DNA from: Methylohalobius crimeensis 10Ki | Lineage (GTDB): Bacteria; Pseudomonadota; Gammaproteobacteria; Methylococcales; Methylothermaceae | NCBI RefSeq assembly: GCF_000421465.1 | Contig: NZ_ATXB01000001.1 | Span: 1,240,001-1,304,000 of the forward strand | Length of the DNA stretch: 64,000 bases | Direction of reading: 5' to 3' | Part shown: piece after piece, positions 1 through 64,000 of the stretch | Numbering within the stretch: the first letter of the stretch is position 1 | How the letters are laid out: the number at the start of each line of letters is the position of its first letter | Translations under genes and position numbers: made by a program | The notes under the pieces: generated by a model | Seen by the model: the letters and a program-made list of their open reading frames with translations, nothing else | The model's database searches: none | What the model was told of the DNA's origin: nothing

Positions 1-2
1 AG

Positions 3-383
3 TGGGTGGGGGTCGGCGACGATTTGGCCGAGGTGTTTCTGGGTGGGCCGATGATGGGCCAGGCCGTACCCAGTTTGGATATTCCGATCACCAAAGGCAT
101 CAACGGATTCGTCGCCTTTACGGAAGCGCAGATTTACCGGGCCGAGAAGGTCCTGCCGTGCATCCATTGCGGTTACTGCGTGGCGGCCTGTCCCGTGCGA
201 TTGAATCCGGCCCGGTTGGGTTTGCTGGCCAAGCGGGAACGGTATGAGGAAATGGCCCGATCCTTCGATCTGATGGACTGCTTCGAATGCGGCGCCTGCA
301 GTTATGTGTGCCCCTCCCGCATTCCATTGGTTCAGCATTTCCGCGTGGCCAAACAGCGGATCAAGAAACGCCGGGCCGCCTGA
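3..383 (+). CDS. rnfC: RnfC C-terminal part (electron transport complex subunit C), cut by window edge
   Basis: RnfC is the peripheral NADH-binding, iron-sulfur subunit of the Rnf ion-pumping NADH:ferredoxin oxidoreductase at the cytoplasmic membrane. Only the last 125 or so residues are present. They contain two ferredoxin-type motifs, CIHCGYCVAACP (about residue 52 of the fragment) and CFECGACSYVCP (about residue 92), which ligate the two [4Fe-4S] clusters usual for the family, then a short basic tail. The stop codon TGA overlaps the ATG of rnfD, so the two are translationally coupled. The NADH/FMN domain, and presumably rnfB, lie upstream outside the window. Assignment rests on the double-cluster pattern plus the exact rnfDGEA order that follows. 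Confidence 0.95.
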   Translation, partial: WVGVGDDLAEVFLGGPMMGQAVPSLDIPITKGINGFVAFTEAQIYRAEKVLPCIHCGYCVAACPVRLNPARLGLLAKRERYEEMARSFDLMDCFECGACSYVCPSRIPLVQHFRVAKQRIKKRRAA

Positions 384-1408
384 TGAACGCCGTTGAAAAA
401 ACCTTAACCATCCGCTCTTCGCCGCATATCAGAAGCCCCATCGGGGTTGAGGCGATTATGCGCAACGTCGTGTACGCCCTGTTGCCGGCCGCCGTCTTCT
501 CCGTCTACGTCTTCGGGCTCGCCGCCTTGGTGCTGCTGACGACGGCCGTGCTGACTTGCGTGGCGACCGAACATCTTCTTTGCCGGGCCACGGGACGCGC
601 TTCCACGGTCAACGATTGGTCGGTGGCCATTACCGGACTGATCTACGGTATGACGCTGCCGCCGGGACTGCCCCTGTGGATGGTGATCTTGGGCGGGATG
701 GTCGCGGTGGCCTTGGGCAAATTCCTGTTCGGCGGTTTGGGCGGCAATTTGTTCAATCCCGCCCTGGTGGGCCGGGCCTTTCTCCAAGCGGCGTTTCCTT
801 CGGCCATGACCAGCTGGGTGCCGGTATTGAGCGCCGACAGATTTCAGATCCTGCCCCGTTCCACCTTGGCTTATCCCTTCGCCGAACCCGTCTATGACAC
901 GATGACCGGTGCCACCCCCTTGGCGGCGTTTAAATTCGAACGGCAGACCACCGAGACCGTGGATCTTTTTCTCGGTCTGACCGGTGGGTCGACCGGAGAA
1001 ACCGCCAGCCTGTTGTTGCTGGCAGGCGGTTTCTATCTGATTGCCCGAAAAATGGCGAATTGGCGGATTCCGGCGGGTATTTTTGCGGCAGTCGCGGCGC
1101 TGAGCGGGATAACTCACGGCCTTGAGCCTGAGACCTATGCCGCACCCCCATTCATGCTGTTCTCCGGCGGTTTGATGCTGGGCGCTCTGTTCATGGCCAC
1201 GGACATGGTTGCCTCGCCGCTTACCGGGGCGGGGTGTTTCATCTATGGCTTGCTGATCGGCGCGGTGGCGATGACAATCCGGCTGTGGGGGGCGATGCCC
1301 GAAGGGGTCATGTACGCCATTTTGTTCGGCAATGCGGTTTCGCCCCTGATCGACCGTGCGATACAGCCCATCACTTATGGCACCGGAAAGCGAGGTCGAG
1401 AACCGTGA
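383..1408 (+). CDS. rnfD: RnfD, membrane subunit with covalent FMN site
   Basis: Integral membrane subunit of Rnf, 341 residues, with many hydrophobic segments. The motif TGATPLA near residue 176 is the covalent FMN attachment site; in RnfD/NqrB proteins the flavin is phosphoester-linked to the Thr of the (S/T)GAT motif. The start ATG overlaps the rnfC stop (TGATG), which fixes the start; an upstream in-frame extension would run inside rnfC and has no family support. The segment around residues 110-130 (GKFLFGGLGGNLFNPALVGR) is typical of NqrB/RnfD. The 3' end overlaps the GTG start of rnfG by four bases, consistent with one operon. Confidence 0.96.
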   Translation: MNAVEKTLTIRSSPHIRSPIGVEAIMRNVVYALLPAAVFSVYVFGLAALVLLTTAVLTCVATEHLLCRATGRASTVNDWSVAITGLIYGMTLPPGLPLWMVILGGMVAVALGKFLFGGLGGNLFNPALVGRAFLQAAFPSAMTSWVPVLSADRFQILPRSTLAYPFAEPVYDTMTGATPLAAFKFERQTTETVDLFLGLTGGSTGETASLLLLAGGFYLIARKMANWRIPAGIFAAVAALSGITHGLEPETYAAPPFMLFSGGLMLGALFMATDMVASPLTGAGCFIYGLLIGAVAMTIRLWGAMPEGVMYAILFGNAVSPLIDRAIQPITYGTGKRGREP

Positions 1409-2085
1409 ACGCGAGAACCACGGACAGCAAGTCGATGCAAAGCACGGATTGGCCCATGTATCGCGCTCTGGTGGGCCTCGGCCTGATCTGCTCGCTGGTG
1501 ATCGTCTCGGTGTTTGAATACACCGCACCGATCATCCGCAAGAATCAAGCAGCGGCACTGCGCCAGGCCATCTTCACGATCTTCCCTTTGGCTCGGACTT
1601 ATACGGCGTTTCATCTGAACGCCGAGGGGCAATTCAAAAGGATGACGGACGAGTCCGATACGGGCGCTGCGGTCTATGCCTGCTATGACCAGGGACAACG
1701 TCTGTTGGGATACGCCATCGAGGCGCAAGGCATGGGTTATCAGGATACCATTCGATTATTGTACGGCTACGCCCCGAAGCAATCCGCCATCGTGGGGATG
1801 GTGGTGTTGGAAAGCCGGGAGACGCCGGGCCTGGGCGCCCGCATCGCCAGCGATCCCGACTTTCTCCGCAATTTCCGGCAACTCGATGTGCGCCTGGCGG
1901 CGGATGGATCGAAACTGGCCCATCCCATCGAGGTCGTTCCAGCCGATCAAGCCCCGAAGCCGTGGCAGATCGATGCCATTAGCGGCGCTACCGTCTCTTC
2001 CCGGGCGGTGGGCCGCATTGTGGAACAAAGCGCGCGATTTTGGGTGCCTCGCCTAGCGAACCGGGAGACGTCTCATGGGTCATGA
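1405..2085 (+). CDS. rnfG: RnfG, flavoprotein subunit with covalent FMN site
   Basis: RnfG has one N-terminal membrane helix (about residues 18-36) followed by an extracytoplasmic FMN-binding domain. The motif SGATVSS near residue 195 is the covalent FMN site (Thr of SGAT). A GTG start at 1405 overlaps the rnfD stop; an ATG at 1435 (MQSTDWPMY) is an alternative that removes ten residues and leaves the helix intact, so the exact start is uncertain. At 226 residues the length is normal. The end overlaps rnfE by 11 bases. Electrons are expected to pass from the RnfC/B clusters through the flavins of RnfD and RnfG while ions are pumped. Confidence 0.95.
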   Translation: MNARTTDSKSMQSTDWPMYRALVGLGLICSLVIVSVFEYTAPIIRKNQAAALRQAIFTIFPLARTYTAFHLNAEGQFKRMTDESDTGAAVYACYDQGQRLLGYAIEAQGMGYQDTIRLLYGYAPKQSAIVGMVVLESRETPGLGARIASDPDFLRNFRQLDVRLAADGSKLAHPIEVVPADQAPKPWQIDAISGATVSSRAVGRIVEQSARFWVPRLANRETSHGS

Positions 2086-2722
2086 CAACGCAACGCCGCC
2101 ATACACGGACGAATTCCTCAAGGGGCTGTGGCGGGACAACCCGGTGTTCGTGCACGTGCTCGGCATGTGCCCGACGCTGGCCGTTACCAATACGGCCGTC
2201 AATGGCTTGACCATGGGTTTGGCGACTGCCTTCGTGCTCATTATGTCCAACCTGCTGGTCTCGACCTTGCGTCGATTCATTCCCAAACAAGTGCGTATCG
2301 CCTGCTTCATCCTGATCATCGCCACCTTCGTCACGGCGGTCGATTATTTCATTCAGGCCGTCAGCCTGGAATTGCATGGCGCTTTGGGCGCCTTCATCTC
2401 GCTGATCGTGGTCAATTGCATCATTCTCAGCCGCGCCGAGGCCTTCGCCTCGCAAAACACCGTGGCCCGGTCCGTCCTCGACGGGCTGGGCATGGGGGCG
2501 GGATTCACCTTCGCCTTGCTGTGTCTCGGCGGGGTACGGGAAACCCTGGGGAAGGGGGCTTTGTTGGGATTCCCCTTGTTTCCCGAGACCTACCAAGGCT
2601 GGGCGATCATGCTTCTGCCCGGCGGGGGCTTCTTTACCCTCGGCGCCTGGCTGTTGGTATTTGGTTGGCTGAAACAACGCAAGGCTCGCGCTTCGACAGG
2701 GGAGGAGGTCTACGGTGAGTGA
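2075..2722 (+). CDS. rnfE: RnfE, integral membrane subunit
   Basis: A 215-residue hydrophobic protein of the RnfE/NqrD family with about six membrane helices. The signature FLKGLWRDNPVFVHVLGMCPTLA-type start and the central NCIILSRAEAFA motif are characteristic. RnfA and RnfE (NqrE/NqrD in the sodium-pumping relative) form an inverted-topology pair that holds an Fe centre between conserved Cys residues; Cys in GMCPTLA and VVNCIIL fit those positions. The ATG lies inside the end of rnfG and the last codons overlap the rnfA start, so all subunits are tightly coupled. Confidence 0.96.
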   Translation: MGHDNATPPYTDEFLKGLWRDNPVFVHVLGMCPTLAVTNTAVNGLTMGLATAFVLIMSNLLVSTLRRFIPKQVRIACFILIIATFVTAVDYFIQAVSLELHGALGAFISLIVVNCIILSRAEAFASQNTVARSVLDGLGMGAGFTFALLCLGGVRETLGKGALLGFPLFPETYQGWAIMLLPGGGFFTLGAWLLVFGWLKQRKARASTGEEVYGE

Positions 2723-3302
2723 ACAATCTCTGTGGTCGGTGTTCATCAACGCCAGCCTGATCAACAATTTCGTATTGGCCTATTTCCTGGGGATTTGCCC
2801 GTTTTTGGGCGTCTCCGGCAAACTGGGCAACGCCACCCGCATGGGGGCGGCGGTGACTTTCGTCATGTTGATCAGCTCGGTCAGCGCCTACGGCATCCAT
2901 ATTCTGCTGCAGCTGGCCCATGCCCCTTATCTTCAACTGATCGCCTACGTGGTGGTGATCGCGGCGCTGGTCCAATTGATCGAAATGTTCATCAAAAAGA
3001 TCAGCCCCCTTTTATATCGCTCGCTGGGCATCTTTTTGCCCCTCATCACCACCAACTGCGCAATCCTCGCCGTCGCCTTGTTCCAAACCAACCGCAGCTA
3101 CGATTTTTTCCAGTCCATCGTCTTCGCCCTGGGGGCGGGGGCGGGATTCACCCTGGCCCTGACCCTGATGGCGGGGCTGCGCGAGAAACTGGAATTCTCC
3201 AACGTGCCGGACTTGGCCAAGGGGACAGCGGTCACTTTGATGGTCGCCGGCATTCTGTCGATGACGTTCATGGGCTTTGCGGGCCTCGGAACAGCGCAAT
3301 GA
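2715..3302 (+). CDS. rnfA: RnfA, integral membrane subunit
   Basis: RnfA/NqrE family, 195 residues, about six helices, paralogous to RnfE. The N-terminal motif NNFVLAYFLGICPFLGVSGK and the central TTNCAILAVAL are family signatures; their Cys residues are the expected ligands of the intramembrane Fe centre shared with RnfE. A GTG start at 2715 overlaps rnfE, preceded by GGGGAGGAGG, a strong ribosome binding site. Placing rnfA last, after C-D-G-E, differs from the E. coli rsxABCDGE order. The stop overlaps the ATG of the next small gene. Confidence 0.96.
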   Translation: MSEQSLWSVFINASLINNFVLAYFLGICPFLGVSGKLGNATRMGAAVTFVMLISSVSAYGIHILLQLAHAPYLQLIAYVVVIAALVQLIEMFIKKISPLLYRSLGIFLPLITTNCAILAVALFQTNRSYDFFQSIVFALGAGAGFTLALTLMAGLREKLEFSNVPDLAKGTAVTLMVAGILSMTFMGFAGLGTAQ

Positions 3303-3475
3303 TTGTGAGCTATTTGACCGCCGCTTCGATTGTCATCGCCCTGCTCATGCTGTGGGTTGGGGTACAGGCCTTGAGTCGCCGTTTCGAAGCCGGGACGTCA
3401 TTCACGCCCTGCCGCGAATGCCGCTGTTTCGGAGCATGTGACACAACCAACGCCGACCATCCAAACAAAGGGTAA
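3299..3475 (+). CDS. Small single-helix Cys-rich protein in the rnf operon, possible Fe-centre assembly factor (NqrM-like role)
   Basis: A 58-residue protein whose ATG overlaps the rnfA stop (ATGA), so it is very likely cotranslated. It has one hydrophobic helix at residues 2-20, a short basic linker, then a compact Cys cluster TPCRECRCFGACD (Cys about residues 38, 41, 43, 47) and a polar tail. The layout, one N-terminal membrane helix followed by four clustered Cys and position at the end of the operon, resembles NqrM (DUF539), which delivers iron to the NqrD/NqrE centre of Na+-NQR. The sequence itself is not a clear NqrM match, so the function is an inference from topology and location. The start of the following reductase lies five bases after the stop. 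Confidence 0.6.
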   Translation: MIVSYLTAASIVIALLMLWVGVQALSRRFEAGTSFTPCRECRCFGACDTTNADHPNKG

Positions 3476-3479
3476 GACC

Positions 3480-4337
3480 ATGCGTTTACAGGATTACGAT
3501 CTCGAGCGCCCATACCAGGCGACGGTCAAAAGCAGTACCCGGATCACGCCGGAGGAATGCGACGAAGTCAGAGAGCTGGTGCTGGAAGTCGATCATCCGG
3601 ATTTCCACTTCGAGGCGGGCCAGAGTGTCGGTGTCCTGGTGCCGGGCCGACATGCGCTGGGTCACGAGGTGCATTTCCGCCTTTACAGCATCGCCAACGA
3701 GCCCACTCCGATGCCCAGCGGCAATCCGATTATTACCCTTTGCGTGAAGCGCGTCGACTACATCGACGACTACAGCGGCGAGCGCTACAAAGGCATCGCT
3801 TCCCATTATCTGTGCGATCGCCGGGCAGGGGACCGAATCACGATTACCGGCCCCTATGGCCTGCCCTTCGAAGTGCCCGACGATCGGGAGGCGAATCTGC
3901 TCATGATCGGCTTGGGTACCGGCATTGCCCCTTTCCGTGCTTTCGTCAAGCACATCTACCGCAATCTGGGCGGATGGGAGGGTAAGGTGCGGCTCTTTTA
4001 CGGCGCCAAAACCGGTCTCGAGATGGTTTACATGAACGACGAACGCGACGATTTCGCCAACTACTACGACCGCGAAACCTTCCGCGCCTTCAAGGCCCTT
4101 AGTCCCCGTCCCCATTGGGACGAGCCCGCGGCTTTGGACCGGGCTTTAACGGAACATCGACGGGAAGTGTGGGAGATGGTCTCCAGCCCCGAAACCTGGG
4201 TCTACGTCGCCGGTCTGCAAAGCATACGAGAAATGCTGGACAAGGCCTTTGTCCAGATGGCGGGCTCGGCCGAACAGTGGCAGCGCCGCAAGGCCGAACT
4301 GGTCGCCGGCGGGCGCTGGACGGAATTGATTTACTGA
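3480..4337 (+). CDS. Plant-type ferredoxin-NADP+ reductase
   Basis: A 285-residue FAD- and NADP-binding oxidoreductase of the FNR family. The FAD domain carries RLYSIAN (RxYS motif, about residue 76); the nucleotide domain has GLGTGIAPFRAF (about residue 145), then FYGAKTG and YVAGL, and the protein ends in an aromatic Tyr that would stack on the flavin, as in plant-type reductases. It is encoded directly after the rnf genes, which suggests exchange of electrons between ferredoxin reduced by Rnf and NADP(H). ATG 3480 follows AAGGGTAAG; an upstream in-frame GTG at 3438 would add 14 residues overlapping the previous gene and is less likely. The gene converges on glgP with only two bases between the stop codons. 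Confidence 0.9.
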   Translation: MRLQDYDLERPYQATVKSSTRITPEECDEVRELVLEVDHPDFHFEAGQSVGVLVPGRHALGHEVHFRLYSIANEPTPMPSGNPIITLCVKRVDYIDDYSGERYKGIASHYLCDRRAGDRITITGPYGLPFEVPDDREANLLMIGLGTGIAPFRAFVKHIYRNLGGWEGKVRLFYGAKTGLEMVYMNDERDDFANYYDRETFRAFKALSPRPHWDEPAALDRALTEHRREVWEMVSSPETWVYVAGLQSIREMLDKAFVQMAGSAEQWQRRKAELVAGGRWTELIY

Positions 4338-4339
4338 TC

Positions 4340-6859
4340 TCACGACTGCCATGCGATTTCGGTGATTTCCAAAGGTGTGAAGGCCTCGGTCCGATAAGGA
4401 ACCACCCGGACGGTGTAATGTTCCGCCGGTCGGTCGGTGGATGCCTCGCCTTCGTAGAGAAAACCGTTGGCGGCGCCGAGCAGGGGATGGGAAGGCGTGA
4501 GAGGGATTTTTACCGGCGGTTCGTCGGGGGAAAGCGGGTCGGCGTAGAGTTCCACCCGAATCCCTTCCGGTGCCACGTTGCCCAGATAAACCGGAATTTG
4601 AAAATGGTGGTTTCCGTTGCGGGAGTCGATTTTGGGGGTGCCGAAGTGGATGGTGTGCCAGTGGGTTTTAAGATTCCGGCTCCACATTAGGAGCTGCCGG
4701 GCGAGGGATTGGTTGTTTTGGTGACGGCGCGTCAGGGCCTGCGATTGGGGTACATAATAATGATCGATGTATTGGCGCACCATCCGGTTGGCGGAGTAGT
4801 AGGGGGTCAGTTTGGCCAGGCTCTCGCGCATCTTTTCCACCCAGGCGTTCGGGATGCCGTTGGAATCGCGGGTATAGAACGCCGGAACGGCTTCCTGTTC
4901 GAGCACATCATATAATTGCTGCGCTTCGATTCGATCCCAGGCCGGGTCGGCGTCGTGTTCGGCGCCGTCACCGATGGCCCAGCCCACCGAGGCGTCGTAA
5001 GCCTCCTCCCACCAGCCGTCCAATTCCGAGATATTGATCCCGCCGTTGACCAACACTTTCATCCCCGATGTGCCGCACGCTTCCCACGGCCGCCGCGGCG
5101 TATTCACCCACACATCCACGCCTTCCACCAGTTGTTCGGCCAGTTGCATGTCGTAGTCGGGTAGAAAAATCACTCTTCCGGCGATCTCGGTATGGCTGCG
5201 GATAAAGTCGATCCAGGCGGTCAGCTGGGCTTTGCCGTCCTTGTCCTGCGGATGCGCCTTGCCCGCTAAAATGAGCTGCATCGGCCGCTGGGGGTCGCTT
5301 AGAAGCCTGAGCAGGCGCTCCGGATCGTTCAACAGGAGGTTGGGGCGTTTGTAGCTCGTGAAACGGCGCGCAAATCCGATGGTTAAAATATTGGGATCGA
5401 GCAGGGTGGTTTTGGGGGGAAGGTAATTGAAGGCGGTGGGACGCTGAGCTTGATAGTCGCGCACGAACGCCACCAGCCGTTTGCGGTTGCGGGAGCGGAA
5501 TTCCCAAATATCCTTTTCCTTGAGCTTGCGGATTTGTTTGCCCAGGCGGGAGGGATCGCAGACCCAGCGCTCCTGGCCGCAAGCTTCGGTCCAGAGTTTA
5601 TCGGAGGGCGGCGAATCCCAGGACGGCGTATGTACCCCGTTGGTGACGTGGCCCACCGGCACTTCCCCCTGCGGCCATCGGGGAAAAAGGGGTTGAAAGA
5701 TGCGTCGGCTGACTCGGCCGTGAAGCCGGCTGACGCCGTTGACCGCGCCGCTCCCCCGAATCGCCAGATAGGCCATATTGAATTTTTCCTTCGAGTCTTT
5801 GGGATTGCTGCGGCCGAAGGCGAGGAGATCCGCCAGCGAGATCCCCAAAAGCTCGCAGTAAAAGCCCAAGTAGCGTTCGATGATATGGGGCGAAAAACGA
5901 TCGAAGCCGGCCTCCACCGGGGTGTGGGTGGTAAACAGGTTGCCCGCGCGAGTGACGCTCAAGGCGAGTTCGAAGTCCACCTGGTGGCGCTCCATGTAGC
6001 TGCGCGCCCTTTCCAATACCGCCAAGGCGGCGTGGCCCTCGTTGAGGTGGCAGAGGGTGGGTTCGATTTCCAAGGTTTTCAAGAGCTGCCAACCGACGAT
6101 CCCCAGCAGCATTTCCTGCTGTAGGCGCTGCTCGGTGCCGCCGCCGTAGAGGCGGTCGGTAATGCAGCGTTCCGAAGGAGGGTTGGCCGGGTCGTTGAGA
6201 TCCAGGAGATAAAGCCGAATCCGTCCCACTTCCGCCTGCCAGACCCGCACCCACAAGTCGTAGCCGTTGAAGTGATAGCGGAGCCTGAGTATTTGACCGT
6301 CCTCGTTCCGGACCGGCATGATCGGAAGCTCCCAGGGGTTGTTATGGGGATAGAGCTCCACCTGGCGTCCTTGCTCGTCAATGATTTGCCGAAAATATCC
6401 TTCTTGGTAGAGGAGGCCCACGCCGACGACCGGAACGCCCAGGTCGCTGCAGGACTTGAGGAAGTCCCCGGCGAGCATTCCCAGGCCGCCGGAATAAAGG
6501 GGAAGGGCTTCGGTGAGCCCGTATTCCATGCTGAAATAGGCGATGCAGTCGAGGGGGGCGTCGCCTTTATAGTCCTGGAACCAAGTGGGCTTTTCCAGAA
6601 AGCTGAGGCGCTCGGCGGCCACTTGGTCGACTTGCCGGCAGAAATCCGGGTCTTGGGCCAGTGCTTCCAATCGCGCGGGCGAAACGCTTTGTAGTATCAG
6701 CCAGGGGTTCGCCGTCAGTTGCCAGAGATCCGGGTCCAGGGTTTTCCACAAAACATCGCTGACGTGGCTCCAGGACCAGCGAAGATCCAAGGCGAGGGAT
6801 ACGAGATCGGACAGCCGTTCGGGAACGGACGGCAGGTATGCGGGAGGAAAATTATTCAA
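4340..6859 (-). CDS. glgP: Alpha-glucan (glycogen) phosphorylase, GT35
   Basis: An 839-residue cytoplasmic enzyme that releases glucose-1-phosphate from glycogen or maltodextrin using PLP. The N-terminal segment (about residues 1-110) is the DUF3417-type extension of the bacterial/archaeal alpha-glucan phosphorylase branch. Later come GGLGMLAGDFLKS (substrate site), HTPVEAGFDRF and CGTSGMKVLVNGGINISELD, in which GTSGMK holds the PLP-binding Lys (about residue 610). A beta-sandwich-like tail follows. It is transcribed alone, convergent with the rnf-FNR operon. The ATG near 6859 is followed upstream by about 190 bases without a gene. It implies glycogen storage and mobilisation in the host. Confidence 0.96.
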   Translation of the reverse strand: MNNFPPAYLPSVPERLSDLVSLALDLRWSWSHVSDVLWKTLDPDLWQLTANPWLILQSVSPARLEALAQDPDFCRQVDQVAAERLSFLEKPTWFQDYKGDAPLDCIAYFSMEYGLTEALPLYSGGLGMLAGDFLKSCSDLGVPVVGVGLLYQEGYFRQIIDEQGRQVELYPHNNPWELPIMPVRNEDGQILRLRYHFNGYDLWVRVWQAEVGRIRLYLLDLNDPANPPSERCITDRLYGGGTEQRLQQEMLLGIVGWQLLKTLEIEPTLCHLNEGHAALAVLERARSYMERHQVDFELALSVTRAGNLFTTHTPVEAGFDRFSPHIIERYLGFYCELLGISLADLLAFGRSNPKDSKEKFNMAYLAIRGSGAVNGVSRLHGRVSRRIFQPLFPRWPQGEVPVGHVTNGVHTPSWDSPPSDKLWTEACGQERWVCDPSRLGKQIRKLKEKDIWEFRSRNRKRLVAFVRDYQAQRPTAFNYLPPKTTLLDPNILTIGFARRFTSYKRPNLLLNDPERLLRLLSDPQRPMQLILAGKAHPQDKDGKAQLTAWIDFIRSHTEIAGRVIFLPDYDMQLAEQLVEGVDVWVNTPRRPWEACGTSGMKVLVNGGINISELDGWWEEAYDASVGWAIGDGAEHDADPAWDRIEAQQLYDVLEQEAVPAFYTRDSNGIPNAWVEKMRESLAKLTPYYSANRMVRQYIDHYYVPQSQALTRRHQNNQSLARQLLMWSRNLKTHWHTIHFGTPKIDSRNGNHHFQIPVYLGNVAPEGIRVELYADPLSPDEPPVKIPLTPSHPLLGAANGFLYEGEASTDRPAEHYTVRVVPYRTEAFTPLEITEIAWQS

Positions 6860-6962
6860 GGCGAGCGCCCCGTTAAGATGATTGGTTGTATTTATAAATG
6901 GTAGTTGCCGCTTCGAGGGTTCGCAAGCAACCTTGGTAGCGGCATAGTCGAAAGACTGTTTC

Positions 6963-6990
6963 CAAAAAAAGAATACCCGCTTTGGCGGGC
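6963..6990 (-). terminator. Factor-independent terminator
   Basis: On the - strand a GC-rich hairpin (stem CCCGC 6976-6980 with GCGGG 6985-6989, loop TTTG) is followed by a run of seven T (A-tract 6964-6970 on +). It lies about 65 bases past the stop of the 76-residue Cys-rich gene, which it would terminate. Confidence 0.75.
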
Positions 6991-7006
6991 ATCATGGCGT
7001 CAAGTT

Positions 7007-7025
7007 GTTAGGAATGGTTCCTAAC
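7007..7025. repeat. 8-bp perfect inverted repeat GTTAGGAA/TTCCTAAC
   Basis: The dyad GTTAGGAA-TGG-TTCCTAAC lies just past the 3' end of the Cys-rich gene. Related GGAAC half-elements recur on the other side of that gene at about 7319-7328, 7354-7361 and 7367-7374, so these may be copies of a protein-binding motif bracketing the gene. Confidence 0.4.
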
Positions 7026-7053
7026 TAAAAATATTCTTCGCCGGGCGTGATGC

Positions 7054-7284
7054 TTAGCGCAACCACTCAGCTATAAGTTTCTTGCATTCCCGGGACCATC
7101 TGCAGCGCCGGGTGCAATAGTACCGTTCGTCCGTTCGAAAGCAGGGCCGGTAGTTTCTGATCTGAGTCTCGGTCAGTTTATCGCTGGTCTTGTCGGCAAA
7201 GTCGTCTTGGGATCGTTGCTCCTCCTCGATTACTTCGTGGACGAGATCGTCAGGCGTAGAAACGAGTGCTTTGGCGAGTCCCAT
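7054..7284 (-). CDS. Small Cys-rich cytoplasmic protein, unknown function
   Basis: A 76-residue protein, acidic in its first half (HEVIEEEQRSQDDF) and Cys/Arg-rich at the end, with Cys at about residues 48, 57, 61 and 67 in the pattern C-x8-C-x3-C-x5-C, suggestive of metal or Fe-S binding. ATG 7284 has a strong upstream ribosome binding site (GAGGAGAGAGG on the - strand). It has a terminator downstream and sits divergently next to hypB, sharing the 7285-7456 intergenic region with several GGAAC repeats. I do not recognise the family; a redox or metal-sensing accessory to the hydrogenase locus is possible but unsupported. Confidence 0.55.
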   Translation of the reverse strand: MGLAKALVSTPDDLVHEVIEEEQRSQDDFADKTSDKLTETQIRNYRPCFRTDERYYCTRRCRWSRECKKLIAEWLR

Positions 7285-7456
7285 TATCTTGCCTCTCTCC
7301 TCTTGACTGTTTAGATTTAGGAACCATTAAATTTCATAGACCGATGGAAATTGTTAAGGTTCCATTCAGGAACAATTTATTTAAGCTGCTATATTGTCGT
7401 AACGATCTGTTTGTCATATTGCGGTCGAGTCGGAACGATAAATAGGAGGTTCCCTT

Positions 7457-8197
7457 ATGTGCGCCACCTGCGGTTGCAGTGACTCTCACCACCATCACCA
7501 TCATCCTCAGGATGATACTTCCCGTTTGTTACAGGTTGAAAAAGATCTTCTCGCAAAGAACGACCGCTATGCCGAAGCTAACCGCCAGTGGTTGGCCGAA
7601 CGCGGCATTTTGGCCTTGAATCTGGTGGCCAGCCCCGGCGCCGGGAAGACATCCCTTTTGGTGCGGACGCTCCGGGATTTGGCGGCGGAAGCGCCCTTTG
7701 CGGTCATCGAGGGGGACCAGCAAACCTCGCTCGATGCCGACCGTATTCAAGCGGCCGGGGCGGCGGCGGTCCAGATCAATACCGGCAAGGGATGCCACTT
7801 GGATGCGCATCAGGTGGGTCACGCCTTGAGAGATCTCGATCCCGCGCCCGGTGCGGCGGTGATGATCGAAAACGTGGGTAATCTGGTGTGTCCTGCGGGC
7901 TTCGATTTGGGCGAGGACGGCAAAGTGGTCGTTCTGTCGGTGACCGAGGGGGAGGATAAACCCCTGAAATACCCCAACATGTTCCACGCCGCGCGGCTCA
8001 TGCTATTGAGCAAGGTCGATCTTTTGCCCCACGTGGATTTCGATGTTCAGCGCTGCATCGCCTATGCCCGTCGGATCAATCCGGATATCGAGGTAGTGCA
8101 GGTTTCGGCGAAAACCGGCGAAGGGTTGGAAGATTGGTATCGATGGCTCCGTGCGATGCGCGAGACGAAAACCGGGAAGCTGGCGGAGAGCGCCTGA
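7457..8197 (+). CDS. hypB: HypB, GTPase for nickel insertion into hydrogenase
   Basis: HypB is a GTP-dependent nickel metallochaperone that acts with HypA on the large hydrogenase subunit. The 246-residue protein begins with MCATCGC, the N-terminal high-affinity metal motif, followed by a stretch of six His residues, a nickel-storage tract. The P-loop is [11 protein letters not shown] (about residue 58), with [15 protein letters not shown] and LSKVDLLP as later GTPase/metal motifs. ATG 7457 is preceded by AGGAGGT. It opens the hyp operon; hypF overlaps its 3' end by 55 bases. Confidence 0.97.
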
Positions 8198-10458
8198 CGG
8201 GACTGGAAACCCGCATCCACGGCCTGGTGCAGGGGGTCGGTTTTCGACCCGCCGTGTGGCGCCTGGCCAGCCGGTACGGGTTGACGGGATCGGTCAGCAA
8301 CACGGGGGCGGGGCTTCGAATCGAGGTTTGGGGAACAGCCGCCTCCCTAGCGGAATTCCAGCGTGAACTGCGGGAAAATCCGCCCCCTTTGGCGCGGATC
8401 GAGCGGGTAATCGATCGGCCCTTGCACGGTCCGCCGCCCCGGGGCGACTTTATTATCCAAGCCAGCGGGACCGAGGCGCCGCGGACATCGGTCCCGCCCG
8501 ATGCGGCGATCTGTCCCGACTGCCTGAAGGAGACCTTCGATCCCGCCGGGCGCCGCCATCGCTATCCCTTCACCCATTGCACTCACTGCGGTCCCCGTTT
8601 CACCGTCATCCATCGTTTGCCCTACGATCGGGAGCATACCGGCATGGCGGGCTTTCCCCTTTGTTCCGCGTGCCGCACCGAATACGAAGATCCGTCCGAC
8701 CGCCGCTTTCACGCCCAGGCCACCGCCTGTCCCGACTGCGGGCCGAAAGTATGGCTGACGCCGGAAGATGCAATCGGCGATGCCGCCGTCAAGCGGTGCG
8801 TTCGATTGCTGCGCCAAGGCAAAATCATCGCCGTCAAAGGCTTGGGTGGATTTCAGCTGATGGCCGACGCCACGCGGCCGGAAGCCGTAACCGCTCTGCG
8901 TGCCCGAAAGCATCGCCCGCATAAGCCGTTGGCCTTGATGGCGCGGGATTTGGCCGTGGTGCGCCGCTATGCCCGAGTCGACCCGGAAGAGGAGAGGGCG
9001 CTTGCGTCGACCGCCGCGCCCATCGTCCTGCTCCAGGGCCGGGGGCGAACGCTGCCGAAGTCCGTCGCCCCGGGCTTGGCTCTTTGGGGCTTCGTGTTGC
9101 CTTATACGCCCCTCCATCACCTCCTGCTGGAAACCTTCGATCATCCGCTGGTATTCACCTCCGGCAATGTGAGCGGCGATCCCTTGTGCGCCGACAACGA
9201 GGAAGCCCTGGAGCGGCTGACGGGCATCGCCGACGCTTTTCTGCTCCACGACCGGCCCATCGTCCATCCCTGCGACGATTCGGTGGTGTGCCGGATGGCC
9301 GGCCGGATGCGCATACTGCGGCGGGCGCGGGGATACGCGCCGGCGCCCGTCTCCTTGCCGCCGGGATTCGAACAATCCAACGGCATTCTGGCCCTGGGCG
9401 GCGAGCTCAAAAACAGCTTCTGCCTGGTGCGCGACGGGCAGGCGATTTTGTCCCAATATCTGGGGGATCTGGAGCAGGCCCGAAGCTACGGGCTTTACCG
9501 GCGAGAATTGGCGGCGTATCAAGATTTATTCGGCTTCGAGCCGCGTTGTCTGGCGGTGGACATGCATCCCGAATATCTGTCCACCAAGCTGGGACGGACC
9601 CGGGCGGCGGAAAAAAACCTCCCTTTGACCGAAGTGCAGCACCACCACGCCCACCTGGCCGCGTGTCTGGCCGAACACGGTCATCCGCAGGCGGCCGGGC
9701 CGGTGTTGGGGTTGATCCTGGACGGGCTCGGCTACGGCGGCGACGGCACTTTTTGGGGCGGCGAACTGCTTTGGGCCGATTACCGCACCTGTCGGCGTCT
9801 CGCCCACCTCAAGGCCGTTCCGCTGCCGGGCGGCGGCAAGGCGATGATCGAGCCGTGGCGCAACCTGGCGGCGCAATTGTGGCAGGCGGGGATTCCGCTG
9901 GAAGCCTTCCCCGGCCTGCGGACCAAGCCCTTGCCCGCCTTGCGCAAGATGCTGGAAACCGGCCTCGGCTCGCCGCCGGCCTCCTCCTGCGGGCGCCTGT
10001 TCGACGCTGCGGCCGCCGCCTTCGATCTCCGCTTCGACACCCAAAGCTACGAAGGGCAGGCGGCCGCCGAGCTGGAACGGTGGGCTTGGCAAAGCGATGA
10101 GCGGTCGGGTTATTCTTTCTCCATCAGGCGGGGCGAGACCTGGATTGTGGACCCTTCCCCCCTGTGGCCGGCCGTTCTGGCGGATCTCGCCGCGAGGGTT
10201 CCCAAGACGATCATGGCCCGCCGTTTCCATCTGGGATTGGCGGATGCCTGGTGCCGGGTGATCGGCCACTTTGCAGAGCGAATGAAATGTCCTATGGTGG
10301 TCCTGTCCGGCGGCGTATTCCAGAACCGGCTTTTGCTGGAGACGACGACCGAATGTCTGAGAGACAAGGGGCTTCGAGTGTGGATTCCGCAGCAAGTGCC
10401 CATGAACGACGGCGGCTTGGCGTTGGGGCAGGCGGTGATTGTCGCCGCACGAGGTTGA
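8143..10458 (+). CDS. hypF: HypF, carbamoyltransferase for hydrogenase CN ligand synthesis
   Basis: HypF uses carbamoyl phosphate and ATP to charge the HypE C-terminal Cys, the first step in making the cyanide ligands. Domains in order: acylphosphatase ([11 protein letters not shown], about residue 30), two zinc-finger pairs (CPDC...CTHC and CSAC...CPDC, about residues 125-200), a Sua5/YrdC ATP-binding domain ([21 protein letters not shown]), and a Kae1-like domain with [14 protein letters not shown] (about 500), [15 protein letters not shown] and [11 protein letters not shown] 8143 is the only ATG before the acylphosphatase domain, so a 55-base overlap with hypB is accepted. Length 771 is normal. 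The IS110 element lies immediately downstream. Confidence 0.96.
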
Positions 10459-10625
10459 CCATTGATTCCAATACTAGCCAGGTGTGAGATATGTCAAGCG
10501 TAAAAGAGAAATTGACGGATATCATCCAATCGCAGAAAGCGTATCGCGCCTCACTCACTTGAAAGTGTCTCGCGTTAGTCCCTTCTCCCGCTGGCGGGAG
10601 AGCGGGAGAGCAACCGTGTTTAAAG

Positions 10626-11712
<1,087 letters not shown>

Positions 11713-11893
11713 GACATAAACCTACTCAAACAACCACTGTCCAGCAACACAAAACATACAAGGGAGATAATGGCATTCATGCGATTGCCCTGAGGTCGAA
11801 GTCGAGCATAGACATTTTGGGTGTATTCCACGGTTCGTTCGACATCAACAAGTATTTACTGTGAGTGTTGACCAATGGCAGGAGGAGAAAACC

Positions 11894-12145
11894 ATGTGCC
11901 TGGGCGTACCCGGAAAAATCATCGCCATCACCGACACCGAGCGCCAATTGGCCAAAGTGGACATCGGCGGCGTGCGGCGCGAGGTGAACCTGGCGTGCGT
12001 GGCGGAGGAAGGGCAATCCCTTGAAGCCTGCGTGGGTCAGTGGGTATTGGTCCACGTGGGGTTCGCCCTGACCCTCATCTCGGCGGAAGAAGCCGAACGA
12101 ACCCTGACGCTGTTGGCGGAGTTGGAAGTCGATGCAGCTGGTTGA
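11894..12145 (+). CDS. hypC: HypC, hydrogenase maturation chaperone
   Basis: HypC (83 residues, HypC/HupF family) binds HypD and carries the Fe(CN)2CO unit to the large hydrogenase subunit. It starts MCLGVPGKI; the N-terminal Cys2 is the essential iron-binding residue and the rest is an OB-like fold. ATG 11894 is preceded by GGAGGAG. The 317 bases before it hold the IS110 non-coding end and about 100 bases of probable former intergenic DNA, so transcription from hypB-F is probably interrupted unless it reads through or starts within that region. The stop overlaps the start of hypD. Confidence 0.97.
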   Translation: MCLGVPGKIIAITDTERQLAKVDIGGVRREVNLACVAEEGQSLEACVGQWVLVHVGFALTLISAEEAERTLTLLAELEVDAAG

Positions 12146-13229
12146 CGAATTCCGCGATCCGGCCAAGGGACGTGCCCTGGTCGAAGCCATAAGGTCCCGC
12201 CTCGAGGCGATCGCTCCCGCCAGGCCGCTTCAAATCATGGAATTCTGCGGCGGCCACACCCATGCCATTTTCCGCTACGGTCTGAATCAGATGCTTCCCG
12301 AGGCCGTCGAATGGGTCCACGGTCCCGGCTGTCCGGTCTGCGTCCTTCCCAGAGAACGGGTGGATGCCGCGGTCGAAATGGCGCGCCGACCGGAGGTGAT
12401 CTTCACCTCCTTCGGCGATGCCCTCAGGGTGCCCGGCAGCGCCGGTAGCCTCCGCGAGGCCGGCGCCGAGGGAGCGGACGTGCGCGTGGTGTATTCTCCC
12501 CTGGATGCCTTGGAAATCGCCCGCCGCCATCCGGACCGAGAAGTGGTGTTTTTTGCCATCGGCTTCGAGACCACCATGCCCGCCACCGCCCTGACCGTCC
12601 TCCGGGCCGAAGCCGAGGAAATCCCGAACTTTTCCCTCCTGTGCCACCACATCACCACCCCGGCGGCGGTGCGCGCCATTCTCGACGACCCGGATCTCTC
12701 CCTCGACGGCATCGTCGCCCCCGGTCACGTCGCCTCGGTGGTGGGCGCCGACACCTTCCGCTTCATCCCGACCGAATACCGCGTCCCGACGGTGGTGAGC
12801 GGCTTCGAACCCCTGGACATCCTCCAGTCCCTGTGGATGGTGCTGGGCCAGTTGGAGGCGGGGAAATGCCGCCTGGAAAACCAATACCGGCGGGTGGTGA
12901 ACGAGCAGGGCAGCCGCGCGGGGCGCGCCGCCATCGAACGGGTCTACGAATTGGCCGAACACTCCCGCTGGCGCGGCCTGGGCGAGATCGACCGTTCCGG
13001 CGTCCGCTTGAGGCCGAATTATGCCCGCTTCGATGCCGAGCGCAGATTCGGTTTGGTCTCCCACGTGGCCGAGGAAGAAGCCCTCCCTTGCGGGGAAGTG
13101 CTCAAGGGGCGTCTCAAACCCCGTCAGTGTCCCCACTTCGGCGGCCGCTGCCGGCCCGAGGCGCCATTGGGCGCCTTGATGGTCTCCTCGGAAGGGGCGT
13201 GCGCCGCTTATTTTAGATATACGGCTTGA
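12132..13229 (+). CDS. hypD: HypD, [4Fe-4S] scaffold for Fe(CN)2CO assembly
   Basis: HypD (365 residues) is the scaffold on which, with HypC and HypE, the Fe atom receives CN and CO ligands. Motifs seen: MEFCGGHTHAIFRYG (about residue 36), HGPGCPVCVLP (about 63, the conserved CPVC pair), GFETTMPATA and a C-terminal Cys cluster around PHFGGRCRPEAPLGALMVSSEGACAAYF that binds the [4Fe-4S] cluster. ATG 12132 sits within the last codons of hypC. No defect is visible. Confidence 0.97.
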   Translation: MQLVDEFRDPAKGRALVEAIRSRLEAIAPARPLQIMEFCGGHTHAIFRYGLNQMLPEAVEWVHGPGCPVCVLPRERVDAAVEMARRPEVIFTSFGDALRVPGSAGSLREAGAEGADVRVVYSPLDALEIARRHPDREVVFFAIGFETTMPATALTVLRAEAEEIPNFSLLCHHITTPAAVRAILDDPDLSLDGIVAPGHVASVVGADTFRFIPTEYRVPTVVSGFEPLDILQSLWMVLGQLEAGKCRLENQYRRVVNEQGSRAGRAAIERVYELAEHSRWRGLGEIDRSGVRLRPNYARFDAERRFGLVSHVAEEEALPCGEVLKGRLKPRQCPHFGGRCRPEAPLGALMVSSEGACAAYFRYTA

Positions 13230-13265
13230 GTTCTAGCGAAGCGACTCGAACTGAGAGGCAGTTCT

Positions 13266-13550
13266 ATGAAGATTGAAAAACTGAAAAAGCGGCTAGACCG
13301 GAACCGGCCGATGACGACGATTACGATTCGCATGCCGGAAGATGTGGTGGAGGACCTGAAGCGTATCGCGCCCTTACTTGGGTTTTCAGGTTATCAACCC
13401 TTGATTCGAGCCTATATCGGTCAAGGTCTTAGAAAGGATTTAGAGAAATTGGATAGCGATACTGTCTCGGCGTTAGTGGCGAGTTTGAAGCGCCGAGGCG
13501 TCACCGACGAAGTGATAGAAGAGGCCTTGACCGAGGCCACACATGGGTAA
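13266..13550 (+). CDS. Ribbon-helix-helix (CopG-like) DNA-binding protein inside the hyp operon
   Basis: A 94-residue basic protein. Residues 14-60 look like a ribbon-helix-helix fold: beta strand TTITIRMPEDVVEDLKRIA followed by a helix and GYQPLIRAYIGQGLRK, a pattern typical of CopG-type antitoxins and small repressors. A C-terminal helix (about 65-90) could oligomerise or bind a toxin. ATG 13266 lies 36 bases after hypD, with GAGAGGCAG upstream. No toxin gene is adjacent: hypE follows 48 bases later on the same strand. It may be an orphan antitoxin relic or a regulator of the hydrogenase genes; the sequence does not decide. Confidence 0.7.
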   Translation: MKIEKLKKRLDRNRPMTTITIRMPEDVVEDLKRIAPLLGFSGYQPLIRAYIGQGLRKDLEKLDSDTVSALVASLKRRGVTDEVIEEALTEATHG

Positions 13551-13598
13551 ACAGCCGGCCCGGATAGAACAAAACGGAATCGTAATCTCCCATAGGCC

Positions 13599-14612
13599 GT
13601 GAAAGAGCATTCCGTAACCCTCGCTCACGGCAGCGGCGGCCAGGCCATGGCCGGCCTCATCCGGGAGTTGTTTCTGGAAATATTCGACGATCCCGAACTG
13701 GCGAGGTTGGAAGACCAGGCCCGACTGGAATCTCCCGCCGGCAAACTCGCCATGACCACCGACGCCTCCGTCATCGACCCCATCTTTTTCCCCGGCGGCG
13801 ACATCGGCAAGCTGGCCGTGTGCGGCACCGTCAACGACCTGGCTGTGGGCGGCGCCCGGCCTCTTTACCTGAGCTGCGCGTTCATCCTGGAAGAAGGGTT
13901 GCCCTTGGCCGATCTGCGCCGGATCGCGTCTTCCATGAAGGCGGCGGCCGCCCGGGCCGGAATCAGGATCGTCACCGGCGACACCAAAGTGGTGCCGCGC
14001 GGGGCGGCGGACAAGGTTTTTATCACCACCTGCGGGGTAGGGGAAATCCCGCCCGGCGTGAATCTAGGCGCGGCCAACATCCGCCCCGGCGATCGCATCC
14101 TGATCAGCGGCTTCATCGGCGACCACGGCGCGGCGGTGCTCGACGCGAGAGGCGAACTGGCCCTGGAACATACCCTCGAAAGCGACTGCCGCCCTCTGAA
14201 TCACTTGGTCGCGCATCTGTTGTCGGCCTGCCCCAACGGCGTTCATGCCCTGCGCGATCCCACCCGGGGAGGCGTCGCGGCGGTCCTCAACGAATTCGCC
14301 CAAACCTGCGGCCATTGCCTGCGTCTCCGAGAAACCGAACTGCCGATGCGGGAAGCGGTTCGGGGAATGTGCGAAATCCTGGGTCTGGACCCGCTGTATC
14401 TGGCCAACGAAGGCAAGCTGGTGGCGGTCGTCGCTCCGAAAATCGCCGAAACCGCCTTGGCGGCTTTGCGCGATCACCCCGACGGCCGCGACGCCGCCAT
14501 CGTCGGCGAGGTCACGGAAACGCCCTCGGGAATGGTCATTCTGCACACAATCTTCGGCGGCGAACGAATCGTGGACCTGCCCATGGGGGAACAGTTGCCG
14601 CGGATTTGTTAG
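13599..14612 (+). CDS. hypE: HypE, thiocyanate-forming dehydratase of hydrogenase maturation
   Basis: HypE dehydrates the carbamoyl group that HypF puts on its C-terminal Cys, giving the CN donor. The 337-residue protein is of the PurM/ThiL-like ATP-binding family: LAHGSGGQAM (about residue 8), MTTDASVIDPIFFPGGDIGKLAVCGTVNDL-type nucleotide loop (about 50-80), GDTKVV (about 125) and DPTRGG (about 223). It ends PRIC, the conserved C-terminal Cys that becomes thiocarbamoylated, so the gene is complete. The start is GTG 13599, preceded by a weak ribosome binding site. It closes this maturation block. Confidence 0.97.
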   Translation: MKEHSVTLAHGSGGQAMAGLIRELFLEIFDDPELARLEDQARLESPAGKLAMTTDASVIDPIFFPGGDIGKLAVCGTVNDLAVGGARPLYLSCAFILEEGLPLADLRRIASSMKAAAARAGIRIVTGDTKVVPRGAADKVFITTCGVGEIPPGVNLGAANIRPGDRILISGFIGDHGAAVLDARGELALEHTLESDCRPLNHLVAHLLSACPNGVHALRDPTRGGVAAVLNEFAQTCGHCLRLRETELPMREAVRGMCEILGLDPLYLANEGKLVAVVAPKIAETALAALRDHPDGRDAAIVGEVTETPSGMVILHTIFGGERIVDLPMGEQLPRIC

Positions 14613-14925
14613 GGGCTGATTTTGGACGTTGGCCGATTTCTGGGCTAGTCTTGAAAAGTGTGGGCTGGGCTAATTATTTGATGGGAAATTATCGCGAAGC
14701 TGAGCGACAGGAGTAGGCCAATCAAGGTGAGCGGATTGAGAAAGGGAAGAGGGATTCATCATCGGCGTCGCTGTGCCATTCCGAAGCGCTTATGCAGGAT
14801 CAAAAAATGACGATCTACGAGCGTATACGGAATAAAAAGGGCGCCGCCTATCAAGACGCTAGAGTCGAACCTCCGCCCAGGCGGCCCGTCCGGGGCCACC
14901 TGCACGGAAGTCGCTCAGCTTCGCG
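14613..14925. other. Non-coding region between hypE and the first cassette gene; boundary of the cassette array
   Basis: No convincing gene is present. The main structure is a 16-bp perfect inverted repeat, 14693-14708 (CGCGAAGCTGAGCGAC) with 14910-14925, whose right arm ends in GTTAGAT, an attC-type core. A short open frame ending at 14716 (SVGWANYLMGNYREAER) resembles a TPR fragment but has no start or context. Confidence 0.5.
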
Positions 14926-14931
14926 TTAGAT
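14693..14931 (+). other. attC-like site 1 (left boundary of cassette 1), atypical long form
   Basis: Right end GCGTTAGAT (core GTTAGAT 14925-14931, matching GTTRRRY) is preceded by a 15-16 bp arm with a perfect inverted copy at 14693-14708. The predicted crossover is between G14925 and T14926. The arms are unusually far apart (about 200 bases), so this may be a degenerate or composite site. Confidence 0.5.
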
Positions 14932-14948
14932 GAAAAAGGAAGGTCACA

Positions 14949-15620
14949 TTGGACGTTGAAAATATCAAGCTCCACATTGACGGGCGCTGGGAGCTCACAG
15001 ACCTGAATGTACTTACTCGCGTGTATATTCAGGTTTACGGCCTTCTCTATTCTCTTGATGTGGCAGATGACTATATTGAAGAAGAAATACAATACATTTA
15101 CGGCAAGTACCCTTGGCGCGGAGGGTATAGCGCGGTTAATTTTTATCAAAATCTTTTCTCAAAAATGCCTCGGGAATACAGGCCGAGGATTAAGTCTATT
15201 CAATACGCATCGCCAGGGTTCATCGAGCTTTCCCAGCTCGTTGAAGTCGCAAAGGACATTTCGTTGATTGTGGGATACGTTTCTGCCGCCTTGCTTGCAG
15301 GAAATAAAACGTACAGCGCAATCCAGAAAGGCATAAGAGAACGAAAGCTATCAAAATTCGACCTTCGTAGCGAAGAACTGAAGCTTCTTGAAAAGGAGCG
15401 AGATTTTATTCACCAATCAGTCAGAGACATTGCACAGGTAATGGGTGTCCGAAAGGAAACGTTAGCCAAGCTCTATCTTCGTGCGGAGAATAATGAGCTA
15501 GCCGTTCTAAAAATACTGTCGTCCCTTTATCGCAGGGCGAGAGATCTCGCCAAACTGCAAAACAAGCAAAAGCTTAATTTGAAACGAGGCATTGATGAGC
15601 GAAATACATCTAACGAATAG
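14949..15620 (+). CDS. Cassette 1 protein, unknown function
   Basis: A 223-residue protein of unknown family. It starts at TTG 14949, eight bases after AAGGAAGG; no in-frame ATG occurs before residue 70, so the rare start is favoured. A moderately hydrophobic segment at about residues 103-120 (DISLIVGYVSAALLAG) could be a membrane helix, and the C-terminal half (about 130-215) is highly charged and helical (KLLEKERDF, RRARDLAKLQNKQKLNLKR). The stop lies just inside the attC R'' box, as is common for cassette genes. Base composition is lower in GC than the flanking hyp genes. The acidic-basic helical tail and membrane segment recall small effector proteins, but no function can be assigned. Confidence 0.7.
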   Translation: MDVENIKLHIDGRWELTDLNVLTRVYIQVYGLLYSLDVADDYIEEEIQYIYGKYPWRGGYSAVNFYQNLFSKMPREYRPRIKSIQYASPGFIELSQLVEVAKDISLIVGYVSAALLAGNKTYSAIQKGIRERKLSKFDLRSEELKLLEKERDFIHQSVRDIAQVMGVRKETLAKLYLRAENNELAVLKILSSLYRRARDLAKLQNKQKLNLKRGIDERNTSNE

Positions 15621-15883
15621 CTCCAGCGGACAGCAAAAAGCGCCGCTCGTTCCTCGCTCTGCTTTTTGCTGCCCCTGAGCATGGCGATAGGACAGACCGC
15701 TTACGCGGTCTGTCCTATCGGATCAGCTGTTGAGTTCCGCTGCGCTTCACTCGCCCGGCTTGATAGCCGCCGCGCTTCGCGCTCTGCCTATCAACCCGTT
15801 CGAGCCACTGCGCTTCTCAGCAAGAGCTTGTATAACAAGCTCTTGCCTGCGATGCTCGAGGCTCAACAGCTGATCCGTTAACG
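15608..15883 (+). other. attC-like site 2 (cassettes 1/2), expanded with nested inverted repeats
   Basis: It begins with R'' ATCTAAC (15608-15614), complementary to the start of cassette 1, and ends with CCG|TTAACG (15877/15878). At about 276 bases it is far longer than sites 3-5 (53-60 bases). Inside are stem CAGCAAAAAGC (15631-15641 with 15661-15671), a 16-bp hairpin with 4-base loop (15685-15720), a 16-bp pair 15719-15734/15862-15877, a 7-bp pair 15760-15766/15788-15794 and a 12-bp hairpin 15820-15846. Confidence 0.6.
15685..15720. repeat. 16-bp perfect hairpin, loop TTAC
   Basis: CGATAGGACAGACCGC (15685-15700) and its exact inverse (15705-15720) flank TTAC. There is no T-tract, so it is not an ordinary terminator. 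It sits inside attC-like site 2, directly abutting the left arm of the next inverted repeat. Confidence 0.85.
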
Positions 15884-15906
15884 CAAATATCAATCACGGA
15901 GCGCAT

Positions 15907-16428
15907 ATGATCATAAGAATTTTAATTTTGACCACAGTTATGATGGTAGTTTCTGGATGTGCCTCTACTTACCGTCACTCAGAGCTCCAAGCACCTGTTG
16001 CAAAGCTAGATTCTTCATTGGGTGTCCTAATTTCGGTGCCAGAGGATGGCTGGTATGAGAATACTCAATACAGGAACTCCGGTCGCATGGCAGCCAATGC
16101 AGTAAGAGCTGCCTTTTCTAAGAATGCAAGGAAGGTCGACATAGCACAAGATTGTCGTGATGAAGAATGCCTAGATGGGATAGATGCTGAGAAATATGGT
16201 TACTTCGTTAAACCAGTTATCCTTCATTGGGAAGAGCGTGCAACGGAGTGGTCCGGTAAGCCAGATCGCATAGAAATTCAAATAGTTATCTATGATGCCG
16301 TCACTAAATCAGAGGTGGCAAACTCCTCTTATACTGGAAAAAGTAAATGGGCAACATTTGGTGGAGATCACCCACAAGATTTATTGCCAGAGCCTACAAA
16401 TGAATACGTTTCTAACCTATACCAGTAA
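15907..16428 (+). CDS. Cassette 2 lipoprotein, DUF4823-like
   Basis: A 173-residue predicted lipoprotein: signal peptide MIIRILILTTVMMVVSGCAS with lipobox VSGC (Cys18). The mature part has the pattern VLISVPEDGWYENTQYRNSGRMAANAV, reminiscent of DUF4823 lipoproteins, which are often found in Vibrio-type chromosomal cassette arrays (family recall, not verified here). Two Cys (CRDEEC, about residues 83-88) may form a disulfide. Base composition is clearly AT-richer than that of neighbouring chromosomal genes, a sign of transfer. ATG 15907 follows GGAGCGC. The stop lies three bases before the R'' box of its attC. Role unknown; probably attached to the outer membrane. Confidence 0.75.
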   Translation: MIIRILILTTVMMVVSGCASTYRHSELQAPVAKLDSSLGVLISVPEDGWYENTQYRNSGRMAANAVRAAFSKNARKVDIAQDCRDEECLDGIDAEKYGYFVKPVILHWEERATEWSGKPDRIEIQIVIYDAVTKSEVANSSYTGKSKWATFGGDHPQDLLPEPTNEYVSNLYQ

Positions 16429-16430
16429 AG

Positions 16431-16483
16431 CGTTAACAAGCAAAGGCAGCGGATGCTATGCACCGCTGCTTTGAGCGTTATGT
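16431..16483 (+). other. attC site 3 (cassettes 2/3)
   Basis: A 53-base site: R'' CGTTAAC (16431-16437), L'' AAAGGCAGCGG, central loop, L' CCGCTGCTTT, R' GTTATGT (16477-16483). The left arm carries one extra G relative to the right arm, the extrahelical base typical of attC. Crossover is predicted at G16477/T16478. Confidence 0.8.
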
Positions 16484-16561
16484 TTCATGATGACTCTGTT
16501 GACCTCTATAAGAACACTACGCACCGGCTGATGAAGGGCGGAATCGGAAGAGACAGTTGAC

Positions 16562-18097
16562 ATGGAGAAAACTATAGCGACCGCTATACACTGTGAAACG
16601 GCAGCGAAACTAAACTTCGCTTGTCACCAGAGCGCGTTCGCCTTTCTGCGAGAGTTGCGGATCGAAAACGCGGACCACGATACGCGGCTGGACGACGTAT
16701 TTGTCAGCCTGTCGTCGAACCCGTCCTTCCTGAAGCCCAAATCTTGGCGGCTGGATCGGATCGCGCCGGAAGGGTCGATCTCGGTCAAAGACCGGGATAT
16801 CGAGCTTGACGGGGACTTTCTCCTCGCTCTGGCCGATGCCGTGCGCGGCACCGTCACCATTACCGTCGAAAAGGATGGATCGGTTCTGGCGGAAGAGAAG
16901 AAGCCCGTCGAATTGCTGGCCTATAACGAATGGGGCGGCGCAGGCTACATGCCCGAACTGCTTGCCGCATTCTCCATGCCCAACGATCCGGCGGTGGATA
17001 GTGTGTTGCGCGACGCGAGCCTCATCTTGCGAAAAGCGGGAAAACAGGACGGCATCGACGGCTACAAGACGGGGAGCCGCCAACGGGTATGGGAAATCGC
17101 GTCTGCCGTCTACACCGCCATCTGCAACCTCGGCATCACCTATTCCGTGCCCCCGGCGAGTTTCGAGCGTGACGGACAAAAAATCCGATTGCCCAGCCAA
17201 GTCCTGGAGAACCGCGTAGCGACCTGCCTCGATTGCACCATGCTGTTCACCTCGGCATTGGAGCAGGCCGGGCTCAACCCCATCATCGCATTGCCTAAGG
17301 GCCATGCGGTGGTCGGCGTGTGGTTGCAGCCCGAAGAGCTCACGACCATCGTCATCGACGAAGCGGAAACCCTGAGGAAACGCATCCAGCTCAAGGAACT
17401 CGTGCTGATCGAGACGACCTATGTGACGTCGCATCCCGCGCCACCATTTTCTAAGGCCGTCGCGGCTGCGACGGAAGTGATCGCTCCAGATAAGGACGAC
17501 ACCTTCAATTCGGCGATTGATATCCGCCGCGCCCGTGCCCATCGAATCGCTCCCCTCGGGCTGAAATCCGGCAAGCCTTCGGGGCCGGCAGAAGAGAGGG
17601 ACGGCGAACGCGTGGAGCTCACCCTTGAAGAGGCTCCGGCGTTGCCCGACTTCGACGATGGCGTCGAGGAGGAAGAACTGTCCGAAACGCCGGCCGGGCG
17701 TCTGGAGCGATGGCAGCGCAAGCTATTGGACCTCTCCGCACGGAACCCGCTCCTCAATCACAAGTCCACGAAAACGAGTTTGCGCCTTATCTGTCCGGCG
17801 CCGGGACTGCTGGAAGACAAGCTGGCCGAGGGAGCCCGGATCTCGATCCAGCCGATCCCACGGCCCACGACTCACGGGCAGGACGAAGAACTTCATCAGC
17901 AGCGTACCGGTGAGGTGATCACGGAAGAATACGCCCGGGATGCGCTGGAGAGGAACTCTCCCGGCGAGCGGTCGATATTTACAGAAAAGCTCAGACAGCA
18001 CTTCAGGAAGGCGGCGCGAATACGCTCTATCTGGCTCTCGGCTTCCTGCTGTGGAAACGCGACGAGAAGGATGAGCGTCGGTTCCGCGCGCCGCTGA
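16562..18097 (+). CDS. N-terminal part of a frameshifted giant helicase-nuclease (transglutaminase-like, DUF4011)
   Basis: First reading-frame segment of the single gene in cassette 3. Residues 1-150 are unassigned; residues about 160-300 contain ATCLDCTMLFTSALEQAG followed by KGHAVVGVWL, the Cys and His regions of a transglutaminase-like fold. At about 380 the DUF4011 motif ERWQRKLLDLSARNPLLNH begins. The correct frame is lost near 17948-17955, within GCTGGAGAGGAAC: removing one AG would continue DALE into ELSRRAVDIYRKAQTAL, the expected family sequence, in the frame of the downstream segment. Residues after about 464 here are therefore out of frame. ATG 16562 follows GGAAGAGAC. Together with 18100-22485 it would give about 1,973 residues. 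Confidence 0.85.
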   Translation: MEKTIATAIHCETAAKLNFACHQSAFAFLRELRIENADHDTRLDDVFVSLSSNPSFLKPKSWRLDRIAPEGSISVKDRDIELDGDFLLALADAVRGTVTITVEKDGSVLAEEKKPVELLAYNEWGGAGYMPELLAAFSMPNDPAVDSVLRDASLILRKAGKQDGIDGYKTGSRQRVWEIASAVYTAICNLGITYSVPPASFERDGQKIRLPSQVLENRVATCLDCTMLFTSALEQAGLNPIIALPKGHAVVGVWLQPEELTTIVIDEAETLRKRIQLKELVLIETTYVTSHPAPPFSKAVAAATEVIAPDKDDTFNSAIDIRRARAHRIAPLGLKSGKPSGPAEERDGERVELTLEEAPALPDFDDGVEEEELSETPAGRLERWQRKLLDLSARNPLLNHKSTKTSLRLICPAPGLLEDKLAEGARISIQPIPRPTTHGQDEELHQQRTGEVITEEYARDALERNSPGERSIFTEKLRQHFRKAARIRSIWLSASCCGNATRRMSVGSARR

Positions 18098-18099
18098 TC

Positions 18100-21000
18100 T
18101 TGCTGCCGGTGACCCTGGAACGAAAATCCGTTCGCAGTGGAATCCGGATGCTGGCCCATGACGACGAGCCGCGCTTCAACACGACACTGTTGGAGATGCT
18201 GCGAAAAGACTTCGAGATCGATATCCGGGGCTTGGACGGGGAACTGCCGACAGATCACAGCGGTATCGACGTGAGCGGGATTTGGAACACTGTGCGCAAG
18301 GCGGTGAAGGACGCGCCGGGGTTCGAAGTCGTCGAGGATGCAGTGCTAGGCCATTTTTCCTTCGCCAAATATCTCATGTGGAAGGATCTGGTCGACCGCA
18401 CCGATGCGCTGCGGAAGAACGCGATCGTCAAGCACCTCATTGATACGCCGCGCGATCCTTATCCCAGCGATATCGCCTTTGTGGACAGCACTCTTATCGA
18501 TCGGCACTTCAAGCCGTCCGATTTGCTGACTCCGCTGCCTGCGGACTCATCACAAATGGCGGCGATCGCCACGGCAGACCGTGGCAAGAACTTCATCATC
18601 ATCGGCCCGCCCGGGACGGGCAAGAGCCAGACCATCAGCAATCTGATCGCCCATATGTTGGGCAAGGGGAAGACGGTTCTCTTTGTTTCGGAGAAGACCG
18701 CAGCGCTGGAGGTTGTGTACCGACGCCTGAAAGACATTGGGCTTGGAAGGTTCTGTTTGGAGCTTCATTCCAACAAAGCCCGCAAGGCCGACGTGCTCGA
18801 CCAATTGCGCAATGCATGGGATCTCCATCAAAGCGCCAAGGCCGAAGCTTGGGAGCAAGAGGCCGAGCGGCTGCGGATCTTGCGCGACCAACTGAATCGT
18901 GTCGTGGACCGACTACACATCCCCCGCCGGAACGGAATCACGGCTCATTACGCCATCGGCGTGAAAGTTCGAGACGAGAATTTGGCGTCGCGTGTGACCC
19001 TTTCCTGGCCGTCCGCGGATCAGCACGATAAGGCCCGTTTGGACGCAATGCGTGAAGCCGTCAAATGGCTCCGTGTGCAGGTCACCGCCGTGGGAGATGT
19101 GGCCGAAAGCCCTTTCCAGTTGGTGACGAAAGGTGACTGGTCGCCGCAATGGGAAGGCCAAGTGGTCGAACAGGCAGGCTGCCTGTCTGCGGCGGCGTCC
19201 AAATCGGAGCGTTCCTGCAAAGCGCTGTTGGACGCCATAGGGATCGATGGGCCCGATCGCTCAATGGCGCGCCTGGACGCTGTTGCCGATCTCGCGGCGG
19301 TCTTGATGGAGTCCTATCGCAGACAGATTGCCTACGCACTCGAGCCGGATGGGTCAGATCGTATCGAGGCGCTTGAAGAAGCTGTGCAGCGGCTCAAGGC
19401 CTATGCTGAAGATCAGGCGGCACTGAGTTGCGCTTACGATCCCATGGCTTGGCGCAAATTGGATGGGGATGAGATTGCTCAGCGCTGGCAAGAAGCGGAA
19501 GCGGCTTGGTGGCCCAAAAGTTTCTTCGCCCGCCGTCGCCTGATCAAGGACATGAAGGCAGGAGGGGCACAGGGAGTTCCGGATCCGGTTCGCGACGCGC
19601 CGACGCTTAAGCGTTTGCGCTTGGAAGGCGAAGCCATCGACCGCCTGAACAAGCTGCTTTCAGAATTCAAGGACTGGGAGGGGCATACGACCAGCCCCGA
19701 CGTGGCTCTCGCCTTGCGGACCCTCGGGCAGCGGGCGCGACTTGCAGTTGGCAGGTTGGCTGACGATGCGCCGACGCTGGTGGAAGTTCGCAGCAAGGTT
19801 CGAACCTTGATGCATGACGGCAACGATTTGTTAGCGCCTGAGGCTGCAGTCGGTCGGGCTGCACAGGAGTTCCTGACGGCCAACAAGGGACTAAAGGAAA
19901 CATGCACGGCGTTCGAAGCCATCGCCGGAAGGTCGGTGAGAGAGCATTTCGCGGAAACAGGCAAGGCGCTGGATGCCATTCGGGAGACGGCGGACACTAT
20001 CGCTGCGCGCCATGCAGAATTGCATGATTGGTGCGGCTGGCGTCATCGTCGAACGGCGGCAATGGATCTGGAGCTGGGGCCGCTGGTGGACGCGATTGAG
20101 AAGGGCCGCATTCCGGCAGAGGAGATCGAAGCGACTTTCGAAGCAGCATATTGTACATGGTGGTCGGGCGCGGTGATCGGGGAAGATGAAGTCTTGCGAA
20201 CCTTTTCCACACCCGAGCACGTCGCGACAATTGAGAAATTCCGCGAGATCGACAGTCAATTCCAGGACCTCACGGCAGCCTATATCTCTGCCAAGTTGGC
20301 GGGCAATCTTCCGGATGCCGATGACGTCAAGCGAAGTTCGTCCTGGGGTGTTCTGCGCCGTGAGATCCAAAAGAAAAGACAGCATAAGCCGGTCCGCCAG
20401 TTAGTCCAGGAGATGCCTGACGTTCTGACCAAACTGGCACCTTGTCTCATGATGTCGCCGCTGTCCGTTGCCCAGTATCTGCCGGCTGACCAAGCGTTGT
20501 TCGATGTCGTGATCTTTGACGAAGCGTCGCAGATCACCGTCTGGGACGCGGTTGGCTCCCTGGCGCGCGGACGTCAAGCCATTGTCGCCGGCGATCCGAA
20601 ACAAATGCCGCCAACAAACTTCTTCGCGCGGGCCGACGACGATCCCGATGGGAAAGTGGATACGGAAGGGGATTTGGAGAGCATCCTGGACGAAATGTTG
20701 GGGGCGAGCATCCCGCAGCGGACCCTCAACCTGCATTATCGGTCGCGCAGGGAGAGCCTAATCGCGTTCTCCAACAGCCGATACTATGGCAATGAACTCG
20801 TCACCTTCCCCGCCCCCATACACCCTGATCACGGCGTTCGCCTGATCCGCCCCGACGGCTTTTATGCACGTGGAAAGGCGCGTCATAACGAAGGGGAAGC
20901 AAAGGCGATTGTTGCGGAGATTTTGCGAAGAGTCACCCACGAGGACGAGGTGGTGCGGGAACAGTCCATCGGCGTTGTAACCTTCAATTCCGAACAGCAG

Positions 21001-22485
21001 TCGCTGATCGAGAATTTGCTGGACGAAGCGCGCTCCAGAAATCCACAAATCGAATGGGCATTCTCCACGGATAGCACGCTTGAGCCGGTGTTCGTGAAAA
21101 ACCTGGAGACCGTGCAGGGGGACGAACGGGACGTGATCCTGTTCAGTATCACTTACGGTCCGGATCAGGGCGACCACGTCACCATGAATTTCGGCCCCCT
21201 CAATCGGGACGGAGGGGAGCGCCGCCTGAACGTGGCCATGACACGGGCACGCTCCGAAATGCTGGTGTTCTCCACGCTCAGTCCCGATCGCATCGATCTT
21301 TCGCGGACGCAGGCTCGGGCAGTCGCAGACTTGAAGCATTTCCTGGAATATGCTGAACGTGGTCCATCGGCACTCGGAGCGGCAGTTTATGGTTCGATCG
21401 GTGATTTTGAGTCCCCATTTGAATCTGCGGTTGCCCGGGCGCTACGGGATAGGGGATGGGACGTCCATCCGCAAGTCGGCGTATCCGCCTATCGAATCGA
21501 CTTGGGTGTTGTCCATCCAGATGAGCCGGGGATCTACCTCGCCGGTGTCGAGTGTGATGGTGCCATGTACCACAGCTCCGCTTTCGCACGGGAACGCGAC
21601 AAGATCCGCCAGTCGGTTCTGGAGGGACTCGGCTGGACTTTATTCCGCGTGTGGTCGACCGATTGGTGGACCCATCGTGCAAAGGCTTTGGACTCCCTCA
21701 ATGAGGCGCTGAAAGTCCATCTGGAAGCGGATCGGCAAAAGCGGGAAGAAGCAGTTCGGGCGATGGAGGCAAACGCTGCGGATTCATCTTCTCGCCCGGA
21801 TCATATCGATGGATCCGGGGAAGAGATTGTCGCGCCGATTTTGCCCACTGAAATGACAATTGACGAGACGGACGCATCAGGCCCGGATTTCGAGCCGCAG
21901 GAAAGCTATATGGCCGCTGATCTTGCGAGGCCAGAACCTTCGGCCGGTGAGGTGCCATCAAACCGAATGCCGGAGTCCCCCGATGACCTATTTGGCAATA
22001 ACGAACACAGCTATGTGGTGGCGGACCTCGACGGAGGGAATTATAGGGCTGAACCGAACACGTTCTACTCCGAGGAGTACGAGCCTCGGCTGTCAGCCAT
22101 GATCGATCACGTCATCGATATAGAAGGACCGATCCATGAAGATGTGTTGGTCCGGCGTATTGCACGCCATCACGGATTTCAGCGTGCGGGTCGCCAGATC
22201 CGTGAAATTGTCATCGATATAGCGAAGCGCCGTCGGGGCCGGACAAAGGAAGATGTCGGCTTGTTTTTCTGGCGCAAGGGAACGGTCAAAGATCGCCTCG
22301 CGCCAGCCCGTTATGCGGGCCGTGATGATGAAATGCGGAAGGCGGAGTATATCTGCAAGGAGGAAATCCGCGCGATCAGAGCTTTGTTGTCCCTTAGCGA
22401 CGACCCCATTGAGATAGCCCGCCATATTGGCATTGCTCGATTAAGCCAGAGCGCTCGCGACCGGCTAAGCAAGGCGCTGGGTTGA
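18100..22485 (+). CDS. Main part of the frameshifted helicase-nuclease: SF1 helicase, REase_MTES_1575-like nuclease, DUF3320
   Basis: Second segment of the cassette 3 gene; the frame is open upstream to the frameshift near 17950, and TTG 18100 is only the first nominal start. Residues about 165-180 hold Walker A IIIGPPGTGKSQTISNL. A long insert follows, then Walker B/motif II VVIFDEASQ (about 804), GDPKQMPP (motif III), LHYRSRRESLI (motif IV), TVQGDERDVILFS (motif V) and LNVAMTRAR (motif VI), making an SF1 helicase. Residues about 1110-1190 (IDLGV...VECDGAMYHSS) match the restriction-endonuclease-like domain often appended to these helicases. The C-terminal region from about 1325 looks like DUF3320. 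Such multidomain proteins recur in defence islands; an antiphage role is inferred. Frameshift or sequencing error would decide activity. Confidence 0.88.
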   Translation: MLPVTLERKSVRSGIRMLAHDDEPRFNTTLLEMLRKDFEIDIRGLDGELPTDHSGIDVSGIWNTVRKAVKDAPGFEVVEDAVLGHFSFAKYLMWKDLVDRTDALRKNAIVKHLIDTPRDPYPSDIAFVDSTLIDRHFKPSDLLTPLPADSSQMAAIATADRGKNFIIIGPPGTGKSQTISNLIAHMLGKGKTVLFVSEKTAALEVVYRRLKDIGLGRFCLELHSNKARKADVLDQLRNAWDLHQSAKAEAWEQEAERLRILRDQLNRVVDRLHIPRRNGITAHYAIGVKVRDENLASRVTLSWPSADQHDKARLDAMREAVKWLRVQVTAVGDVAESPFQLVTKGDWSPQWEGQVVEQAGCLSAAASKSERSCKALLDAIGIDGPDRSMARLDAVADLAAVLMESYRRQIAYALEPDGSDRIEALEEAVQRLKAYAEDQAALSCAYDPMAWRKLDGDEIAQRWQEAEAAWWPKSFFARRRLIKDMKAGGAQGVPDPVRDAPTLKRLRLEGEAIDRLNKLLSEFKDWEGHTTSPDVALALRTLGQRARLAVGRLADDAPTLVEVRSKVRTLMHDGNDLLAPEAAVGRAAQEFLTANKGLKETCTAFEAIAGRSVREHFAETGKALDAIRETADTIAARHAELHDWCGWRHRRTAAMDLELGPLVDAIEKGRIPAEEIEATFEAAYCTWWSGAVIGEDEVLRTFSTPEHVATIEKFREIDSQFQDLTAAYISAKLAGNLPDADDVKRSSSWGVLRREIQKKRQHKPVRQLVQEMPDVLTKLAPCLMMSPLSVAQYLPADQALFDVVIFDEASQITVWDAVGSLARGRQAIVAGDPKQMPPTNFFARADDDPDGKVDTEGDLESILDEMLGASIPQRTLNLHYRSRRESLIAFSNSRYYGNELVTFPAPIHPDHGVRLIRPDGFYARGKARHNEGEAKAIVAEILRRVTHEDEVVREQSIGVVTFNSEQQSLIENLLDEARSRNPQIEWAFSTDSTLEPVFVKNLETVQGDERDVILFSITYGPDQGDHVTMNFGPLNRDGGERRLNVAMTRARSEMLVFSTLSPDRIDLSRTQARAVADLKHFLEYAERGPSALGAAVYGSIGDFESPFESAVARALRDRGWDVHPQVGVSAYRIDLGVVHPDEPGIYLAGVECDGAMYHSSAFARERDKIRQSVLEGLGWTLFRVWSTDWWTHRAKALDSLNEALKVHLEADRQKREEAVRAMEANAADSSSRPDHIDGSGEEIVAPILPTEMTIDETDASGPDFEPQESYMAADLARPEPSAGEVPSNRMPESPDDLFGNNEHSYVVADLDGGNYRAEPNTFYSEEYEPRLSAMIDHVIDIEGPIHEDVLVRRIARHHGFQRAGRQIREIVIDIAKRRRGRTKEDVGLFFWRKGTVKDRLAPARYAGRDDEMRKAEYICKEEIRAIRALLSLSDDPIEIARHIGIARLSQSARDRLSKALG

Positions 22486-22497
22486 TACCTGAATGAA

Positions 22498-22557
22498 ACA
22501 TAACAACAGCATGCAGCGGACGGCGCTGCGCGCCGCCGCTGATGCTTATCGTTCGGC
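22498..22557 (+). other. attC site 4 (cassettes 3/4)
   Basis: A 60-base site: R'' ACATAAC (22498-22504), left arm AGCATGCAGCGG, right arm CCGCTGATGCT, R' GTTCGGC (22551-22557). The left arm again has one unpaired G, the hallmark extrahelical base. Crossover is predicted at G22551/T22552. Confidence 0.8.
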
Positions 22558-22566
22558 AAGTGACCA

Positions 22567-23100
22567 ATGATCGAGTCTCAGTACTGGAAAGAAGAGCTTC
22601 AGCGGATAGCTCAAGGTCTGAAGAAAGTGGGTCGTCCGCGTCGCTGGGGCGAACGAGCCCACTGCGTTCTAGAGAGAGACATCATGGTGGGCTTCTTCAT
22701 GCTCCGGCGGCTAATCGAACTGCACAAGGTTTCACGCCGGACCAGCGACCAAATATTGCGCGTTTTCTCATACAAAGCGGTCGGAAAAAAGGTCCATCGT
22801 CTGAATGGACATGAAATCTGGGAACTCTATGATATGGAAAGAGAACGCCCAGAACAAAAGAGGCCGCTGTACGTCGCTAATCAGTTCATTCATGCGTATA
22901 CAAGCTTTGTTGCGCGTGACGAGAGCAGAAACTGGAGTGATGTGTTCGTTGTTTCGGATTTTGACAAAAACGATTGCATCTGGCGCGTTCCGGTTGACGA
23001 GATTCGAAGACTGTTTCTGAATGCCGCCAGTGATTACCCTCACATAGCCAGGATGGTGTTCAACGAAAAGAAGGGTGATTACGACATTGAGACGAACTAA
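22567..23100 (+). CDS. Cassette 4 protein, unknown function
   Basis: A 177-residue soluble, basic protein with no recognised domain. ATG 22567 lies nine bases after the end of the site 4 core, so the ribosome binding site is partly built from attC sequence (AAGTGACCA), as is seen in compact cassettes. The N-terminal half is helical and Arg/Lys-rich (GLKKVGRPRRWGERAH); the C-terminal part (about 115-160) has mixed beta character (SDVFVVSDFDKNDCIWRVP). Stop TAA 23098-23100 lies 18 bases before the R'' box of site 5. No membrane or export signal is visible. Confidence 0.75.
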   Translation: MIESQYWKEELQRIAQGLKKVGRPRRWGERAHCVLERDIMVGFFMLRRLIELHKVSRRTSDQILRVFSYKAVGKKVHRLNGHEIWELYDMERERPEQKRPLYVANQFIHAYTSFVARDESRNWSDVFVVSDFDKNDCIWRVPVDEIRRLFLNAASDYPHIARMVFNEKKGDYDIETN

Positions 23101-23118
23101 CTGCGGAGGCGCAAAAAT

Positions 23119-23177
23119 GCCGAACAATGCGCTCCAGCCGACTGAATCGCTCCGGGTTCACCGGAGACCCGTTAGTT
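23119..23177 (+). other. attC site 5 (end of cassette 4)
   Basis: A 59-base site: R'' GCCGAAC (23119-23125), left half AACAATGCGCTCCAGCCGAC closely resembling left halves of well-known class 1 attC sites, R' GTTAGTT (23171-23177). The right half (CCGGAGACCC) does not complement the left arm well, so this site may be damaged or recombined next to the IS remnants. Confidence 0.65.
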
Positions 23178-23181
23178 TGAG

Positions 23182-23480
23182 TCAGGCTGCTTCAACTGAC
23201 TCCTCCAGTTGGCGATAATACGCCAATTCATATTCCGCCGGCGGCATGTTGCCGATCGGCTCCAACAACCGACGGTGGTTGAACCAATCGACCCATTCCA
23301 GGGTGGTATATTCGACATCGTCGATACCGCGCCACGGGCCCTTGTGGCGAATCACCTCTGTCTTGAACAGCCCATTGATGGTTTCCGGCCAGGGCGTTGT
23401 CATAGGAATCGCCTACGCTGCCCACCGAAGCATCAATGCCCGCTTTCGCCAGCCGCTCGGTGTAACGGATCGACAAATAC
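23182..23480 (-). pseudogene. IS3-family transposase (OrfB) C-terminal fragment, frameshifted
   Basis: Remnant of the IS3-family integrase-like OrfB. Reading on -, one frame gives YTERLAKAGIDASVGSVGDSYDNAL and, after a one-base insertion near 23386 (GCCGGAAACC in place of GCCGAAACC), the other frame continues ETINGLFKTEVIRHKGPW and ends in EYELAYYRQLEES. The catalytic Glu region (DNALAE-type) is thus split. The 5' two-thirds of the gene is missing; the fragment stops near 23480 where the next IS110 element appears to begin. Confidence 0.85.
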
Positions 23481-23516
23481 GATGATGGGGTCTACCATCG
23501 GATTTGCAGGTTAGCG

Positions 23517-23616
23517 GAGCCCCCGCATAATAGGTAAGATTGACTTCGGCGGGGGTGTGGCTCCTGGGGTCGGTGGCCGGTTTCGGCTCACTCGAACCTG
23601 AAATGCCGCCCCCGCC
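23517..23616 (+). ncRNA. Candidate bridge RNA of the second IS110 element
   Basis: Upstream of the recombinase start, GGCGGGGG (23548-23555) pairs perfectly with CCCCCGCC (23609-23616), and a competing stem joins GAGCCCCCGC (23517-23526) to the region 23549-23563. The position, on the recombinase strand and within the non-coding left end, is where IS110-group elements encode bridge RNAs. Boundaries and expression are inferred. Confidence 0.3.
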
Positions 23617-23739
23617 ACCCTGCATCATCCGGTGGGTCGAACGGGATGGTGCCGATCAGCTCTCTGATGTGGCTCTGTAAGTAGACGAGACCGGCGGATG
23701 ATTTTCTTCTACTGGTTCTGACTTACGGAGACACCAACA

Positions 23740-24960
23740 ATGACAACAACCTCCGACATTCGCGTCAGCATTGATGTGGGCTGTCACAGTCACAGTGTAG
23801 CGATCGGCCTGCCCTGTGGAGAAGTGCTGGACGAATTCGACCTGCCCCACCGGCCGGAAGGCTTCGAGCTTTTCTTCGAGCGAATCGAACACCACCACCA
23901 TCGCTATGGGGGTGAGGTCTCGGTGGCCATGGAAGGGTATAACGGCTGGGCTCGCCCGTTGGACACCCTCGTGCGCTCCCATGGTTATCGCCTTTTCAAT
24001 ATCAATAATCTGAAGCTTGCCCGCTTCAAGGAGATTTTCCCGGCGGCGGCTAAAACAGACCGAATCGATGCACGGAAAGGCCTCGAGCTGTTCCAGCTGC
24101 GGGACTATCTCCCATCGGCCAAAGGGGTGCTCCAGGAGGTCTCAGCAACGCCGGTTGAGAACGAAAAACTGAAGCGTCTGACCCGCCGGCGCCGTTCGCT
24201 GGTTAATGAGAAAAGTCGCCTTCTGAGCCGCATGCAGGCTGATTTGCAGGCGGTTTGCCCCGGATTGCTGGCAATCACCAAGGATGCGGAAAACCTCTGG
24301 TTTTTGAACTTTATCACCTATAGTGACGACCTTCGTAAGCTTGCCCGTATCCGTCGGAAGACGGTGCTTTCGATCAAAGGCATCGGACGCACATACGTCG
24401 AGGTGATAGGCGGTTGGCAGAAGGCTGCGAGCTTCAGCCACGATGTTGAGTGGGTCGGCCCGATGATTGTTGAAGATGCCCGTCGAATACTGGACCTGAG
24501 ACAGAAGATAAAGGCGCTTGAAGTCCGCTGTGAAGAACTCATGGGCCAGTCAGAGATTGCACAGCTGGTCGATACCATACCCGGCTTTGCGACCGTATGT
24601 GCGTCGGAGCTGGCCGGTGAACTCGGTACCATCGAGCGCTTCGCCAAAGAAGGTAGTCTTGCGGTCTACGTGGGCATGGCGAACCTCGACAACAGCTCAG
24701 GAAATCAGCGCGGCTCGAAGAACCCAAAGCATGTGAATACGCGCGCAAAAGCGGCGATGCTGGTGGGTGTCGATCGGCACCGAAAGCAGGTTCCTGAATC
24801 ACAGCGCTTCTATGAGAAAAAGCGCGCCCAGGGTAAGAGCCATAATCAGGCTATCCGTGCGTTGGGGCGCCATCTGTGCCGCGTGCTATTTCGAATGCTC
24901 AAACAGGGAAGGGCGTATGAGCTCAGGATAGCTTCACCAGAGAAAACTAGCTCGAAATAG
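23740..24960 (+). CDS. IS110-family DEDD recombinase (transposase)
   Basis: A 406-residue IS110-type recombinase from a different subgroup than the one at 10.6 kb. The DEDD domain starts VSIDVGCHSHSVAIGLP (Asp near residue 12), with SVAMEGYNGWARPL (Glu near 66) and KTDRIDARKGLEL (about 105). The Transposase_20 domain holds DTIPGFATVCASELAGELG (about 283) and VYVGMANLDNSSGNQRG with the catalytic Ser. ATG 23740 is preceded by ACGGAG. The gene looks complete and could be active. Confidence 0.93.
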   Translation: MTTTSDIRVSIDVGCHSHSVAIGLPCGEVLDEFDLPHRPEGFELFFERIEHHHHRYGGEVSVAMEGYNGWARPLDTLVRSHGYRLFNINNLKLARFKEIFPAAAKTDRIDARKGLELFQLRDYLPSAKGVLQEVSATPVENEKLKRLTRRRRSLVNEKSRLLSRMQADLQAVCPGLLAITKDAENLWFLNFITYSDDLRKLARIRRKTVLSIKGIGRTYVEVIGGWQKAASFSHDVEWVGPMIVEDARRILDLRQKIKALEVRCEELMGQSEIAQLVDTIPGFATVCASELAGELGTIERFAKEGSLAVYVGMANLDNSSGNQRGSKNPKHVNTRAKAAMLVGVDRHRKQVPESQRFYEKKRAQGKSHNQAIRALGRHLCRVLFRMLKQGRAYELRIASPEKTSSK

Positions 24961-25034
24961 CTTGAAAATACCAGCGGGATGTTCAGTTCTAACATTCCAA
25001 TTAGCCAGTTTGGCAAGAAACGAAAAAGCGCGAT

Positions 25035-25109
25035 ATGGCTGAAATCGGCGTGCATTATATGACGGTGAGCCGCGCGGTGCGGCGATTTGAGCTGAACAAC
25101 CGGGATTAA
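25035..25109 (+). pseudogene. REP-associated tyrosine transposase (RAYT) C-terminal remnant
   Basis: The 24 codons MAEIGVHYMTVSRAVRRF and following residues to a stop at 25107-25109 resemble the C-terminal helix-turn-helix tail of REP-associated (IS200-like Y1) transposases, where a GVHYxTVSRxV motif is usual. The rest of the gene is absent. It lies between the 14-bp inverted repeats 24984-24997 and 25115-25128, compatible with an old RAYT/REP locus. Confidence 0.5.
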
Positions 25110-25122
25110 TGTATGAATGTTA

Positions 25123-25176
25123 GAACTGACCCCGCCCCTCCGAGAACTGACCCCGCCCCTCCTGACCCCGCCCCTC
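25123..25176 (+). repeat. Tandem repeat GAACTGACCCCGCCCCTC, two full copies and one partial
   Basis: Copies at 25123-25140 and 25144-25161 are identical; a third, missing its first three bases, is at 25162-25176. Spacing is irregular (3 bases, then 0), so this is not CRISPR. Such GACCCCG units commonly flank REP-associated transposase loci. Confidence 0.85.
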
Positions 25177-25316
25177 GCGTGCTGGGGCTGGATCCCGAAT
25201 GGTCGTTTTTCCGGTTCTAGAACTTGCCATGGATCGACCCCGTTCGGAGCAGGTGCCGGTCGTGCCTCATATATTAGAATCTTTTGATTCTTTAAAACCT
25301 TTGGGAGAGACCCAAC

Positions 25317-26141
25317 ATGGAACAAAGTATGAACGAACTGATGGAGCACACCGCCGACATGGGCCAGGCGGAGATGTTTTCCAAGGAATGGTACAACGAA
25401 TATTTCCGGCGCGCGGCCGAAAGTCCGACGCATGCGCGCTTTTGCGAGGCCGTTTATGGCAGGGATCTGTGTCAGCACGGCATGATGGACATCGACGAGA
25501 TGGGTTTTCTGGCTTCCTTGCTCAAGCCCGGGGAGAAAGTGTTGGAAGTGGGCTGCTCCAACGGTTTCATCACGGAGCATATTCACCGGCAAGCCGGATG
25601 CGACATTCTGGGCGTCGATTATTCGGACGTCGCCGTCGGCCAGGCGCAAGCCAGAACCCGAGGGAAAGCCGATAGGCTGAATTTCCAATGCGTGGATTTG
25701 ATTCAGGACGAGCTGCCCGGCGGCGAATACGATGTTATTCTGGCTATCGATTCGATTTACTTCATGGGCGATTACAACCAGACACTGGCCAAGCTCAACG
25801 CCAAGCTGGCCCCCGGCGGGCGGATGATTATCGCGGCGTTTCAAGTCAAGGAAGAGGGTGATCCCGAAACCATCCTGCTCCCCGGCCATACGCGTATGGA
25901 CGAAGCCTTGAAGGACCTGTCGTTCCGCTATACCCGGCACGACTTCACGGAGAACGTCCGCAATCACTGGATAAAAAATTACGAGTGCTCGCGGAAACTC
26001 CAATCCGACTTCGCCGCCGAAGGCAACGCATTCCTATGCGAGGCCCGCATGGCCGAAAACGGCTGGTTCAAGGATCACGCAGAGCGCGAAACGCTGGTCC
26101 GATTCCTGTATGTGATCGACCATAACGGGGCTTTGGCATAA
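25317..26141 (+). CDS. Class I SAM-dependent methyltransferase, substrate unknown
   Basis: A 274-residue Rossmann-fold methyltransferase. Motif I VLEVGCSNGFITEHI (about residue 75) binds S-adenosylmethionine; ILGVDYSDVAVGQA is the acidic-loop motif II; DVILAIDSIYFM and LAPGGRMIIAAFQV are the later core strands. An N-terminal helical extension (residues 1-70) and a C-terminal charged region probably define the substrate, which cannot be named. ATG 25317 follows TTGGGAGAG; an internal ATG at 25329 is possible. It is followed on the same strand by rlmM after 53 bases and stands downstream of IS debris, so the gene may have its own promoter. Confidence 0.85.
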   Translation: MEQSMNELMEHTADMGQAEMFSKEWYNEYFRRAAESPTHARFCEAVYGRDLCQHGMMDIDEMGFLASLLKPGEKVLEVGCSNGFITEHIHRQAGCDILGVDYSDVAVGQAQARTRGKADRLNFQCVDLIQDELPGGEYDVILAIDSIYFMGDYNQTLAKLNAKLAPGGRMIIAAFQVKEEGDPETILLPGHTRMDEALKDLSFRYTRHDFTENVRNHWIKNYECSRKLQSDFAAEGNAFLCEARMAENGWFKDHAERETLVRFLYVIDHNGALA

Positions 26142-26194
26142 GGCGCTCGGCATACCGAATCGCAATTTTCCTGCTGCAAAAATGCCGCTGAAAG

Positions 26195-27313
26195 ATGCTG
26201 TCTAAGGGGTATCAGTTTAAAGATTCCAACGGTTTCATCGCCTTGTGCCGGCCCGGGTTCGAAAGGGAGTTGGCACAAGAGTTTTACCGCTGGAGCGGAC
26301 AAAAAGGGATGGCGGGCGTTTGCCGGGCCGAGAACCAGACCGGTTTCGTCGTCTTTAGCGCTTCCATGCCGATGGACGACTTGACGGTGGAAGCGGCGCC
26401 GAGTTGGCAGCGGCTCATTTTTGCCCGCCAGGTCTTGCCATGGTTCGCTCAGGTCACCGATTTGCCGGCGGGCGATCGGCTGACCCCCATGCTCGCCGCC
26501 GTGGAGCAATTGCCGCCGGAAGCGGTATTCGAGGGGATCGGATTGGCCTTTCCCGACAGCGAAGCCGGCCGTCCTTTGTCGCGTTTTTGCCGCCGTTTCG
26601 AAAAGCCCTTGACGAGCGCGCTTCAGGCACGAGAGCGGCTGGTACCCAAGGAGAATCCCAGGGAAATGCTCTATGGGGTATTCACCGATTGGAGCACCGT
26701 CTGGCTGTGTCATGCGCCGCCAGGATTGGCCGCTCCCTCGGCGAACGGCATTCCGCGCTTGCGTATGCCGCGGGAAGCACCCAGCCGTTCGGTTCTGAAA
26801 CTGGCCGAAGCATTGCTGGTGCTTCTCACCGACAAGGAGCGGCAGCGTTTCCTCAAGCCGGGGATGAAGGCGGTGGATTTGGGGGCCGCGCCGGGCGGTT
26901 GGAGTTGGCAGTTCGCCCAGTATGGAATAGAGGTCAGCGCCATCGACAACGGGCGGATCGCCCCCCGGGTGACGGCAACCGGAATGGTCCATCCTATCGC
27001 CGCCGACGGCTTCAAATGGCGCCCGCGGCGACCGGTGGATTGGCTGTTGTGCGATATGGTCGAACAGCCCAGCCGAATCGCCGAACTGATGGCCGCTTGG
27101 CTCGCACGCGGCGATTGCCGGCATGCCTTATTCAACCTGAAGCTGCCGATGAAAAAGCGTTTGGCCGCGATCGACGATGCCATCGCGCGATTGCGTCAAA
27201 GAATGGGGTCGCAAGGCGGGGTAGAGTTGCGCGTCAAGCATTTGTATCATGATCGGGAAGAGGTTACCGTTTATGCGCGGGCTTTACGTGGAGCCCGCCG
27301 TGGTAGAAGATAG
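26195..27313 (+). CDS. rlmM: RlmM, 23S rRNA 2'-O-ribose C2498 methyltransferase
   Basis: RlmM methylates the 2'-OH of C2498 in 23S rRNA. The 372-residue protein has an N-terminal THUMP-like RNA-binding part (GFIALCRPGFERELAQEF) and a C-terminal Rossmann methyltransferase domain with VDLGAAPGGWSWQFAQYG (about residue 229) and WLLCDMVEQPSRIAELM, near the catalytic Lys-Asp-Lys set; FNLKLPMKKR supplies the later Lys. Length and motifs match gammaproteobacterial RlmM, a family largely limited to that class, which supports the taxonomic guess. hoxF begins 36 bases downstream on the same strand. Confidence 0.95.
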   Translation: MLSKGYQFKDSNGFIALCRPGFERELAQEFYRWSGQKGMAGVCRAENQTGFVVFSASMPMDDLTVEAAPSWQRLIFARQVLPWFAQVTDLPAGDRLTPMLAAVEQLPPEAVFEGIGLAFPDSEAGRPLSRFCRRFEKPLTSALQARERLVPKENPREMLYGVFTDWSTVWLCHAPPGLAAPSANGIPRLRMPREAPSRSVLKLAEALLVLLTDKERQRFLKPGMKAVDLGAAPGGWSWQFAQYGIEVSAIDNGRIAPRVTATGMVHPIAADGFKWRPRRPVDWLLCDMVEQPSRIAELMAAWLARGDCRHALFNLKLPMKKRLAAIDDAIARLRQRMGSQGGVELRVKHLYHDREEVTVYARALRGARRGRR

Positions 27314-27349
27314 GGTTGTTCACCGGGATCCAGCACAACGAGGCCCTGT

Positions 27350-29134
27350 ATGCCTTCCGATCCGATCCAAACCGCCGCCCTCGCCGTCGAACGCTACGGC
27401 AACCATCTTTCGTCGCTTCTGGCGATCCTGCGCCAACTTCAGCAAAGCCATCATTACGTTCCCCGTCCGGCAATGGAAAAGGTCGCCGAGCGGCTGGCAG
27501 TGCCTTTGGCCGAAGTGGAGGCGGTCACCGAATTCTACAGCTTCCTCCATAGCTTCCCTCAGGGGCGTTACGAGATATATTTCAGCAATTGCATTATCGA
27601 CGATCTGCAGGGGAGGGAAACGCTGCAGCGGCGGTTGTGCGAACGTCTCAAAATGGCGGTCGGCACCACGCGCGCCGATGGCTTGGTGAGCGTTGCCGAA
27701 ACTTCGTGCACCGGCTTGTGCGACCAGGGGCCGGCGATTTTGGTCAACGGTCATGCGATCGGATCGTTGACGGGGGAAAAGATCGATCGAATCGCCGACC
27801 TTATCGAACAGCAGATTTGTGTCGAGGACTGGCCGGCGAAATGGTTCCGGATCGAGGATCGGTTCGAACGGCGCGATCTTCTGTTGACCGCCGCCTGGCA
27901 ATCCGGGAAGGCGCTCAAATCGGCGCTTCGCCGGGGACCGGAATACGTGCTCGAGGCTTTGTCCGATTCGGGGCTGCGCGGGCGCGGCGGAGCGGGGTTT
28001 CCCACCGCCAAGAAATGGCGATTCTGCCGCGAGGCGGCGGGTGAGCATTACATCGTCTGCAACGCCGACGAGGGCGAGCCGGGCACATTCAAGGACCGGG
28101 TCCTGCTGCGCCACCACGCCGACCAGCTATTGGAAGGGATGACTTTGGCCGCCTTCGTTACCGATGCCCGCCGAGGTTTCATCTACCTACGCGCCGAATA
28201 CGCCTTTCTCCGAGCCGAATTGGAAGCCGCCATGCGACAACGGCGCCGGCAGGGCTTGTTGGGGCGCAACATTTGCGGGCTGATGGATTTTCATTTCGAC
28301 ATCGAAATCGTCATGGGCGCGGGCGCTTATATCTGCGGCGAGGAATCGGCGCTGCTCGATTCCATCGAAGGCCGCCGCGGCCAGCCGCGAAACCGACCGC
28401 CTTATCCGGTCACCGCCGGGCTTTGGGGGCAGCCGACGGTGGTCAACAACGTGGAAAGCTTTATCGCCGCGAGCCTGATCGTCCTCAACGGCGGCGCGTG
28501 GTTCGCCGGCGTGGGAACGGAAAAGTCCAAAGGCACCAAGCTGCTCTCCATCGGCGGCGATTGCCGCTGGCCGGGGATTTATGAAGTCCCTTTCGGGATG
28601 ACCGTGACCGAAATCATGATCCTGTGCGGCGCCGGCGAGACCTTGGGCGTGCAAGTGGGCGGCCCTTCCGGCACCTTCATCGGCCCGGGGGAGTACGATC
28701 GCCGGATCGCTTTCGAGGATCTGGGCACCGGCGGCTCGTTCATGGTGTTTGGCAAGGAGCGCGATATGCTGGAAATCGTGCGCAATTTTACCGATTTTTT
28801 CGCCCACGAATCCTGCGGATTTTGTACCCCTTGCCGGGTGGGCACCTCGATCCTCGTCCATCTGCTGGACAAGCTTCGCAACGGCTGGGGAACGGCGGGC
28901 GATATTCTGGAGTTGGAGCGTTTGGGTCGGGTGGTGCGGCAAGGCAGTCACTGCGGCTTGGGGCATACCGCGGCCAATCCGCTGCTGGATACCTTGGAAC
29001 GCTTTCCCGATCGCTACCAGGCGCCGCTGCAGGAAATCGATTTCTCTCCCGGTTTCGACTTGGACGGCGAACTCGAAACCGCCCGCCGCCTGACCGACCG
29101 TTTCAGCGCCGCCGATCATCTGACCCAGGAGTAA
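27350..29134 (+). CDS. hoxF: HoxF, NAD(H)-binding diaphorase subunit of bidirectional hydrogenase
   Basis: HoxF passes electrons between the Fe-S chain and NAD via FMN. Of 594 residues, the first 160 form a NuoE/HoxE-like thioredoxin-fold domain; of its usual four Cys only the second pair (SCTGLC, about 124) is in place, and the first pair is replaced (SNCIIDD). The NuoF-like part has GRGGAGFPTAKKW (FMN/NADH loop, about 206), NADEGEPGTFKDR, GAGAYICGEESALLDSIEG and the [4Fe-4S] motif ESCGFCTPCRVG (about 484). No separate hoxE is present, as in Cupriavidus-type enzymes. ATG 27350 follows CGAGGC. It starts the hoxFUYHW-hypA operon. Confidence 0.96.
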   Translation: MPSDPIQTAALAVERYGNHLSSLLAILRQLQQSHHYVPRPAMEKVAERLAVPLAEVEAVTEFYSFLHSFPQGRYEIYFSNCIIDDLQGRETLQRRLCERLKMAVGTTRADGLVSVAETSCTGLCDQGPAILVNGHAIGSLTGEKIDRIADLIEQQICVEDWPAKWFRIEDRFERRDLLLTAAWQSGKALKSALRRGPEYVLEALSDSGLRGRGGAGFPTAKKWRFCREAAGEHYIVCNADEGEPGTFKDRVLLRHHADQLLEGMTLAAFVTDARRGFIYLRAEYAFLRAELEAAMRQRRRQGLLGRNICGLMDFHFDIEIVMGAGAYICGEESALLDSIEGRRGQPRNRPPYPVTAGLWGQPTVVNNVESFIAASLIVLNGGAWFAGVGTEKSKGTKLLSIGGDCRWPGIYEVPFGMTVTEIMILCGAGETLGVQVGGPSGTFIGPGEYDRRIAFEDLGTGGSFMVFGKERDMLEIVRNFTDFFAHESCGFCTPCRVGTSILVHLLDKLRNGWGTAGDILELERLGRVVRQGSHCGLGHTAANPLLDTLERFPDRYQAPLQEIDFSPGFDLDGELETARRLTDRFSAADHLTQE

Positions 29135-29137
29135 GCG

Positions 29138-29872
29138 ATGCCCCACTTCACCCTCGACGGCCGGACCATTCCCTTCGAGCCGGGCCAGACCCTCATGGAG
29201 GCCGCCATGGCGGCCGGGGTCTACATTCCCCACCTCTGTTATCATCCGGATTTCGAGCCCCACGGAAGCTGCAAGCTGTGTTCGGTGGAGGTCAACGGGC
29301 GCATCTGTTCGGCCTGCACCTTTCCCGCGGCGGAGAATCAAGAGGTGATCTCGGCCAGCGAGGAAGTCCGTCATCTGCGCCTGCGCCTGACCCAGATGCT
29401 GTTCGTGGAGGGCAATCATCTGTGTCCTTCGTGCGAAGCGAGCGGCAGCTGCGAGCTGCAGGCGACCGGGTATTATCTGGGGATGACCGACGGCCACTTT
29501 TCCCACTTCTTTCCCCGCCGCGAAATCGACGCCTCCCATCCGGAAGTGCTGCTGGATCGCGACCGCTGCATCTTCTGCGCGTTATGCGTGCGCGCCAGCC
29601 GGGACGAGGGCAAGAACGTATTCGCCTTGTCCGGGCGCGGCATCCATACCCGCTTGGTGGTCAATTCTCCTTCCGGCAAGCTGGGGGATACCGATTTGGA
29701 AGCCACCGACCGCGCCGCCCATATCTGCCCGGTGGGGGCGATTCTGGTCCGGGGAACCGCCTTTCGGGCGCCTATCGGGGAGCGCAAATACGATCATCGG
29801 ACCATCGCCCAAGTAGCCTTGGAGGAAGAACGGCCTTTAGTGGGGAGGCAGCATGGGCAAGCCGAAGATTAG
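29138..29872 (+). CDS. hoxU: HoxU, iron-sulfur subunit of bidirectional hydrogenase
   Basis: HoxU (244 residues) is the NuoG-N-like subunit that links HoxF to the hydrogenase module. The N-terminal [2Fe-2S] ferredoxin domain has CYHPDFEPHGSCKLCSVEV and CSACTFPA; the HxxxCxxCxxxxxC motif of the next cluster appears as HLCPSCEASGSCEL; a further cluster motif CIFCALCVRAS plus AHICPVGAI completes a [4Fe-4S] site. It begins three bases after hoxF and overlaps the start of hoxY by 20 bases. Confidence 0.95.
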   Translation: MPHFTLDGRTIPFEPGQTLMEAAMAAGVYIPHLCYHPDFEPHGSCKLCSVEVNGRICSACTFPAAENQEVISASEEVRHLRLRLTQMLFVEGNHLCPSCEASGSCELQATGYYLGMTDGHFSHFFPRREIDASHPEVLLDRDRCIFCALCVRASRDEGKNVFALSGRGIHTRLVVNSPSGKLGDTDLEATDRAAHICPVGAILVRGTAFRAPIGERKYDHRTIAQVALEEERPLVGRQHGQAED

Positions 29873-30395
29873 AATCGCCACCACCTCCCTGGCCGGATGT
29901 TTCGGCTGCCACATGTCGTTCCTGGACATCGACGAGCGGCTCCTGGATCTGGTGGAGATCGCCGAGCTGGACCGGTCTCCCTTGACCGACATCAAGCATT
30001 GCACCGATTGCGACATCGCCATTGTCGAGGGTGGAGTGTGCAATTCGGAAAACGTCCACGTGCTGCGGGAGCTCAGGCGCGCCTGCAAAAAGCTGGTTTC
30101 CATCGGCGCCTGCGCCATCAACGGCGGCATTCCCGCCTTGCGCAACCGCTACGACCTGGGGGATTGCCTGGAAGAGGCTTTCATCACCGGCATCGGCGTC
30201 ACCGATCCCCAAGTACCCGGCGACCCGGAACTGCCGCTGCTGCTGGATAAGGTCCACCCCATTCACGAAGTGGTGAAGGTGGATTATTTCATCCCCGGTT
30301 GTCCGCCCTCCGGCGACACCATCTGGGCCGTCTTGACCGACCTGATCGAAGGCCGCGAGCCGGTCTTGCCTTACGAGTTGACCCATTATGACTGA
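29853..30395 (+). CDS. hoxY: HoxY, small NiFe-hydrogenase subunit
   Basis: HoxY (180 residues) carries the proximal [4Fe-4S] cluster of the hydrogenase. Ligands are seen in SLAGCFGCHMSFLD (about residue 15), EGGVCNSENVH (about 60), SIGACAINGG (about 90) and PGCPPSGD (about 150). No Tat signal is present, as expected for a cytoplasmic Group 3d enzyme. ATG 29853 lies inside hoxU with a good internal ribosome binding site (GTGGGGAGG); its end overlaps the hoxH ATG. Confidence 0.96.
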   Translation: MGKPKIRIATTSLAGCFGCHMSFLDIDERLLDLVEIAELDRSPLTDIKHCTDCDIAIVEGGVCNSENVHVLRELRRACKKLVSIGACAINGGIPALRNRYDLGDCLEEAFITGIGVTDPQVPGDPELPLLLDKVHPIHEVVKVDYFIPGCPPSGDTIWAVLTDLIEGREPVLPYELTHYD

Positions 30396-31890
30396 ACAGC
30401 GCTATCGCCACCTGGAAACCGCTTCCGAGCCCGAGAATTTGCGCCGGGTGGCCATCGATCCGGTGACCCGGGTCGAGGGGCACGGCAAGGTGACCCTCCT
30501 TCTGGACGAGGATAACCGGGTCCGGCAGGCGCGCCTGCATATCGTGGAATTTCGGGGGTTCGAGAAATTCATCCAAGGCCGGCCCTATTGGGAAGTGCCG
30601 GTGCTGGTGCAAAGATTGTGCGGCATCTGTCCAGTCAGTCATTTGTTGGCCGGGGCCAAGGCGGTGGACCGTCTGGTGGGCGTCGATCGGCTCACTGCAA
30701 GCGCGGAAAAGCTGCGCCGCCTGCTCCATTACGGGCAGGTGCTGCAATCCCACGCCCTCCATTTTTTCCACCTGGCCTCGCCCGATCTCCTGTTCGGTTT
30801 CGATACCGAGGCCGAAAAACGCAATATCCTGGCGTTGCTGGAATCGGAATATCGCGACGTCGCCCTCAAGGGCATCAAGCTGCGCAAGTTCGGCCAGGAG
30901 GTAATCCGGGTGGTGATCGGCAAGCGCATCCACGGGGTGGGGCCGTTGCCGGGGGGGATGAACAAGCATTTGACGGAGGGAGATCGGCGTTACCTGGCGG
31001 GGGAGGTGGATCAGGTGATTGACTGGAGCCGGGAAGGCCTGGCGCTGATCCGCAAGCTGCATCTCGCCAATGCCGATTACCACCGGCGCTTTGCGGTGAT
31101 CCGCTCGCATTTTGCGGGGCTGACCACGAACGACGGCGCGCTCGAGCTATACGACGGCAAGATAAGGGTGAAGAGCGCCGACGGCGGGATGCTGTTCGAC
31201 GGGCTCAGCGATCAGGACTATCCCGATTATATCCACGAGAAGGTGAAATCCTGGAGCTACATGAAATTCCCCTATCTGGCCGAGCTGGGGCCGGAGGCCG
31301 GATGGTACCGGGTCGGTCCCTTGGCGCGCCTGAACATCTGCGATTTCATCGATACCCCCTTGGCGGAAGCGGCACGCCAAGACTTTATGACCCTCGACGA
31401 CGGCCTGCCGGTGCAGGCATCCCTGGCCTATCATTGGGCACGAATGATCGAGATTCTCCACTGCGCCGAAAAGATCAAGGCGCTGTTGGCCGACTCCGAT
31501 TTGTATCGAGGCGAATTGATGGCGGAAGGCGAATCGACCGACGAGGGCATCGGCGTGATCGAAGCCCCGCGCGGTCTGCTCATCCATCATTATCGCATCG
31601 ATCCGGGCGGTCTGGTGGAAAAGGCCAATCTGATCGTCTCCACCACCCACAACAATACCGCCATGAACGAGAGCATCCGCCAGGTGGCGACCGAATACCT
31701 GGATGGCAACGAGCTAACCGAACCCTTGCTCAATCGGATTGAAATCGCCGTGCGCGCCTACGATCCCTGTTTGTCGTGCGCCACCCACGCGGTCGGGAAG
31801 ATGCCGCTTCAGGTGGAGCTGGTGGATACCGGAGGCCGGGTACGCCAAGTGCTGACCAAGCACGCGGACGGGAAGGTCAGCGCCGATTGA
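30388..31890 (+). CDS. hoxH: HoxH, large NiFe-hydrogenase catalytic subunit
   Basis: HoxH (500 residues) holds the NiFe(CN)2CO site that interconverts H2 and protons with NAD as partner. N-terminal metal ligands are in LVQRLCGICPVSHLLAG (RxCGxC, about residue 72) and the C-terminal pair in DPCLSCATHAVG (DPCxxCxxH, about 460). A C-terminal extension of about 33 residues follows the His and is the expected substrate of HoxW. All four Cys ligands are present, so the enzyme should be active. The stop overlaps the hoxW start (TGATG). Confidence 0.97.
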   Translation: MTEQRYRHLETASEPENLRRVAIDPVTRVEGHGKVTLLLDEDNRVRQARLHIVEFRGFEKFIQGRPYWEVPVLVQRLCGICPVSHLLAGAKAVDRLVGVDRLTASAEKLRRLLHYGQVLQSHALHFFHLASPDLLFGFDTEAEKRNILALLESEYRDVALKGIKLRKFGQEVIRVVIGKRIHGVGPLPGGMNKHLTEGDRRYLAGEVDQVIDWSREGLALIRKLHLANADYHRRFAVIRSHFAGLTTNDGALELYDGKIRVKSADGGMLFDGLSDQDYPDYIHEKVKSWSYMKFPYLAELGPEAGWYRVGPLARLNICDFIDTPLAEAARQDFMTLDDGLPVQASLAYHWARMIEILHCAEKIKALLADSDLYRGELMAEGESTDEGIGVIEAPRGLLIHHYRIDPGGLVEKANLIVSTTHNNTAMNESIRQVATEYLDGNELTEPLLNRIEIAVRAYDPCLSCATHAVGKMPLQVELVDTGGRVRQVLTKHADGKVSAD

Positions 31891-32516
31891 TGGGCGTTAA
31901 GGTCTTGGTGCTGGGCTACGGCAATCCGGGCCGCGGGGACGACGGGCTGGGACCGGCGTTGGTGGAACGGTTGGAAAGCCGGTTTGAAAGTGAAGGTCGG
32001 GGAACCCTGGTCAAGGGTCTTCGCGGCAAGGACGCCGCGATGAAGCGCCCACGGACGGGTTCACAGCGTCCCTTGACCAGGGTTCCCCGACCTTCTTTGG
32101 ATGCTGATTCGATGGTTACCTGGCTGACCGCCATGCAGCTCCAGCCGGAGCACATTCTCGATATGGAGCAACATGACCTGACCCTTCTCGCCGATGCCGG
32201 GTGGGAGACGCCCGCGCCTTTCACCTTCGAAGCGGTGCAACCTTTGCGCGACAGCAGCTTCACCACCCATGCCCTGAGTCCGCAAACCTTGTTGGCCATC
32301 TATCGGGATACTCTGGGCGGATCTCTGCCGCCCACCTTTCTTCTCACTCTGCGGGGAGAGCGTTTCGGCCTGGGAGAAACGCTCAGTTCCGCCGCTGCCG
32401 GGCATCTGGATGCAGCCGCCGGATTCGTCGCCGAGCGGTTGTCGGAATCGGAAGCGAGTGCGTGGCGGGCTGCCTGCACCGGTGCTATCGAAGAAGCGAG
32501 CACTTCGCATGCATGA
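31890..32516 (+). CDS. hoxW: HoxW, hydrogenase maturation protease, with in-frame palindromic insertion
   Basis: HoxW removes the HoxH C-terminal extension after nickel insertion. The 208-residue protein begins with LVLGYGNPGRGDDGLGPAL (nickel-sensing Asp in GRGDDGLG, about residue 17) and continues after the insert with MQLQPEHILDMEQHDLTLLADAG, the usual second half. Between them residues about 35-69 (GRGTLVKGLRGKDAAMKRPR and following) are encoded by a 104-base palindromic element (31992-32095) that keeps the frame; subtracting it gives about 173 residues, a normal length. ATG 31890 overlaps the hoxH stop. Whether the inserted loop is tolerated cannot be told from sequence. Confidence 0.93.
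   Translation: MGVKVLVLGYGNPGRGDDGLGPALVERLESRFESEGRGTLVKGLRGKDAAMKRPRTGSQRPLTRVPRPSLDADSMVTWLTAMQLQPEHILDMEQHDLTLLADAGWETPAPFTFEAVQPLRDSSFTTHALSPQTLLAIYRDTLGGSLPPTFLLTLRGERFGLGETLSSAAAGHLDAAAGFVAERLSESEASAWRAACTGAIEEASTSHA
31992..32095. repeat. Palindromic (MITE/RPE-like) element inserted in frame in hoxW
   Basis: A 26-bp perfect inverted repeat, arms 31992-32017 and 32070-32095 (arm core GGTCGGGGAACCCTGGTCAA), encloses 52 bases with an inner hairpin TCGCGGC/GCCGCGA (32021-32027 with 32034-32040). The element contains no stop in the hoxW frame and adds about 35 codons. Structure is directly visible; mobility is inferred. Confidence 0.9.
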
Positions 32517-32847
32517 ACTGTCATTGAGCGAAAATCTACGCGAGATCATCGAAACCGAAGCCGAGCATCAGAAATTCAGTCGAGTCGAAACCGTGCGCTT
32601 GGCGGTCGGGCAGTTGTCTTGCGTGGAACCGGAAGCACTCCGTTTCTGTTTCGATGAGGTCATGCGGGGCACTCTCGCCGAAGGCGCGCGGCTGGAAATC
32701 CTGCCGGTGCCGGGGTTGGGGCGGTGTCCCCGCTGCGATCGGACCGAGGCGATGTCCGAGCTGTATGACCTATGCCCGGCGTGCCAGATGCCTTTGACGG
32801 TGGAAAAGGGGCTGGAGATTCGACTTCGGGAACTGGAAGTTTGCTAA
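32509..32847 (+). CDS. hypA: HypA, nickel chaperone of hydrogenase maturation
   Basis: HypA (112 residues) brings nickel to the hydrogenase large subunit together with HypB. It starts MHELSLSENL, where His2 is the nickel ligand, and has a zinc site CPRCDRTEAMSELYDLCPAC (about residues 73-92, two CxxC pairs). The ATG overlaps the hoxW stop. Thus hypA is with the structural genes while hypBFCDE lie 15-20 kb away, across the mobile block. The Pho box of the next gene begins 11 bases after its stop. Confidence 0.96.
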   Translation: MHELSLSENLREIIETEAEHQKFSRVETVRLAVGQLSCVEPEALRFCFDEVMRGTLAEGARLEILPVPGLGRCPRCDRTEAMSELYDLCPACQMPLTVEKGLEIRLRELEVC

Positions 32848-32857
32848 TGCGCTGGTC

Positions 32858-32908
32858 TTGTCATCCAATCTTCATCCGACTGACATCTAATTTTAAGACC
32901 CATTTCAC
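32858..32908 (+). promoter_or_regulatory. Pho box, phased 11-bp repeats
   Basis: Seven-base PhoB half-sites recur every 11 bases: TTGTCAT (32858), TCTTCAT (32869), CTGACAT (32880), a weak TTTTAAG (32891) and ATTTCAC (32902), separated by 4-base spacers. This matches the CTGTCAT-N4-CTGTCAT arrangement of PhoB sites and lies 80-130 bases before the phoX-type gene. Confidence 0.75.
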
Positions 32909-32987
32909 ATTTCGTTTTTAACCTGGTCTCCGGATCGCCCGAGGGTGGTTCGGTTCCGATCAATAGGCATAAAAACGGAGTGTTATC

Positions 32988-34457
32988 ATGAAAAAGTACC
33001 TCATCGGCATGGCAATCGCCGCCACCGTTTCGGCCCCGGTCTGGGCCGCCAACGACTTCGGCGCGCAAATGGAGAAATTGCTCCGTGCGCAGTCGCTCAA
33101 ATATTTTGGCATCGTCAAACCGCTCACCGATTCGGCCGAAGGCAGCGTTCCTCGCGCGCCCGGACAAAAGGCTTCCGATTTGATCGAGCTGGCCCATGGG
33201 CTGAAGGCCGCCGTCTTGACCCGCGAAACCGCCAATAAGGCGGATATGTTCGCCTTTTGGCCTTCCGACGAAAATCCGACCCACACCATCTGGTGCATCG
33301 AAGGTGGCCGTGAGACCCTTTCCAACGATAAATACAATCCTTCCGTCCAAGCTATCGATTTGGCCACCGGTGCCGTGACCACTCTGGTGCGCGGCATGGA
33401 TCGCTGCGACGGTATCCGCCGTACCGCCTGGGGAACCATTCTGGCCACCGAGGAGACCGGTGACGGCGGTGCCTATGAAATTTTGGATCCTTTGAACACC
33501 AATACAACCGTGTTGGATCGTGCCACCGGAGATGTGAGCGAGCCGGTCCATGTCGCCAAGCGCGCTGCCTTGCCGACCATGGCTTGGGAAGGCCTCACCG
33601 TGCTCGATTCGGGGGTGGTGATCGGCGGTGACGAGCTGCGTCCGGGCACCGGAGAAGACGATAAGGACGGCGGTGCCATCTTCAAGTTCGTACCGGCAAG
33701 TCCTTACACTGGCAATAATGCCATCCAGAACCTGGATGAATCGCCTTTGGCTTCCGGTAGCACTTATGCCATGCAGGTGAGCTGTCGGGATTCCCGCCAG
33801 CAGTATGGGCAAGGCTGTGAGATCGGCAACGCCGCCTGGATATCGATTTTGGCTGCCAATGCGCGCGACGATGCCGATAGGGTCGGTGCCACCGGTTATT
33901 ACCGCCCCGAAGATCTGCACCAAGATCCGACCTACGAGGGGGAGGGCGTCCGTTTCTGCTGGACCAACACCGGCAATGAAGGCGCGAAGAACTACGCGGA
34001 GGTCGTCTGCGGCGTGGACAGCGAACCGCTTCTGGCTGACGCCGATACCCGCAGCGTCGTGGTCAACCGTTTCGTGGAAGGCGACACCGACTTCAATTCC
34101 TTCGACAACCTGGCCTTCCAACCCCATACCGGCAACCTTTACGTCATCGAGGACCATTCCAACGGCGACGTCTTTGCCTGCTTGCCCGACGGAGAAGATC
34201 GCGACATCAAAACCGACGGTTGCGTGAAGGTTCTGTCCGTCAAGGACCGGTCCGCCGAGCCCACCGGTTTCGGTTTCACCGCCGACGGCGAAACAGCCCT
34301 GCTGTCCATTCAACATTCCAACGACAGCCATTGCGGTGCGGGAACGGATTGCGCCGACGTGGATGGCTATGCCACCGACGATATCGTGGTCGTTACCGGC
34401 TTTCGGCACTTGAACCGTTTGTTTGGCGGGCGTGACGATCATCGCTTTGATCGCTGA
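32988..34457 (+). CDS. PhoX-type (DUF839) secreted alkaline phosphatase
   Basis: A 489-residue exported protein of the PhoX/DUF839 beta-propeller family; members are Ca/Fe-dependent phosphomonoesterases. Signal peptide MKKYLIGMAIAATVSAPVWA with AxA-type cleavage before AND. The mature part has repeated propeller strands and family-like motifs such as GMDRCDGIRRTAWGTILATEETG (about residue 128), MAWEGLTVLDSG, and FDNLAFQPHTGNLYVIEDHSNGDVFACL (about 365). Several Cys pairs suggest disulfides in the periplasm. ATG 32988 follows GGAGTG. A Pho box upstream predicts induction on phosphate starvation, which supports a phosphatase role. A terminator follows at 34602. Confidence 0.88.
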   Translation: MKKYLIGMAIAATVSAPVWAANDFGAQMEKLLRAQSLKYFGIVKPLTDSAEGSVPRAPGQKASDLIELAHGLKAAVLTRETANKADMFAFWPSDENPTHTIWCIEGGRETLSNDKYNPSVQAIDLATGAVTTLVRGMDRCDGIRRTAWGTILATEETGDGGAYEILDPLNTNTTVLDRATGDVSEPVHVAKRAALPTMAWEGLTVLDSGVVIGGDELRPGTGEDDKDGGAIFKFVPASPYTGNNAIQNLDESPLASGSTYAMQVSCRDSRQQYGQGCEIGNAAWISILAANARDDADRVGATGYYRPEDLHQDPTYEGEGVRFCWTNTGNEGAKNYAEVVCGVDSEPLLADADTRSVVVNRFVEGDTDFNSFDNLAFQPHTGNLYVIEDHSNGDVFACLPDGEDRDIKTDGCVKVLSVKDRSAEPTGFGFTADGETALLSIQHSNDSHCGAGTDCADVDGYATDDIVVVTGFRHLNRLFGGRDDHRFDR

Positions 34458-34539
34458 CATAAATCTGCATAGGTTTCCTTCGAGGAGCGTCATCGGCGTG
34501 TCTGAGGCAAATTTTTCGTCCTCTTTCAGACAGTGCCAT

Positions 34540-34563
34540 CCTCGATCGACTTATCGATCGAGG
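34540..34563. repeat. 10-bp perfect hairpin downstream of phoX
   Basis: CCTCGATCGA (34540-34549) and its exact inverse TCGATCGAGG (34554-34563) flank CTTA. No T-tract follows; it may stabilise the transcript 3' end ahead of the true terminator at 34602 or be a protein site. Confidence 0.6.
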
Positions 34564-34601
34564 GAATTGAAATGTTCGACAGGGATCTCATCCCCATTTT
34601 G

Positions 34602-34628
34602 GGGAGCTGTTTTCAGCTCCCTTTTTTT
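34602..34628 (+). terminator. Factor-independent terminator after phoX
   Basis: An 8-bp stem GGGAGCTG (34602-34609) with CAGCTCCC (34614-34621), loop TTTT, followed by seven T residues. It separates the phosphatase from the glycerophosphodiesterase gene, which starts 28 bases later and must use another promoter or readthrough. Confidence 0.9.
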
Positions 34629-34655
34629 ATGTGCATTCCTTTAGGAGTAATATCC

Positions 34656-35945
34656 ATGCAAAGCTTCCAGAAATATCTGTTTTTAGGCAGCTTGGCCGCG
34701 TTATTCGCATCCATTGTTATTTCTCCCGGGGTGTATGCCGATTCGATGAAAGAGGAAGTGAGAAAGCGAATCCAGCGGATTCAGCTCGGTCCCCGGCCTT
34801 ATTTCCTGGTCAACGATATGACCGAAGGGCCGCTCAAAGAAGCGCTTCAGCGCTGCGCCGACAGCAGGATGGTGTTCCGGAAATCCGACTTTTCCATCGG
34901 TCACCGCGGCGCCGCCTTGCAGTTTCCCGAGCACTCCAAGGAATCCTACGAAGCCGCCGCGCGGATGGGTGCCGGTATCGTGGAGTGCGATGTGACTTTC
35001 ACTCAAGACAAGGAACTGGTGTGTCGTCATTCCCAATGCGATCTGCACACCACCACCAACATTCTGGAAACGCCGTTGGCGGCTAAGTGCTCGGTGCCGT
35101 TCCAACCGGCGATCATCGATCCCGGCACCGGTGAGCTGATGCAAGCGGCCACCGCCCAGTGCTGCACCAGCGATATCACTCTGGCCGAGTTCAAGACCCT
35201 CAAGGCCAAGATGGACGGTTTCGATCCGCGTGCGCAAACGGCGGCGGAATATCTGAAGGGCACCGCCGACTGGCGCACCGACCTTTACGGCTACGGGACG
35301 GTGATGACCCACAAGGAAAGCATTGAGTTATTCAAGCAACTGGGCGTCAAGTTTACCCCGGAACTCAAATCCCCCGAAGTCCCGATGCCGTTTAATGGCA
35401 TGTCCCAGCAAGATTATGCCCGGAAGATGATTGACGAATATCGGGAAGCCGGCGTTCGGCCCCGGGATGTGTACGCCCAGTCATTCAATTTGGAAGACGT
35501 GCTGTATTGGGTCGATTACGAACCCGAATTCGGACGGCAGGCGGTTTTTCTGGACGGCCGGTACGACGATCCCGACTTCGACCATGCCGACCCGAGCACG
35601 TGGAAGCCGTCCATGGATGAATTGGCCGCCCAGGGGGTAAAAATCATCGCGCCGCCCATGTGGATGCTGTTGGCCTTGGATAACGGGGAAATCGTGCCCT
35701 CCGTCTACGCGCAAGAAGCCAAAGCCGCCGGGCTTCAAATCATCACCTGGACCTTCGAGCGCTCGGATTTGCGCAGCGGTGGGGAAGGTCAGTGGTATTA
35801 CCAAACCATCGGTGAGGCGATCAAGAAGCAGGGCGATAAGTATCGGGTTTTGGATGTCCTGGCCAAAGACGTGGGCATTATCGGGATTTTTTCCGATTGG
35901 CCGGCCACGGTTACCTTCTATGCTAATTGCAAGGGATTGAAATAA
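34656..35945 (+). CDS. Secreted glycerophosphodiester phosphodiesterase
   Basis: A 429-residue exported GDPD-family enzyme that would cleave glycerophosphodiesters to glycerol-3-phosphate and an alcohol. Signal peptide of about 28 residues ends PGVYA. The catalytic core starts [54 protein letters not shown]...E at about residues 79-91, ECDV and the second His RH pattern follow, all as in GlpQ-type enzymes. Several Cys in the mature part (CCTS, CHS region) may form disulfides. ATG 34656 follows TTTAGGAGTAA; longer in-frame starts run through the terminator and are rejected. Pairing with a Pho-regulated phosphatase suggests a phosphate-scavenging pair. Confidence 0.92.
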
Positions 35946-35989
35946 ATTTCTCCGGTTTCCCCGGGGCCAAGGACGGCCACCCCCTGTGG

Positions 35990-37786
35990 CTAAGGCCGGT
36001 TTGGAGGAGGTTTACGTCGTTCCTTAAAAAGACTGTGACCGCTTTGGCGCTTGGCCAGCTTCTTCACTTGCGAGGCGGTATCGGATAGATCCCGGTGCGA
36101 CTCGTAGTCGCCGTGATTGACTTCGACAGCACCGACCGACAACGTGGGCAGGGGATGGAATACTTCATTACCCGAGCGATCTTCGGTCCAATAACCCCCG
36201 GCACTTTGGTGCCGCGGATGAAGGAGGGGTGTCAATCCCGCATCGAAGCGGGCAAAAAGTTGTTCGATGCGCTTTTGCCAGTTGCCGCTTTGCAGCAAAA
36301 CGATGAAATCGTCGCCGCCGATGTGGCCGACTAGATCGCGGTGGCTGTCGGTGACCTCGGTCAATGCTTGGGCGAGGATCAAGATCAAATCGTCTCCCGC
36401 ATGGTAACCGTAGGTATCGTTGAACGGCTTGAAGTGATCGATATCGATATAGCAGACGACGAAATCGGCTTCGTTGCCCAACAGCCGGTCCATATGGGTA
36501 TAAATCGGTACGTTCCCGGGCAATTGGGTAAGCGGATTGGCGTAGCGGGCGGCGTTGATTTGGAGCTCGGTGATTCGGGTCATCAAACGTTGACCGCTGC
36601 AAACGCCGGCATAGCGGCCGTTTTCGGTCACGATCAGACCGAAAATTTCGCTATGCTCGCTGATCTGTGCCAGACGCAGACTGGCTTCTTGCAGCGGCGT
36701 GGCGGCATCCAGCATCAAGGGATTCGGATTCATGAAGAGCGTGCAAGGCTTGCGGCCGAACAGTTCGCGCCGATAGGGGCGAACCAGACCGTCGAGAAAG
36801 GTGTAGCGCCAAATGAGTCCGAGGGGATAACCGTCATCCACCACCGGCAATAAGCTCAGTTGCGGATCGCGTTCGAAGCGGTCGAGGACCAAATCGTTGC
36901 AGGCCCCGGGGGTCATCGGTTCGATTAAATCAATCAATTGGCCGATGGTCTGCCGGTGGGTTTCCGACAGTTTTCCGGGTTGAACGGAAATTTGACGTTG
37001 CGCCAAAAATGACCGGATTTTCTCGTGGGGGTTGATCGGCGGGTGAGGTTCGGGGCGGGCGATCAAGAAGCCTTGTGCGCATTGGATGCCTAAATCGCGT
37101 ACCGCCAGAAAATCCTCGGGACGCTCGATGCCCTCGGCGATGACGGTGGTGGCACTGGTTTTGGCCATCAAGGTGATGGCGTGGACCAATTCGTATTTGA
37201 AGGGATCGTCGGCGAGCTGGTCGATGAAATGACGATCGATCTTGACGCAATCGGGATGGATTTCGGACCACAGTTTCAAATTGGCGAACCCTTCGCCTAA
37301 ATCGTCGATCGCAAATTGAAAACCGTGAGAACGAAAACGGTCGAGTGCGTCGATAAGCTGATCGAAATCGTCGATTTGTTCATTTTCCGTCAGTTCGAAT
37401 ACGATCCTGCTGGGGTGCAGGTTCAATTCGGCGAGCAATTTGCTTGTATGTCCATTGCCTATTTGTTCATCGAGCAATCCAGAGGGGGATAAATTGACGA
37501 ACAAGCTTCCCGATAGACGCGCTTCGGCAAAGCGGCGAAAAATGACTTCTATGCAGGCGCGCTCGAGGGGAAGGGTGAGCCCGTGCTCGCGGGCGCAATC
37601 GAACAAGGCCAGCGGGGCGTTGAGGGGGGTATCGGCGGGTCCTCTGATCAGGGCTTCGTAACCGGTGAAGGTGCGACTGCGAAGGTCCAGAATGGGTTGG
37701 AAAACCGCGTTTAACAGACCGGCGTCGAGGATGTCCTCCAACAGGCAGAATCTGGGATCTTGGCCGGCTTGCGTTGAATGGGGCAT
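35990..37786 (-). CDS. EAL - CBS-like - GGDEF protein (c-di-GMP turnover)
   Basis: A 598-residue cytoplasmic signalling protein with reversed domain order. Residues about 15-255 are an EAL phosphodiesterase domain: YEALIRG, NLSPSGL, ELTENEQ, IDDLGEGFANL, KIDRHFI, IAEGIE, GFLIARP; metal and loop-6 residues appear conserved, so hydrolysis of c-di-GMP is plausible. Residues about 285-410 look like a CBS-pair sensor. Residues about 415-570 are a GGDEF domain with IGGDDF in place of GGDEF (E to D), which may still allow activity. No membrane segment. It is divergent from the next c-di-GMP gene, with 166 bases between them. Confidence 0.92.
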   Translation of the reverse strand: MPHSTQAGQDPRFCLLEDILDAGLLNAVFQPILDLRSRTFTGYEALIRGPADTPLNAPLALFDCAREHGLTLPLERACIEVIFRRFAEARLSGSLFVNLSPSGLLDEQIGNGHTSKLLAELNLHPSRIVFELTENEQIDDFDQLIDALDRFRSHGFQFAIDDLGEGFANLKLWSEIHPDCVKIDRHFIDQLADDPFKYELVHAITLMAKTSATTVIAEGIERPEDFLAVRDLGIQCAQGFLIARPEPHPPINPHEKIRSFLAQRQISVQPGKLSETHRQTIGQLIDLIEPMTPGACNDLVLDRFERDPQLSLLPVVDDGYPLGLIWRYTFLDGLVRPYRRELFGRKPCTLFMNPNPLMLDAATPLQEASLRLAQISEHSEIFGLIVTENGRYAGVCSGQRLMTRITELQINAARYANPLTQLPGNVPIYTHMDRLLGNEADFVVCYIDIDHFKPFNDTYGYHAGDDLILILAQALTEVTDSHRDLVGHIGGDDFIVLLQSGNWQKRIEQLFARFDAGLTPLLHPRHQSAGGYWTEDRSGNEVFHPLPTLSVGAVEVNHGDYESHRDLSDTASQVKKLAKRQSGHSLFKERRKPPPNRP

Positions 37787-37952
37787 ATTATTATGAATGA
37801 TTTCCGACGTAGTGTACGTTGAGCGTTTGCGGGAAATGACATCGTAGTGCTTTGCGGTTACGAAAGAATGAATCCAGTGCTTGTGCGTTCCATCGTGGGT
37901 TCACGCAGTCAGGGACCGCGGTTGCAATGGCGAGACCTAAGGAAACATAGGT

Positions 37953-40574
37953 ATGTATAACAAGGCCCGAACTCTGCGATTCGCATCGATCGCAATCGCG
38001 GTATTGGCATTATGTGTATTCGGCTATTTTTGGGTGAACCGGGCGGCCCTTCCGGAAATCACCGCTGCCGCAAAAAAAGTGGTGCGTGTGGGGGTATACC
38101 AAAATCCTCCCAAGATCTATTTCAACGACGCCGGTGAGCCGGCGGGACTGTTTATGGATTTGATCGAGGCAATCGCCCGCCGGGAAAATTGGCGGCTCGC
38201 ATTCGTCTCTTGCAATTGGCGGGATTGTCTGGAGCGACTGGAAGCGGCCCGGATCGACCTCATGCCGGATGTGGCCCTTTCCGATCAACGCAGCCGCCGC
38301 TTCGACTTTCACCGCATCCCGGTCACCCACAGCTGGTCGGTCATTCTCACGCCGATGAGCGCCCCGGTGATTTCCCTGCCCAAACTCAATCGAAGTCGCA
38401 TCGCCTTGTTGTCCGGCGCCATTCAAGCCAAGCCGCTCGATGCGATGATGACCGGCCACGGTTTGACCTATACGCCGGTCGGTTATCCCAGTTATGCGGA
38501 AGCCTTCGCAGCGGTCCGCGACGGCGAAGCCGACGCCGTGGTCAGCAACAGCTATTATGCCGGCTTCTATGGGCAGCGATACGGCTTGCGCGAAACGCCC
38601 ATCGTATTCAATCCGGCGGCTTTGTTTTTCGCCACTTCCAAGGGCGATCCGCTGGGGCTGCTGCCGCGCATCGACGCCCATTTGGAATCCTGGCGATACG
38701 ATGAGGATTCGGTGTATTACGCGGCCTTGAAGTCGGCCATGGTACCGGCCCAGGAACCGGTCGTTCCACCGACGCTGCGCCATCTGATGGTCGCTATCAT
38801 CGGGATGCTGCTCATGCTTTTGTCCATGAGCGTCGTGTTGCGTTGGCAAGTCAAGCGGAGAACCGCCCAATTGCGGGAAACCGCCCATCGCCTCGATCAC
38901 ATGCTTTCCTCCAGCCCGGTGGTGCTTTACCAGTTGTCGATGGCCGACGGCCGTATCGATACGCGCTGGGTGAGCGACAACGTGGAGCGATTGTTCGGTT
39001 TCGGGGCCGAACGCTTCGTTGCGGATAATTGCTGGCCACGGCAACTCCATGCCGAGGACCGGGAAATGGTGCTGAACAACCTCGACGTGCTTTTTCAAGC
39101 CGGCCATCTCGTGCAGGAATACCGAATCCACGATGCCCGGGGAGAAGTTCGCTTCGTGCGCGACGAAATGCGCTTGCTGCCGGGAAAGACCGACCAGTTG
39201 GACGAAATCGTCGGTTCCTGGAACGATCTGACCGAATCCCACGAACAGGCGGCGCGGCTGAGTTTCCTCACCCATTACGATCCGCTGACCCGGCTTCCCA
39301 ACCGCGCACTGCTGCGCGAACGCTTGATCCATGCCGTCTATCGAGCGCGCCGAGAGAACCGTGCTTTGGCCGTGTTGTATATCGATATCGATCGTTTCAA
39401 GACCATCAACGACAGTCTCGGCCATAATCTCGGCGATACGGTGCTCCGGGCCTTGGCGCACCGGCTGGAAAGTTTGCTACACTCGGGCGCCAACTTGGCG
39501 CGGGTCGGCGGCGACGGTTTCGTGCTGCTGATGGAAAACGACGTCGGGCGGACTACAGCCGAAGCGGTGGCCGAAAAGATCATGAATGCCTTGGTCGAGC
39601 CGATACAGCTGGGGAATCAGAAAGTGGCGCTGACCCTCAGCATCGGCATCAACCTGTTTCCCGGCGACAACGGCGACGCCGATACCTTCTTGCAGCACGC
39701 CGAAGCGGCGATGTACGAGGCCAAGCGCGCGGGGCGCAATATATACCGATTTTACTCCCCCTCCCTTTCGGTGGGAGTCGCCGAACGTTTGTCCCTGGAG
39801 AGCGCCCTACGCTTCGCGGTGAAAAACAAGGAATTGATCCTCCATTACCAGCCTCAGATCGACTTGAGCTCCAACCGCCTCGTCGGCGTGGAGGCTTTGG
39901 TGCGCTGGCAGCATCCGGAGCTCGGGTTGGTTTCCCCCGGGCGCTTCATCCCCCTCGCCGAGGAAATGGGCATCATCGGGAAGATAGGCGCTTGGGTACT
40001 GGAAGAAGCTTGTCGCCAGATGGTGGGGTGGCAGAAGGAGAAACACGCCATCGATCGCGTGGCGGTGAATTTGTCGGTACAACAGATCGACGGCGAAACC
40101 ATCCTTCCCCTGGTCCGGCGAATTCTCGACGAGACCGGCCTGCGACCGGCCAGTCTGGAGCTGGAAGTGACCGAATCGATGATCATGCGCGAACCGGAAA
40201 AGGCGACTGCCGCCTTGCAAGGTTTTCGGGCCATGGGGATCGAACTCGCCATCGACGATTTCGGCACCGGCTATTCCAGCCTGAACTACCTCAAGCATCT
40301 GCCCATCAATCGTCTCAAGATCGATCAATCCTTCGTGCGCGATATAGGAGGCGACCCCAATAGCGAGGCGATCAGCCGCGCCATCATTGGGCTAGCGCGA
40401 AGCCTCGAGCTTGAAACCGTGGCCGAGGGGATCGAGCATCCGCATCAGCGCGATTTCCTGCGCCGGGAAGGATGTCTGATCGGGCAAGGGTATCTGTTCA
40501 GCCGGCCGGTCCCCGGTGACCAGATCATCGAGGATTATCGGATGGGAAAAGACCACTCGTCGACGCTTGGCTAG
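37953..40574 (+). CDS. Periplasmic solute-sensor - PAS - GGDEF - EAL membrane protein
   Basis: An 873-residue membrane receptor. Order: N-terminal helix (about 8-28), SBP_bac_3-like periplasmic domain (about 40-270; VRVGVYQNPPKIYFNDAGEPAGLFMDLIEAIA), second helix (about 278-298), PAS (about 310-430), GGDEF (about 440-600) and EAL (about 615-860). The GGDEF signature is VGGDGF, with the catalytic Glu replaced by Gly, so cyclase activity is doubtful; the EAL part keeps EALVRW, ELEVTESM, IDDFGTGYSSL, KIDQSF and AEGIEH, so it is probably a ligand-gated phosphodiesterase. ATG 37953 follows AAGGAAACA. The ligand is unknown, perhaps an amino acid. Confidence 0.93.
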   Translation: MYNKARTLRFASIAIAVLALCVFGYFWVNRAALPEITAAAKKVVRVGVYQNPPKIYFNDAGEPAGLFMDLIEAIARRENWRLAFVSCNWRDCLERLEAARIDLMPDVALSDQRSRRFDFHRIPVTHSWSVILTPMSAPVISLPKLNRSRIALLSGAIQAKPLDAMMTGHGLTYTPVGYPSYAEAFAAVRDGEADAVVSNSYYAGFYGQRYGLRETPIVFNPAALFFATSKGDPLGLLPRIDAHLESWRYDEDSVYYAALKSAMVPAQEPVVPPTLRHLMVAIIGMLLMLLSMSVVLRWQVKRRTAQLRETAHRLDHMLSSSPVVLYQLSMADGRIDTRWVSDNVERLFGFGAERFVADNCWPRQLHAEDREMVLNNLDVLFQAGHLVQEYRIHDARGEVRFVRDEMRLLPGKTDQLDEIVGSWNDLTESHEQAARLSFLTHYDPLTRLPNRALLRERLIHAVYRARRENRALAVLYIDIDRFKTINDSLGHNLGDTVLRALAHRLESLLHSGANLARVGGDGFVLLMENDVGRTTAEAVAEKIMNALVEPIQLGNQKVALTLSIGINLFPGDNGDADTFLQHAEAAMYEAKRAGRNIYRFYSPSLSVGVAERLSLESALRFAVKNKELILHYQPQIDLSSNRLVGVEALVRWQHPELGLVSPGRFIPLAEEMGIIGKIGAWVLEEACRQMVGWQKEKHAIDRVAVNLSVQQIDGETILPLVRRILDETGLRPASLELEVTESMIMREPEKATAALQGFRAMGIELAIDDFGTGYSSLNYLKHLPINRLKIDQSFVRDIGGDPNSEAISRAIIGLARSLELETVAEGIEHPHQRDFLRREGCLIGQGYLFSRPVPGDQIIEDYRMGKDHSSTLG

Positions 40575-40654
40575 GAGTCGCGTCTCGGGTGATTCTTGCG
40601 CGGCGTTTCGACGGTTTCGCTCATTTATAATCGGCTCAGGTTCAGGAGGTTGTC

Positions 40655-41443
40655 ATGGAAAGCACTTATCTGCAAGCACTGGGACTCATTCTAGGCATGG
40701 GAGCGGTGACATGGATCTATAGCTTGTTTCGGCGTGACGTCAGTATCGTCGATAGCCTGTGGTCTTTGATGTTTCTGGCCGCCGCAATACTCTATCTCAG
40801 CCGAAGTCCCACAGTGAATTTGCGCTCGGTGCTGGTTCTGTCGCTAATCGCTATTTGGGCCCTGCGTCTCTCGATTCACCTGACTCTCCGAAATTGGGGG
40901 CAGCCGGAGGATCGCCGCTACCGGGAAATCCGCCGCAACAATGAGCCCCACTTCGCTTTTAAAAGCCTCTATATTGTTTTCGGCCTGCAAGGGGTACTCG
41001 CCTGGATCATCTCCATTCCGCTGCTGTTCGCCTTGTACCCGGTAACTCATTTTCATTGGCTGGATGTGATCGCGGTCATTCTTTGGCTGGTGGGATTTGT
41101 TTTTGAAAGTGTGGCCGATTGGCAGTTGTTTCGATTTCAGAAAAACGAAGCCAATAAAGGTAAGGTACTCGATACCGGACTGTGGCGTTATACGCGCCAT
41201 CCCAATTATTTTGGCGAATTTTGTATTTGGTGGGGCTATTATCTGCTGGCGGTGCCTGGGGATGGGTGGTGGACCATTTATGCACCGGCGCTGATGACGC
41301 TTTTGCTTCTCAAGGTGTCAGGGGTCGGGTTGATGGAAACGGAGATCACGCGAAGACGCCCGGCCTATCAGGCTTATCGGGAAACAACCAGTGCGTTTTT
41401 CCCTTCCCTGACCGAGGTATTTCGGACGAAAAAAGCCCATTAA
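40655..41443 (+). CDS. DUF1295 membrane protein (steroid-reductase-like fold)
   Basis: A 262-residue polytopic membrane protein with about six helices. The C-terminal signature LWRYTRHPNYFGEFCIWWGYYLL (about residues 176-198) is typical of DUF1295/ICMT-like proteins, related to NADPH-dependent steroid 5-alpha-reductases and isoprenylcysteine methyltransferases. DUF1295 proteins frequently occur beside cyclopropane fatty acid synthase, DUF1365 and MerR/LitR genes; here the main cluster is 7 kb away. ATG 40655 follows CAGGAGG. It overlaps the convergent dctM gene by four bases. The substrate is unknown. Confidence 0.88.
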   Translation: MESTYLQALGLILGMGAVTWIYSLFRRDVSIVDSLWSLMFLAAAILYLSRSPTVNLRSVLVLSLIAIWALRLSIHLTLRNWGQPEDRRYREIRRNNEPHFAFKSLYIVFGLQGVLAWIISIPLLFALYPVTHFHWLDVIAVILWLVGFVFESVADWQLFRFQKNEANKGKVLDTGLWRYTRHPNYFGEFCIWWGYYLLAVPGDGWWTIYAPALMTLLLLKVSGVGLMETEITRRRPAYQAYRETTSAFFPSLTEVFRTKKAH

Positions 41444-42741
41444 CGCATTAAGCCGGGCAAGAACAGGGCGATCTGCGGAAACATAATCAGCAGCACCGTG
41501 GAAAAGAGAAGCATGAGGATAAAGGGCGGGGTGCCTTGGATGATTTCCAGATAAGGTCGGCGAAAGATCGCCACCGCGGTGAAGATGTCGCAGCCGAACG
41601 GCGGGGTGGCGGAACCGATCGCCGCCTGCAGGGTCACGATGGTGCCCACCAGGACCGGATCGATGCCCGCGGCTTTGACCGCCGGCGCGAAGATGGGGGT
41701 CAGGATCAGGATGACCACGATGGGATCGACGAACATGCAGCCCACGAAAAAGGAAACGGCGATCAGCCCCAGGATGAAGTAGGGGCTGTCGGCGGCGTCG
41801 GCGATCACGTCTCCCAGCAATAATTCCGGAATTTGGGCGAAGGAGATCACCCAGGAAAAGGCCGAACCCGCCCCCACCAGGATGAACACCACCGCGGTGA
41901 CCAAGCCGGTGGACAGGGCGATTTCGGGCATGTCTTTGAGTCCGACCTGTCGATAGATCCAGCTCTCCAGGATGAACGCATACAATACCGACACCGAGGC
42001 GGCTTCCGTGGGGCTGAAAAAGCCCGAGTAGATCCCGCCGATGATGATGACGGGAAAACCCATGGCGAGAAGGGCGCGCTTGAGCGCCCGCCGGCGTTCC
42101 GGCCAGCTGGCTTTGGGCTGGTGTTCGATGCCCTTTCGGACCGCCACCATGTAACAATAGATGGAAAACAGGAACAGGATCAACAGGCCCGGGCCGATGC
42201 CCGCGATAAACAGCTCGCTCACGGACGTGCCGGAGACCACGCCGTAGATGATCATGCCGATGGAGGGGGGGATCAGCAGGGCGATGTCGCTGGCGTTGAT
42301 GATCAAAGCGATGGTGAATTTGTCCGAATAGCCGGCTTCCAGCAATTTGGGGCGCAGGGGTTTTCCCATCGCCACCACCGTGGCCTGGGTGGACCCCGAT
42401 ACCGCGCCGAAAAGGGTGCACGACACGGCCGTGGTCATGGGAAGGCCGCCTTTTAAATGACCGACGAATTTCGCCACCAGATCCAACAAACGATCCGCCG
42501 TGTGGCCCTTGATCATGATATCCGCGGCCAGGATGAACATGGGCACCGCCACCAGGACGCTTTGGGAGACGCCCCCGATCATCTGCTGGATGAGGATTTG
42601 GGCGTCGAGAAAGGGGAATTGGGTGAACATCAAGACCAGTGCGCCCACGATCAGGGGGACCATCATCGGATAGCCCATCAAAAGGAGCACGATCATGATG
42701 GCTGCGGTGATAGCCGCCATGGTGGAAGTGGCCATATCCAT
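41440..42741 (-). CDS. dctM: TRAP transporter large permease (DctM)
   Basis: A 433-residue protein with about 12 helices; the DctM family uses ion gradients to import organic acids or related solutes delivered by a periplasmic binding protein. Signatures: VPLIVGALVLMF near the N terminus, LFGAVSGSTQATVVAMGKPLRPKL (about 100) and the paired IPPSIGMIIYG (about 145) and SATPPFGCDIFTAVAI (about 375). The ATG at 42741 lies four bases after the dctQ stop on the - strand. Substrate is not deducible from the sequence. Confidence 0.93.
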   Translation of the reverse strand: MDMATSTMAAITAAIMIVLLLMGYPMMVPLIVGALVLMFTQFPFLDAQILIQQMIGGVSQSVLVAVPMFILAADIMIKGHTADRLLDLVAKFVGHLKGGLPMTTAVSCTLFGAVSGSTQATVVAMGKPLRPKLLEAGYSDKFTIALIINASDIALLIPPSIGMIIYGVVSGTSVSELFIAGIGPGLLILFLFSIYCYMVAVRKGIEHQPKASWPERRRALKRALLAMGFPVIIIGGIYSGFFSPTEAASVSVLYAFILESWIYRQVGLKDMPEIALSTGLVTAVVFILVGAGSAFSWVISFAQIPELLLGDVIADAADSPYFILGLIAVSFFVGCMFVDPIVVILILTPIFAPAVKAAGIDPVLVGTIVTLQAAIGSATPPFGCDIFTAVAIFRRPYLEIIQGTPPFILMLLFSTVLLIMFPQIALFLPGLMR

Positions 42742-42745
42742 TGAA

Positions 42746-43360
42746 CTACTCGTTTTTCTCGTCGGTAATGATGACTTCGGATAAAGCGTCGGCGGGCAAT
42801 TCGTATTCGTCTTTATGATGCCAGGACAAATAATTCTCTTTGCTGATGAGATTGCGCACGCCGGCGAGCAGATATTGCGCCGAGCCCACGAACAGTCCCA
42901 GCGGGACCACGGCATAGGCGAGATAGAGGGGCAATTGCAAGGAAGGCATGATGCGACCGGTGGTGGCCAAATTGAGGACGTATTGGATGGCGAACCATCC
43001 CAGCATGAACAGGAGGATGCTCGTGGTGAAGCTGGTGATGATCAGCAGCGCTTTTCTTCCCCCTTGTGGCAGCAGGTCGTGGACCGCGGAGACGCGAATA
43101 TGCCGGGCCATCCGGACGCCGTGGCCGACTCCGACGAAAGTAATGGCCACCAGAAGGATTTGGGCCAGTTCGTTGGCAAAGGAGAGGCTTTGCCCCATAT
43201 TGCGCGCGATCACGTTGACGATGCTGACGATGGCGATGGCGAGAATCGCGCCGATCAGTACCGTGCGCTCGAAGTAGTCCAAAATCCGGTCGAGCCATTG
43301 AAAGGGTTGTCTGATGCGCTGACGCCATTGCTTGGAGCCGGCACCGGTGGTTTGCATCAT
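42746..43360 (-). CDS. dctQ: TRAP transporter small permease (DctQ)
   Basis: A 204-residue DctQ-type protein with four helices. The N-terminal pattern LDRILDYFERTVLIGAILAIAIVSIVNVIARN and ANELAQILLVAITFVGVGHGVRMARHIRV (about 70-100) are typical. DctQ forms the membrane unit with DctM, encoded immediately after it. It is divergent from the binding-protein gene (43490), and the 129 bases between hold the presumed shared promoters. A second ATG follows the first directly. Confidence 0.92.
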   Translation of the reverse strand: MMQTTGAGSKQWRQRIRQPFQWLDRILDYFERTVLIGAILAIAIVSIVNVIARNMGQSLSFANELAQILLVAITFVGVGHGVRMARHIRVSAVHDLLPQGGRKALLIITSFTTSILLFMLGWFAIQYVLNLATTGRIMPSLQLPLYLAYAVVPLGLFVGSAQYLLAGVRNLISKENYLSWHHKDEYELPADALSEVIITDEKNE

Positions 43361-43489
43361 GTGCGGAACCCCTTGATTTGTTCGTGTTATTCTGATGACT
43401 TGACTTAGTAGTCTATCGGTTATCCGGCGGCACTGCCAGGGGGGCTTTTATCCCCGAGCCGCAAGAATTCGTCAGGAGGGGAGAGCGTT

Positions 43490-44572
43490 ATGCGAGGATC
43501 GTTGCGTTGCTTGGCTGTTTTTTGGATCTGCGTGATCGTCCTGATCGGCGGTTGTTCGAAGTCCTCGGAGGAGGCGTCTGAAGCGATCACTTGGCGTATC
43601 GCGCTGGAAGAGGTGGAGGGCAGCGTACAGGATGCCTACGCCCGGGAATTCAAAAAAAGGATGGCGGAACGCTCCAAGGGGCGCATCCATGTGGAAATCT
43701 ATCCTTATGGGACCCTGGGAACGTCGCCGCAATTGACCGAACTGGTGCAAGCCGGCGCGCTGGATCTGACCTTCGCTTCACCGGGGCATCTGGCCTCGGT
43801 GATCCCGGAAGTGGGCGTGTTCACCCTGCATTTCGTGTTCTCCGATGACAATCAGATCAACAAGCAAGTCCTCGCCAGCGAACCGGTGCGGGAAATTTTG
43901 TCTTCCGCCTACCAAGAGCAGGGCCTGGAGTTGATCGGCATCGTCCCGGAAGGCTGGATGGCGTGGACGGCAGATAAAGCGTTGACGTCTCCCGCGGATT
44001 TTGAAGGGCTCAAGATCCGTACCATGACCTCTCCCATTCTCATCAAAACTTACGAAGCCTACGGCGCCAACCCGACCCCCTTGCCTTACTCCGAAGTATA
44101 CAGCGGTCTTCAGTTGGGTCAGATCGACGGCCAAGTCAATCCCATTTTCGCCATCGAGGAGATGAGTTTCTACGAAGAACAGGATGTGATGACCTTGGCG
44201 CGTCACGCCCAGTTCGTGTCCACCCTCGTGGCGAGCAGCCAATGGTACGCCAGCCTCCCGCCCGAGCAGCTGGCATGGTTTAACGGCGTGGTGGCCGATA
44301 TGGTGGATTGGATCTACCAAAAGCAGGAAACGTTTAACCAAAAACGCTTGAATATCATCAAACAAGCGGGCGGTACCGAAGTGGTGGAGCTCACCGATAC
44401 CCAACGCGAAGCTTTCCGCCAGGCGAGCATGGGCGTTCGGCAAGTGTATATCGAGCAGGCGGGCGCGCGGGGGGAAAAACTGCTCGATGCTATCCGAGCT
44501 CAGATCGAAAACCACGAAGCCGAGTCGCGAATCGAGCCCATGACGGAATCACGCCTATCCACAAACCGATGA
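43490..44572 (+). CDS. dctP: TRAP transporter solute-binding lipoprotein (DctP)
   Basis: A 360-residue DctP-family substrate-binding protein. The signal peptide ends LIGGCSK (Cys22), a lipobox, so it is probably an inner-membrane lipoprotein rather than a free periplasmic protein. Core motifs: EVEGSVQDAYAREFKKRMAERSKGRI, VEIYPYGTLG, LVQAGALDLTFASPGHLASVIPEV, and GLKIRTMTSPILIKTYEAYGANPTPLPYSEVYSGLQLGQIDGQ with the ligand-binding Arg in KIRT (about residue 183). ATG 43490 has upstream GGAGGGG. Its stop overlaps the next gene's ATG. Confidence 0.93.
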   Translation: MRGSLRCLAVFWICVIVLIGGCSKSSEEASEAITWRIALEEVEGSVQDAYAREFKKRMAERSKGRIHVEIYPYGTLGTSPQLTELVQAGALDLTFASPGHLASVIPEVGVFTLHFVFSDDNQINKQVLASEPVREILSSAYQEQGLELIGIVPEGWMAWTADKALTSPADFEGLKIRTMTSPILIKTYEAYGANPTPLPYSEVYSGLQLGQIDGQVNPIFAIEEMSFYEEQDVMTLARHAQFVSTLVASSQWYASLPPEQLAWFNGVVADMVDWIYQKQETFNQKRLNIIKQAGGTEVVELTDTQREAFRQASMGVRQVYIEQAGARGEKLLDAIRAQIENHEAESRIEPMTESRLSTNR

Positions 44573-45108
44573 ACGACAGGCCGCTCATTCGAAATTCGAC
44601 TTTGTTGGTTGCCTTATTGTCGTTGAGCTTATCCGTCTCTTCCACGGCGGCGGAAACGGGTAGGATGTCAGGCATGACCGCCGCCCATAATGCGGCGCGA
44701 GCCGAGGTGGGTGTTCCTCCTTTGAAATGGTCGGATGCTTTGGCCGCTTATGCCCAACAGTGGGCGGATCATCTGGCACGTCGCAACGGCTGCAAGCTTA
44801 AACATCGCTCGAATGGCAAGTATGGCGAAAATCTCTACTGGTCCAGCGCGGTGCGATGGTCGGATGGGAGAAGAGAACTGAAGGCGCTGACCGCTTCGCG
44901 GGTGGTCGCCCAGTGGGTGTCGGAAAAACAGGATTACGACTATGCCGGCAATCGCTGTTCAGGCGCCATGTGCGGTCATTACACGCAAATTGTATGGCGC
45001 GATACGCGCAGGTTGGGTTGCGGCATGGCGGTTTGTCCCAGCCGGGGACAGATCTGGGTATGCAATTACGATCCGCCCGGTAATTATGTGGGCCAGCGGC
45101 CCTGGTAG
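44569..45108 (+). CDS. Secreted CAP/SCP-domain protein
   Basis: A 179-residue exported CAP superfamily protein (related to PR-1). Signal peptide of about 28 residues (LLVALLSLSLSVSSTAA). Motifs: MTAAHNAARAEVGVPPLKWSDAL (CAP helix 1, His in AAHNAAR), KYGENLYWS, SAMCGHYTQIVWRDTRRLGCGMA (CAP1 signature) and WVCNYDPPGNYVGQRPW (CAP2). Six Cys fit disulfides. ATG 44569 overlaps the dctP stop, so it is coupled to the transporter gene. Function of bacterial CAP proteins is poorly defined; a cell-envelope role is likely. Confidence 0.92.
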   Translation: MNDRPLIRNSTLLVALLSLSLSVSSTAAETGRMSGMTAAHNAARAEVGVPPLKWSDALAAYAQQWADHLARRNGCKLKHRSNGKYGENLYWSSAVRWSDGRRELKALTASRVVAQWVSEKQDYDYAGNRCSGAMCGHYTQIVWRDTRRLGCGMAVCPSRGQIWVCNYDPPGNYVGQRPW

Positions 45109-45118
45109 AGGTCTGCCC

Positions 45119-46555
45119 TTATTTCCGAATGTGCGCAAAAGCGTCCAGCGCTTGCTTGCGGCTGGCTTTGAGGTCGACGATGGGAAGGGGATAATCGTCC
45201 CCGAGACGGATGCCCGCAGATTTCAGAGCGGTTTCTTTGGTTTCCCAAGGGGCATGAATGGAAGGGGCCGGAAGCTTGGCCAACTCCGGTACCCAACGCC
45301 GGACGTAGTTGCCCTCGGGATCGCATTTGCGCCCCTGCAGGACGGGATTGAAAATTCGAAAATAGGGGGCGGCGTCGGCGCCGCAGCCGGCGACCCACTG
45401 CCAATTCTGGCTGTTGTTGGCCAAATCCGCGTCCACCAAGGTGTCCCAGAACCAGCGCGCCCCTTCCTGCCAGGGGATGAGCAGGTTCTTGACCAGAAAC
45501 GAGGCGACCACCATCCGCACCCGATTGTGCATCCAGCCGGTGCGCCACAGCTGGCGCATCCCGGCATCCACCAGCGGAATACCGGTTTGCCCCCGCCGCC
45601 AAGCCTCGAATCGGTCGGCATGGTCATTGGCCCGGGGAAAGCGCTCGAAACGAGCATCGAGGGGCGTATCGGGCAGAGAGGGAAAGTGACAAAGAAGGGC
45701 ATGGGAAAATTCCCGCCAGCCCAGTTCGCGCAGAAACGCCGCCGCCGCCCCCGAGCCGGGTGGTGTTGCCGCTTGCGCCTCGGCGGCCACCCGCTGAGGG
45801 CTGATTTCGCCGAAATGAAGGTGCGGCGACAGCCGGGAGGTCAAGGCCAGATCGGGCCGGTCGCGTCCTTTTGAATAGTCGGGCAAGGCATGGTCCACGA
45901 ACGCCGTCAGAGCGTTCCCGGCGCCTGCCTCGCCGGGCTGCCAGCAAGCGGCGATGGAAGCATACCAAGGGGTTTTCGGGAGCAGTTTCAATGCTTCCAA
46001 GGATAGGGAGGAGATCCCGTCCGGAATGGGCGGCAAGCGATTCGGGGCCGGCCTTGCGGAGGCGGGGAGCCCCGATTTCAAACAGTTTTTCCAAAAGGGG
46101 GTGAACACACGGTAAGGGGTTCCGTCCTCTTTGACTGTCGTCTCCGGCGGATACAACAAGGCGGATTCCTTTTCCTCCACCGCGATTCCCGCCTCGCGCA
46201 GCGCCGTTTCCACCGTTCGGTCCCGCTTCCGGGCCGCCGGTTCGATCAAACGATTCCAGAATACGGTTTTAGCACCGGTTTCCCGGCACAAAGCCGGCAA
46301 TGTCCGGCGGCTCGGTCCCCGCCGCAATATCAATCGAGCTCCCTTTTGACGCAGCGACGCGTCCAAGGCCTCGAGGCTCTCGTGCAGCCACCAGCGCGAA
46401 GCGCTTCCCGGTGCCCACGGGGCTTCTTCCTCGGGGGCATGAATGTATATCGGCAAGACGGTGCGGTAATCGGCCAGAGCTGCGTGGAGAGCGGGATTGT
46501 CGGCAAGTCGCAGGTCGCGTCGGAACCATATCAGGGCGGTTGGGTTGTTTGTCAT
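45119..46555 (-). CDS. phrB: Deoxyribodipyrimidine photolyase (CPD class I)
   Basis: A 478-residue blue-light DNA repair enzyme binding FAD and an antenna cofactor. The N-terminal antenna domain begins ALIWFRRDLRLADNPAL; the FAD domain has TSRLSPHLHFGEISPQ (about 235), LGWREF (about 275), WMHNRVRMVVASFLVKNLLIPW (about 340) and GARWFWDTLVDADLANNSQNWQWVAG followed by APYFRIFNP, the family signature. ATG 46555 starts MTNNPTALIWFR; an upstream TTG at 46561 is weaker. Gene is convergent with the CAP gene, 10 bases apart. It lies close to the LitR-type light cluster, though not in the same transcript. Confidence 0.95.
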   Translation of the reverse strand: MTNNPTALIWFRRDLRLADNPALHAALADYRTVLPIYIHAPEEEAPWAPGSASRWWLHESLEALDASLRQKGARLILRRGPSRRTLPALCRETGAKTVFWNRLIEPAARKRDRTVETALREAGIAVEEKESALLYPPETTVKEDGTPYRVFTPFWKNCLKSGLPASARPAPNRLPPIPDGISSLSLEALKLLPKTPWYASIAACWQPGEAGAGNALTAFVDHALPDYSKGRDRPDLALTSRLSPHLHFGEISPQRVAAEAQAATPPGSGAAAAFLRELGWREFSHALLCHFPSLPDTPLDARFERFPRANDHADRFEAWRRGQTGIPLVDAGMRQLWRTGWMHNRVRMVVASFLVKNLLIPWQEGARWFWDTLVDADLANNSQNWQWVAGCGADAAPYFRIFNPVLQGRKCDPEGNYVRRWVPELAKLPAPSIHAPWETKETALKSAGIRLGDDYPLPIVDLKASRKQALDAFAHIRK

Positions 46556-46727
46556 CTTCAATCCGTCATTGATTGAGTGAAATATGAGTCCATCCGCGAT
46601 AAGAAGCTTTCCGGTTCGAGATTTTTCCGTGCGATGCGTCGTTGGCTTGAAAAATCATCTGGTCTGTCTTATTCGATGGTGTTTGTACGTCTAACAAGAG
46701 GCAGGCGTATAAACGGGAGATTATGAA

Positions 46728-47036
46728 ATGAAATATTTAAAGCCCTTGATTTTAGCGATGGTAGTGGCGGTATCCAGTCCGGTATTTGCCGAAGAATCGA
46801 AGCGCGTCGTGGCAACCAGCGATTACGTGGTGGATCTCGCATTGCGTCCGATAGGGTTCATCGCTACGGTTACCGGGACGGGTTTGTACATTGGCCTGAG
46901 CCCGCTAACCTTAATCTCGCATGCATTTCCCCCCCATCGGTCCTTTCAAAAACTGGGCAATTTTTTGGTCGTGACGCCGGCTAAATTTACTTTCACGCGC
47001 CCGGTGGGGGATTACACGCTTCATTCAAACTACTGA
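46728..47036 (+). CDS. Small exported protein, unknown function
   Basis: A 102-residue protein with signal peptide MKYLKPLILAMVVAVSSPVFA and cleavage before EES. The mature part has a hydrophobic stretch at about 40-65 (LALRPIGFIATVTGTGLYIGLSPLT) and a C-terminal AKFTFTRPVGDYTLHSNY, reminiscent of small proteobacterial proteins annotated as hypothetical or multidrug-related, but no clear family. ATG 46728 follows CGGGAGA. Its 3' end overlaps the convergent HAD gene by 12 bases. Confidence 0.7.
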   Translation: MKYLKPLILAMVVAVSSPVFAEESKRVVATSDYVVDLALRPIGFIATVTGTGLYIGLSPLTLISHAFPPHRSFQKLGNFLVVTPAKFTFTRPVGDYTLHSNY

Positions 47037-47738
47037 TAGGGGTTGATCCGGCAGTAACGCAAGCCAGTCAATGAGTTCATAGAGATTTCGAACCGCCGTA
47101 TCGGGCGGCGGCAGCTCCCTCGGCCATGAAGCGCCCTCGCGGTTGACCCAAACCGCGCGCATGCCCACTTCCCTGGCTGCATGGATATCCAGGTGCGGGT
47201 CGTCGCCCACGTGGACCGAATGGCCGGCTTCGACTCCGGCTTGCGCCAGAGCTTTCAGAAACATCTCCGGAGACGGTTTGGCCGCGCCCACGCCGGCCGC
47301 TGTCAGGGAAAAGTGAAAGTGGGGACCGAGTGGGGTGCATGTTACATCGGCGTTGCCGTTGGTCAGCGAAACCAGCCGGTGCGTTTGAGCCAAGGTTTCG
47401 AGTACCGGGGGGGCGTCGGGATAAGGCGTCACCCGATTGCGCGCTCGAAGAAAGATTGCCATCGCTTCATCCGCCAGTGCCAACGGATATTCGAATGCCT
47501 CGAGAAGCAGTCGGAGGGAGGCGAGCCGCACCGCGGTCATGTCGTGGGCGATGGCCGGCTGTTGTCGCATGAGTGCTTGGCGGTGGGCGCGCAGACTATT
47601 GAGGTCGTGGCTCGAGGCAAGGCGCGGGGCGCGTTGCTGAAGCCATCGGAATGCCTCGTTCTCTGCCTGCCTTAATACCGGATCGGTAGGCCAGACGGTA
47701 TTGTCCAGATCGAAGCTGATCAGGCGGATGGTGGTCAT
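47025..47738 (-). CDS. HAD-superfamily phosphatase, YigB-like
   Basis: A 237-residue HAD subfamily IA hydrolase. Motif I ISFDLDNTVWPTD (about residue 8) has the nucleophile and acid Asp; motif II LVSLTNGNAD (about 120); motif III Lys in GVGAAKPSPEMFLKAL (about 155); motif IV SVHVGDDPHLDIHAARE (about 180). It resembles YigB, a flavin-pathway phosphatase acting on 5-amino-6-(5-phosphoribitylamino)uracil, but HAD specificity cannot be settled by motifs alone. It is downstream of the 52919-to-47756 operon on the same strand. Confidence 0.9.
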   Translation of the reverse strand: MTTIRLISFDLDNTVWPTDPVLRQAENEAFRWLQQRAPRLASSHDLNSLRAHRQALMRQQPAIAHDMTAVRLASLRLLLEAFEYPLALADEAMAIFLRARNRVTPYPDAPPVLETLAQTHRLVSLTNGNADVTCTPLGPHFHFSLTAAGVGAAKPSPEMFLKALAQAGVEAGHSVHVGDDPHLDIHAAREVGMRAVWVNREGASWPRELPPPDTAVRNLYELIDWLALLPDQPLSVV

Positions 47739-47755
47739 GCGACGGATTGTACCGT

Positions 47756-48310
47756 TTATCCGCGCTTAGTCAGAAGGCTTTGGCGCAATGATTCGGAGAT
47801 GGGTTCATCCGGTCCCAGCCAGATGCCGAAATAAACCCGTGCGAAACCGGGCAGGGTGATTTCCGCCTGGAGTTCGTCGTTGAAATACAACCGGGTTCCC
47901 AGACCGGGGGCATGGCAGAGGCGGTAATGATCGCCCGGCGCAACATCGCGATAGGCTCGATGGATTGTCTCGATGGCAGGTGCCAAGCGGGTCAGAGTCG
48001 GAGGGTCGGCTTGGCGGTCAAGGATCTTGTCGGCGGCGGTCCGGATATCTTCGGCCGAGATTTCGCGCCCGTATCGGAGCACCAGACAGCGCGGTGTGTC
48101 CTCGTCGAGGACGTGTTTCTCGTCGGTTTCGGCGGGCAGATACAAGGCGGCGTCATAAACGTGCCAGATAAGGTAACGTGCCTCCCCTTGGCCCGTCAGT
48201 ACCAAGCCGTGATCGCCGTAATCGAGTCGGGTCGGCCACGGGGTAGCCGCGCCGAGGGTTTTCCCTATGAGGATCAAAAGGATAAATGAGATGAATCGCT
48301 TGGAGTGCAT
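47756..48310 (-). CDS. Chalcone isomerase-like secreted protein
   Basis: A 184-residue exported protein. Signal peptide of about 20 residues (ISFILLILIGKTLGAA). The body has the Chalcone-3-like pattern VLTGQGEARYLIWHVYDAALYLP (about 40-60), CLVLRYGREISAEDIRTAADKIL and a conserved tail FARVYFGIWLGPDEPISESLRQSLL (about 155-180). Bacterial members bind fatty acids or have unknown roles and often sit beside CFA synthase and DUF1365 genes. ATG 48310 overlaps the stop of the MFS gene (TAATG on the - strand). Confidence 0.88.
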   Translation of the reverse strand: MHSKRFISFILLILIGKTLGAATPWPTRLDYGDHGLVLTGQGEARYLIWHVYDAALYLPAETDEKHVLDEDTPRCLVLRYGREISAEDIRTAADKILDRQADPPTLTRLAPAIETIHRAYRDVAPGDHYRLCHAPGLGTRLYFNDELQAEITLPGFARVYFGIWLGPDEPISESLRQSLLTKRG

Positions 48311-49647
48311 TACTTCTCTCCGGTAGAAAGGTCGGCTTTGCGTCGTCGAATTTCTCTTTGGAGATCGAATTGGGCATGTTCGTCCAGAGGAAAGCGCCAG
48401 GCAATATAGATACAGGGCAATTTCAGCAGTACCGGCAGGCCGGCGTACAGAAATCCCAGGGCGGTGAGCGCCGAGGTGGGCTGGGTTGGGAGCGCCGGAT
48501 CGTAGCCGGCCAGCCCCAGGAGCGGAAAGGCGATCCCCACCGCCAAGGCCAAGGCCAGTTTGGTCGCCATGCCCCAGATGCCGAACAGAAGACCGGCGCG
48601 TCCGCCGCCCCCGCGGGCGGTGTCCACGTCCACCACGTCCGCCTGGATCGCCGTCGGCAGGGCCATGTCGGCGCCCAGGGTCAACCCGGTGAATGCGACG
48701 GTGACGGTGAATACGGCCAGATCGCCCGGTCCGAGCCAGGGAACGATGGTGAACGAAAGCGCCGCCACCCCCATGGAAATGGCCCAGGCTCGGTGCTTGC
48801 CGATCTTGCGGGCTAGCCCGATCCAAGCGGGGAGGGCGACGACGCCCATGCCGAAGTAGAGAATCAGGAGTGGGCCGGTGGCCTCCGGGGCTTGCATCCG
48901 TTCGGTGATGAAGAGCAAAAATAGGGTCGCCGGCAATCCGTTGGCGAGTCCGTCCAGGACATAGGCCAGAAGCAGCCGCCGCAAGGGCTGATTGCTCAGC
49001 AGCAACCGCACTCCGGCCGTCAGTGCGGGGCCTTGCAAAATCCACCTGGATTCCGAGAGTACCCTGACCGCGATCAAGACCGTCAGGGGTAGGGTCACAA
49101 CGACGCAAGTAAAAAGCAAGCGCAGCGTCGCGCCGGCGTCTTCCGCGATGCCCGCCAATGTGGGAACGGCCAGCGCCAGAAGCACTCCCAGGGCTTGAAA
49201 ACCCTCGCGGCTGGCGGCCAAACGGCTGCGTTCGTGATAATCGGGACTCAACTCCGCGCCCCAGGCAGCGTAGGGAATGCTGACCAGGGTCCATCCCAGA
49301 TAGGCCAGCAAGGTTCCCAGCAGCAGCCAGCCGGCCCCGATTCCCGCCGGCGGTAGAAACAACATCCAGATCCCGATCAGCAGCCACGGTACCCCCATGA
49401 CCATCATGCCCCGGCGGCGCCAGTTGTCCAGGGACAGTCGGTCGCTCAGCAAGCCCGCGGCCGGATCGGTGACCACGTCGAAAAGTCGCGCCGCCAGCAG
49501 AATGCTGCCTACCAAGGGTGTCCCCAGCATCAGATCGCGGGCGTAATAGGTGGGCAGGTAGACGTAAAGAGGCAGGCCCAGGATGGCCAAGGGCAACCCT
49601 GGCAAACCGTAGGCGATCAGGCGCGGCAAGGACAGCGGTTTTTTCAT
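48310..49647 (-). CDS. MFS carrier of the GPH (MelB-like) type
   Basis: A 445-residue, 12-helix transporter. The motif LLAARLFDVVTDPAAGLLSDRLSLDNWRRRG (about 45-75) is the GPH/MelB signature (DxxTDPxxGxxSDR). The central loop and second half (TRMQAPEATG-like loop, GADMALPTAIQADVVDVDT) follow the family. In this type of cluster the carrier is often present with CFA synthase, where the substrate is unknown; a sugar or lipid-linked role is equally possible. ATG 49647 lies in the end of the CFA synthase gene. Confidence 0.85.
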   Translation of the reverse strand: MKKPLSLPRLIAYGLPGLPLAILGLPLYVYLPTYYARDLMLGTPLVGSILLAARLFDVVTDPAAGLLSDRLSLDNWRRRGMMVMGVPWLLIGIWMLFLPPAGIGAGWLLLGTLLAYLGWTLVSIPYAAWGAELSPDYHERSRLAASREGFQALGVLLALAVPTLAGIAEDAGATLRLLFTCVVVTLPLTVLIAVRVLSESRWILQGPALTAGVRLLLSNQPLRRLLLAYVLDGLANGLPATLFLLFITERMQAPEATGPLLILYFGMGVVALPAWIGLARKIGKHRAWAISMGVAALSFTIVPWLGPGDLAVFTVTVAFTGLTLGADMALPTAIQADVVDVDTARGGGGRAGLLFGIWGMATKLALALAVGIAFPLLGLAGYDPALPTQPTSALTALGFLYAGLPVLLKLPCIYIAWRFPLDEHAQFDLQREIRRRKADLSTGEK

Positions 49648-50834
49648 GGGCGAGTCAGCACGAAGTGGTTGACATCCACGCGTCCGGTAACGAAGCCAGC
49701 ATAGCAATAGGCCAGGTAGTAATGCCAGAGGCGCAGGAATCTGGGGTTGCAACCGAGCGCCAAGCATAATTCTTCTTGGTTCAAGAATCGGGCGCGCCAG
49801 TGACGAAGGGTGCGGGCGTAATCGGCGCCGAAGGTGTGACGGTGAGCGACTTGTAGGCCGGCTGTTTCCGCCTGTTTTTCGAAGACCGGTACCGACGGCA
49901 GCATCCCGCCCGGAAATACATGACGCTGGATGAAATCCGCCTGGCGTCGATAAGTTTCGAAATAATGGTGATCGATGGTAATGACCTGAATCGAGGCTCG
50001 ACCACCGGGTTTTAGGACCCGGGCCAAGGTTTCGAAGTAAGTGGGCCAATACCCCTCCCCCACCGCCTCCAGCATTTCGATGGAGACGATGTGATCGAAA
50101 GTGCCGGTCAAATCCCGGTAGTCCTGCAGCTCGAGTCGAACGTAATCGGAGACTCCGGCTTTATGAACCCTTTCTCTGGCCAGGGTGAGTTGAGCGGGGG
50201 ATAGGGTAATTCCTGTGACCCGCAAACCGTGAGCGGCAGCTTCGAGACCGAAACCGCCCCAGCCGCAGCCGATTTCCAGCACTGCTTGTCCCGGTTCGGC
50301 GTCGATTGCTGCCAGATGCATCCGGTATTTACGCCGCTGAGCGACGGCCAGGGAGTCGCTGGGGGAAGCAAACCGAGCCGCCGAGTAGCTCCAGGTTTCA
50401 TCCAACCACAGCCGGTAAAATTCGTTTCCCAGGTCGTAATGGGCCTGGATGTTGCGCCGCGCTCCTGTTTTGGTGTTGACATTGAACAGGTGACGCAGAC
50501 GGTCGATCCCTCCGGCCAACCCGGTACCCTCCCCGCCCAACTCGCGCTCATTAAGCGCCAATAGGCTCAGAAGGGCGAATAGATCAGGGCTGTCCCAGTC
50601 TCCGTCCAGATAGCTCTCGCCCAGGCCCATTGCGCCTTTAAGGGCGACCTTGCCTAAAAGTTGCATCGGGCGGTGAATTTTCCAGGAAGCCTCGGGCATC
50701 CCTTCATTACCGCGGAGCTGTTCGCGGTAGCCGCTGGCAAGTTCGATTTCCAGCGTGCCTTTGGAAATGTTTTGCAGGCGTTTTAAAAAGAGTTTATCGA
50801 TTAAGGCCGGAGGACGTTGGATCGATACCGTCAT
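49644..50834 (-). CDS. cfa: Cyclopropane-fatty-acyl-phospholipid synthase
   Basis: A 396-residue SAM-dependent enzyme that adds a methylene bridge to unsaturated phospholipid acyl chains in the inner membrane. The SAM site is QAVLEIGCGWGGFGLEAA (about 170), preceded by NIQAHYDLGNEFYRLWLDETWSYSAARF, the HYDxGNxFY(x)LWLD(x)TxxYS family signature. DIVSIEMLEAVGEGYWPTYF (about 235) is the catalytic Glu region, and a C-terminal HWRARFLNQ follows. ATG 50834 starts MTVSIQRPP. It lies between the MFS and DUF1365 genes in one - strand operon. Confidence 0.94.
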   Translation of the reverse strand: MTVSIQRPPALIDKLFLKRLQNISKGTLEIELASGYREQLRGNEGMPEASWKIHRPMQLLGKVALKGAMGLGESYLDGDWDSPDLFALLSLLALNERELGGEGTGLAGGIDRLRHLFNVNTKTGARRNIQAHYDLGNEFYRLWLDETWSYSAARFASPSDSLAVAQRRKYRMHLAAIDAEPGQAVLEIGCGWGGFGLEAAAHGLRVTGITLSPAQLTLARERVHKAGVSDYVRLELQDYRDLTGTFDHIVSIEMLEAVGEGYWPTYFETLARVLKPGGRASIQVITIDHHYFETYRRQADFIQRHVFPGGMLPSVPVFEKQAETAGLQVAHRHTFGADYARTLRHWRARFLNQEELCLALGCNPRFLRLWHYYLAYCYAGFVTGRVDVNHFVLTRP

Positions 50835-50866
50835 GACTTGTCTCTTGTTTGCATGAATAAAAACGA

Positions 50867-51640
50867 TTAGCCGCCGACTTCCTGGTCGGGAGGTTCGGGT
50901 TTGTGATAGAGGGGGATTTTCTGGAGCCAAAGCTTGAGCGCCTGCCAATGGATCATGAGAATCACTTTGAAGGTGGCCAAGGGAAATCGGCACAATGCCC
51001 GCAACAGGGCGCGATCGGTGAGCGCTTCCCGGCGACCGGACTGGGTCGCGATCAGCATCAGCCGATCCTCTTGATACTCTTGAATCGAGACTTGCAGCCG
51101 CTCGGTCGGCTCTGACAGACGAAAGTGATACACCGCCTCCATGCCGATAAACGGAGAAACGTGAAAACATTTGGCCGCCTTCGAGCACAGCGGCCATTGG
51201 ATCGGGCGACCCTGTTCGTGGAGCAGATAGCCGTGCCACTCGCCGAAAGTGTTATGCACTTCCGCCAGTACCGCCCGGAGGCTGCCGTCGCGGTGACGGC
51301 AGTACCAGAGGCTGAGGGGGTTGAACACATAGCCCCACAGGCGGGGGAGGGTCAAAAGAGACACTTCCCCGCCTGCCAATCCGATACCGGCGTCTTCGAG
51401 CACCTGGTCGATCCAGGGCCTTAGCGGCCGCCCGTCTCGAGGGCCGTGGTCTCGATCGTAAAATGCCACCGGCGCCGGTCGGTTGTAACCGAACAGCTTG
51501 AGTTTTCGGTCGTATTGGGGCAGGGCGTCGAGATCCAGCAGCAGACTGAACAACCGGTAGCGGAACCGGTAGCGAACCGGGAACCGGCGCGCATGCATGA
51601 TGGAGCAGTAATACAGGGAGGCGGCGTGGGGTTCGCGCAT
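50867..51640 (-). CDS. DUF1365 family protein
   Basis: A 257-residue protein of DUF1365, a family regularly encoded between a FAD-dependent amine oxidase-like protein and cyclopropane fatty acid synthase. The pattern ASLYYCSIMHARRFPVRYRFRYRLFSLLLDLD at the start and LLTLPRLWGYVFNPLSLWYCRHRDGSLRAVLAEVHNTFGEWHGYLL (about 105-150) are highly characteristic. No known enzymatic motif; genetic context in bacteria suggests fatty-acid modification. ATG 51640 follows the next upstream stop by five bases. Confidence 0.92.
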   Translation of the reverse strand: MREPHAASLYYCSIMHARRFPVRYRFRYRLFSLLLDLDALPQYDRKLKLFGYNRPAPVAFYDRDHGPRDGRPLRPWIDQVLEDAGIGLAGGEVSLLTLPRLWGYVFNPLSLWYCRHRDGSLRAVLAEVHNTFGEWHGYLLHEQGRPIQWPLCSKAAKCFHVSPFIGMEAVYHFRLSEPTERLQVSIQEYQEDRLMLIATQSGRREALTDRALLRALCRFPLATFKVILMIHWQALKLWLQKIPLYHKPEPPDQEVGG

Positions 51641-51644
51641 TAGA

Positions 51645-52919
51645 TTATTCCTGGTCGTCCAACCAACTGGGTAAGGCATCCAAGCGGCGTGCTATCGCCA
51701 CCGCACTGGCTACCGCGTCCTCATGGAAGCCATGACCGGTATAGCTGCCCGCCAGCCAAAGCCCATCCTTTCCCTGCAAAGCTGCGATTGCATGTTGAGC
51801 CGCTAAAGCGTGGCGGTCGAACACCGGGTGTTGCCACGTGCACATGAGAAATACGCGATCTTCCCGCGGCGGTCGGAGGGGGTTGAGGCTGACGAATACG
51901 GGCCGGTTCATGGGCAGGTGCTGGAGACGGTTCATCCAATAGGTGACCGAGACCGCGTGTTGGTCTGCGTCTTCTGCGGTTAGATAATTCCAGGCGGACC
52001 AAACTTGTCGCCGTACCGGCATCAGCCCTTCATCTCGGTGCAACCAGGCGATGTTGTTTTGGTAAGGAAAAGCGGCCAGGCAGTCCCTTACTTCTTGCGG
52101 TTCATTTGCCAGCAAGGCATGGGCTTCGTCGGCATGGCAAGCCAGGATGACTTGATCGAACGTTTCCGTCTTGTTTTCCGCAGTAATATCCCAGCCTTTC
52201 GATCCCGGACGAACCGATGTCACCGGGCAATTCAGCTTCAGTTCAAACCGACCGGTCGCCAGGAGCCGTTGGACGTAACGGCGGCTTCCTCCTTCGACGG
52301 TGCGCCACTGAGGACGATTGAACAGATCGATTAAACCGTGGTTATGGAAGAAACGGCACAGGCTGAGCGCCGGAAACTCCTGCATGGTCCGAGTGGGGCA
52401 AGACCAGATCGCCGCCGCCATGGGAAGCAGATAGGCTTGGGCCAGGGGCCCGCTCAACCCCTCGCGGCATAGAAATTGGTCCAAGGTCAGTGAGTCGTCC
52501 GGATTTTCCAGCAGCCGCTTGGCGGCGCGGTTGAAGCGGATAACCTCCCCCAGCAGCCGCCAGTGGCGTGGATTGAGTAAATTGCTTCTCTGAGCGAATA
52601 ATGTATTGAGATTGTCTCCGGCCCACTCGTAACGTCCCTCATCGGTGGAGAAAGCAAAGGACATATCGGTGGGGCGGCTAGCGACCCCGAGATGGGAGAA
52701 AAGACGGGTTAAAAGGGGGTAATTACGCTCGTTATAGACAATGAACCCCGTATCCACCGCCAACTCTCCGTCGGGGCCGGGAATCTCAACCGTATGGCTG
52801 TGTCCGCCCGGACAAGCGTTCCGCTCCAAGAGCGTCACCGAATATTTCGCAGACAAAAGCCAGGCGCTAACCAGGCCTGCAACGCCTCCCCCCACAACGG
52901 CCAATCGTGGTGATGCCAT
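51645..52919 (-). CDS. FAD-dependent amine-oxidase-like oxidoreductase
   Basis: A 424-residue flavoprotein. The N terminus RLAVVGGGVAGLVSAWLLSAKYSVTLLER is the dinucleotide-binding fold, followed by GGHSHTVEIPG; VDTGFIVYNERNYPLLTRLF (about 60) and the C-terminal LWLAGSYTGHGFHEDAVASAVAIA complete the NAD(P)-binding Rossmann/amine-oxidase-like fold (COG2907). This type precedes DUF1365 and CFA synthase in many genomes and is thought to act on fatty acyl chains, though unproved here. ATG 52919 has a divergent promoter region upstream containing the TATTGTA...TACAATA dyad. Confidence 0.93.
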   Translation of the reverse strand: MASPRLAVVGGGVAGLVSAWLLSAKYSVTLLERNACPGGHSHTVEIPGPDGELAVDTGFIVYNERNYPLLTRLFSHLGVASRPTDMSFAFSTDEGRYEWAGDNLNTLFAQRSNLLNPRHWRLLGEVIRFNRAAKRLLENPDDSLTLDQFLCREGLSGPLAQAYLLPMAAAIWSCPTRTMQEFPALSLCRFFHNHGLIDLFNRPQWRTVEGGSRRYVQRLLATGRFELKLNCPVTSVRPGSKGWDITAENKTETFDQVILACHADEAHALLANEPQEVRDCLAAFPYQNNIAWLHRDEGLMPVRRQVWSAWNYLTAEDADQHAVSVTYWMNRLQHLPMNRPVFVSLNPLRPPREDRVFLMCTWQHPVFDRHALAAQHAIAALQGKDGLWLAGSYTGHGFHEDAVASAVAIARRLDALPSWLDDQE

Positions 52920-52946
52920 AAGCACTCCGTAAATGTTTTGAATAAC

Positions 52947-52977
52947 TATTGTATATAATTTTCCAATCTGTACAATA
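52947..52977. promoter_or_regulatory. Divergent promoter/operator dyad TATTGTA-N17-TACAATA
   Basis: A 7-bp inverted repeat (52947-52953 with 52971-52977) 17 bases apart supplies -35/-10-like hexamers in both directions: TTGTAT/TACAAT on + and TTGTAC/TACAAT on -, each with 16-base spacing. It stands between the 52919 (-) and 53060 (+) genes. A MerR-type activator usually binds such a dyad between -35 and -10. The same TTGTATA element recurs at 57632-57649. Confidence 0.6.
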
Positions 52978-53059
52978 TTTTTGTGGCGAACATTTACGCT
53001 TGCTTTCAAGTTGAAAAGCAGGTTTCATCATTAACCAAGCCAGAAGAAGGGCGGGAGCT

Positions 53060-54175
53060 ATGCGGCCGAAAGTAGTCATTCTCGGTGGCGGATACGCGGG
53101 CTTGGCCACACTCGTTGCGCTTCACGAACGCTGCCCCGGGGCGGACGTGACATTGGTCGATCCGCACTCCGCGCATATCAAACGGACGCGTCTGCACGAA
53201 TTGATTCGCCATCCCGGCGGGCGTTGCCAAATCCCGTTCCGCGACTTCGAACGGCGTTTCGGTTGCCGGCATCTCCAAGCGGAAATCCAATTTAACGAGG
53301 AGAATTTGGAGAATTGGCAACATAGCAAAACCCTTCTTCTCGATGGCCAACGGTTGGCTTTCGACTACCTTGTCATTGCGACCGGCAGTCGACCCTGCTC
53401 ATTGCCTGTGCTGGGAGCGGCGCTGACGCCCGATGATTTGAGCCGACTGGATTTCACCGCTTACCTCCGGCGGAGGTTGTCGGATTATGAAAAAGAAGAG
53501 GCTTGGATAACGGTGGTCGGCGCCGGCGCCGGCGGTATCCAGATTTTATTCGAGCTGGATGCGTGGCGCCGGCAATGGCGGAATATTCCCGCGCACACGT
53601 ACGGCTTGCGCTTGGTGGATGCCGGTCAAGTTGTTTTGGCGCAGTTCCCTCGGCGGATGCGTCAATACGCCGCCCAGAAAATTTCCAAAGCGGGGATTCA
53701 GTATTTGGATCAAACCCTTCTGCGCGAATGCCGGGAAAATCAGGTGCAGTTGGAGCATCGAATCAGCGGTGAGAAACAAACCCTGCCTTCTGCCCTGACG
53801 ATGGTTTGTCTGGGGCTGGTCGCTCATCCCAGGACGATTCAGGTGAATCCTTTCGGACAGGTCGTTCAAGGGGGAAGGGTGATGGAATGTTTGTTCGCCG
53901 CCGGGGATTGCACCGCCTTCGCCGGGGGCGGTGCCAATACCCTCAGCGCCCAGGTGGCTACCCGTAAGGGACGTTTGGTAGGGGAAAACATCGTTCGTCA
54001 TCGTCACGGTCTCAGCCTCAGTCCTTACCGTTTTCGGGAGATGGGGTATTTCGTCAGCATGGGACCTGCCGACGGCGTGGGATGGCTGGGCATCCCGGAA
54101 AACGTGGTCGCGGGATTGCCGGCTTTTTTTATCAAAGAAACGGTCGAAACCTTGTACGAACTCTCCATCTTTTGA
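53060..54175 (+). CDS. NAD(P)/FAD-dependent oxidoreductase, NDH-2-like
   Basis: A 371-residue flavoprotein with two Rossmann folds: PKVVILGGGYAGLATLVALHE (FAD, about residue 4) and WITVVGAGAGGIQILFELDAW (NAD(P), about 150), plus FAAGDCTAF (about 280), the FAD ribityl-binding region. It resembles type II NADH dehydrogenases/CoA-disulfide-reductase-like proteins but lacks the C-terminal membrane anchor, and no redox-active Cys pair is obvious. It is the first gene of a + strand operon, divergent from the FAD/DUF1365/cfa operon. ATG 53060 follows GGGCGGGAG. Confidence 0.9.
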   Translation: MRPKVVILGGGYAGLATLVALHERCPGADVTLVDPHSAHIKRTRLHELIRHPGGRCQIPFRDFERRFGCRHLQAEIQFNEENLENWQHSKTLLLDGQRLAFDYLVIATGSRPCSLPVLGAALTPDDLSRLDFTAYLRRRLSDYEKEEAWITVVGAGAGGIQILFELDAWRRQWRNIPAHTYGLRLVDAGQVVLAQFPRRMRQYAAQKISKAGIQYLDQTLLRECRENQVQLEHRISGEKQTLPSALTMVCLGLVAHPRTIQVNPFGQVVQGGRVMECLFAAGDCTAFAGGGANTLSAQVATRKGRLVGENIVRHRHGLSLSPYRFREMGYFVSMGPADGVGWLGIPENVVAGLPAFFIKETVETLYELSIF

Positions 54176-54190
54176 AAGGAGGGTGCCTGT

Positions 54191-55426
54191 ATGGACGAGC
54201 ATTTTCATACCGTGATCATCGGCGGAGGCTGTTTGGGAGCGGCTTGCGCCATTGCGCTGCGACGCAGCTTGGGGCCCGGTCAGGTGGCGCTGGTCGAACG
54301 CAAGGTGCTGGGGGCGGGTTTGAGTTCCAGGCACAGCGCTATCGTCCGCGCCGTCAACGCTTCCGTCAACGCCGCCAGAATGGGAAAGGCCGCCATAAAT
54401 TGCTGGAAACGACTCGATGCGTATTGGGGCGTCAAAATTCCCTATCAAGAGCCGGGCGCGCTTTGGATCGCTCCGGCTGACGAACAGGGGCAATGGAGCG
54501 AACTGGAGCGTTCCATGCAGCGCTATGGTGTGGGCTTTCAACGTCTATCGCCTAAGGAGGCAGAGAAACTTTGCCAAAATGCGATTCGTACCGATCCTGA
54601 ATCGCTTTATTTTTATGAACCCGAGGCGCTGCTGCTCGAGACGGGGGAGGTTTTGACTGCGCTGCAGACAGCTCTCCGTGGCAACGATGTTCAGGTCTTC
54701 GAGCATTGCCCCGTAGTGGCGTTCGAACAGGATGATGCTCAACGAATCATCAAGCTTCATACCCGTCAAGGCTCGTTCAACTGCGAGCAGGTGGTCAACG
54801 CCGCCGGTGCCTGGAGCGCGGAGCTTTTCGCCCGCTGCGGGATCGCGATTCCGGTCGCCCTGGAGCCGGTCTTGGCGGCCAACTTTCTGGCCGGCGGGCA
54901 AGAAATACCTGAATCCTTACCCATCATTGCCGATTATGTTCAGAACGCTTACTTTCGCCGCTGGCCGGGAAGTCAGTTGCATGTCCACCGGCCCCGATCC
55001 CGAAACGGCCGCGATGTTCTGGCGGCTTTCACCCGTTTTGCCTTCATGTCGGAAGCGGCTGATCGGGTTTACGAGGCGGGCAGCCAGGGCGCTTCAGAAG
55101 AACAATTGACCGCTTATCGGGAAAAGATTCGTTTCCGTTTCCCTCAGGTCGGTAATCCGGTATCCACCTATGCCTATCCTTCTTTTTTCGATATCACGCC
55201 GGACTTGCGTTTTATTTTGGGAAAAGATTCCAAAGTCGGAAATCTCATCCATTGTCTCGGATCGGGGCAGGCCCTGAAGTATGCTCCCCTATTCGGAGAG
55301 ATCGTCGCCGCTCTGAGTACTGGAGAGGATCCGGGTTTCGATTTGCAAGAATTTTCCATCGACCGATTCCACAACCGACCGCTTCGTGAGCTCTGTCTGT
55401 CCCGTAATGCTTCCACTGGCCTCTAA
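54191..55426 (+). CDS. FAD-dependent oxidoreductase of the DAO (glycine/D-amino-acid oxidase-like) family
   Basis: A 411-residue DAO-family flavoprotein: HTVIIGGGCLGAACAIALRRSLG (about residue 6) binds FAD, followed by SSRHSAIVRAVNAS, and VVNAAGAWSAELFARCGIAI (about 205) is the typical second motif. The C-terminal GLGQ-type motif is HCLGSGQALKYAPLFGEIVAALS (about 352). Substrate unknown. ATG 54191 has a strong ribosome binding site, GAAAGGAGGG. It follows the NDH-2-like gene after 15 bases and precedes the heme-c membrane protein; together they may form a small electron-transfer chain. Confidence 0.9.
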   Translation: MDEHFHTVIIGGGCLGAACAIALRRSLGPGQVALVERKVLGAGLSSRHSAIVRAVNASVNAARMGKAAINCWKRLDAYWGVKIPYQEPGALWIAPADEQGQWSELERSMQRYGVGFQRLSPKEAEKLCQNAIRTDPESLYFYEPEALLLETGEVLTALQTALRGNDVQVFEHCPVVAFEQDDAQRIIKLHTRQGSFNCEQVVNAAGAWSAELFARCGIAIPVALEPVLAANFLAGGQEIPESLPIIADYVQNAYFRRWPGSQLHVHRPRSRNGRDVLAAFTRFAFMSEAADRVYEAGSQGASEEQLTAYREKIRFRFPQVGNPVSTYAYPSFFDITPDLRFILGKDSKVGNLIHCLGSGQALKYAPLFGEIVAALSTGEDPGFDLQEFSIDRFHNRPLRELCLSRNASTGL

Positions 55427-55444
55427 TTGATAGGAGTACTTGTT

Positions 55445-56365
55445 ATGGCTACCCGTTATCGGAGATTTTGGGATATCTCCACCAGCGAAAAACTCATCGA
55501 TACCTTGTTTCTGCTGACGATCGGGGTGGGTTATCTGTTTGCTCTCACCCATCTGTATTTCACCTACAACAATCGGGACGGAAATCCGGGCATGTCGGTT
55601 CAGGATGTGATCATTTCTTACTATGGGTCGATGGAGCAGACTCGTCTGGAGGCGGCGATCAATGGCATTATGGCGGGATATGTCGGTTCTGCCGAGAACA
55701 AGAACACCCTCATCAAGTGGATTCATAGCGGCAAAAGCCGGGACCGCTTCGAGGAAGAGGTCGCTCCCATTTTCCAGCAAAACTGCATCGGTTGCCATAA
55801 TCCCCAGGCCAATCCGTCGCTGCCCAATCTGACCACGTACGAAGGGGTGATGGAAGTGGCCGCGGGCAAACCTGCGTCGCTGCCCAACTTGGTCAAGGTA
55901 TCGCATATCCACCTGTTCGGCATCGCTTTTATTCTGTACTTGCTGGGCAAGATATTCATTTTGTGCGACATGAATGTCACCCTCAAACGAACCATCGTCA
56001 TCATTCCTTTTGTGGCGATGCTGGTGGATATTCTTTCCTGGATTCCTGCCCGCAATCATCCTTTCTTTGCCTATGTCATCGTCGTCTCCGGTGGTGTGAT
56101 GGGGCTGTCCATGGGGGCTCAGATCTTCTTCAGTCTTTATCAGATGTGGCTGCATCCTTTTCATCCGGGCCTGAATATCCCCGCCGACGAGCAGGCAAGG
56201 GTGCTGGAATGCCAGGATGTCTTGCATCAGTATGGGTACGAACTGATTCCGGAAGGGGGGGGATGGTTGGTGAAGGAGGGATTAACCAGCTGGCGGTTTC
56301 TCCATTCCACCGACGAATTGGAGGCCTATGTCGGTGAGGTCAAGGCTCGATGTCAGGGGGATTGA
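55445..56365 (+). CDS. Membrane protein with a c-type heme site
   Basis: A 306-residue membrane protein with a heme-c attachment motif CIGCH (about residue 114), in FQQNCIGCHNPQANPSLPNL, placed in an extracytoplasmic domain after the first helix (LIDTLFLLTIGVGYLFALTH). Four further helices follow (about 160-250), with HIHLFGIAFILYLLGKIF near the membrane face. A soluble C-terminal domain (about 255-306) is cytoplasmic by positive-inside reasoning, uncertain. ATG 55445 follows AGGAG; an in-frame TTG at 55427 is less likely. Encoded between two flavoproteins and tspO, it could accept electrons from one of them. Confidence 0.82.
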   Translation: MATRYRRFWDISTSEKLIDTLFLLTIGVGYLFALTHLYFTYNNRDGNPGMSVQDVIISYYGSMEQTRLEAAINGIMAGYVGSAENKNTLIKWIHSGKSRDRFEEEVAPIFQQNCIGCHNPQANPSLPNLTTYEGVMEVAAGKPASLPNLVKVSHIHLFGIAFILYLLGKIFILCDMNVTLKRTIVIIPFVAMLVDILSWIPARNHPFFAYVIVVSGGVMGLSMGAQIFFSLYQMWLHPFHPGLNIPADEQARVLECQDVLHQYGYELIPEGGGWLVKEGLTSWRFLHSTDELEAYVGEVKARCQGD

Positions 56366-56368
56366 GCG

Positions 56369-56833
56369 ATGCTTGCCCGATCCTGGTGGAAATTGACGGT
56401 TGCGGCCGGTGCCACCGCCACGGCGGCTTTCATCGGTAGCCGGTTTCGGCCCGGCGAGTGGTACCAGCATCTGACCAAACCCCCGTTTACGCCTCCCGAT
56501 TTTGTGTTCCCTCTGGTCTGGAGTGCGCTCTATGCCTTGATGGCGGTGGCTGCCTGGTTGGTTTGGGCGGTGCCGGCAAGCCGCTTGCGCAATGTCGGAT
56601 TGAGCTTGTTCTTTTTTCAGCTTGGGGCGAATGCCGCCTGGAGTTGGTTGTTTTTCGGACGTCATGCGATCGGTTGGGCTTTGCTCGATCTGGGCTTGCT
56701 GCTTGTGGTGGTAGGCGCTTGTGTGGCGGTCTTCGCTCGTCTCAGGTCCTTATCTGCCTACCTGATGATGCCGTATCTTCTCTGGACCGGGTTTGCCGGC
56801 ATTCTCAATTTTTGGATCTGGTTATTTAATTGA
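56369..56833 (+). CDS. TspO/MBR family protein
   Basis: A 154-residue, five-helix TspO/peripheral benzodiazepine receptor homologue, which binds porphyrins and tryptophan-like ligands and modulates tetrapyrrole and oxidative stress responses. Signature: WYQHLTKPPFTPPDFVFPLVWSALYALMAVAAWLVW (about residues 31-66), then LGANAAWSWLFFGRHAIGWALLDLGLLL, and the C-terminal MMPYLLWTGFAGILNFWIWLFN. Members are frequently part of light- or oxygen-regulated clusters. ATG 56369 follows the heme-c protein by three bases. Confidence 0.95.
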   Translation: MLARSWWKLTVAAGATATAAFIGSRFRPGEWYQHLTKPPFTPPDFVFPLVWSALYALMAVAAWLVWAVPASRLRNVGLSLFFFQLGANAAWSWLFFGRHAIGWALLDLGLLLVVVGACVAVFARLRSLSAYLMMPYLLWTGFAGILNFWIWLFN

Positions 56834-56859
56834 ATTGTCCTGCTCAAGGAATACCTTTT

Positions 56860-57591
56860 ATGTATACCGTCGATGTTTCAGCTGATTTTTTTAAGGAGGC
56901 CGTTGAGTCTTCTCCTATCGTTATTTTTCATTCGTCACTGACGGACGTCCGTACCCTTATAGATTGGTTGGATAGTCAAGGTTTAGACTTTCGATCGGTC
57001 GAGATGCCCATGGCGAACCGGCAACATCGCGAGCTTTTTCAGCATTTGAGCGAAACCTACGCCTGGCACGGTCTGCCGATGATTTTCCTGAATGGTCAGT
57101 TCGTAGGGGGCGAGCCGGAACTTCGTTTGGCGCTCCAAAGAGGTGAGACAGACAGCGTACGGCTAATGGCCTGGTTGGGGTACGGGGGGCTGTTGCCGTT
57201 CATCCTGGGCGCGCTGATTTTAGGAGTGGTGCATCCATCTTTGCAGCCCTTCTTTGGAACAATGCTTCTAAGTTACGGCGCAGTCATTCTCTCGTTTGTC
57301 GGGGCTGTCCACTGGGGATGGGTAATTGCAGGCGGTGCTAGCGGTAAAATGGTTCATCGTCATCTTCTCTGGAGCGTAGTGCCGGCCCTCATCGGCTGGC
57401 TCACTTTGACATTGCCCTTTGGAATCGGAGCTGCAATTCAGGCGGTTTTATTTTTGATCGCCTGGCGCATCGATCTCGCCTGGTATCCCGAGCGCGAAGA
57501 TCTTCGGTTTTTTCGTACCCTGCGTACCCATCTCAGTTTTGTGGTAGTGGGATGTCTAATGACGGGAATTGTGGTGCAATTTTTGACCTAG
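56860..57591 (+). CDS. Glutaredoxin-like domain fused to DUF3429 membrane domain
   Basis: A 243-residue two-domain protein. Residues 1-100 form a glutaredoxin-like fold: SSPIVIFHSSLTDVRTLIDWL and TYAWHGLPMIFLNGQFVGGEPELRLALQRGE (the cis-Pro loop and GG motif). The active Cys expected before the first helix is missing, replaced by HSSLTDVRT, so thiol chemistry is unlikely. Residues about 105-240 have four to five helices of DUF3429 (GALILGVVHPSLQPFF, YGAVILSFVGAVHWGW). ATG 56860 follows AAGGA; a TTG at 56830 is rejected. Possibly a sensor or glutathione/Fe-S-binding protein. Confidence 0.8.
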   Translation: MYTVDVSADFFKEAVESSPIVIFHSSLTDVRTLIDWLDSQGLDFRSVEMPMANRQHRELFQHLSETYAWHGLPMIFLNGQFVGGEPELRLALQRGETDSVRLMAWLGYGGLLPFILGALILGVVHPSLQPFFGTMLLSYGAVILSFVGAVHWGWVIAGGASGKMVHRHLLWSVVPALIGWLTLTLPFGIGAAIQAVLFLIAWRIDLAWYPEREDLRFFRTLRTHLSFVVVGCLMTGIVVQFLT

Positions 57592-57612
57592 TTTTAGGTT
57601 GTGCATAAAAAA

Positions 57613-57649
57613 TTGACTGCTTTGTTTGTTTTTGTATAATTATTGTATA
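57613..57649 (+). promoter_or_regulatory. Promoter with two TTGTATA elements
   Basis: A -35 TTGACT (57613-57618) and -10 TATAAT (57635-57640) are separated by 16 bases. Direct repeats TTGTATA at 57632-57638 and 57643-57649 are 11 bases apart, i.e. on the same helix face, and resemble the TATTGTA half-sites of the 52947-52977 dyad. Likely target of the MerR-type protein encoded at 58704. Confidence 0.6.
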
Positions 57650-57669
57650 GAGTTTGATGAGGGCATGGG

Positions 57670-57750
57670 ATGAGCCGGGATTTTGGCATTGACATGTATG
57701 AGTTGCGTTTGCCGGTTGGAGACAGCAGGGATGCTGCTTTTTTTCGATAA
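57670..57750 (+). CDS. Possible 26-residue small ORF in the leader
   Basis: ATG 57670 opens a short frame MSRDFGIDMYELRLPVGDSR ending DAAFFR, stop 57748-57750. A GAGGG motif lies about 10 bases upstream. The frame overlaps a terminator-like hairpin (57723-57744), as leader peptides often do. No homology is claimed; it may be chance. Confidence 0.3.
   Translation: MSRDFGIDMYELRLPVGDSRDAAFFR
57723..57744 (+). terminator. Terminator or attenuator in the 57.6-57.8 kb leader
   Basis: Stem CAGCA (57723-57727) with TGCTG (57732-57736), loop GGGA, followed by C and seven T. It lies about 80 bases after the TATAAT box and 35 bases before the next gene, so it could yield a short RNA of about 95 bases or control readthrough into the membrane-protein genes and the regulator. 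Confidence 0.6.
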
Positions 57751-57779
57751 GGCATTTAATCGATTTTTAGTTGAATTCC

Positions 57780-58184
57780 ATGCAAGCAGTCATCTGGATT
57801 AATTTTTATATTTCCGTTTTAATTTCGGTCGTCGGCGGCCTTTTCGTGTTGCTCAAGCCGGGTCTGGTATTTCCGGAAATGATGCAGATCTATGGCCCTA
57901 TGGGGCGGAATTTATTGGTCATTGTTTTTTATCTGGTGGCAATTCAATTTTTACTTTGGATGTTCCGATATCGCCATAAAGGTTATCTGGAAGCTTTGTT
58001 TATGGGAGCTCTGTTCCTGCTGGCCGCGGCGGGCATTCCGTTTTATTCGCGCATCAACGGGATTCCCCTCAGCGTTCCTTTGGTGATTGGACTGACTTAC
58101 TGCGGAGTGTCCCACCTGCTGTATTTCGGAGATACTTATATGCGCACACGGAAGTCGTCGAAAGGTGGGAACCCCCCGTTTTGA
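57780..58184 (+). CDS. Small polytopic membrane protein, unknown function
   Basis: A 134-residue protein with four helices (about residues 4-22, 40-58, 66-86, 96-114) and a basic C-terminal tail (RTRKSSKGG). ATG 57780 is preferred over a TTG three codons earlier; the upstream region holds a promoter, small ORF and terminator. It is followed after 12 bases by another small membrane protein and then the regulator gene. Charged residues are few, as in small DoxX- or DUF-type proteins, but I do not recognise the family. Confidence 0.7.
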   Translation: MQAVIWINFYISVLISVVGGLFVLLKPGLVFPEMMQIYGPMGRNLLVIVFYLVAIQFLLWMFRYRHKGYLEALFMGALFLLAAAGIPFYSRINGIPLSVPLVIGLTYCGVSHLLYFGDTYMRTRKSSKGGNPPF

Positions 58185-58196
58185 GGAGATTGGATC

Positions 58197-58640
58197 ATGG
58201 TGACACGGTGGCGAGATTGGTTGCCCGACTGGCAGTCACTTTTAAAAATCGTATTTTACGTGGCGTTATTATATGTCCTTCAAGTGTTTGTCATTCTGCC
58301 GTTCATGCGCTATGTGCTGGATTCCGATTATTTTGCCCGGACCGACGTCATCGAGCCGGTCAATGGCGAGAGAGCCCGGTCGGCCCAGTTGGCGTGTGGC
58401 GAATATATCCGCCGAGAAATGGGGGCGGCTCGAGTCGAGTTTCCTACTGGCGCCGAAAAGATTTGGAGTCTCGGGGGCGGTCGATACTTGATCAAGGCCA
58501 GCGTAATTGTCACCGATTCTCCGGGGGTGGCGAAAAAACAGCATTATGCTTGTTATATCAAGTATCAAGGCGGAGACGTCTTGGATTCCGATAACTGGGC
58601 ATTGCAAGGACTCGACTGGCGTTCTGAGGAACCGGATTAA
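58197..58640 (+). CDS. Single-pass membrane protein with extracytoplasmic domain, unknown function
   Basis: A 147-residue protein. One N-terminal helix (about residues 16-36, LKIVFYVALLYVLQVFVILPF) is followed by a roughly 110-residue mostly beta soluble part (IWSLGGGRYLIKASVIVTDSPG, HYACYIKYQGGDVLDSDNWALQGLDW) with two Cys. The N terminus is basic, so the soluble part should face the periplasm. ATG 58197 follows GAGGAGA. No family was recognised; neighbours suggest a role in the light- or oxidative-stress unit. Confidence 0.7.
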   Translation: MVTRWRDWLPDWQSLLKIVFYVALLYVLQVFVILPFMRYVLDSDYFARTDVIEPVNGERARSAQLACGEYIRREMGAARVEFPTGAEKIWSLGGGRYLIKASVIVTDSPGVAKKQHYACYIKYQGGDVLDSDNWALQGLDWRSEEPD

Positions 58641-58703
58641 CAAGACAAGCTGTGAGCAGCAGCCGCTTGAGAATAAGGTAATTTCTATCAAGGATGGAAT
58701 GGT

Positions 58704-59654
58704 ATGACTGACGCCAAAGGATCGAAGACGAACACCTCGCCGCTAGGGTTGTATCCTATCCGGGAAGTGGCCGAGAAGACCGGAGTCAATCCCATTACCC
58801 TGCGGGCCTGGGAGCGGCGCTATGGTCTGGTGAAGCCTCATCGGACGCCCAAGGGGCATCGTCTTTATTCTGAGCAGGATATACAGTTGATTCAGCGGGT
58901 TGTGAGACTGCTGGAGACCGGTATTCCCGTTAGCCGGGTGAGGGCGGCTCTGGAACAACCCCAGACCACCGAGGTGCCGCCGTTGACCGGGCAAGACTGG
59001 GAGCGGCACGCCGAGGCGTTGGTCAAGGCTTCATTGGCGTTCAGTCCCGGCGCGTTGGATGCCGCCTACCGGGAAGCCTGCAATCTGTACCCCAGTGTTT
59101 TGCTGGTACGCCAGGTGCTGCGTCCGGCGCTCGAACGTCTCAGGCGCCTGGAGGGGCGCGAGCCTCAGGCGATCCATGGGACGTCCATGCTGCGTAGGTA
59201 TTTGACGGTTCAATTGGGCCACCATCTATGGCAACAAACCCTGCGTAATGAAGGTCCCACTATCCTATTCGGTTGCTTGCCCGGGGACGATAACGACTTG
59301 AATTCGGCATTTTTGGGGCTTCTATTGGTGGAACGGAATTATCGTTTGATATGGGTCCCGGATACGACCCCTTTATTATATTTAGGTGAGAGCGCGGAAA
59401 TCTGTGGCGCGGCGGCGGTGCTGCTATATGCGAACTCGACCCCTTCCCGGCGTTTATTGACTCAGGAGCTGCCCATCCTGGCGCGAAATATCTCCGTGCC
59501 GGTCATGGTCGCCGGCGAAGCTTCGGCTCGTCACGCCACTGATTTCCGCAAGGCAGGGGTAGAACCGTTGCCTTTGGACAAAGATGCATTGCTATCGCAG
59601 CTTCGCGATTGCCTGGTCCGGTCCAATCAACAAGGAACGAAGCGTGATGAATGA
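58704..59654 (+). CDS. MerR-family regulator, LitR-like
   Basis: A 316-residue regulator. Residues about 15-85 are a MerR winged-helix domain (YPIREVAEKTGVNPITLRAWERRYGLVKPHRTPKGHRLYSEQDI). The C-terminal half has the layout of a B12-binding helical plus Rossmann domain as in CarH/LitR, but the DxHxxG motif is replaced by DDNDLNS at about residue 195 (GCLPGDDNDLNSAF), so direct cobalamin binding through that His is improbable. Class II/III LitR proteins lacking B12 binding are known to act with other light receptors. It is downstream of the TTGTATA promoter and overlaps the next gene. It is the best candidate for control of both divergent units. Confidence 0.87.
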   Translation: MTDAKGSKTNTSPLGLYPIREVAEKTGVNPITLRAWERRYGLVKPHRTPKGHRLYSEQDIQLIQRVVRLLETGIPVSRVRAALEQPQTTEVPPLTGQDWERHAEALVKASLAFSPGALDAAYREACNLYPSVLLVRQVLRPALERLRRLEGREPQAIHGTSMLRRYLTVQLGHHLWQQTLRNEGPTILFGCLPGDDNDLNSAFLGLLLVERNYRLIWVPDTTPLLYLGESAEICGAAAVLLYANSTPSRRLLTQELPILARNISVPVMVAGEASARHATDFRKAGVEPLPLDKDALLSQLRDCLVRSNQQGTKRDE

Positions 59655-60630
59655 ACACCGACTTGTTGAAGCGCTTGGCGATGGTCACCCGACGCCGGTG
59701 ATTTTGACCAGCGCCTGTCTGTTGGGCCAGCAAGTCCGTTATGACGGAGGACACAAGCGGAATCGTTATCTGGAAACCCTGGCCGCCTATATGGAGCTGC
59801 GGCCGATCTGTCCCGAGGTGGCCATCGGCCTGGGAGTGCCCCGCCCGCCCATTCATCTGGTCCAACACGATAGTCGGGTGCGTCTCCTCGAGGTTCGTGA
59901 CCACAGCCGCGATTTTACCGATAAAATGACTGACTTCGCCCGAGCTCAGCTGAACGAGCACGATTCGGTGGACGGTTTCATCGCCAAGAAGGATTCACCC
60001 TCTTGCGGGATGGCCAGGGTTCGGGTGCACGACGGCGAAAGACAATTGATCCACAAGCGGGGTGTCGGTATGTTTACCGGTGTGTGGCAAGCGCTGCGCC
60101 CCGAGCTTCCAGTGGAAGAGGAAGGGCGCCTGAACGATTTGATTCTACGGGAGAATTTCCTGCAACGGGTCTTTGTTCACTGTCGCTGGCGCAAGCTCCG
60201 CGAGGAAGGTCTGACTCCCGCTCGCTTGATTGAATTTCACACCCGGCATAAATACATGGTGATGGCCCACAATATCAGTGCGTATCAACGACTCGGCCGG
60301 CTGCTTTCCCAGGCGGGAAAGCGGCCTTTTGAAGCGCTGGCGAAGGAGTATTTCCTCCAGTTGATGGCCGCTCTCCAGCGTCGTGCCCGGCGCCCCAATC
60401 ACGTCAACGCCCTTCAACATCTTTCCGGTTATCTGCGTAAGTATTTGAGCTCCCAGGATCGGCAGGAGTTGGCCCGGGCAATCGAGGATTATCGCCGCGG
60501 CGAAGTCCCCCTGATCGTTCCTTTCACCTTGCTGCGCCATCATCAAAGCCATATTCGCGACCTTTATCTGGCCTGGCAATATTACTTGGAACCCTATCCG
60601 CCGGCATTGGGGCTGCGCAACGGGATATGA
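59647..60630 (+). CDS. DUF523-DUF1722 protein (YbgA-like)
   Basis: A 327-residue fusion. DUF523 (about residues 10-155) has VILTSACLLGQQVRYDGGHKRN and ICPEVAIGLGVPRPPIHLV with DGFIAKKDSPSCGMARV, conserved Cys at ACLLG, CPEV and SCGM that may hold an Fe-S cluster. DUF1722 (about 190-310) has LIEFHTRHKYMVMAHN and RRPNHVNALQHLSGYLRK. Fusions of this kind occur next to photolyase/MerR genes in many Proteobacteria; roles in thiouridine or light response have been proposed but not settled here. ATG 59647 lies within the regulator's stop, so the two are translationally coupled. Confidence 0.92.
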   Translation: MNEHRLVEALGDGHPTPVILTSACLLGQQVRYDGGHKRNRYLETLAAYMELRPICPEVAIGLGVPRPPIHLVQHDSRVRLLEVRDHSRDFTDKMTDFARAQLNEHDSVDGFIAKKDSPSCGMARVRVHDGERQLIHKRGVGMFTGVWQALRPELPVEEEGRLNDLILRENFLQRVFVHCRWRKLREEGLTPARLIEFHTRHKYMVMAHNISAYQRLGRLLSQAGKRPFEALAKEYFLQLMAALQRRARRPNHVNALQHLSGYLRKYLSSQDRQELARAIEDYRRGEVPLIVPFTLLRHHQSHIRDLYLAWQYYLEPYPPALGLRNGI

Positions 60631-60711
60631 AAGGCATTTGTGCTAAGATCCTAGTTAGCTCTATGCCCGGAAGCGGTATGGATTATCCCCTATAACCATC
60701 GAGGTGCTTCT

Positions 60712-62172
60712 ATGAGCGGCGTGAATCTGCAAGATCAAAATCTGTTTCGTCAGCAGTGTTATATCGGCGGCCAATGGGTGGATGCGGATGGCGGTGCCAC
60801 GCTGGAGGTCGTCAATCCATCCGATCAACAGATATTGGGCACCGTCCCCGACATGGCCGAAGCGGAAACCCGAGGGGCGATTGCCGCCGCTCGAGAGGGA
60901 TTTGAGGTCTGGCGGAAGAAGACCGCCGCCGAGCGCGGCGAGATTCTGTATCGCTGGTATGAGCTGATGATGGCGCTCCAGGACGACCTGGGGCGCCTGA
61001 TGACCTTGGAGCAAGGCAAGCCGCTGCCCGAAGCCAAGGGCGAGATCGCCTATGCCGCCGGGTTCCTCAAATGGTTCGCCGAGGAGAGCCGGCGGGCCTA
61101 CGGCGATACCATTCCGGCGGCCAAGCCGGGCCAGCATATCGTGGTGATTAAGCAGCCGGTGGGGGTGTCGGTGGCGATCACCCCCTGGAACTTTCCTTCC
61201 GCCATGATCACCCGCAAGGCCGGTGCGGCACTGGCCGCGGGTTGTTCCATGGTGGTCAAGCCGGCCGCCGAAACGCCGTTTTCCGCGCTCGCCTTGGCCG
61301 AGCTGGGCGAGCGCGCCGGTTTGCCGAACGGCGTGCTGAATGTGATCACCGGCGATGCGGTCAGGATCGGTCAAACCCTCACCTCCAGCGCCACGGTGCG
61401 CAAACTCAGTTTTACCGGTTCCACCGAGGTGGGGCGCAAGTTGATGGCCCAGTGCGCCGAGCATATTCAGAAGATCTCCTTGGAGCTGGGCGGCAACGCA
61501 CCCTTCCTGGTTTTCGACGATGCGGATCTGGATAAAGCCGTGGAGGGGGCCATGGCTTCCAAATTCCGCAATACCGGCCAGACTTGCGTTTGCGCCAATC
61601 GTTTCTTGGTTCAGGAAGGCGTCCACGATGCGTTCGTGGAGAAACTGAAAACCGCGATGGAAACCTTGCGAGTCGGCAACGGCCTGGAGGAGGGCGTCAA
61701 TCAATCCGCGCTGATCAATCAAGCGGCGGTGGACAAGGTCGATGAGCATCTCCGGGATGCGGTCGGCAAGGGCGCGCGGCTGATCCTCGGCGGCGAGGCC
61801 CATCCCCTGGGCGGCACCTATGTGCAACCCGCCCTGCTGACCGGGGTGACCCCGGACATGCAGTTGTGCCATGAAGAAACCTTCGGGCCGGTGGCCGCGG
61901 TGATGAAATTCCAAACCGAGGAAGAAGCGATTCGCCTGGCCAACGATACGCCCTACGGGCTGGCCTCCTATTTCTACAGCCGCGATATCCATCGGGTGTG
62001 GCGCGTCGCGGAGGCCCTGGAAGCGGGTATCGTGGGGATCAACGAAGGGCTGATTTCCAACCCGGTGGCGCCGTTCGGCGGCGTGAAGGAGTCGGGTATC
62101 GGTCGGGAAGGGTCCAAATACGGCATGGAGGAGTACCTGGAAGTGAAATATTTGTGCATGGGAGGCGAATGA
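60712..62172 (+). CDS. gabD: NADP-dependent succinate-semialdehyde dehydrogenase
   Basis: A 486-residue aldehyde dehydrogenase that oxidises succinate semialdehyde to succinate in GABA breakdown. Motifs: PWNFPSAMITRKAGAALAAGCSMVVKPAAETPFSALALAEL (about 155-195), FTGSTEVGRKLM (about 235), LELGGNAPFLVF with the general-base Glu (about 260), and FRNTGQTCVCANRFL with the catalytic Cys (about 290). RPL-type discrimination between NADP and NAD is not resolved by eye. ATG 60712 lacks a strong ribosome binding site (GAGGTGC). gabT follows after 103 bases. Confidence 0.9.
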   Translation: MSGVNLQDQNLFRQQCYIGGQWVDADGGATLEVVNPSDQQILGTVPDMAEAETRGAIAAAREGFEVWRKKTAAERGEILYRWYELMMALQDDLGRLMTLEQGKPLPEAKGEIAYAAGFLKWFAEESRRAYGDTIPAAKPGQHIVVIKQPVGVSVAITPWNFPSAMITRKAGAALAAGCSMVVKPAAETPFSALALAELGERAGLPNGVLNVITGDAVRIGQTLTSSATVRKLSFTGSTEVGRKLMAQCAEHIQKISLELGGNAPFLVFDDADLDKAVEGAMASKFRNTGQTCVCANRFLVQEGVHDAFVEKLKTAMETLRVGNGLEEGVNQSALINQAAVDKVDEHLRDAVGKGARLILGGEAHPLGGTYVQPALLTGVTPDMQLCHEETFGPVAAVMKFQTEEEAIRLANDTPYGLASYFYSRDIHRVWRVAEALEAGIVGINEGLISNPVAPFGGVKESGIGREGSKYGMEEYLEVKYLCMGGE

Positions 62173-62275
62173 AAATAGGATCTTGCGTTGCCGGGTGGTA
62201 GGCGTCATCCTAAATCCACGATGTGGGTCCCGCCGCAGAGGATCGGGTTTGAAAACAAGCGCTAAAGGAGTCTTT

Positions 62276-63523
62276 ATGAGTCATTTGTCCCCGCTGCTGG
62301 CCCAATCCAGCTCCGTGCTCGTGGAACGTGGCGAAGGTGCGTATTTGTATGACGCGGCCGGAACGAAGTACCTGGATTTCACGTCCGGCATCGGCGTGAC
62401 CGCCACGGGGCATTGCCATCCGACGGTGGTCGCCGCCGCGCAAAAACAAGTCGCCACCCTGGTCCATGCCCAGTACACCACGGTCAAGCATCCGCGGATG
62501 CTGGAACTGACCGACCGTTTGTATGAGCGTCTGCCCGCGGAACTGGACGCCATCGCTTTCTGGAACTCGGGTTCCGAGGCGGTGGAGTCGGCGGTCCGGT
62601 TGGCGCGACAAGCCACGGGAAGAGCCAACATCATCGCCTTTCAAGGGGGATTCCACGGACGCACCATGGGCGCGGCGTCCTTGACCACCTCCACCCCCAA
62701 GGTGCGCACCGGTTTCCATCCCATGATGGCCGGAGTGGTGTACGCGCCGTTTCCCCATACCTATCGTTACGGCTGGAGCGAAGAAGAGACCACCCGTTTT
62801 TGCCTGCAGGAACTGGATCATTTGTTCGTTACCCAATCCGCGCCTTCCGACACCGCCGCCATCATCGTGGAACCGGTTCAGGGAGAGTACGGCTATTACC
62901 CCGCCACCGAGGGTTTCATGCAGGGCCTGCGCGAGCGTTGCGATCGGCACGGCATCGTGCTGATCTGCGACGAAATCCAGGCCGGATATGGGCGCACCGG
63001 CCAATTCTGGAGCCATGAACATTTCGATGTCCGGCCGGATATCCTGATTACCGCCAAAGGCTTGGCCAGCGGGTACCCCTTGTCGGCGATTGCCGCATCC
63101 GCCGACTTGATGAAGCAAGGTTTTCCCGGTTCTCAGGGCGGCACCTACGGGGCCAACGCGGTGGCCTGCGCCGCCGCGTTGGCGACCTTGGATGTGTTCG
63201 AGCAAGAAAACCTGCTCGCCAATGTACGCGAGAACGGCGCCTACCTTCGCCAGCAGTTGGAACGATTGCAGTCAGCCTATCGCTTCATCGACGAGATCCG
63301 GGGCATGGGTTTGATGCTGGGCATGGAGATCGTCGACGACAAGAAACAACCCTCGGGCGAACGGGCGGCCCAGTTGCTCAAGGAAAGCGAGGCGGCCGGC
63401 CTGTTGATGCTGCGTTGCGGAACCCACGGCCAGGTGGTCCGGTGGCTGCCGCCCTTGATCGTGACCCGGGAGCAGATCGACGAGGCGGTCGGCTTGTTCG
63501 AGCAAGCATTGCAAACGATTTGA
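62276..63523 (+). CDS. gabT: 4-aminobutyrate aminotransferase (class III)
   Basis: A 415-residue PLP-dependent class III aminotransferase that converts GABA and 2-oxoglutarate to succinate semialdehyde and glutamate. Motifs: YLDFTSGIGVTATGHCHPTVVAAAQKQ (about 30-55), FWNSGSEAVESAVRLARQATGR (about 100), GGFHGRTMGAASLT (about 125), and ICDEIQAGYGRTGQFWSHEHFDVRPDILITAKGLASGYPLSA, in which the PLP Lys is in TAKG (about 262). Close paralogues are acetylornithine and diaminobutyrate aminotransferases; pairing with gabD favours the GABA shunt. ATG 62276 follows AAAGGAG. Confidence 0.88.
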   Translation: MSHLSPLLAQSSSVLVERGEGAYLYDAAGTKYLDFTSGIGVTATGHCHPTVVAAAQKQVATLVHAQYTTVKHPRMLELTDRLYERLPAELDAIAFWNSGSEAVESAVRLARQATGRANIIAFQGGFHGRTMGAASLTTSTPKVRTGFHPMMAGVVYAPFPHTYRYGWSEEETTRFCLQELDHLFVTQSAPSDTAAIIVEPVQGEYGYYPATEGFMQGLRERCDRHGIVLICDEIQAGYGRTGQFWSHEHFDVRPDILITAKGLASGYPLSAIAASADLMKQGFPGSQGGTYGANAVACAAALATLDVFEQENLLANVRENGAYLRQQLERLQSAYRFIDEIRGMGLMLGMEIVDDKKQPSGERAAQLLKESEAAGLLMLRCGTHGQVVRWLPPLIVTREQIDEAVGLFEQALQTI

Positions 63524-63528
63524 TTCCC

Positions 63529-64000
63529 ATGTCCAAGCAAACCCAAATCGTGGTGCTGACCGCGCCCGACGAGCCCGACTTGCCCGGCCTGGAGGCACTG
63601 GGAGGCCAAGCGCGAGTGCGCTATGCGCGCGATGAATCGGTGTTGCGCGAGACCTTGCCGGCGGCGGACATTCTCGTGGTGACCGATTTTCGCACCGATT
63701 GGCTGCGAGAAGTTTGGCCCCGTGAGCATCATATCTCCTGGGTGCACGCCACCAGCGCGGGGGTCGATGCGTTGATGTTTCCCGAGTTGACCGAAAGCGA
63801 CATCATTCTCACCAATGCGCGCGGCATATTCGACCGGGGGATCGCCGAATACGTGTTGGGCGCGGTACTGTTGTTCGCCAAGGACACCTTGGGCAATTTG
63901 GATTATCAGCGCCAGCATCGCTGGCGGCATCGGGAAACCGAATTGATCCATAAACAGACCGCCTTGGTCGTCGGTGCCGGTTCCATCGGCCGCGAAGTGG
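63529..64000 (+). CDS. D-2-hydroxyacid dehydrogenase, N-terminal part, cut by window edge
   Basis: The first 157 residues of a D-isomer-specific 2-hydroxyacid dehydrogenase. The fold start (QIVVLTAPDEPDLPGLEAL), ADILVVTDFRTDWL, HATSAGVDALMFPEL and ILTNARGIFDRGIAEYVLGAVLLFAKD are characteristic of the catalytic domain; the Rossmann GxGxxG motif begins at ALVVGAGSIGREV just before the edge. ATG 63529 lies five bases after the gabT stop with no clear ribosome binding site. Substrate cannot be inferred (glyoxylate, hydroxypyruvate or other). Confidence 0.88.
   Translation, partial: MSKQTQIVVLTAPDEPDLPGLEALGGQARVRYARDESVLRETLPAADILVVTDFRTDWLREVWPREHHISWVHATSAGVDALMFPELTESDIILTNARGIFDRGIAEYVLGAVLLFAKDTLGNLDYQRQHRWRHRETELIHKQTALVVGAGSIGREV

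What the first reader, a model, noticed from the sequence alone, without database searches (positions are those of the whole stretch)
16478..22551. An exceptionally large cassette (about 6 kb) carrying a giant helicase-nuclease
Typical integron cassettes hold one gene of less than 1-2 kb. Cassette 3 has matched cores at both ends but contains one gene of about 5.9 kb: transglutaminase-like domain, DUF4011, SF1 helicase, restriction-endonuclease-like domain and DUF3320. This architecture is of the defence-island type. Movement of such a gene as a single cassette would be an unusual route for spreading antiphage functions.
Basis: partly seen in the sequence, partly recalled or inferred. Interest (0 to 1): 0.78.

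Follow-up and report, generated by a model that had tools for sequence, protein, structure and literature searches.

The report
Six-kilobase integron cassette carrying antiphage gene
A gene normally found in bacterial antivirus islands sits here inside an unusually long mobile DNA cassette, but this copy has lost a short piece and is probably no longer working.

Summary
Positions 16478-22551 (6,074 bp) form one integron gene cassette. Its ends match over 12 bp, 85 nt before the start codon and 8-19 nt after the stop codon. Two foldable attC sites bound it; one is 92% identical to an attC in a Pseudoalteromonas cassette array. It is the third of four consecutive cassettes after hypE. The six congeners with hypE show none of the cassette genes there; in two, hypE runs straight into the hoxF-like gene.

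The gene is NCBIfam's "anti-phage protein ProA" (NF058533; PADLOC candidate PDC-S37), not the similar Hhe. All named domains are present; a confident model of the N-terminus shows a beta-sandwich plus a transglutaminase-like fold. Against three relatives it lacks a net 31 nt near 17,944-17,962, which shifts the frame, so this copy is probably a pseudogene.

Of 114 relatives with both flanks, none has end matches beyond chance, so cassettes are not this family's usual route. No integrase adjoins the array; the genome's two integron integrases lie about 45 and 830 kb away. Defence cassettes are known, but a review describes them as size-streamlined. Size, gene and site make this an outlier, not a new system.

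The parts
14693..14932 (+). attC-like hairpin in front of cassette 1 (16-bp arms 14693-14708 and 14910-14925); its R' box GTTAGATG opens cassette 1; its R'' box is degenerate
   Evidence: read; DNA fold z -4.37; single copy in the genome
14926..15877 (+). cassette 1: PD-T4-10_B-like gene (14949-15620); its attC (15607-15884) is enlarged by a palindromic repeat unit also found elsewhere in the genome
   Evidence: 8-bp matched core, 67 of 20,000 shuffles; PADLOC E 5.8e-37; repeat copies
15878..16477 (+). cassette 2: DUF4823 protein, lipoprotein-like signal by eye (15907-16428)
   Evidence: 8-bp matched core, 88 of 20,000 shuffles; Pfam PF16105 E 1.4e-37
16431..16483 (+). attC2, left boundary of cassette 3
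   Evidence: fold z -3.08; 92% identical to an attC in Pseudoalteromonas and 84% to a site in Vibrio maritimus
16478..22551 (+). cassette 3, 6,074 bp between G|TT points
   Evidence: 12-bp matched core, 1 of 20,000 flank shuffles
16562..18097 (+). proA 5' part: beta-sandwich, transglutaminase-like domain (Cys222, His248), start of DUF4011; runs out of frame after about 17,944-17,962
   Evidence: NF058533 471.6 bits over positions 1-446; model and fold match
17944..17962 (+). site of a net 31-nt loss against three relatives, which shifts the frame
   Evidence: L015, L158, L043; protein alignment
18100..22485 (+). proA 3' part: rest of DUF4011, split SF1 helicase, MTES_1575 REase-like nuclease, DUF3320
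   Evidence: NF058533 1618.3 bits, cut-off 1500; PDC-S37 1131.4 bits; Pfam
22493..22557 (+). attC3, right boundary of cassette 3 (R'' ATGAAACATAAC, R' GTTCGGC)
   Evidence: fold z -3.16
22552..23125 (+). cassette 4: 177-aa protein of no family (22567-23100); its R'' TGCCGAAC ends at 23125; no complete attC follows by eye
   Evidence: 8-bp matched core, 71 of 20,000 shuffles; no Pfam hit
23740..24960 (+). IS110-family transposase after the broken end of the array
   Evidence: Pfam
13599..14612 (+). hypE, last host gene before the array; in four of six congeners nucleotide similarity ends within 2 nt of its stop codon (earlier, inside the gene, in the other two)
   Evidence: Pfam AIRS domains

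Best explanation
Cassettes c1-c4 are integron gene cassettes carried into the space after hypE by integron-integrase recombination at folded attC sites, away from an integrase gene (a cluster of attC sites lacking an integrase). Cassette 3 was a 6,074-bp circle carrying one gene, proA. Intact ProA probably acts as a single-protein DNA-targeting defence: the SF1 helicase core loads on and moves along invading DNA, the MTES_1575 nuclease cuts it, and the N-terminal transglutaminase-like cysteine enzyme with DUF4011 controls activation or modifies a protein. In this genome a 31-nt loss has broken the reading frame, so the cassette is most likely a dead passenger. Shown: cassette anatomy, family, domains, absence from the site in congeners, frame break. 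Inferred: integrase action, circle, ProA mechanism, loss of function.
For: Matched cores on all four cassettes. attC folds. attC2 homologous to an attC of another array. ProA family score. Of 118 open relatives, 118 keep the transglutaminase Cys and the Walker Lys, 117 the His and 117 the nuclease Asp, and the window copy keeps them too. In congeners hypE lies 10 nt (G282) or 32 nt (G280) from the next start codon, that of the hoxF-like gene, or about 0.55 kb from an RlmM homologue (G274); no cassette gene is found in the stretches read from the six congeners with hypE. ProA absent from 9 of 9 congeners. Two integron integrases in the genome. Net 31-nt loss against three relatives.
Against: No integrase adjoins the array. 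The nearest intI lies about 45 kb away, and my chain scan found no cassette chain in the 40 kb read around it (that scan also missed c1 and c4 here). Core matching alone is not significant genome-wide. No second copy of this cassette was found, so its excision or transfer has not been seen. Re-initiation at a TTG (18100) could still make a 1,461-aa fragment. The ProA mechanism rests on domains only.
Confidence: 0.75

Rival explanations
1. ProA was not captured as a cassette; it arrived as part of a transposon or island, and the flanking matches are terminal repeats or chance.
For: 12-bp terminal matches also fit short transposon ends; 101 of 300 shuffled windows hold such a pair somewhere; none of 114 relatives shows cassette ends beyond chance; IS110 genes lie on both sides.
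Against: The cut points coincide with attC folds, one homologous to an attC elsewhere; neighbours c1, c2 and c4 follow the same rule; the only long frame inside is proA; the gene fills the cassette (84 nt before, 7 nt after, by coordinates).
Confidence: 0.1
2. The cassette is a live defence gene; the frame break is a sequencing or assembly error, or is bypassed.
For: A single lesion in about 1,970 codons with the catalytic residues kept; second part open for 1,461 codons.
Against: The same net 31 nt is missing against three relatives, which is not a typical single-base error; 118 relatives have one open frame of over 1,500 codons, against 6 that do not (L041, L064, L085, L178, L179, L201; some only cut by contig ends).
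Confidence: 0.2
3. A small older cassette was enlarged by insertion of proA into it, so integrase did not move 6 kb at once.
For: Capture of large cassettes is thought rare (PMC5371416 section 13, read).
Against: By eye no remnant of another gene lies between the cores and proA; the spacing at both ends is that of an ordinary one-gene cassette.
Confidence: 0.15

Closest known systems
ProA antiphage protein (NCBIfam NF058533; PADLOC PDC-S37)
   Same: Whole domain order and length; score over the curated cut-off
   Different: Here inside an integron cassette and frame-broken; none of 114 flank-tested relatives shows cassette ends beyond chance
Hhe antiphage protein (NCBIfam NF042953)
   Same: DUF4011-helicase-nuclease core partly aligns (748 bits)
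   Different: Far below its cut-off of 2000 bits
Antiphage integron cassettes (Darracq, Getz, Kieffer 2025; known here only through passages and reference lists of PMC12409362 and PMC12444791)
   Same: A defence-family gene in an attC-bounded cassette
   Different: The review reports defence systems streamlined in size in integrons; this cassette is about 6 kb with one giant gene
Clusters of attC sites lacking an integrase (CALIN; name recalled)
   Same: Cassettes with no adjoining integrase
   Different: Lies right after hypE in a hydrogenase-gene region; the genome still has two intI genes elsewhere

Membership tests
Integron gene cassette | complementary R' and R'' core boxes at the two ends | tested here: met
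   12 bp; 1 of 20,000 flank shuffles
Integron gene cassette | attC sites that fold on the bottom strand | tested here: met
   z -3.08 and -3.16
Integron gene cassette | attC related to attC sites of other arrays | tested here: met
   attC2 92% to Pseudoalteromonas; the stretch with attC3 and cassette 4 found nothing in plasmids
Integron gene cassette | excision or integration by IntI | not testable with these tools
   needs an experiment or a second location
Complete integron | intI and attI beside the array | tested here: not met
   intI at about 45 kb and 830 kb, none in the window
ProA (NF058533) | score over 1500 bits with the full domain order | tested here: met
   471.6 and 1618.3 bits for the two parts
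ProA (NF058533) | one uninterrupted reading frame | tested here: not met
   net 31-nt loss
ProA (NF058533) | protection against phage | not testable with these tools
   no assay
Hhe (NF042953) | score over 2000 bits | tested here: not met
   748.3 bits
Transglutaminase-like superfamily (N-terminal domain) | fold with catalytic Cys and His | tested here: met
   pLDDT 95 model; residues 125-329 match yeast PNGase (Z 9.3, 157 aligned, 3.9 A) and residues 128-319 S. pyogenes TglA (Z 9.2, 139 aligned, 3.4 A); Cys 118/118, His 117/118. Against: third residue Asp kept in only 71/118, and the Pfam score is below cut-off

The most novel reading that the evidence does not exclude
Integron integrases can capture and insert a complete giant single-gene defence system (about 6 kb, about 1,970 residues) as one cassette, outside any integron, into a host gene cluster whose transcription could express it. 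The reported size limit on defence cassettes would then be a tendency, not a barrier.
Probability: 0.4. Interest if true: 0.65.

Novelty: new variant of a known kind. Interest (0 to 1): 0.48.

Why it matters
Integron cassettes are thought to carry small genes, and a review reports that defence systems in integrons are shrunk to fit. One clean 6-kb cassette with a giant defence gene makes the size question directly testable, and shows attC-bounded cassettes lodged after hypE without an adjoining integrase. Its weight is limited because this copy is broken and no second such cassette was found.

Tried and rejected
Hhe membership: rejected by score. A covariance model of attC: the alignment gave no base pairs, so R1 was built on sequence alone and not used. 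Structural scans for attC: the second is at or below the shuffled level, so dropped as evidence. Chain scan with stems: chains of two also occur in 15 of 100 shuffles, so weak; a chain scan without stems finds chains of five in the window and as long or longer in 86 of 300 shuffles, so no evidence at all. Genome-wide core matches: not significant. Relatives with 8-10 bp end matches (11 of 114, 9.05 expected): none has an attC-like arm-and-core fold by the criterion, two (L160, L193) fit GTTRRRY at 6 of 7 but lie 264-514 nt from the gene; only L103 was also read by eye. Plasmid search with the attC3 and cassette 4 stretch: no match. Solved structures by sequence: only helicase and helicase/nuclease chains for the 3' part, none for the 5' part. 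Search for a paper that names ProA or PDC-S37 as antiphage: none seen in the rows listed (one search listed 20 of 1,281). A ProA cassette in print: none seen in the rows listed, open-licence papers only.
Full report
What is there. The window is G000:C1:1240001-1304000 of a 3.5-Mb genome. Another genome of the same order is identical over 8,152 nt to a Methylococcaceae MAG locus (L164 and L067), so the host is probably in or near the Methylococcales (inferred). After hypE (13599-14612) come four consecutive cassettes on the + strand. Each holds one gene and has ends whose core boxes pair with each other: c1 8 bp, c2 8 bp, c3 12 bp, c4 8 bp. Cassette 3 spans 16478-22551, 6,074 bp, with 84 nt before the start codon and 7 nt between the stop codon and the matched R'' stretch.

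How strong the cassette call is. Core matching over the whole window is not significant: 101 of 300 shuffles hold a pair of 12 bp or more. Given the position beside one gene, it is: 1 of 20,000 shuffles for c3, 88 for c2, 71 for c4 and 67 for c1 with an adjusted stretch; 27 control genes give at most 6 bp. Both attC sites of c3 fold on the bottom strand. A structure-only attC scan gave no excess. Independent support: the attC2 stretch is 92% identical over 51 nt to a site on a Pseudoalteromonas megaplasmid. There it precedes a 2.9-kb cassette with its own 11-bp matched core. A site in Vibrio maritimus is 84% identical.

What the gene is. Both parts hit NCBIfam NF058533, anti-phage protein ProA: 471.6 bits for the 5' part (profile 1-446) and 1618.3 bits for the 3' part (504-1875), against a cut-off of 1500; Hhe gets 748.3 against 2000. 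PADLOC names it PDC-S37 (1131.4 bits). Pfam shows DUF4011, AAA_11, AAA_12, MTES_1575 and DUF3320 over cut-off, and Transglut_core below it. AlphaFold2 of residues 1-350 (37 sequences) gave pLDDT 95. Residues 4-121 match beta-sandwich domains; residues 125-329 match yeast PNGase (Z 9.3) and residues 128-319 streptococcal TglA (Z 9.2). In 118 open relatives the Cys is kept in 118, the His in 117, the third residue Asp in only 71, Walker Lys in 118, nuclease Asp in 117 and Glu in 110; the window copy has all of these residues.

It is broken. The frame changes near 17,944-17,962. Against L015, L158 and L043 the window lacks a net 31 nt each time. Intact copies exist in relatives (118 open over more than 1,500 codons). 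A loss of 31 nt is not a usual single-base error, so I read this copy as a pseudogene, though raw reads were not available.

Where else it occurs. Own genome included, ProA matches at E <= 1e-100 occur in 16 of 274 class genomes; at E <= 1e-250 in 24 of 311 order genomes and 40 of 398 phylum genomes. 9 of 9 congeners lack it at E <= 1e-50. 326 plasmid records match the 3' part, none at 60% identity or more. Of 114 relatives with both flanks (110 distinct genes), 11 have end matches of 8-10 bp within 600 nt, against 9.05 expected from shuffles, and none of 11 or more; none of the 11 comes with an attC-like fold. As true cassettes here match over as little as 8 bp, single misses among relatives cannot be excluded. 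The closest relatives (L015, L158, L041-L045 and L191, 56-73%) show no such pair at all. In L044 the next gene is PDC-S06, and near L041, whose own ProA frame is also broken, a bSEFIR-like stretch lies. So in this sample the family lives in islands and plasmids, and this cassette is the exception.

Site. In congeners hypE lies 10 nt (G282) or 32 nt (G280) from the start codon of the hoxF-like gene, counted on the sequence printed, or about 0.55 kb from an RlmM homologue (G274). None of the six congeners with hypE has a cassette gene in the stretch read; in G280 only 715 nt follow hypE on the contig. In four of the six the nucleotide similarity ends within 2 nt of the hypE stop codon, in two earlier. 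The genome's two integron integrases lie at C1:1209203 and C1:422803. The second has attC-like sites and a chain of two matched-core cassettes beside it, and it shares with attC1 a palindromic repeat unit. These integrases could have supplied the recombination (inferred). The cassettes point the same way as the hyp genes, so read-through expression is possible (inferred); no promoter excess was seen.

Against what is known. [quoted passage not shown] ProA is a single gene, so it is not a direct contradiction. PMC5371416 (section 13 read) finds that recombination itself does not stringently forbid long cassettes and suggests that they are less likely to be created. Defence genes in cassettes are therefore known; a 6-kb one with a giant gene was not seen in the searches named under Tried and rejected. 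The verdict is a real, unusual and probably dead cassette of a known antiphage family.

Noticed in passing
14949-15620: Cassette 1 encodes a PD-T4-10_B-like protein (the toxin half of an antiphage toxin-antitoxin pair, per PMC9519451 passages) with no partner gene in its cassette by eye; so two of the four cassettes are defence-related.
   Followed up: partly
15607-15884; G000:C1:431296-431405 and 433849-433937: attC1 contains a palindromic repeat unit; two parts of the same unit lie near the other integron, about 2.4 kb apart with recombinase-like frames between them; a further 81% copy lies on C2.
   Followed up: partly
L014 (G000:C1:425001-445000): A second cassette array with several attC-like sites lies beside the intI at C1:422803.
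   Followed up: partly
L211:6045-8951: A Pseudoalteromonas megaplasmid array holds a 2.9-kb cassette with a 926-aa ATP-binding protein and an 11-bp matched core.
   Followed up: partly
L213:3195-5823: Nitrosococcus halophilus plasmid pNHAL01, beside a stretch similar to attC1, carries PDC-S35/TIR-like and HNH-effector-like genes.
   Followed up: no
L158 (G451:C1:604686-609884): A ProA about 70-72% identical to the window's in another genome of the same order, with no cassette-like ends and an open frame of 1,745 codons (L209); the stops that one search counts there seem to come from the match running past the gene's end.
   Followed up: partly
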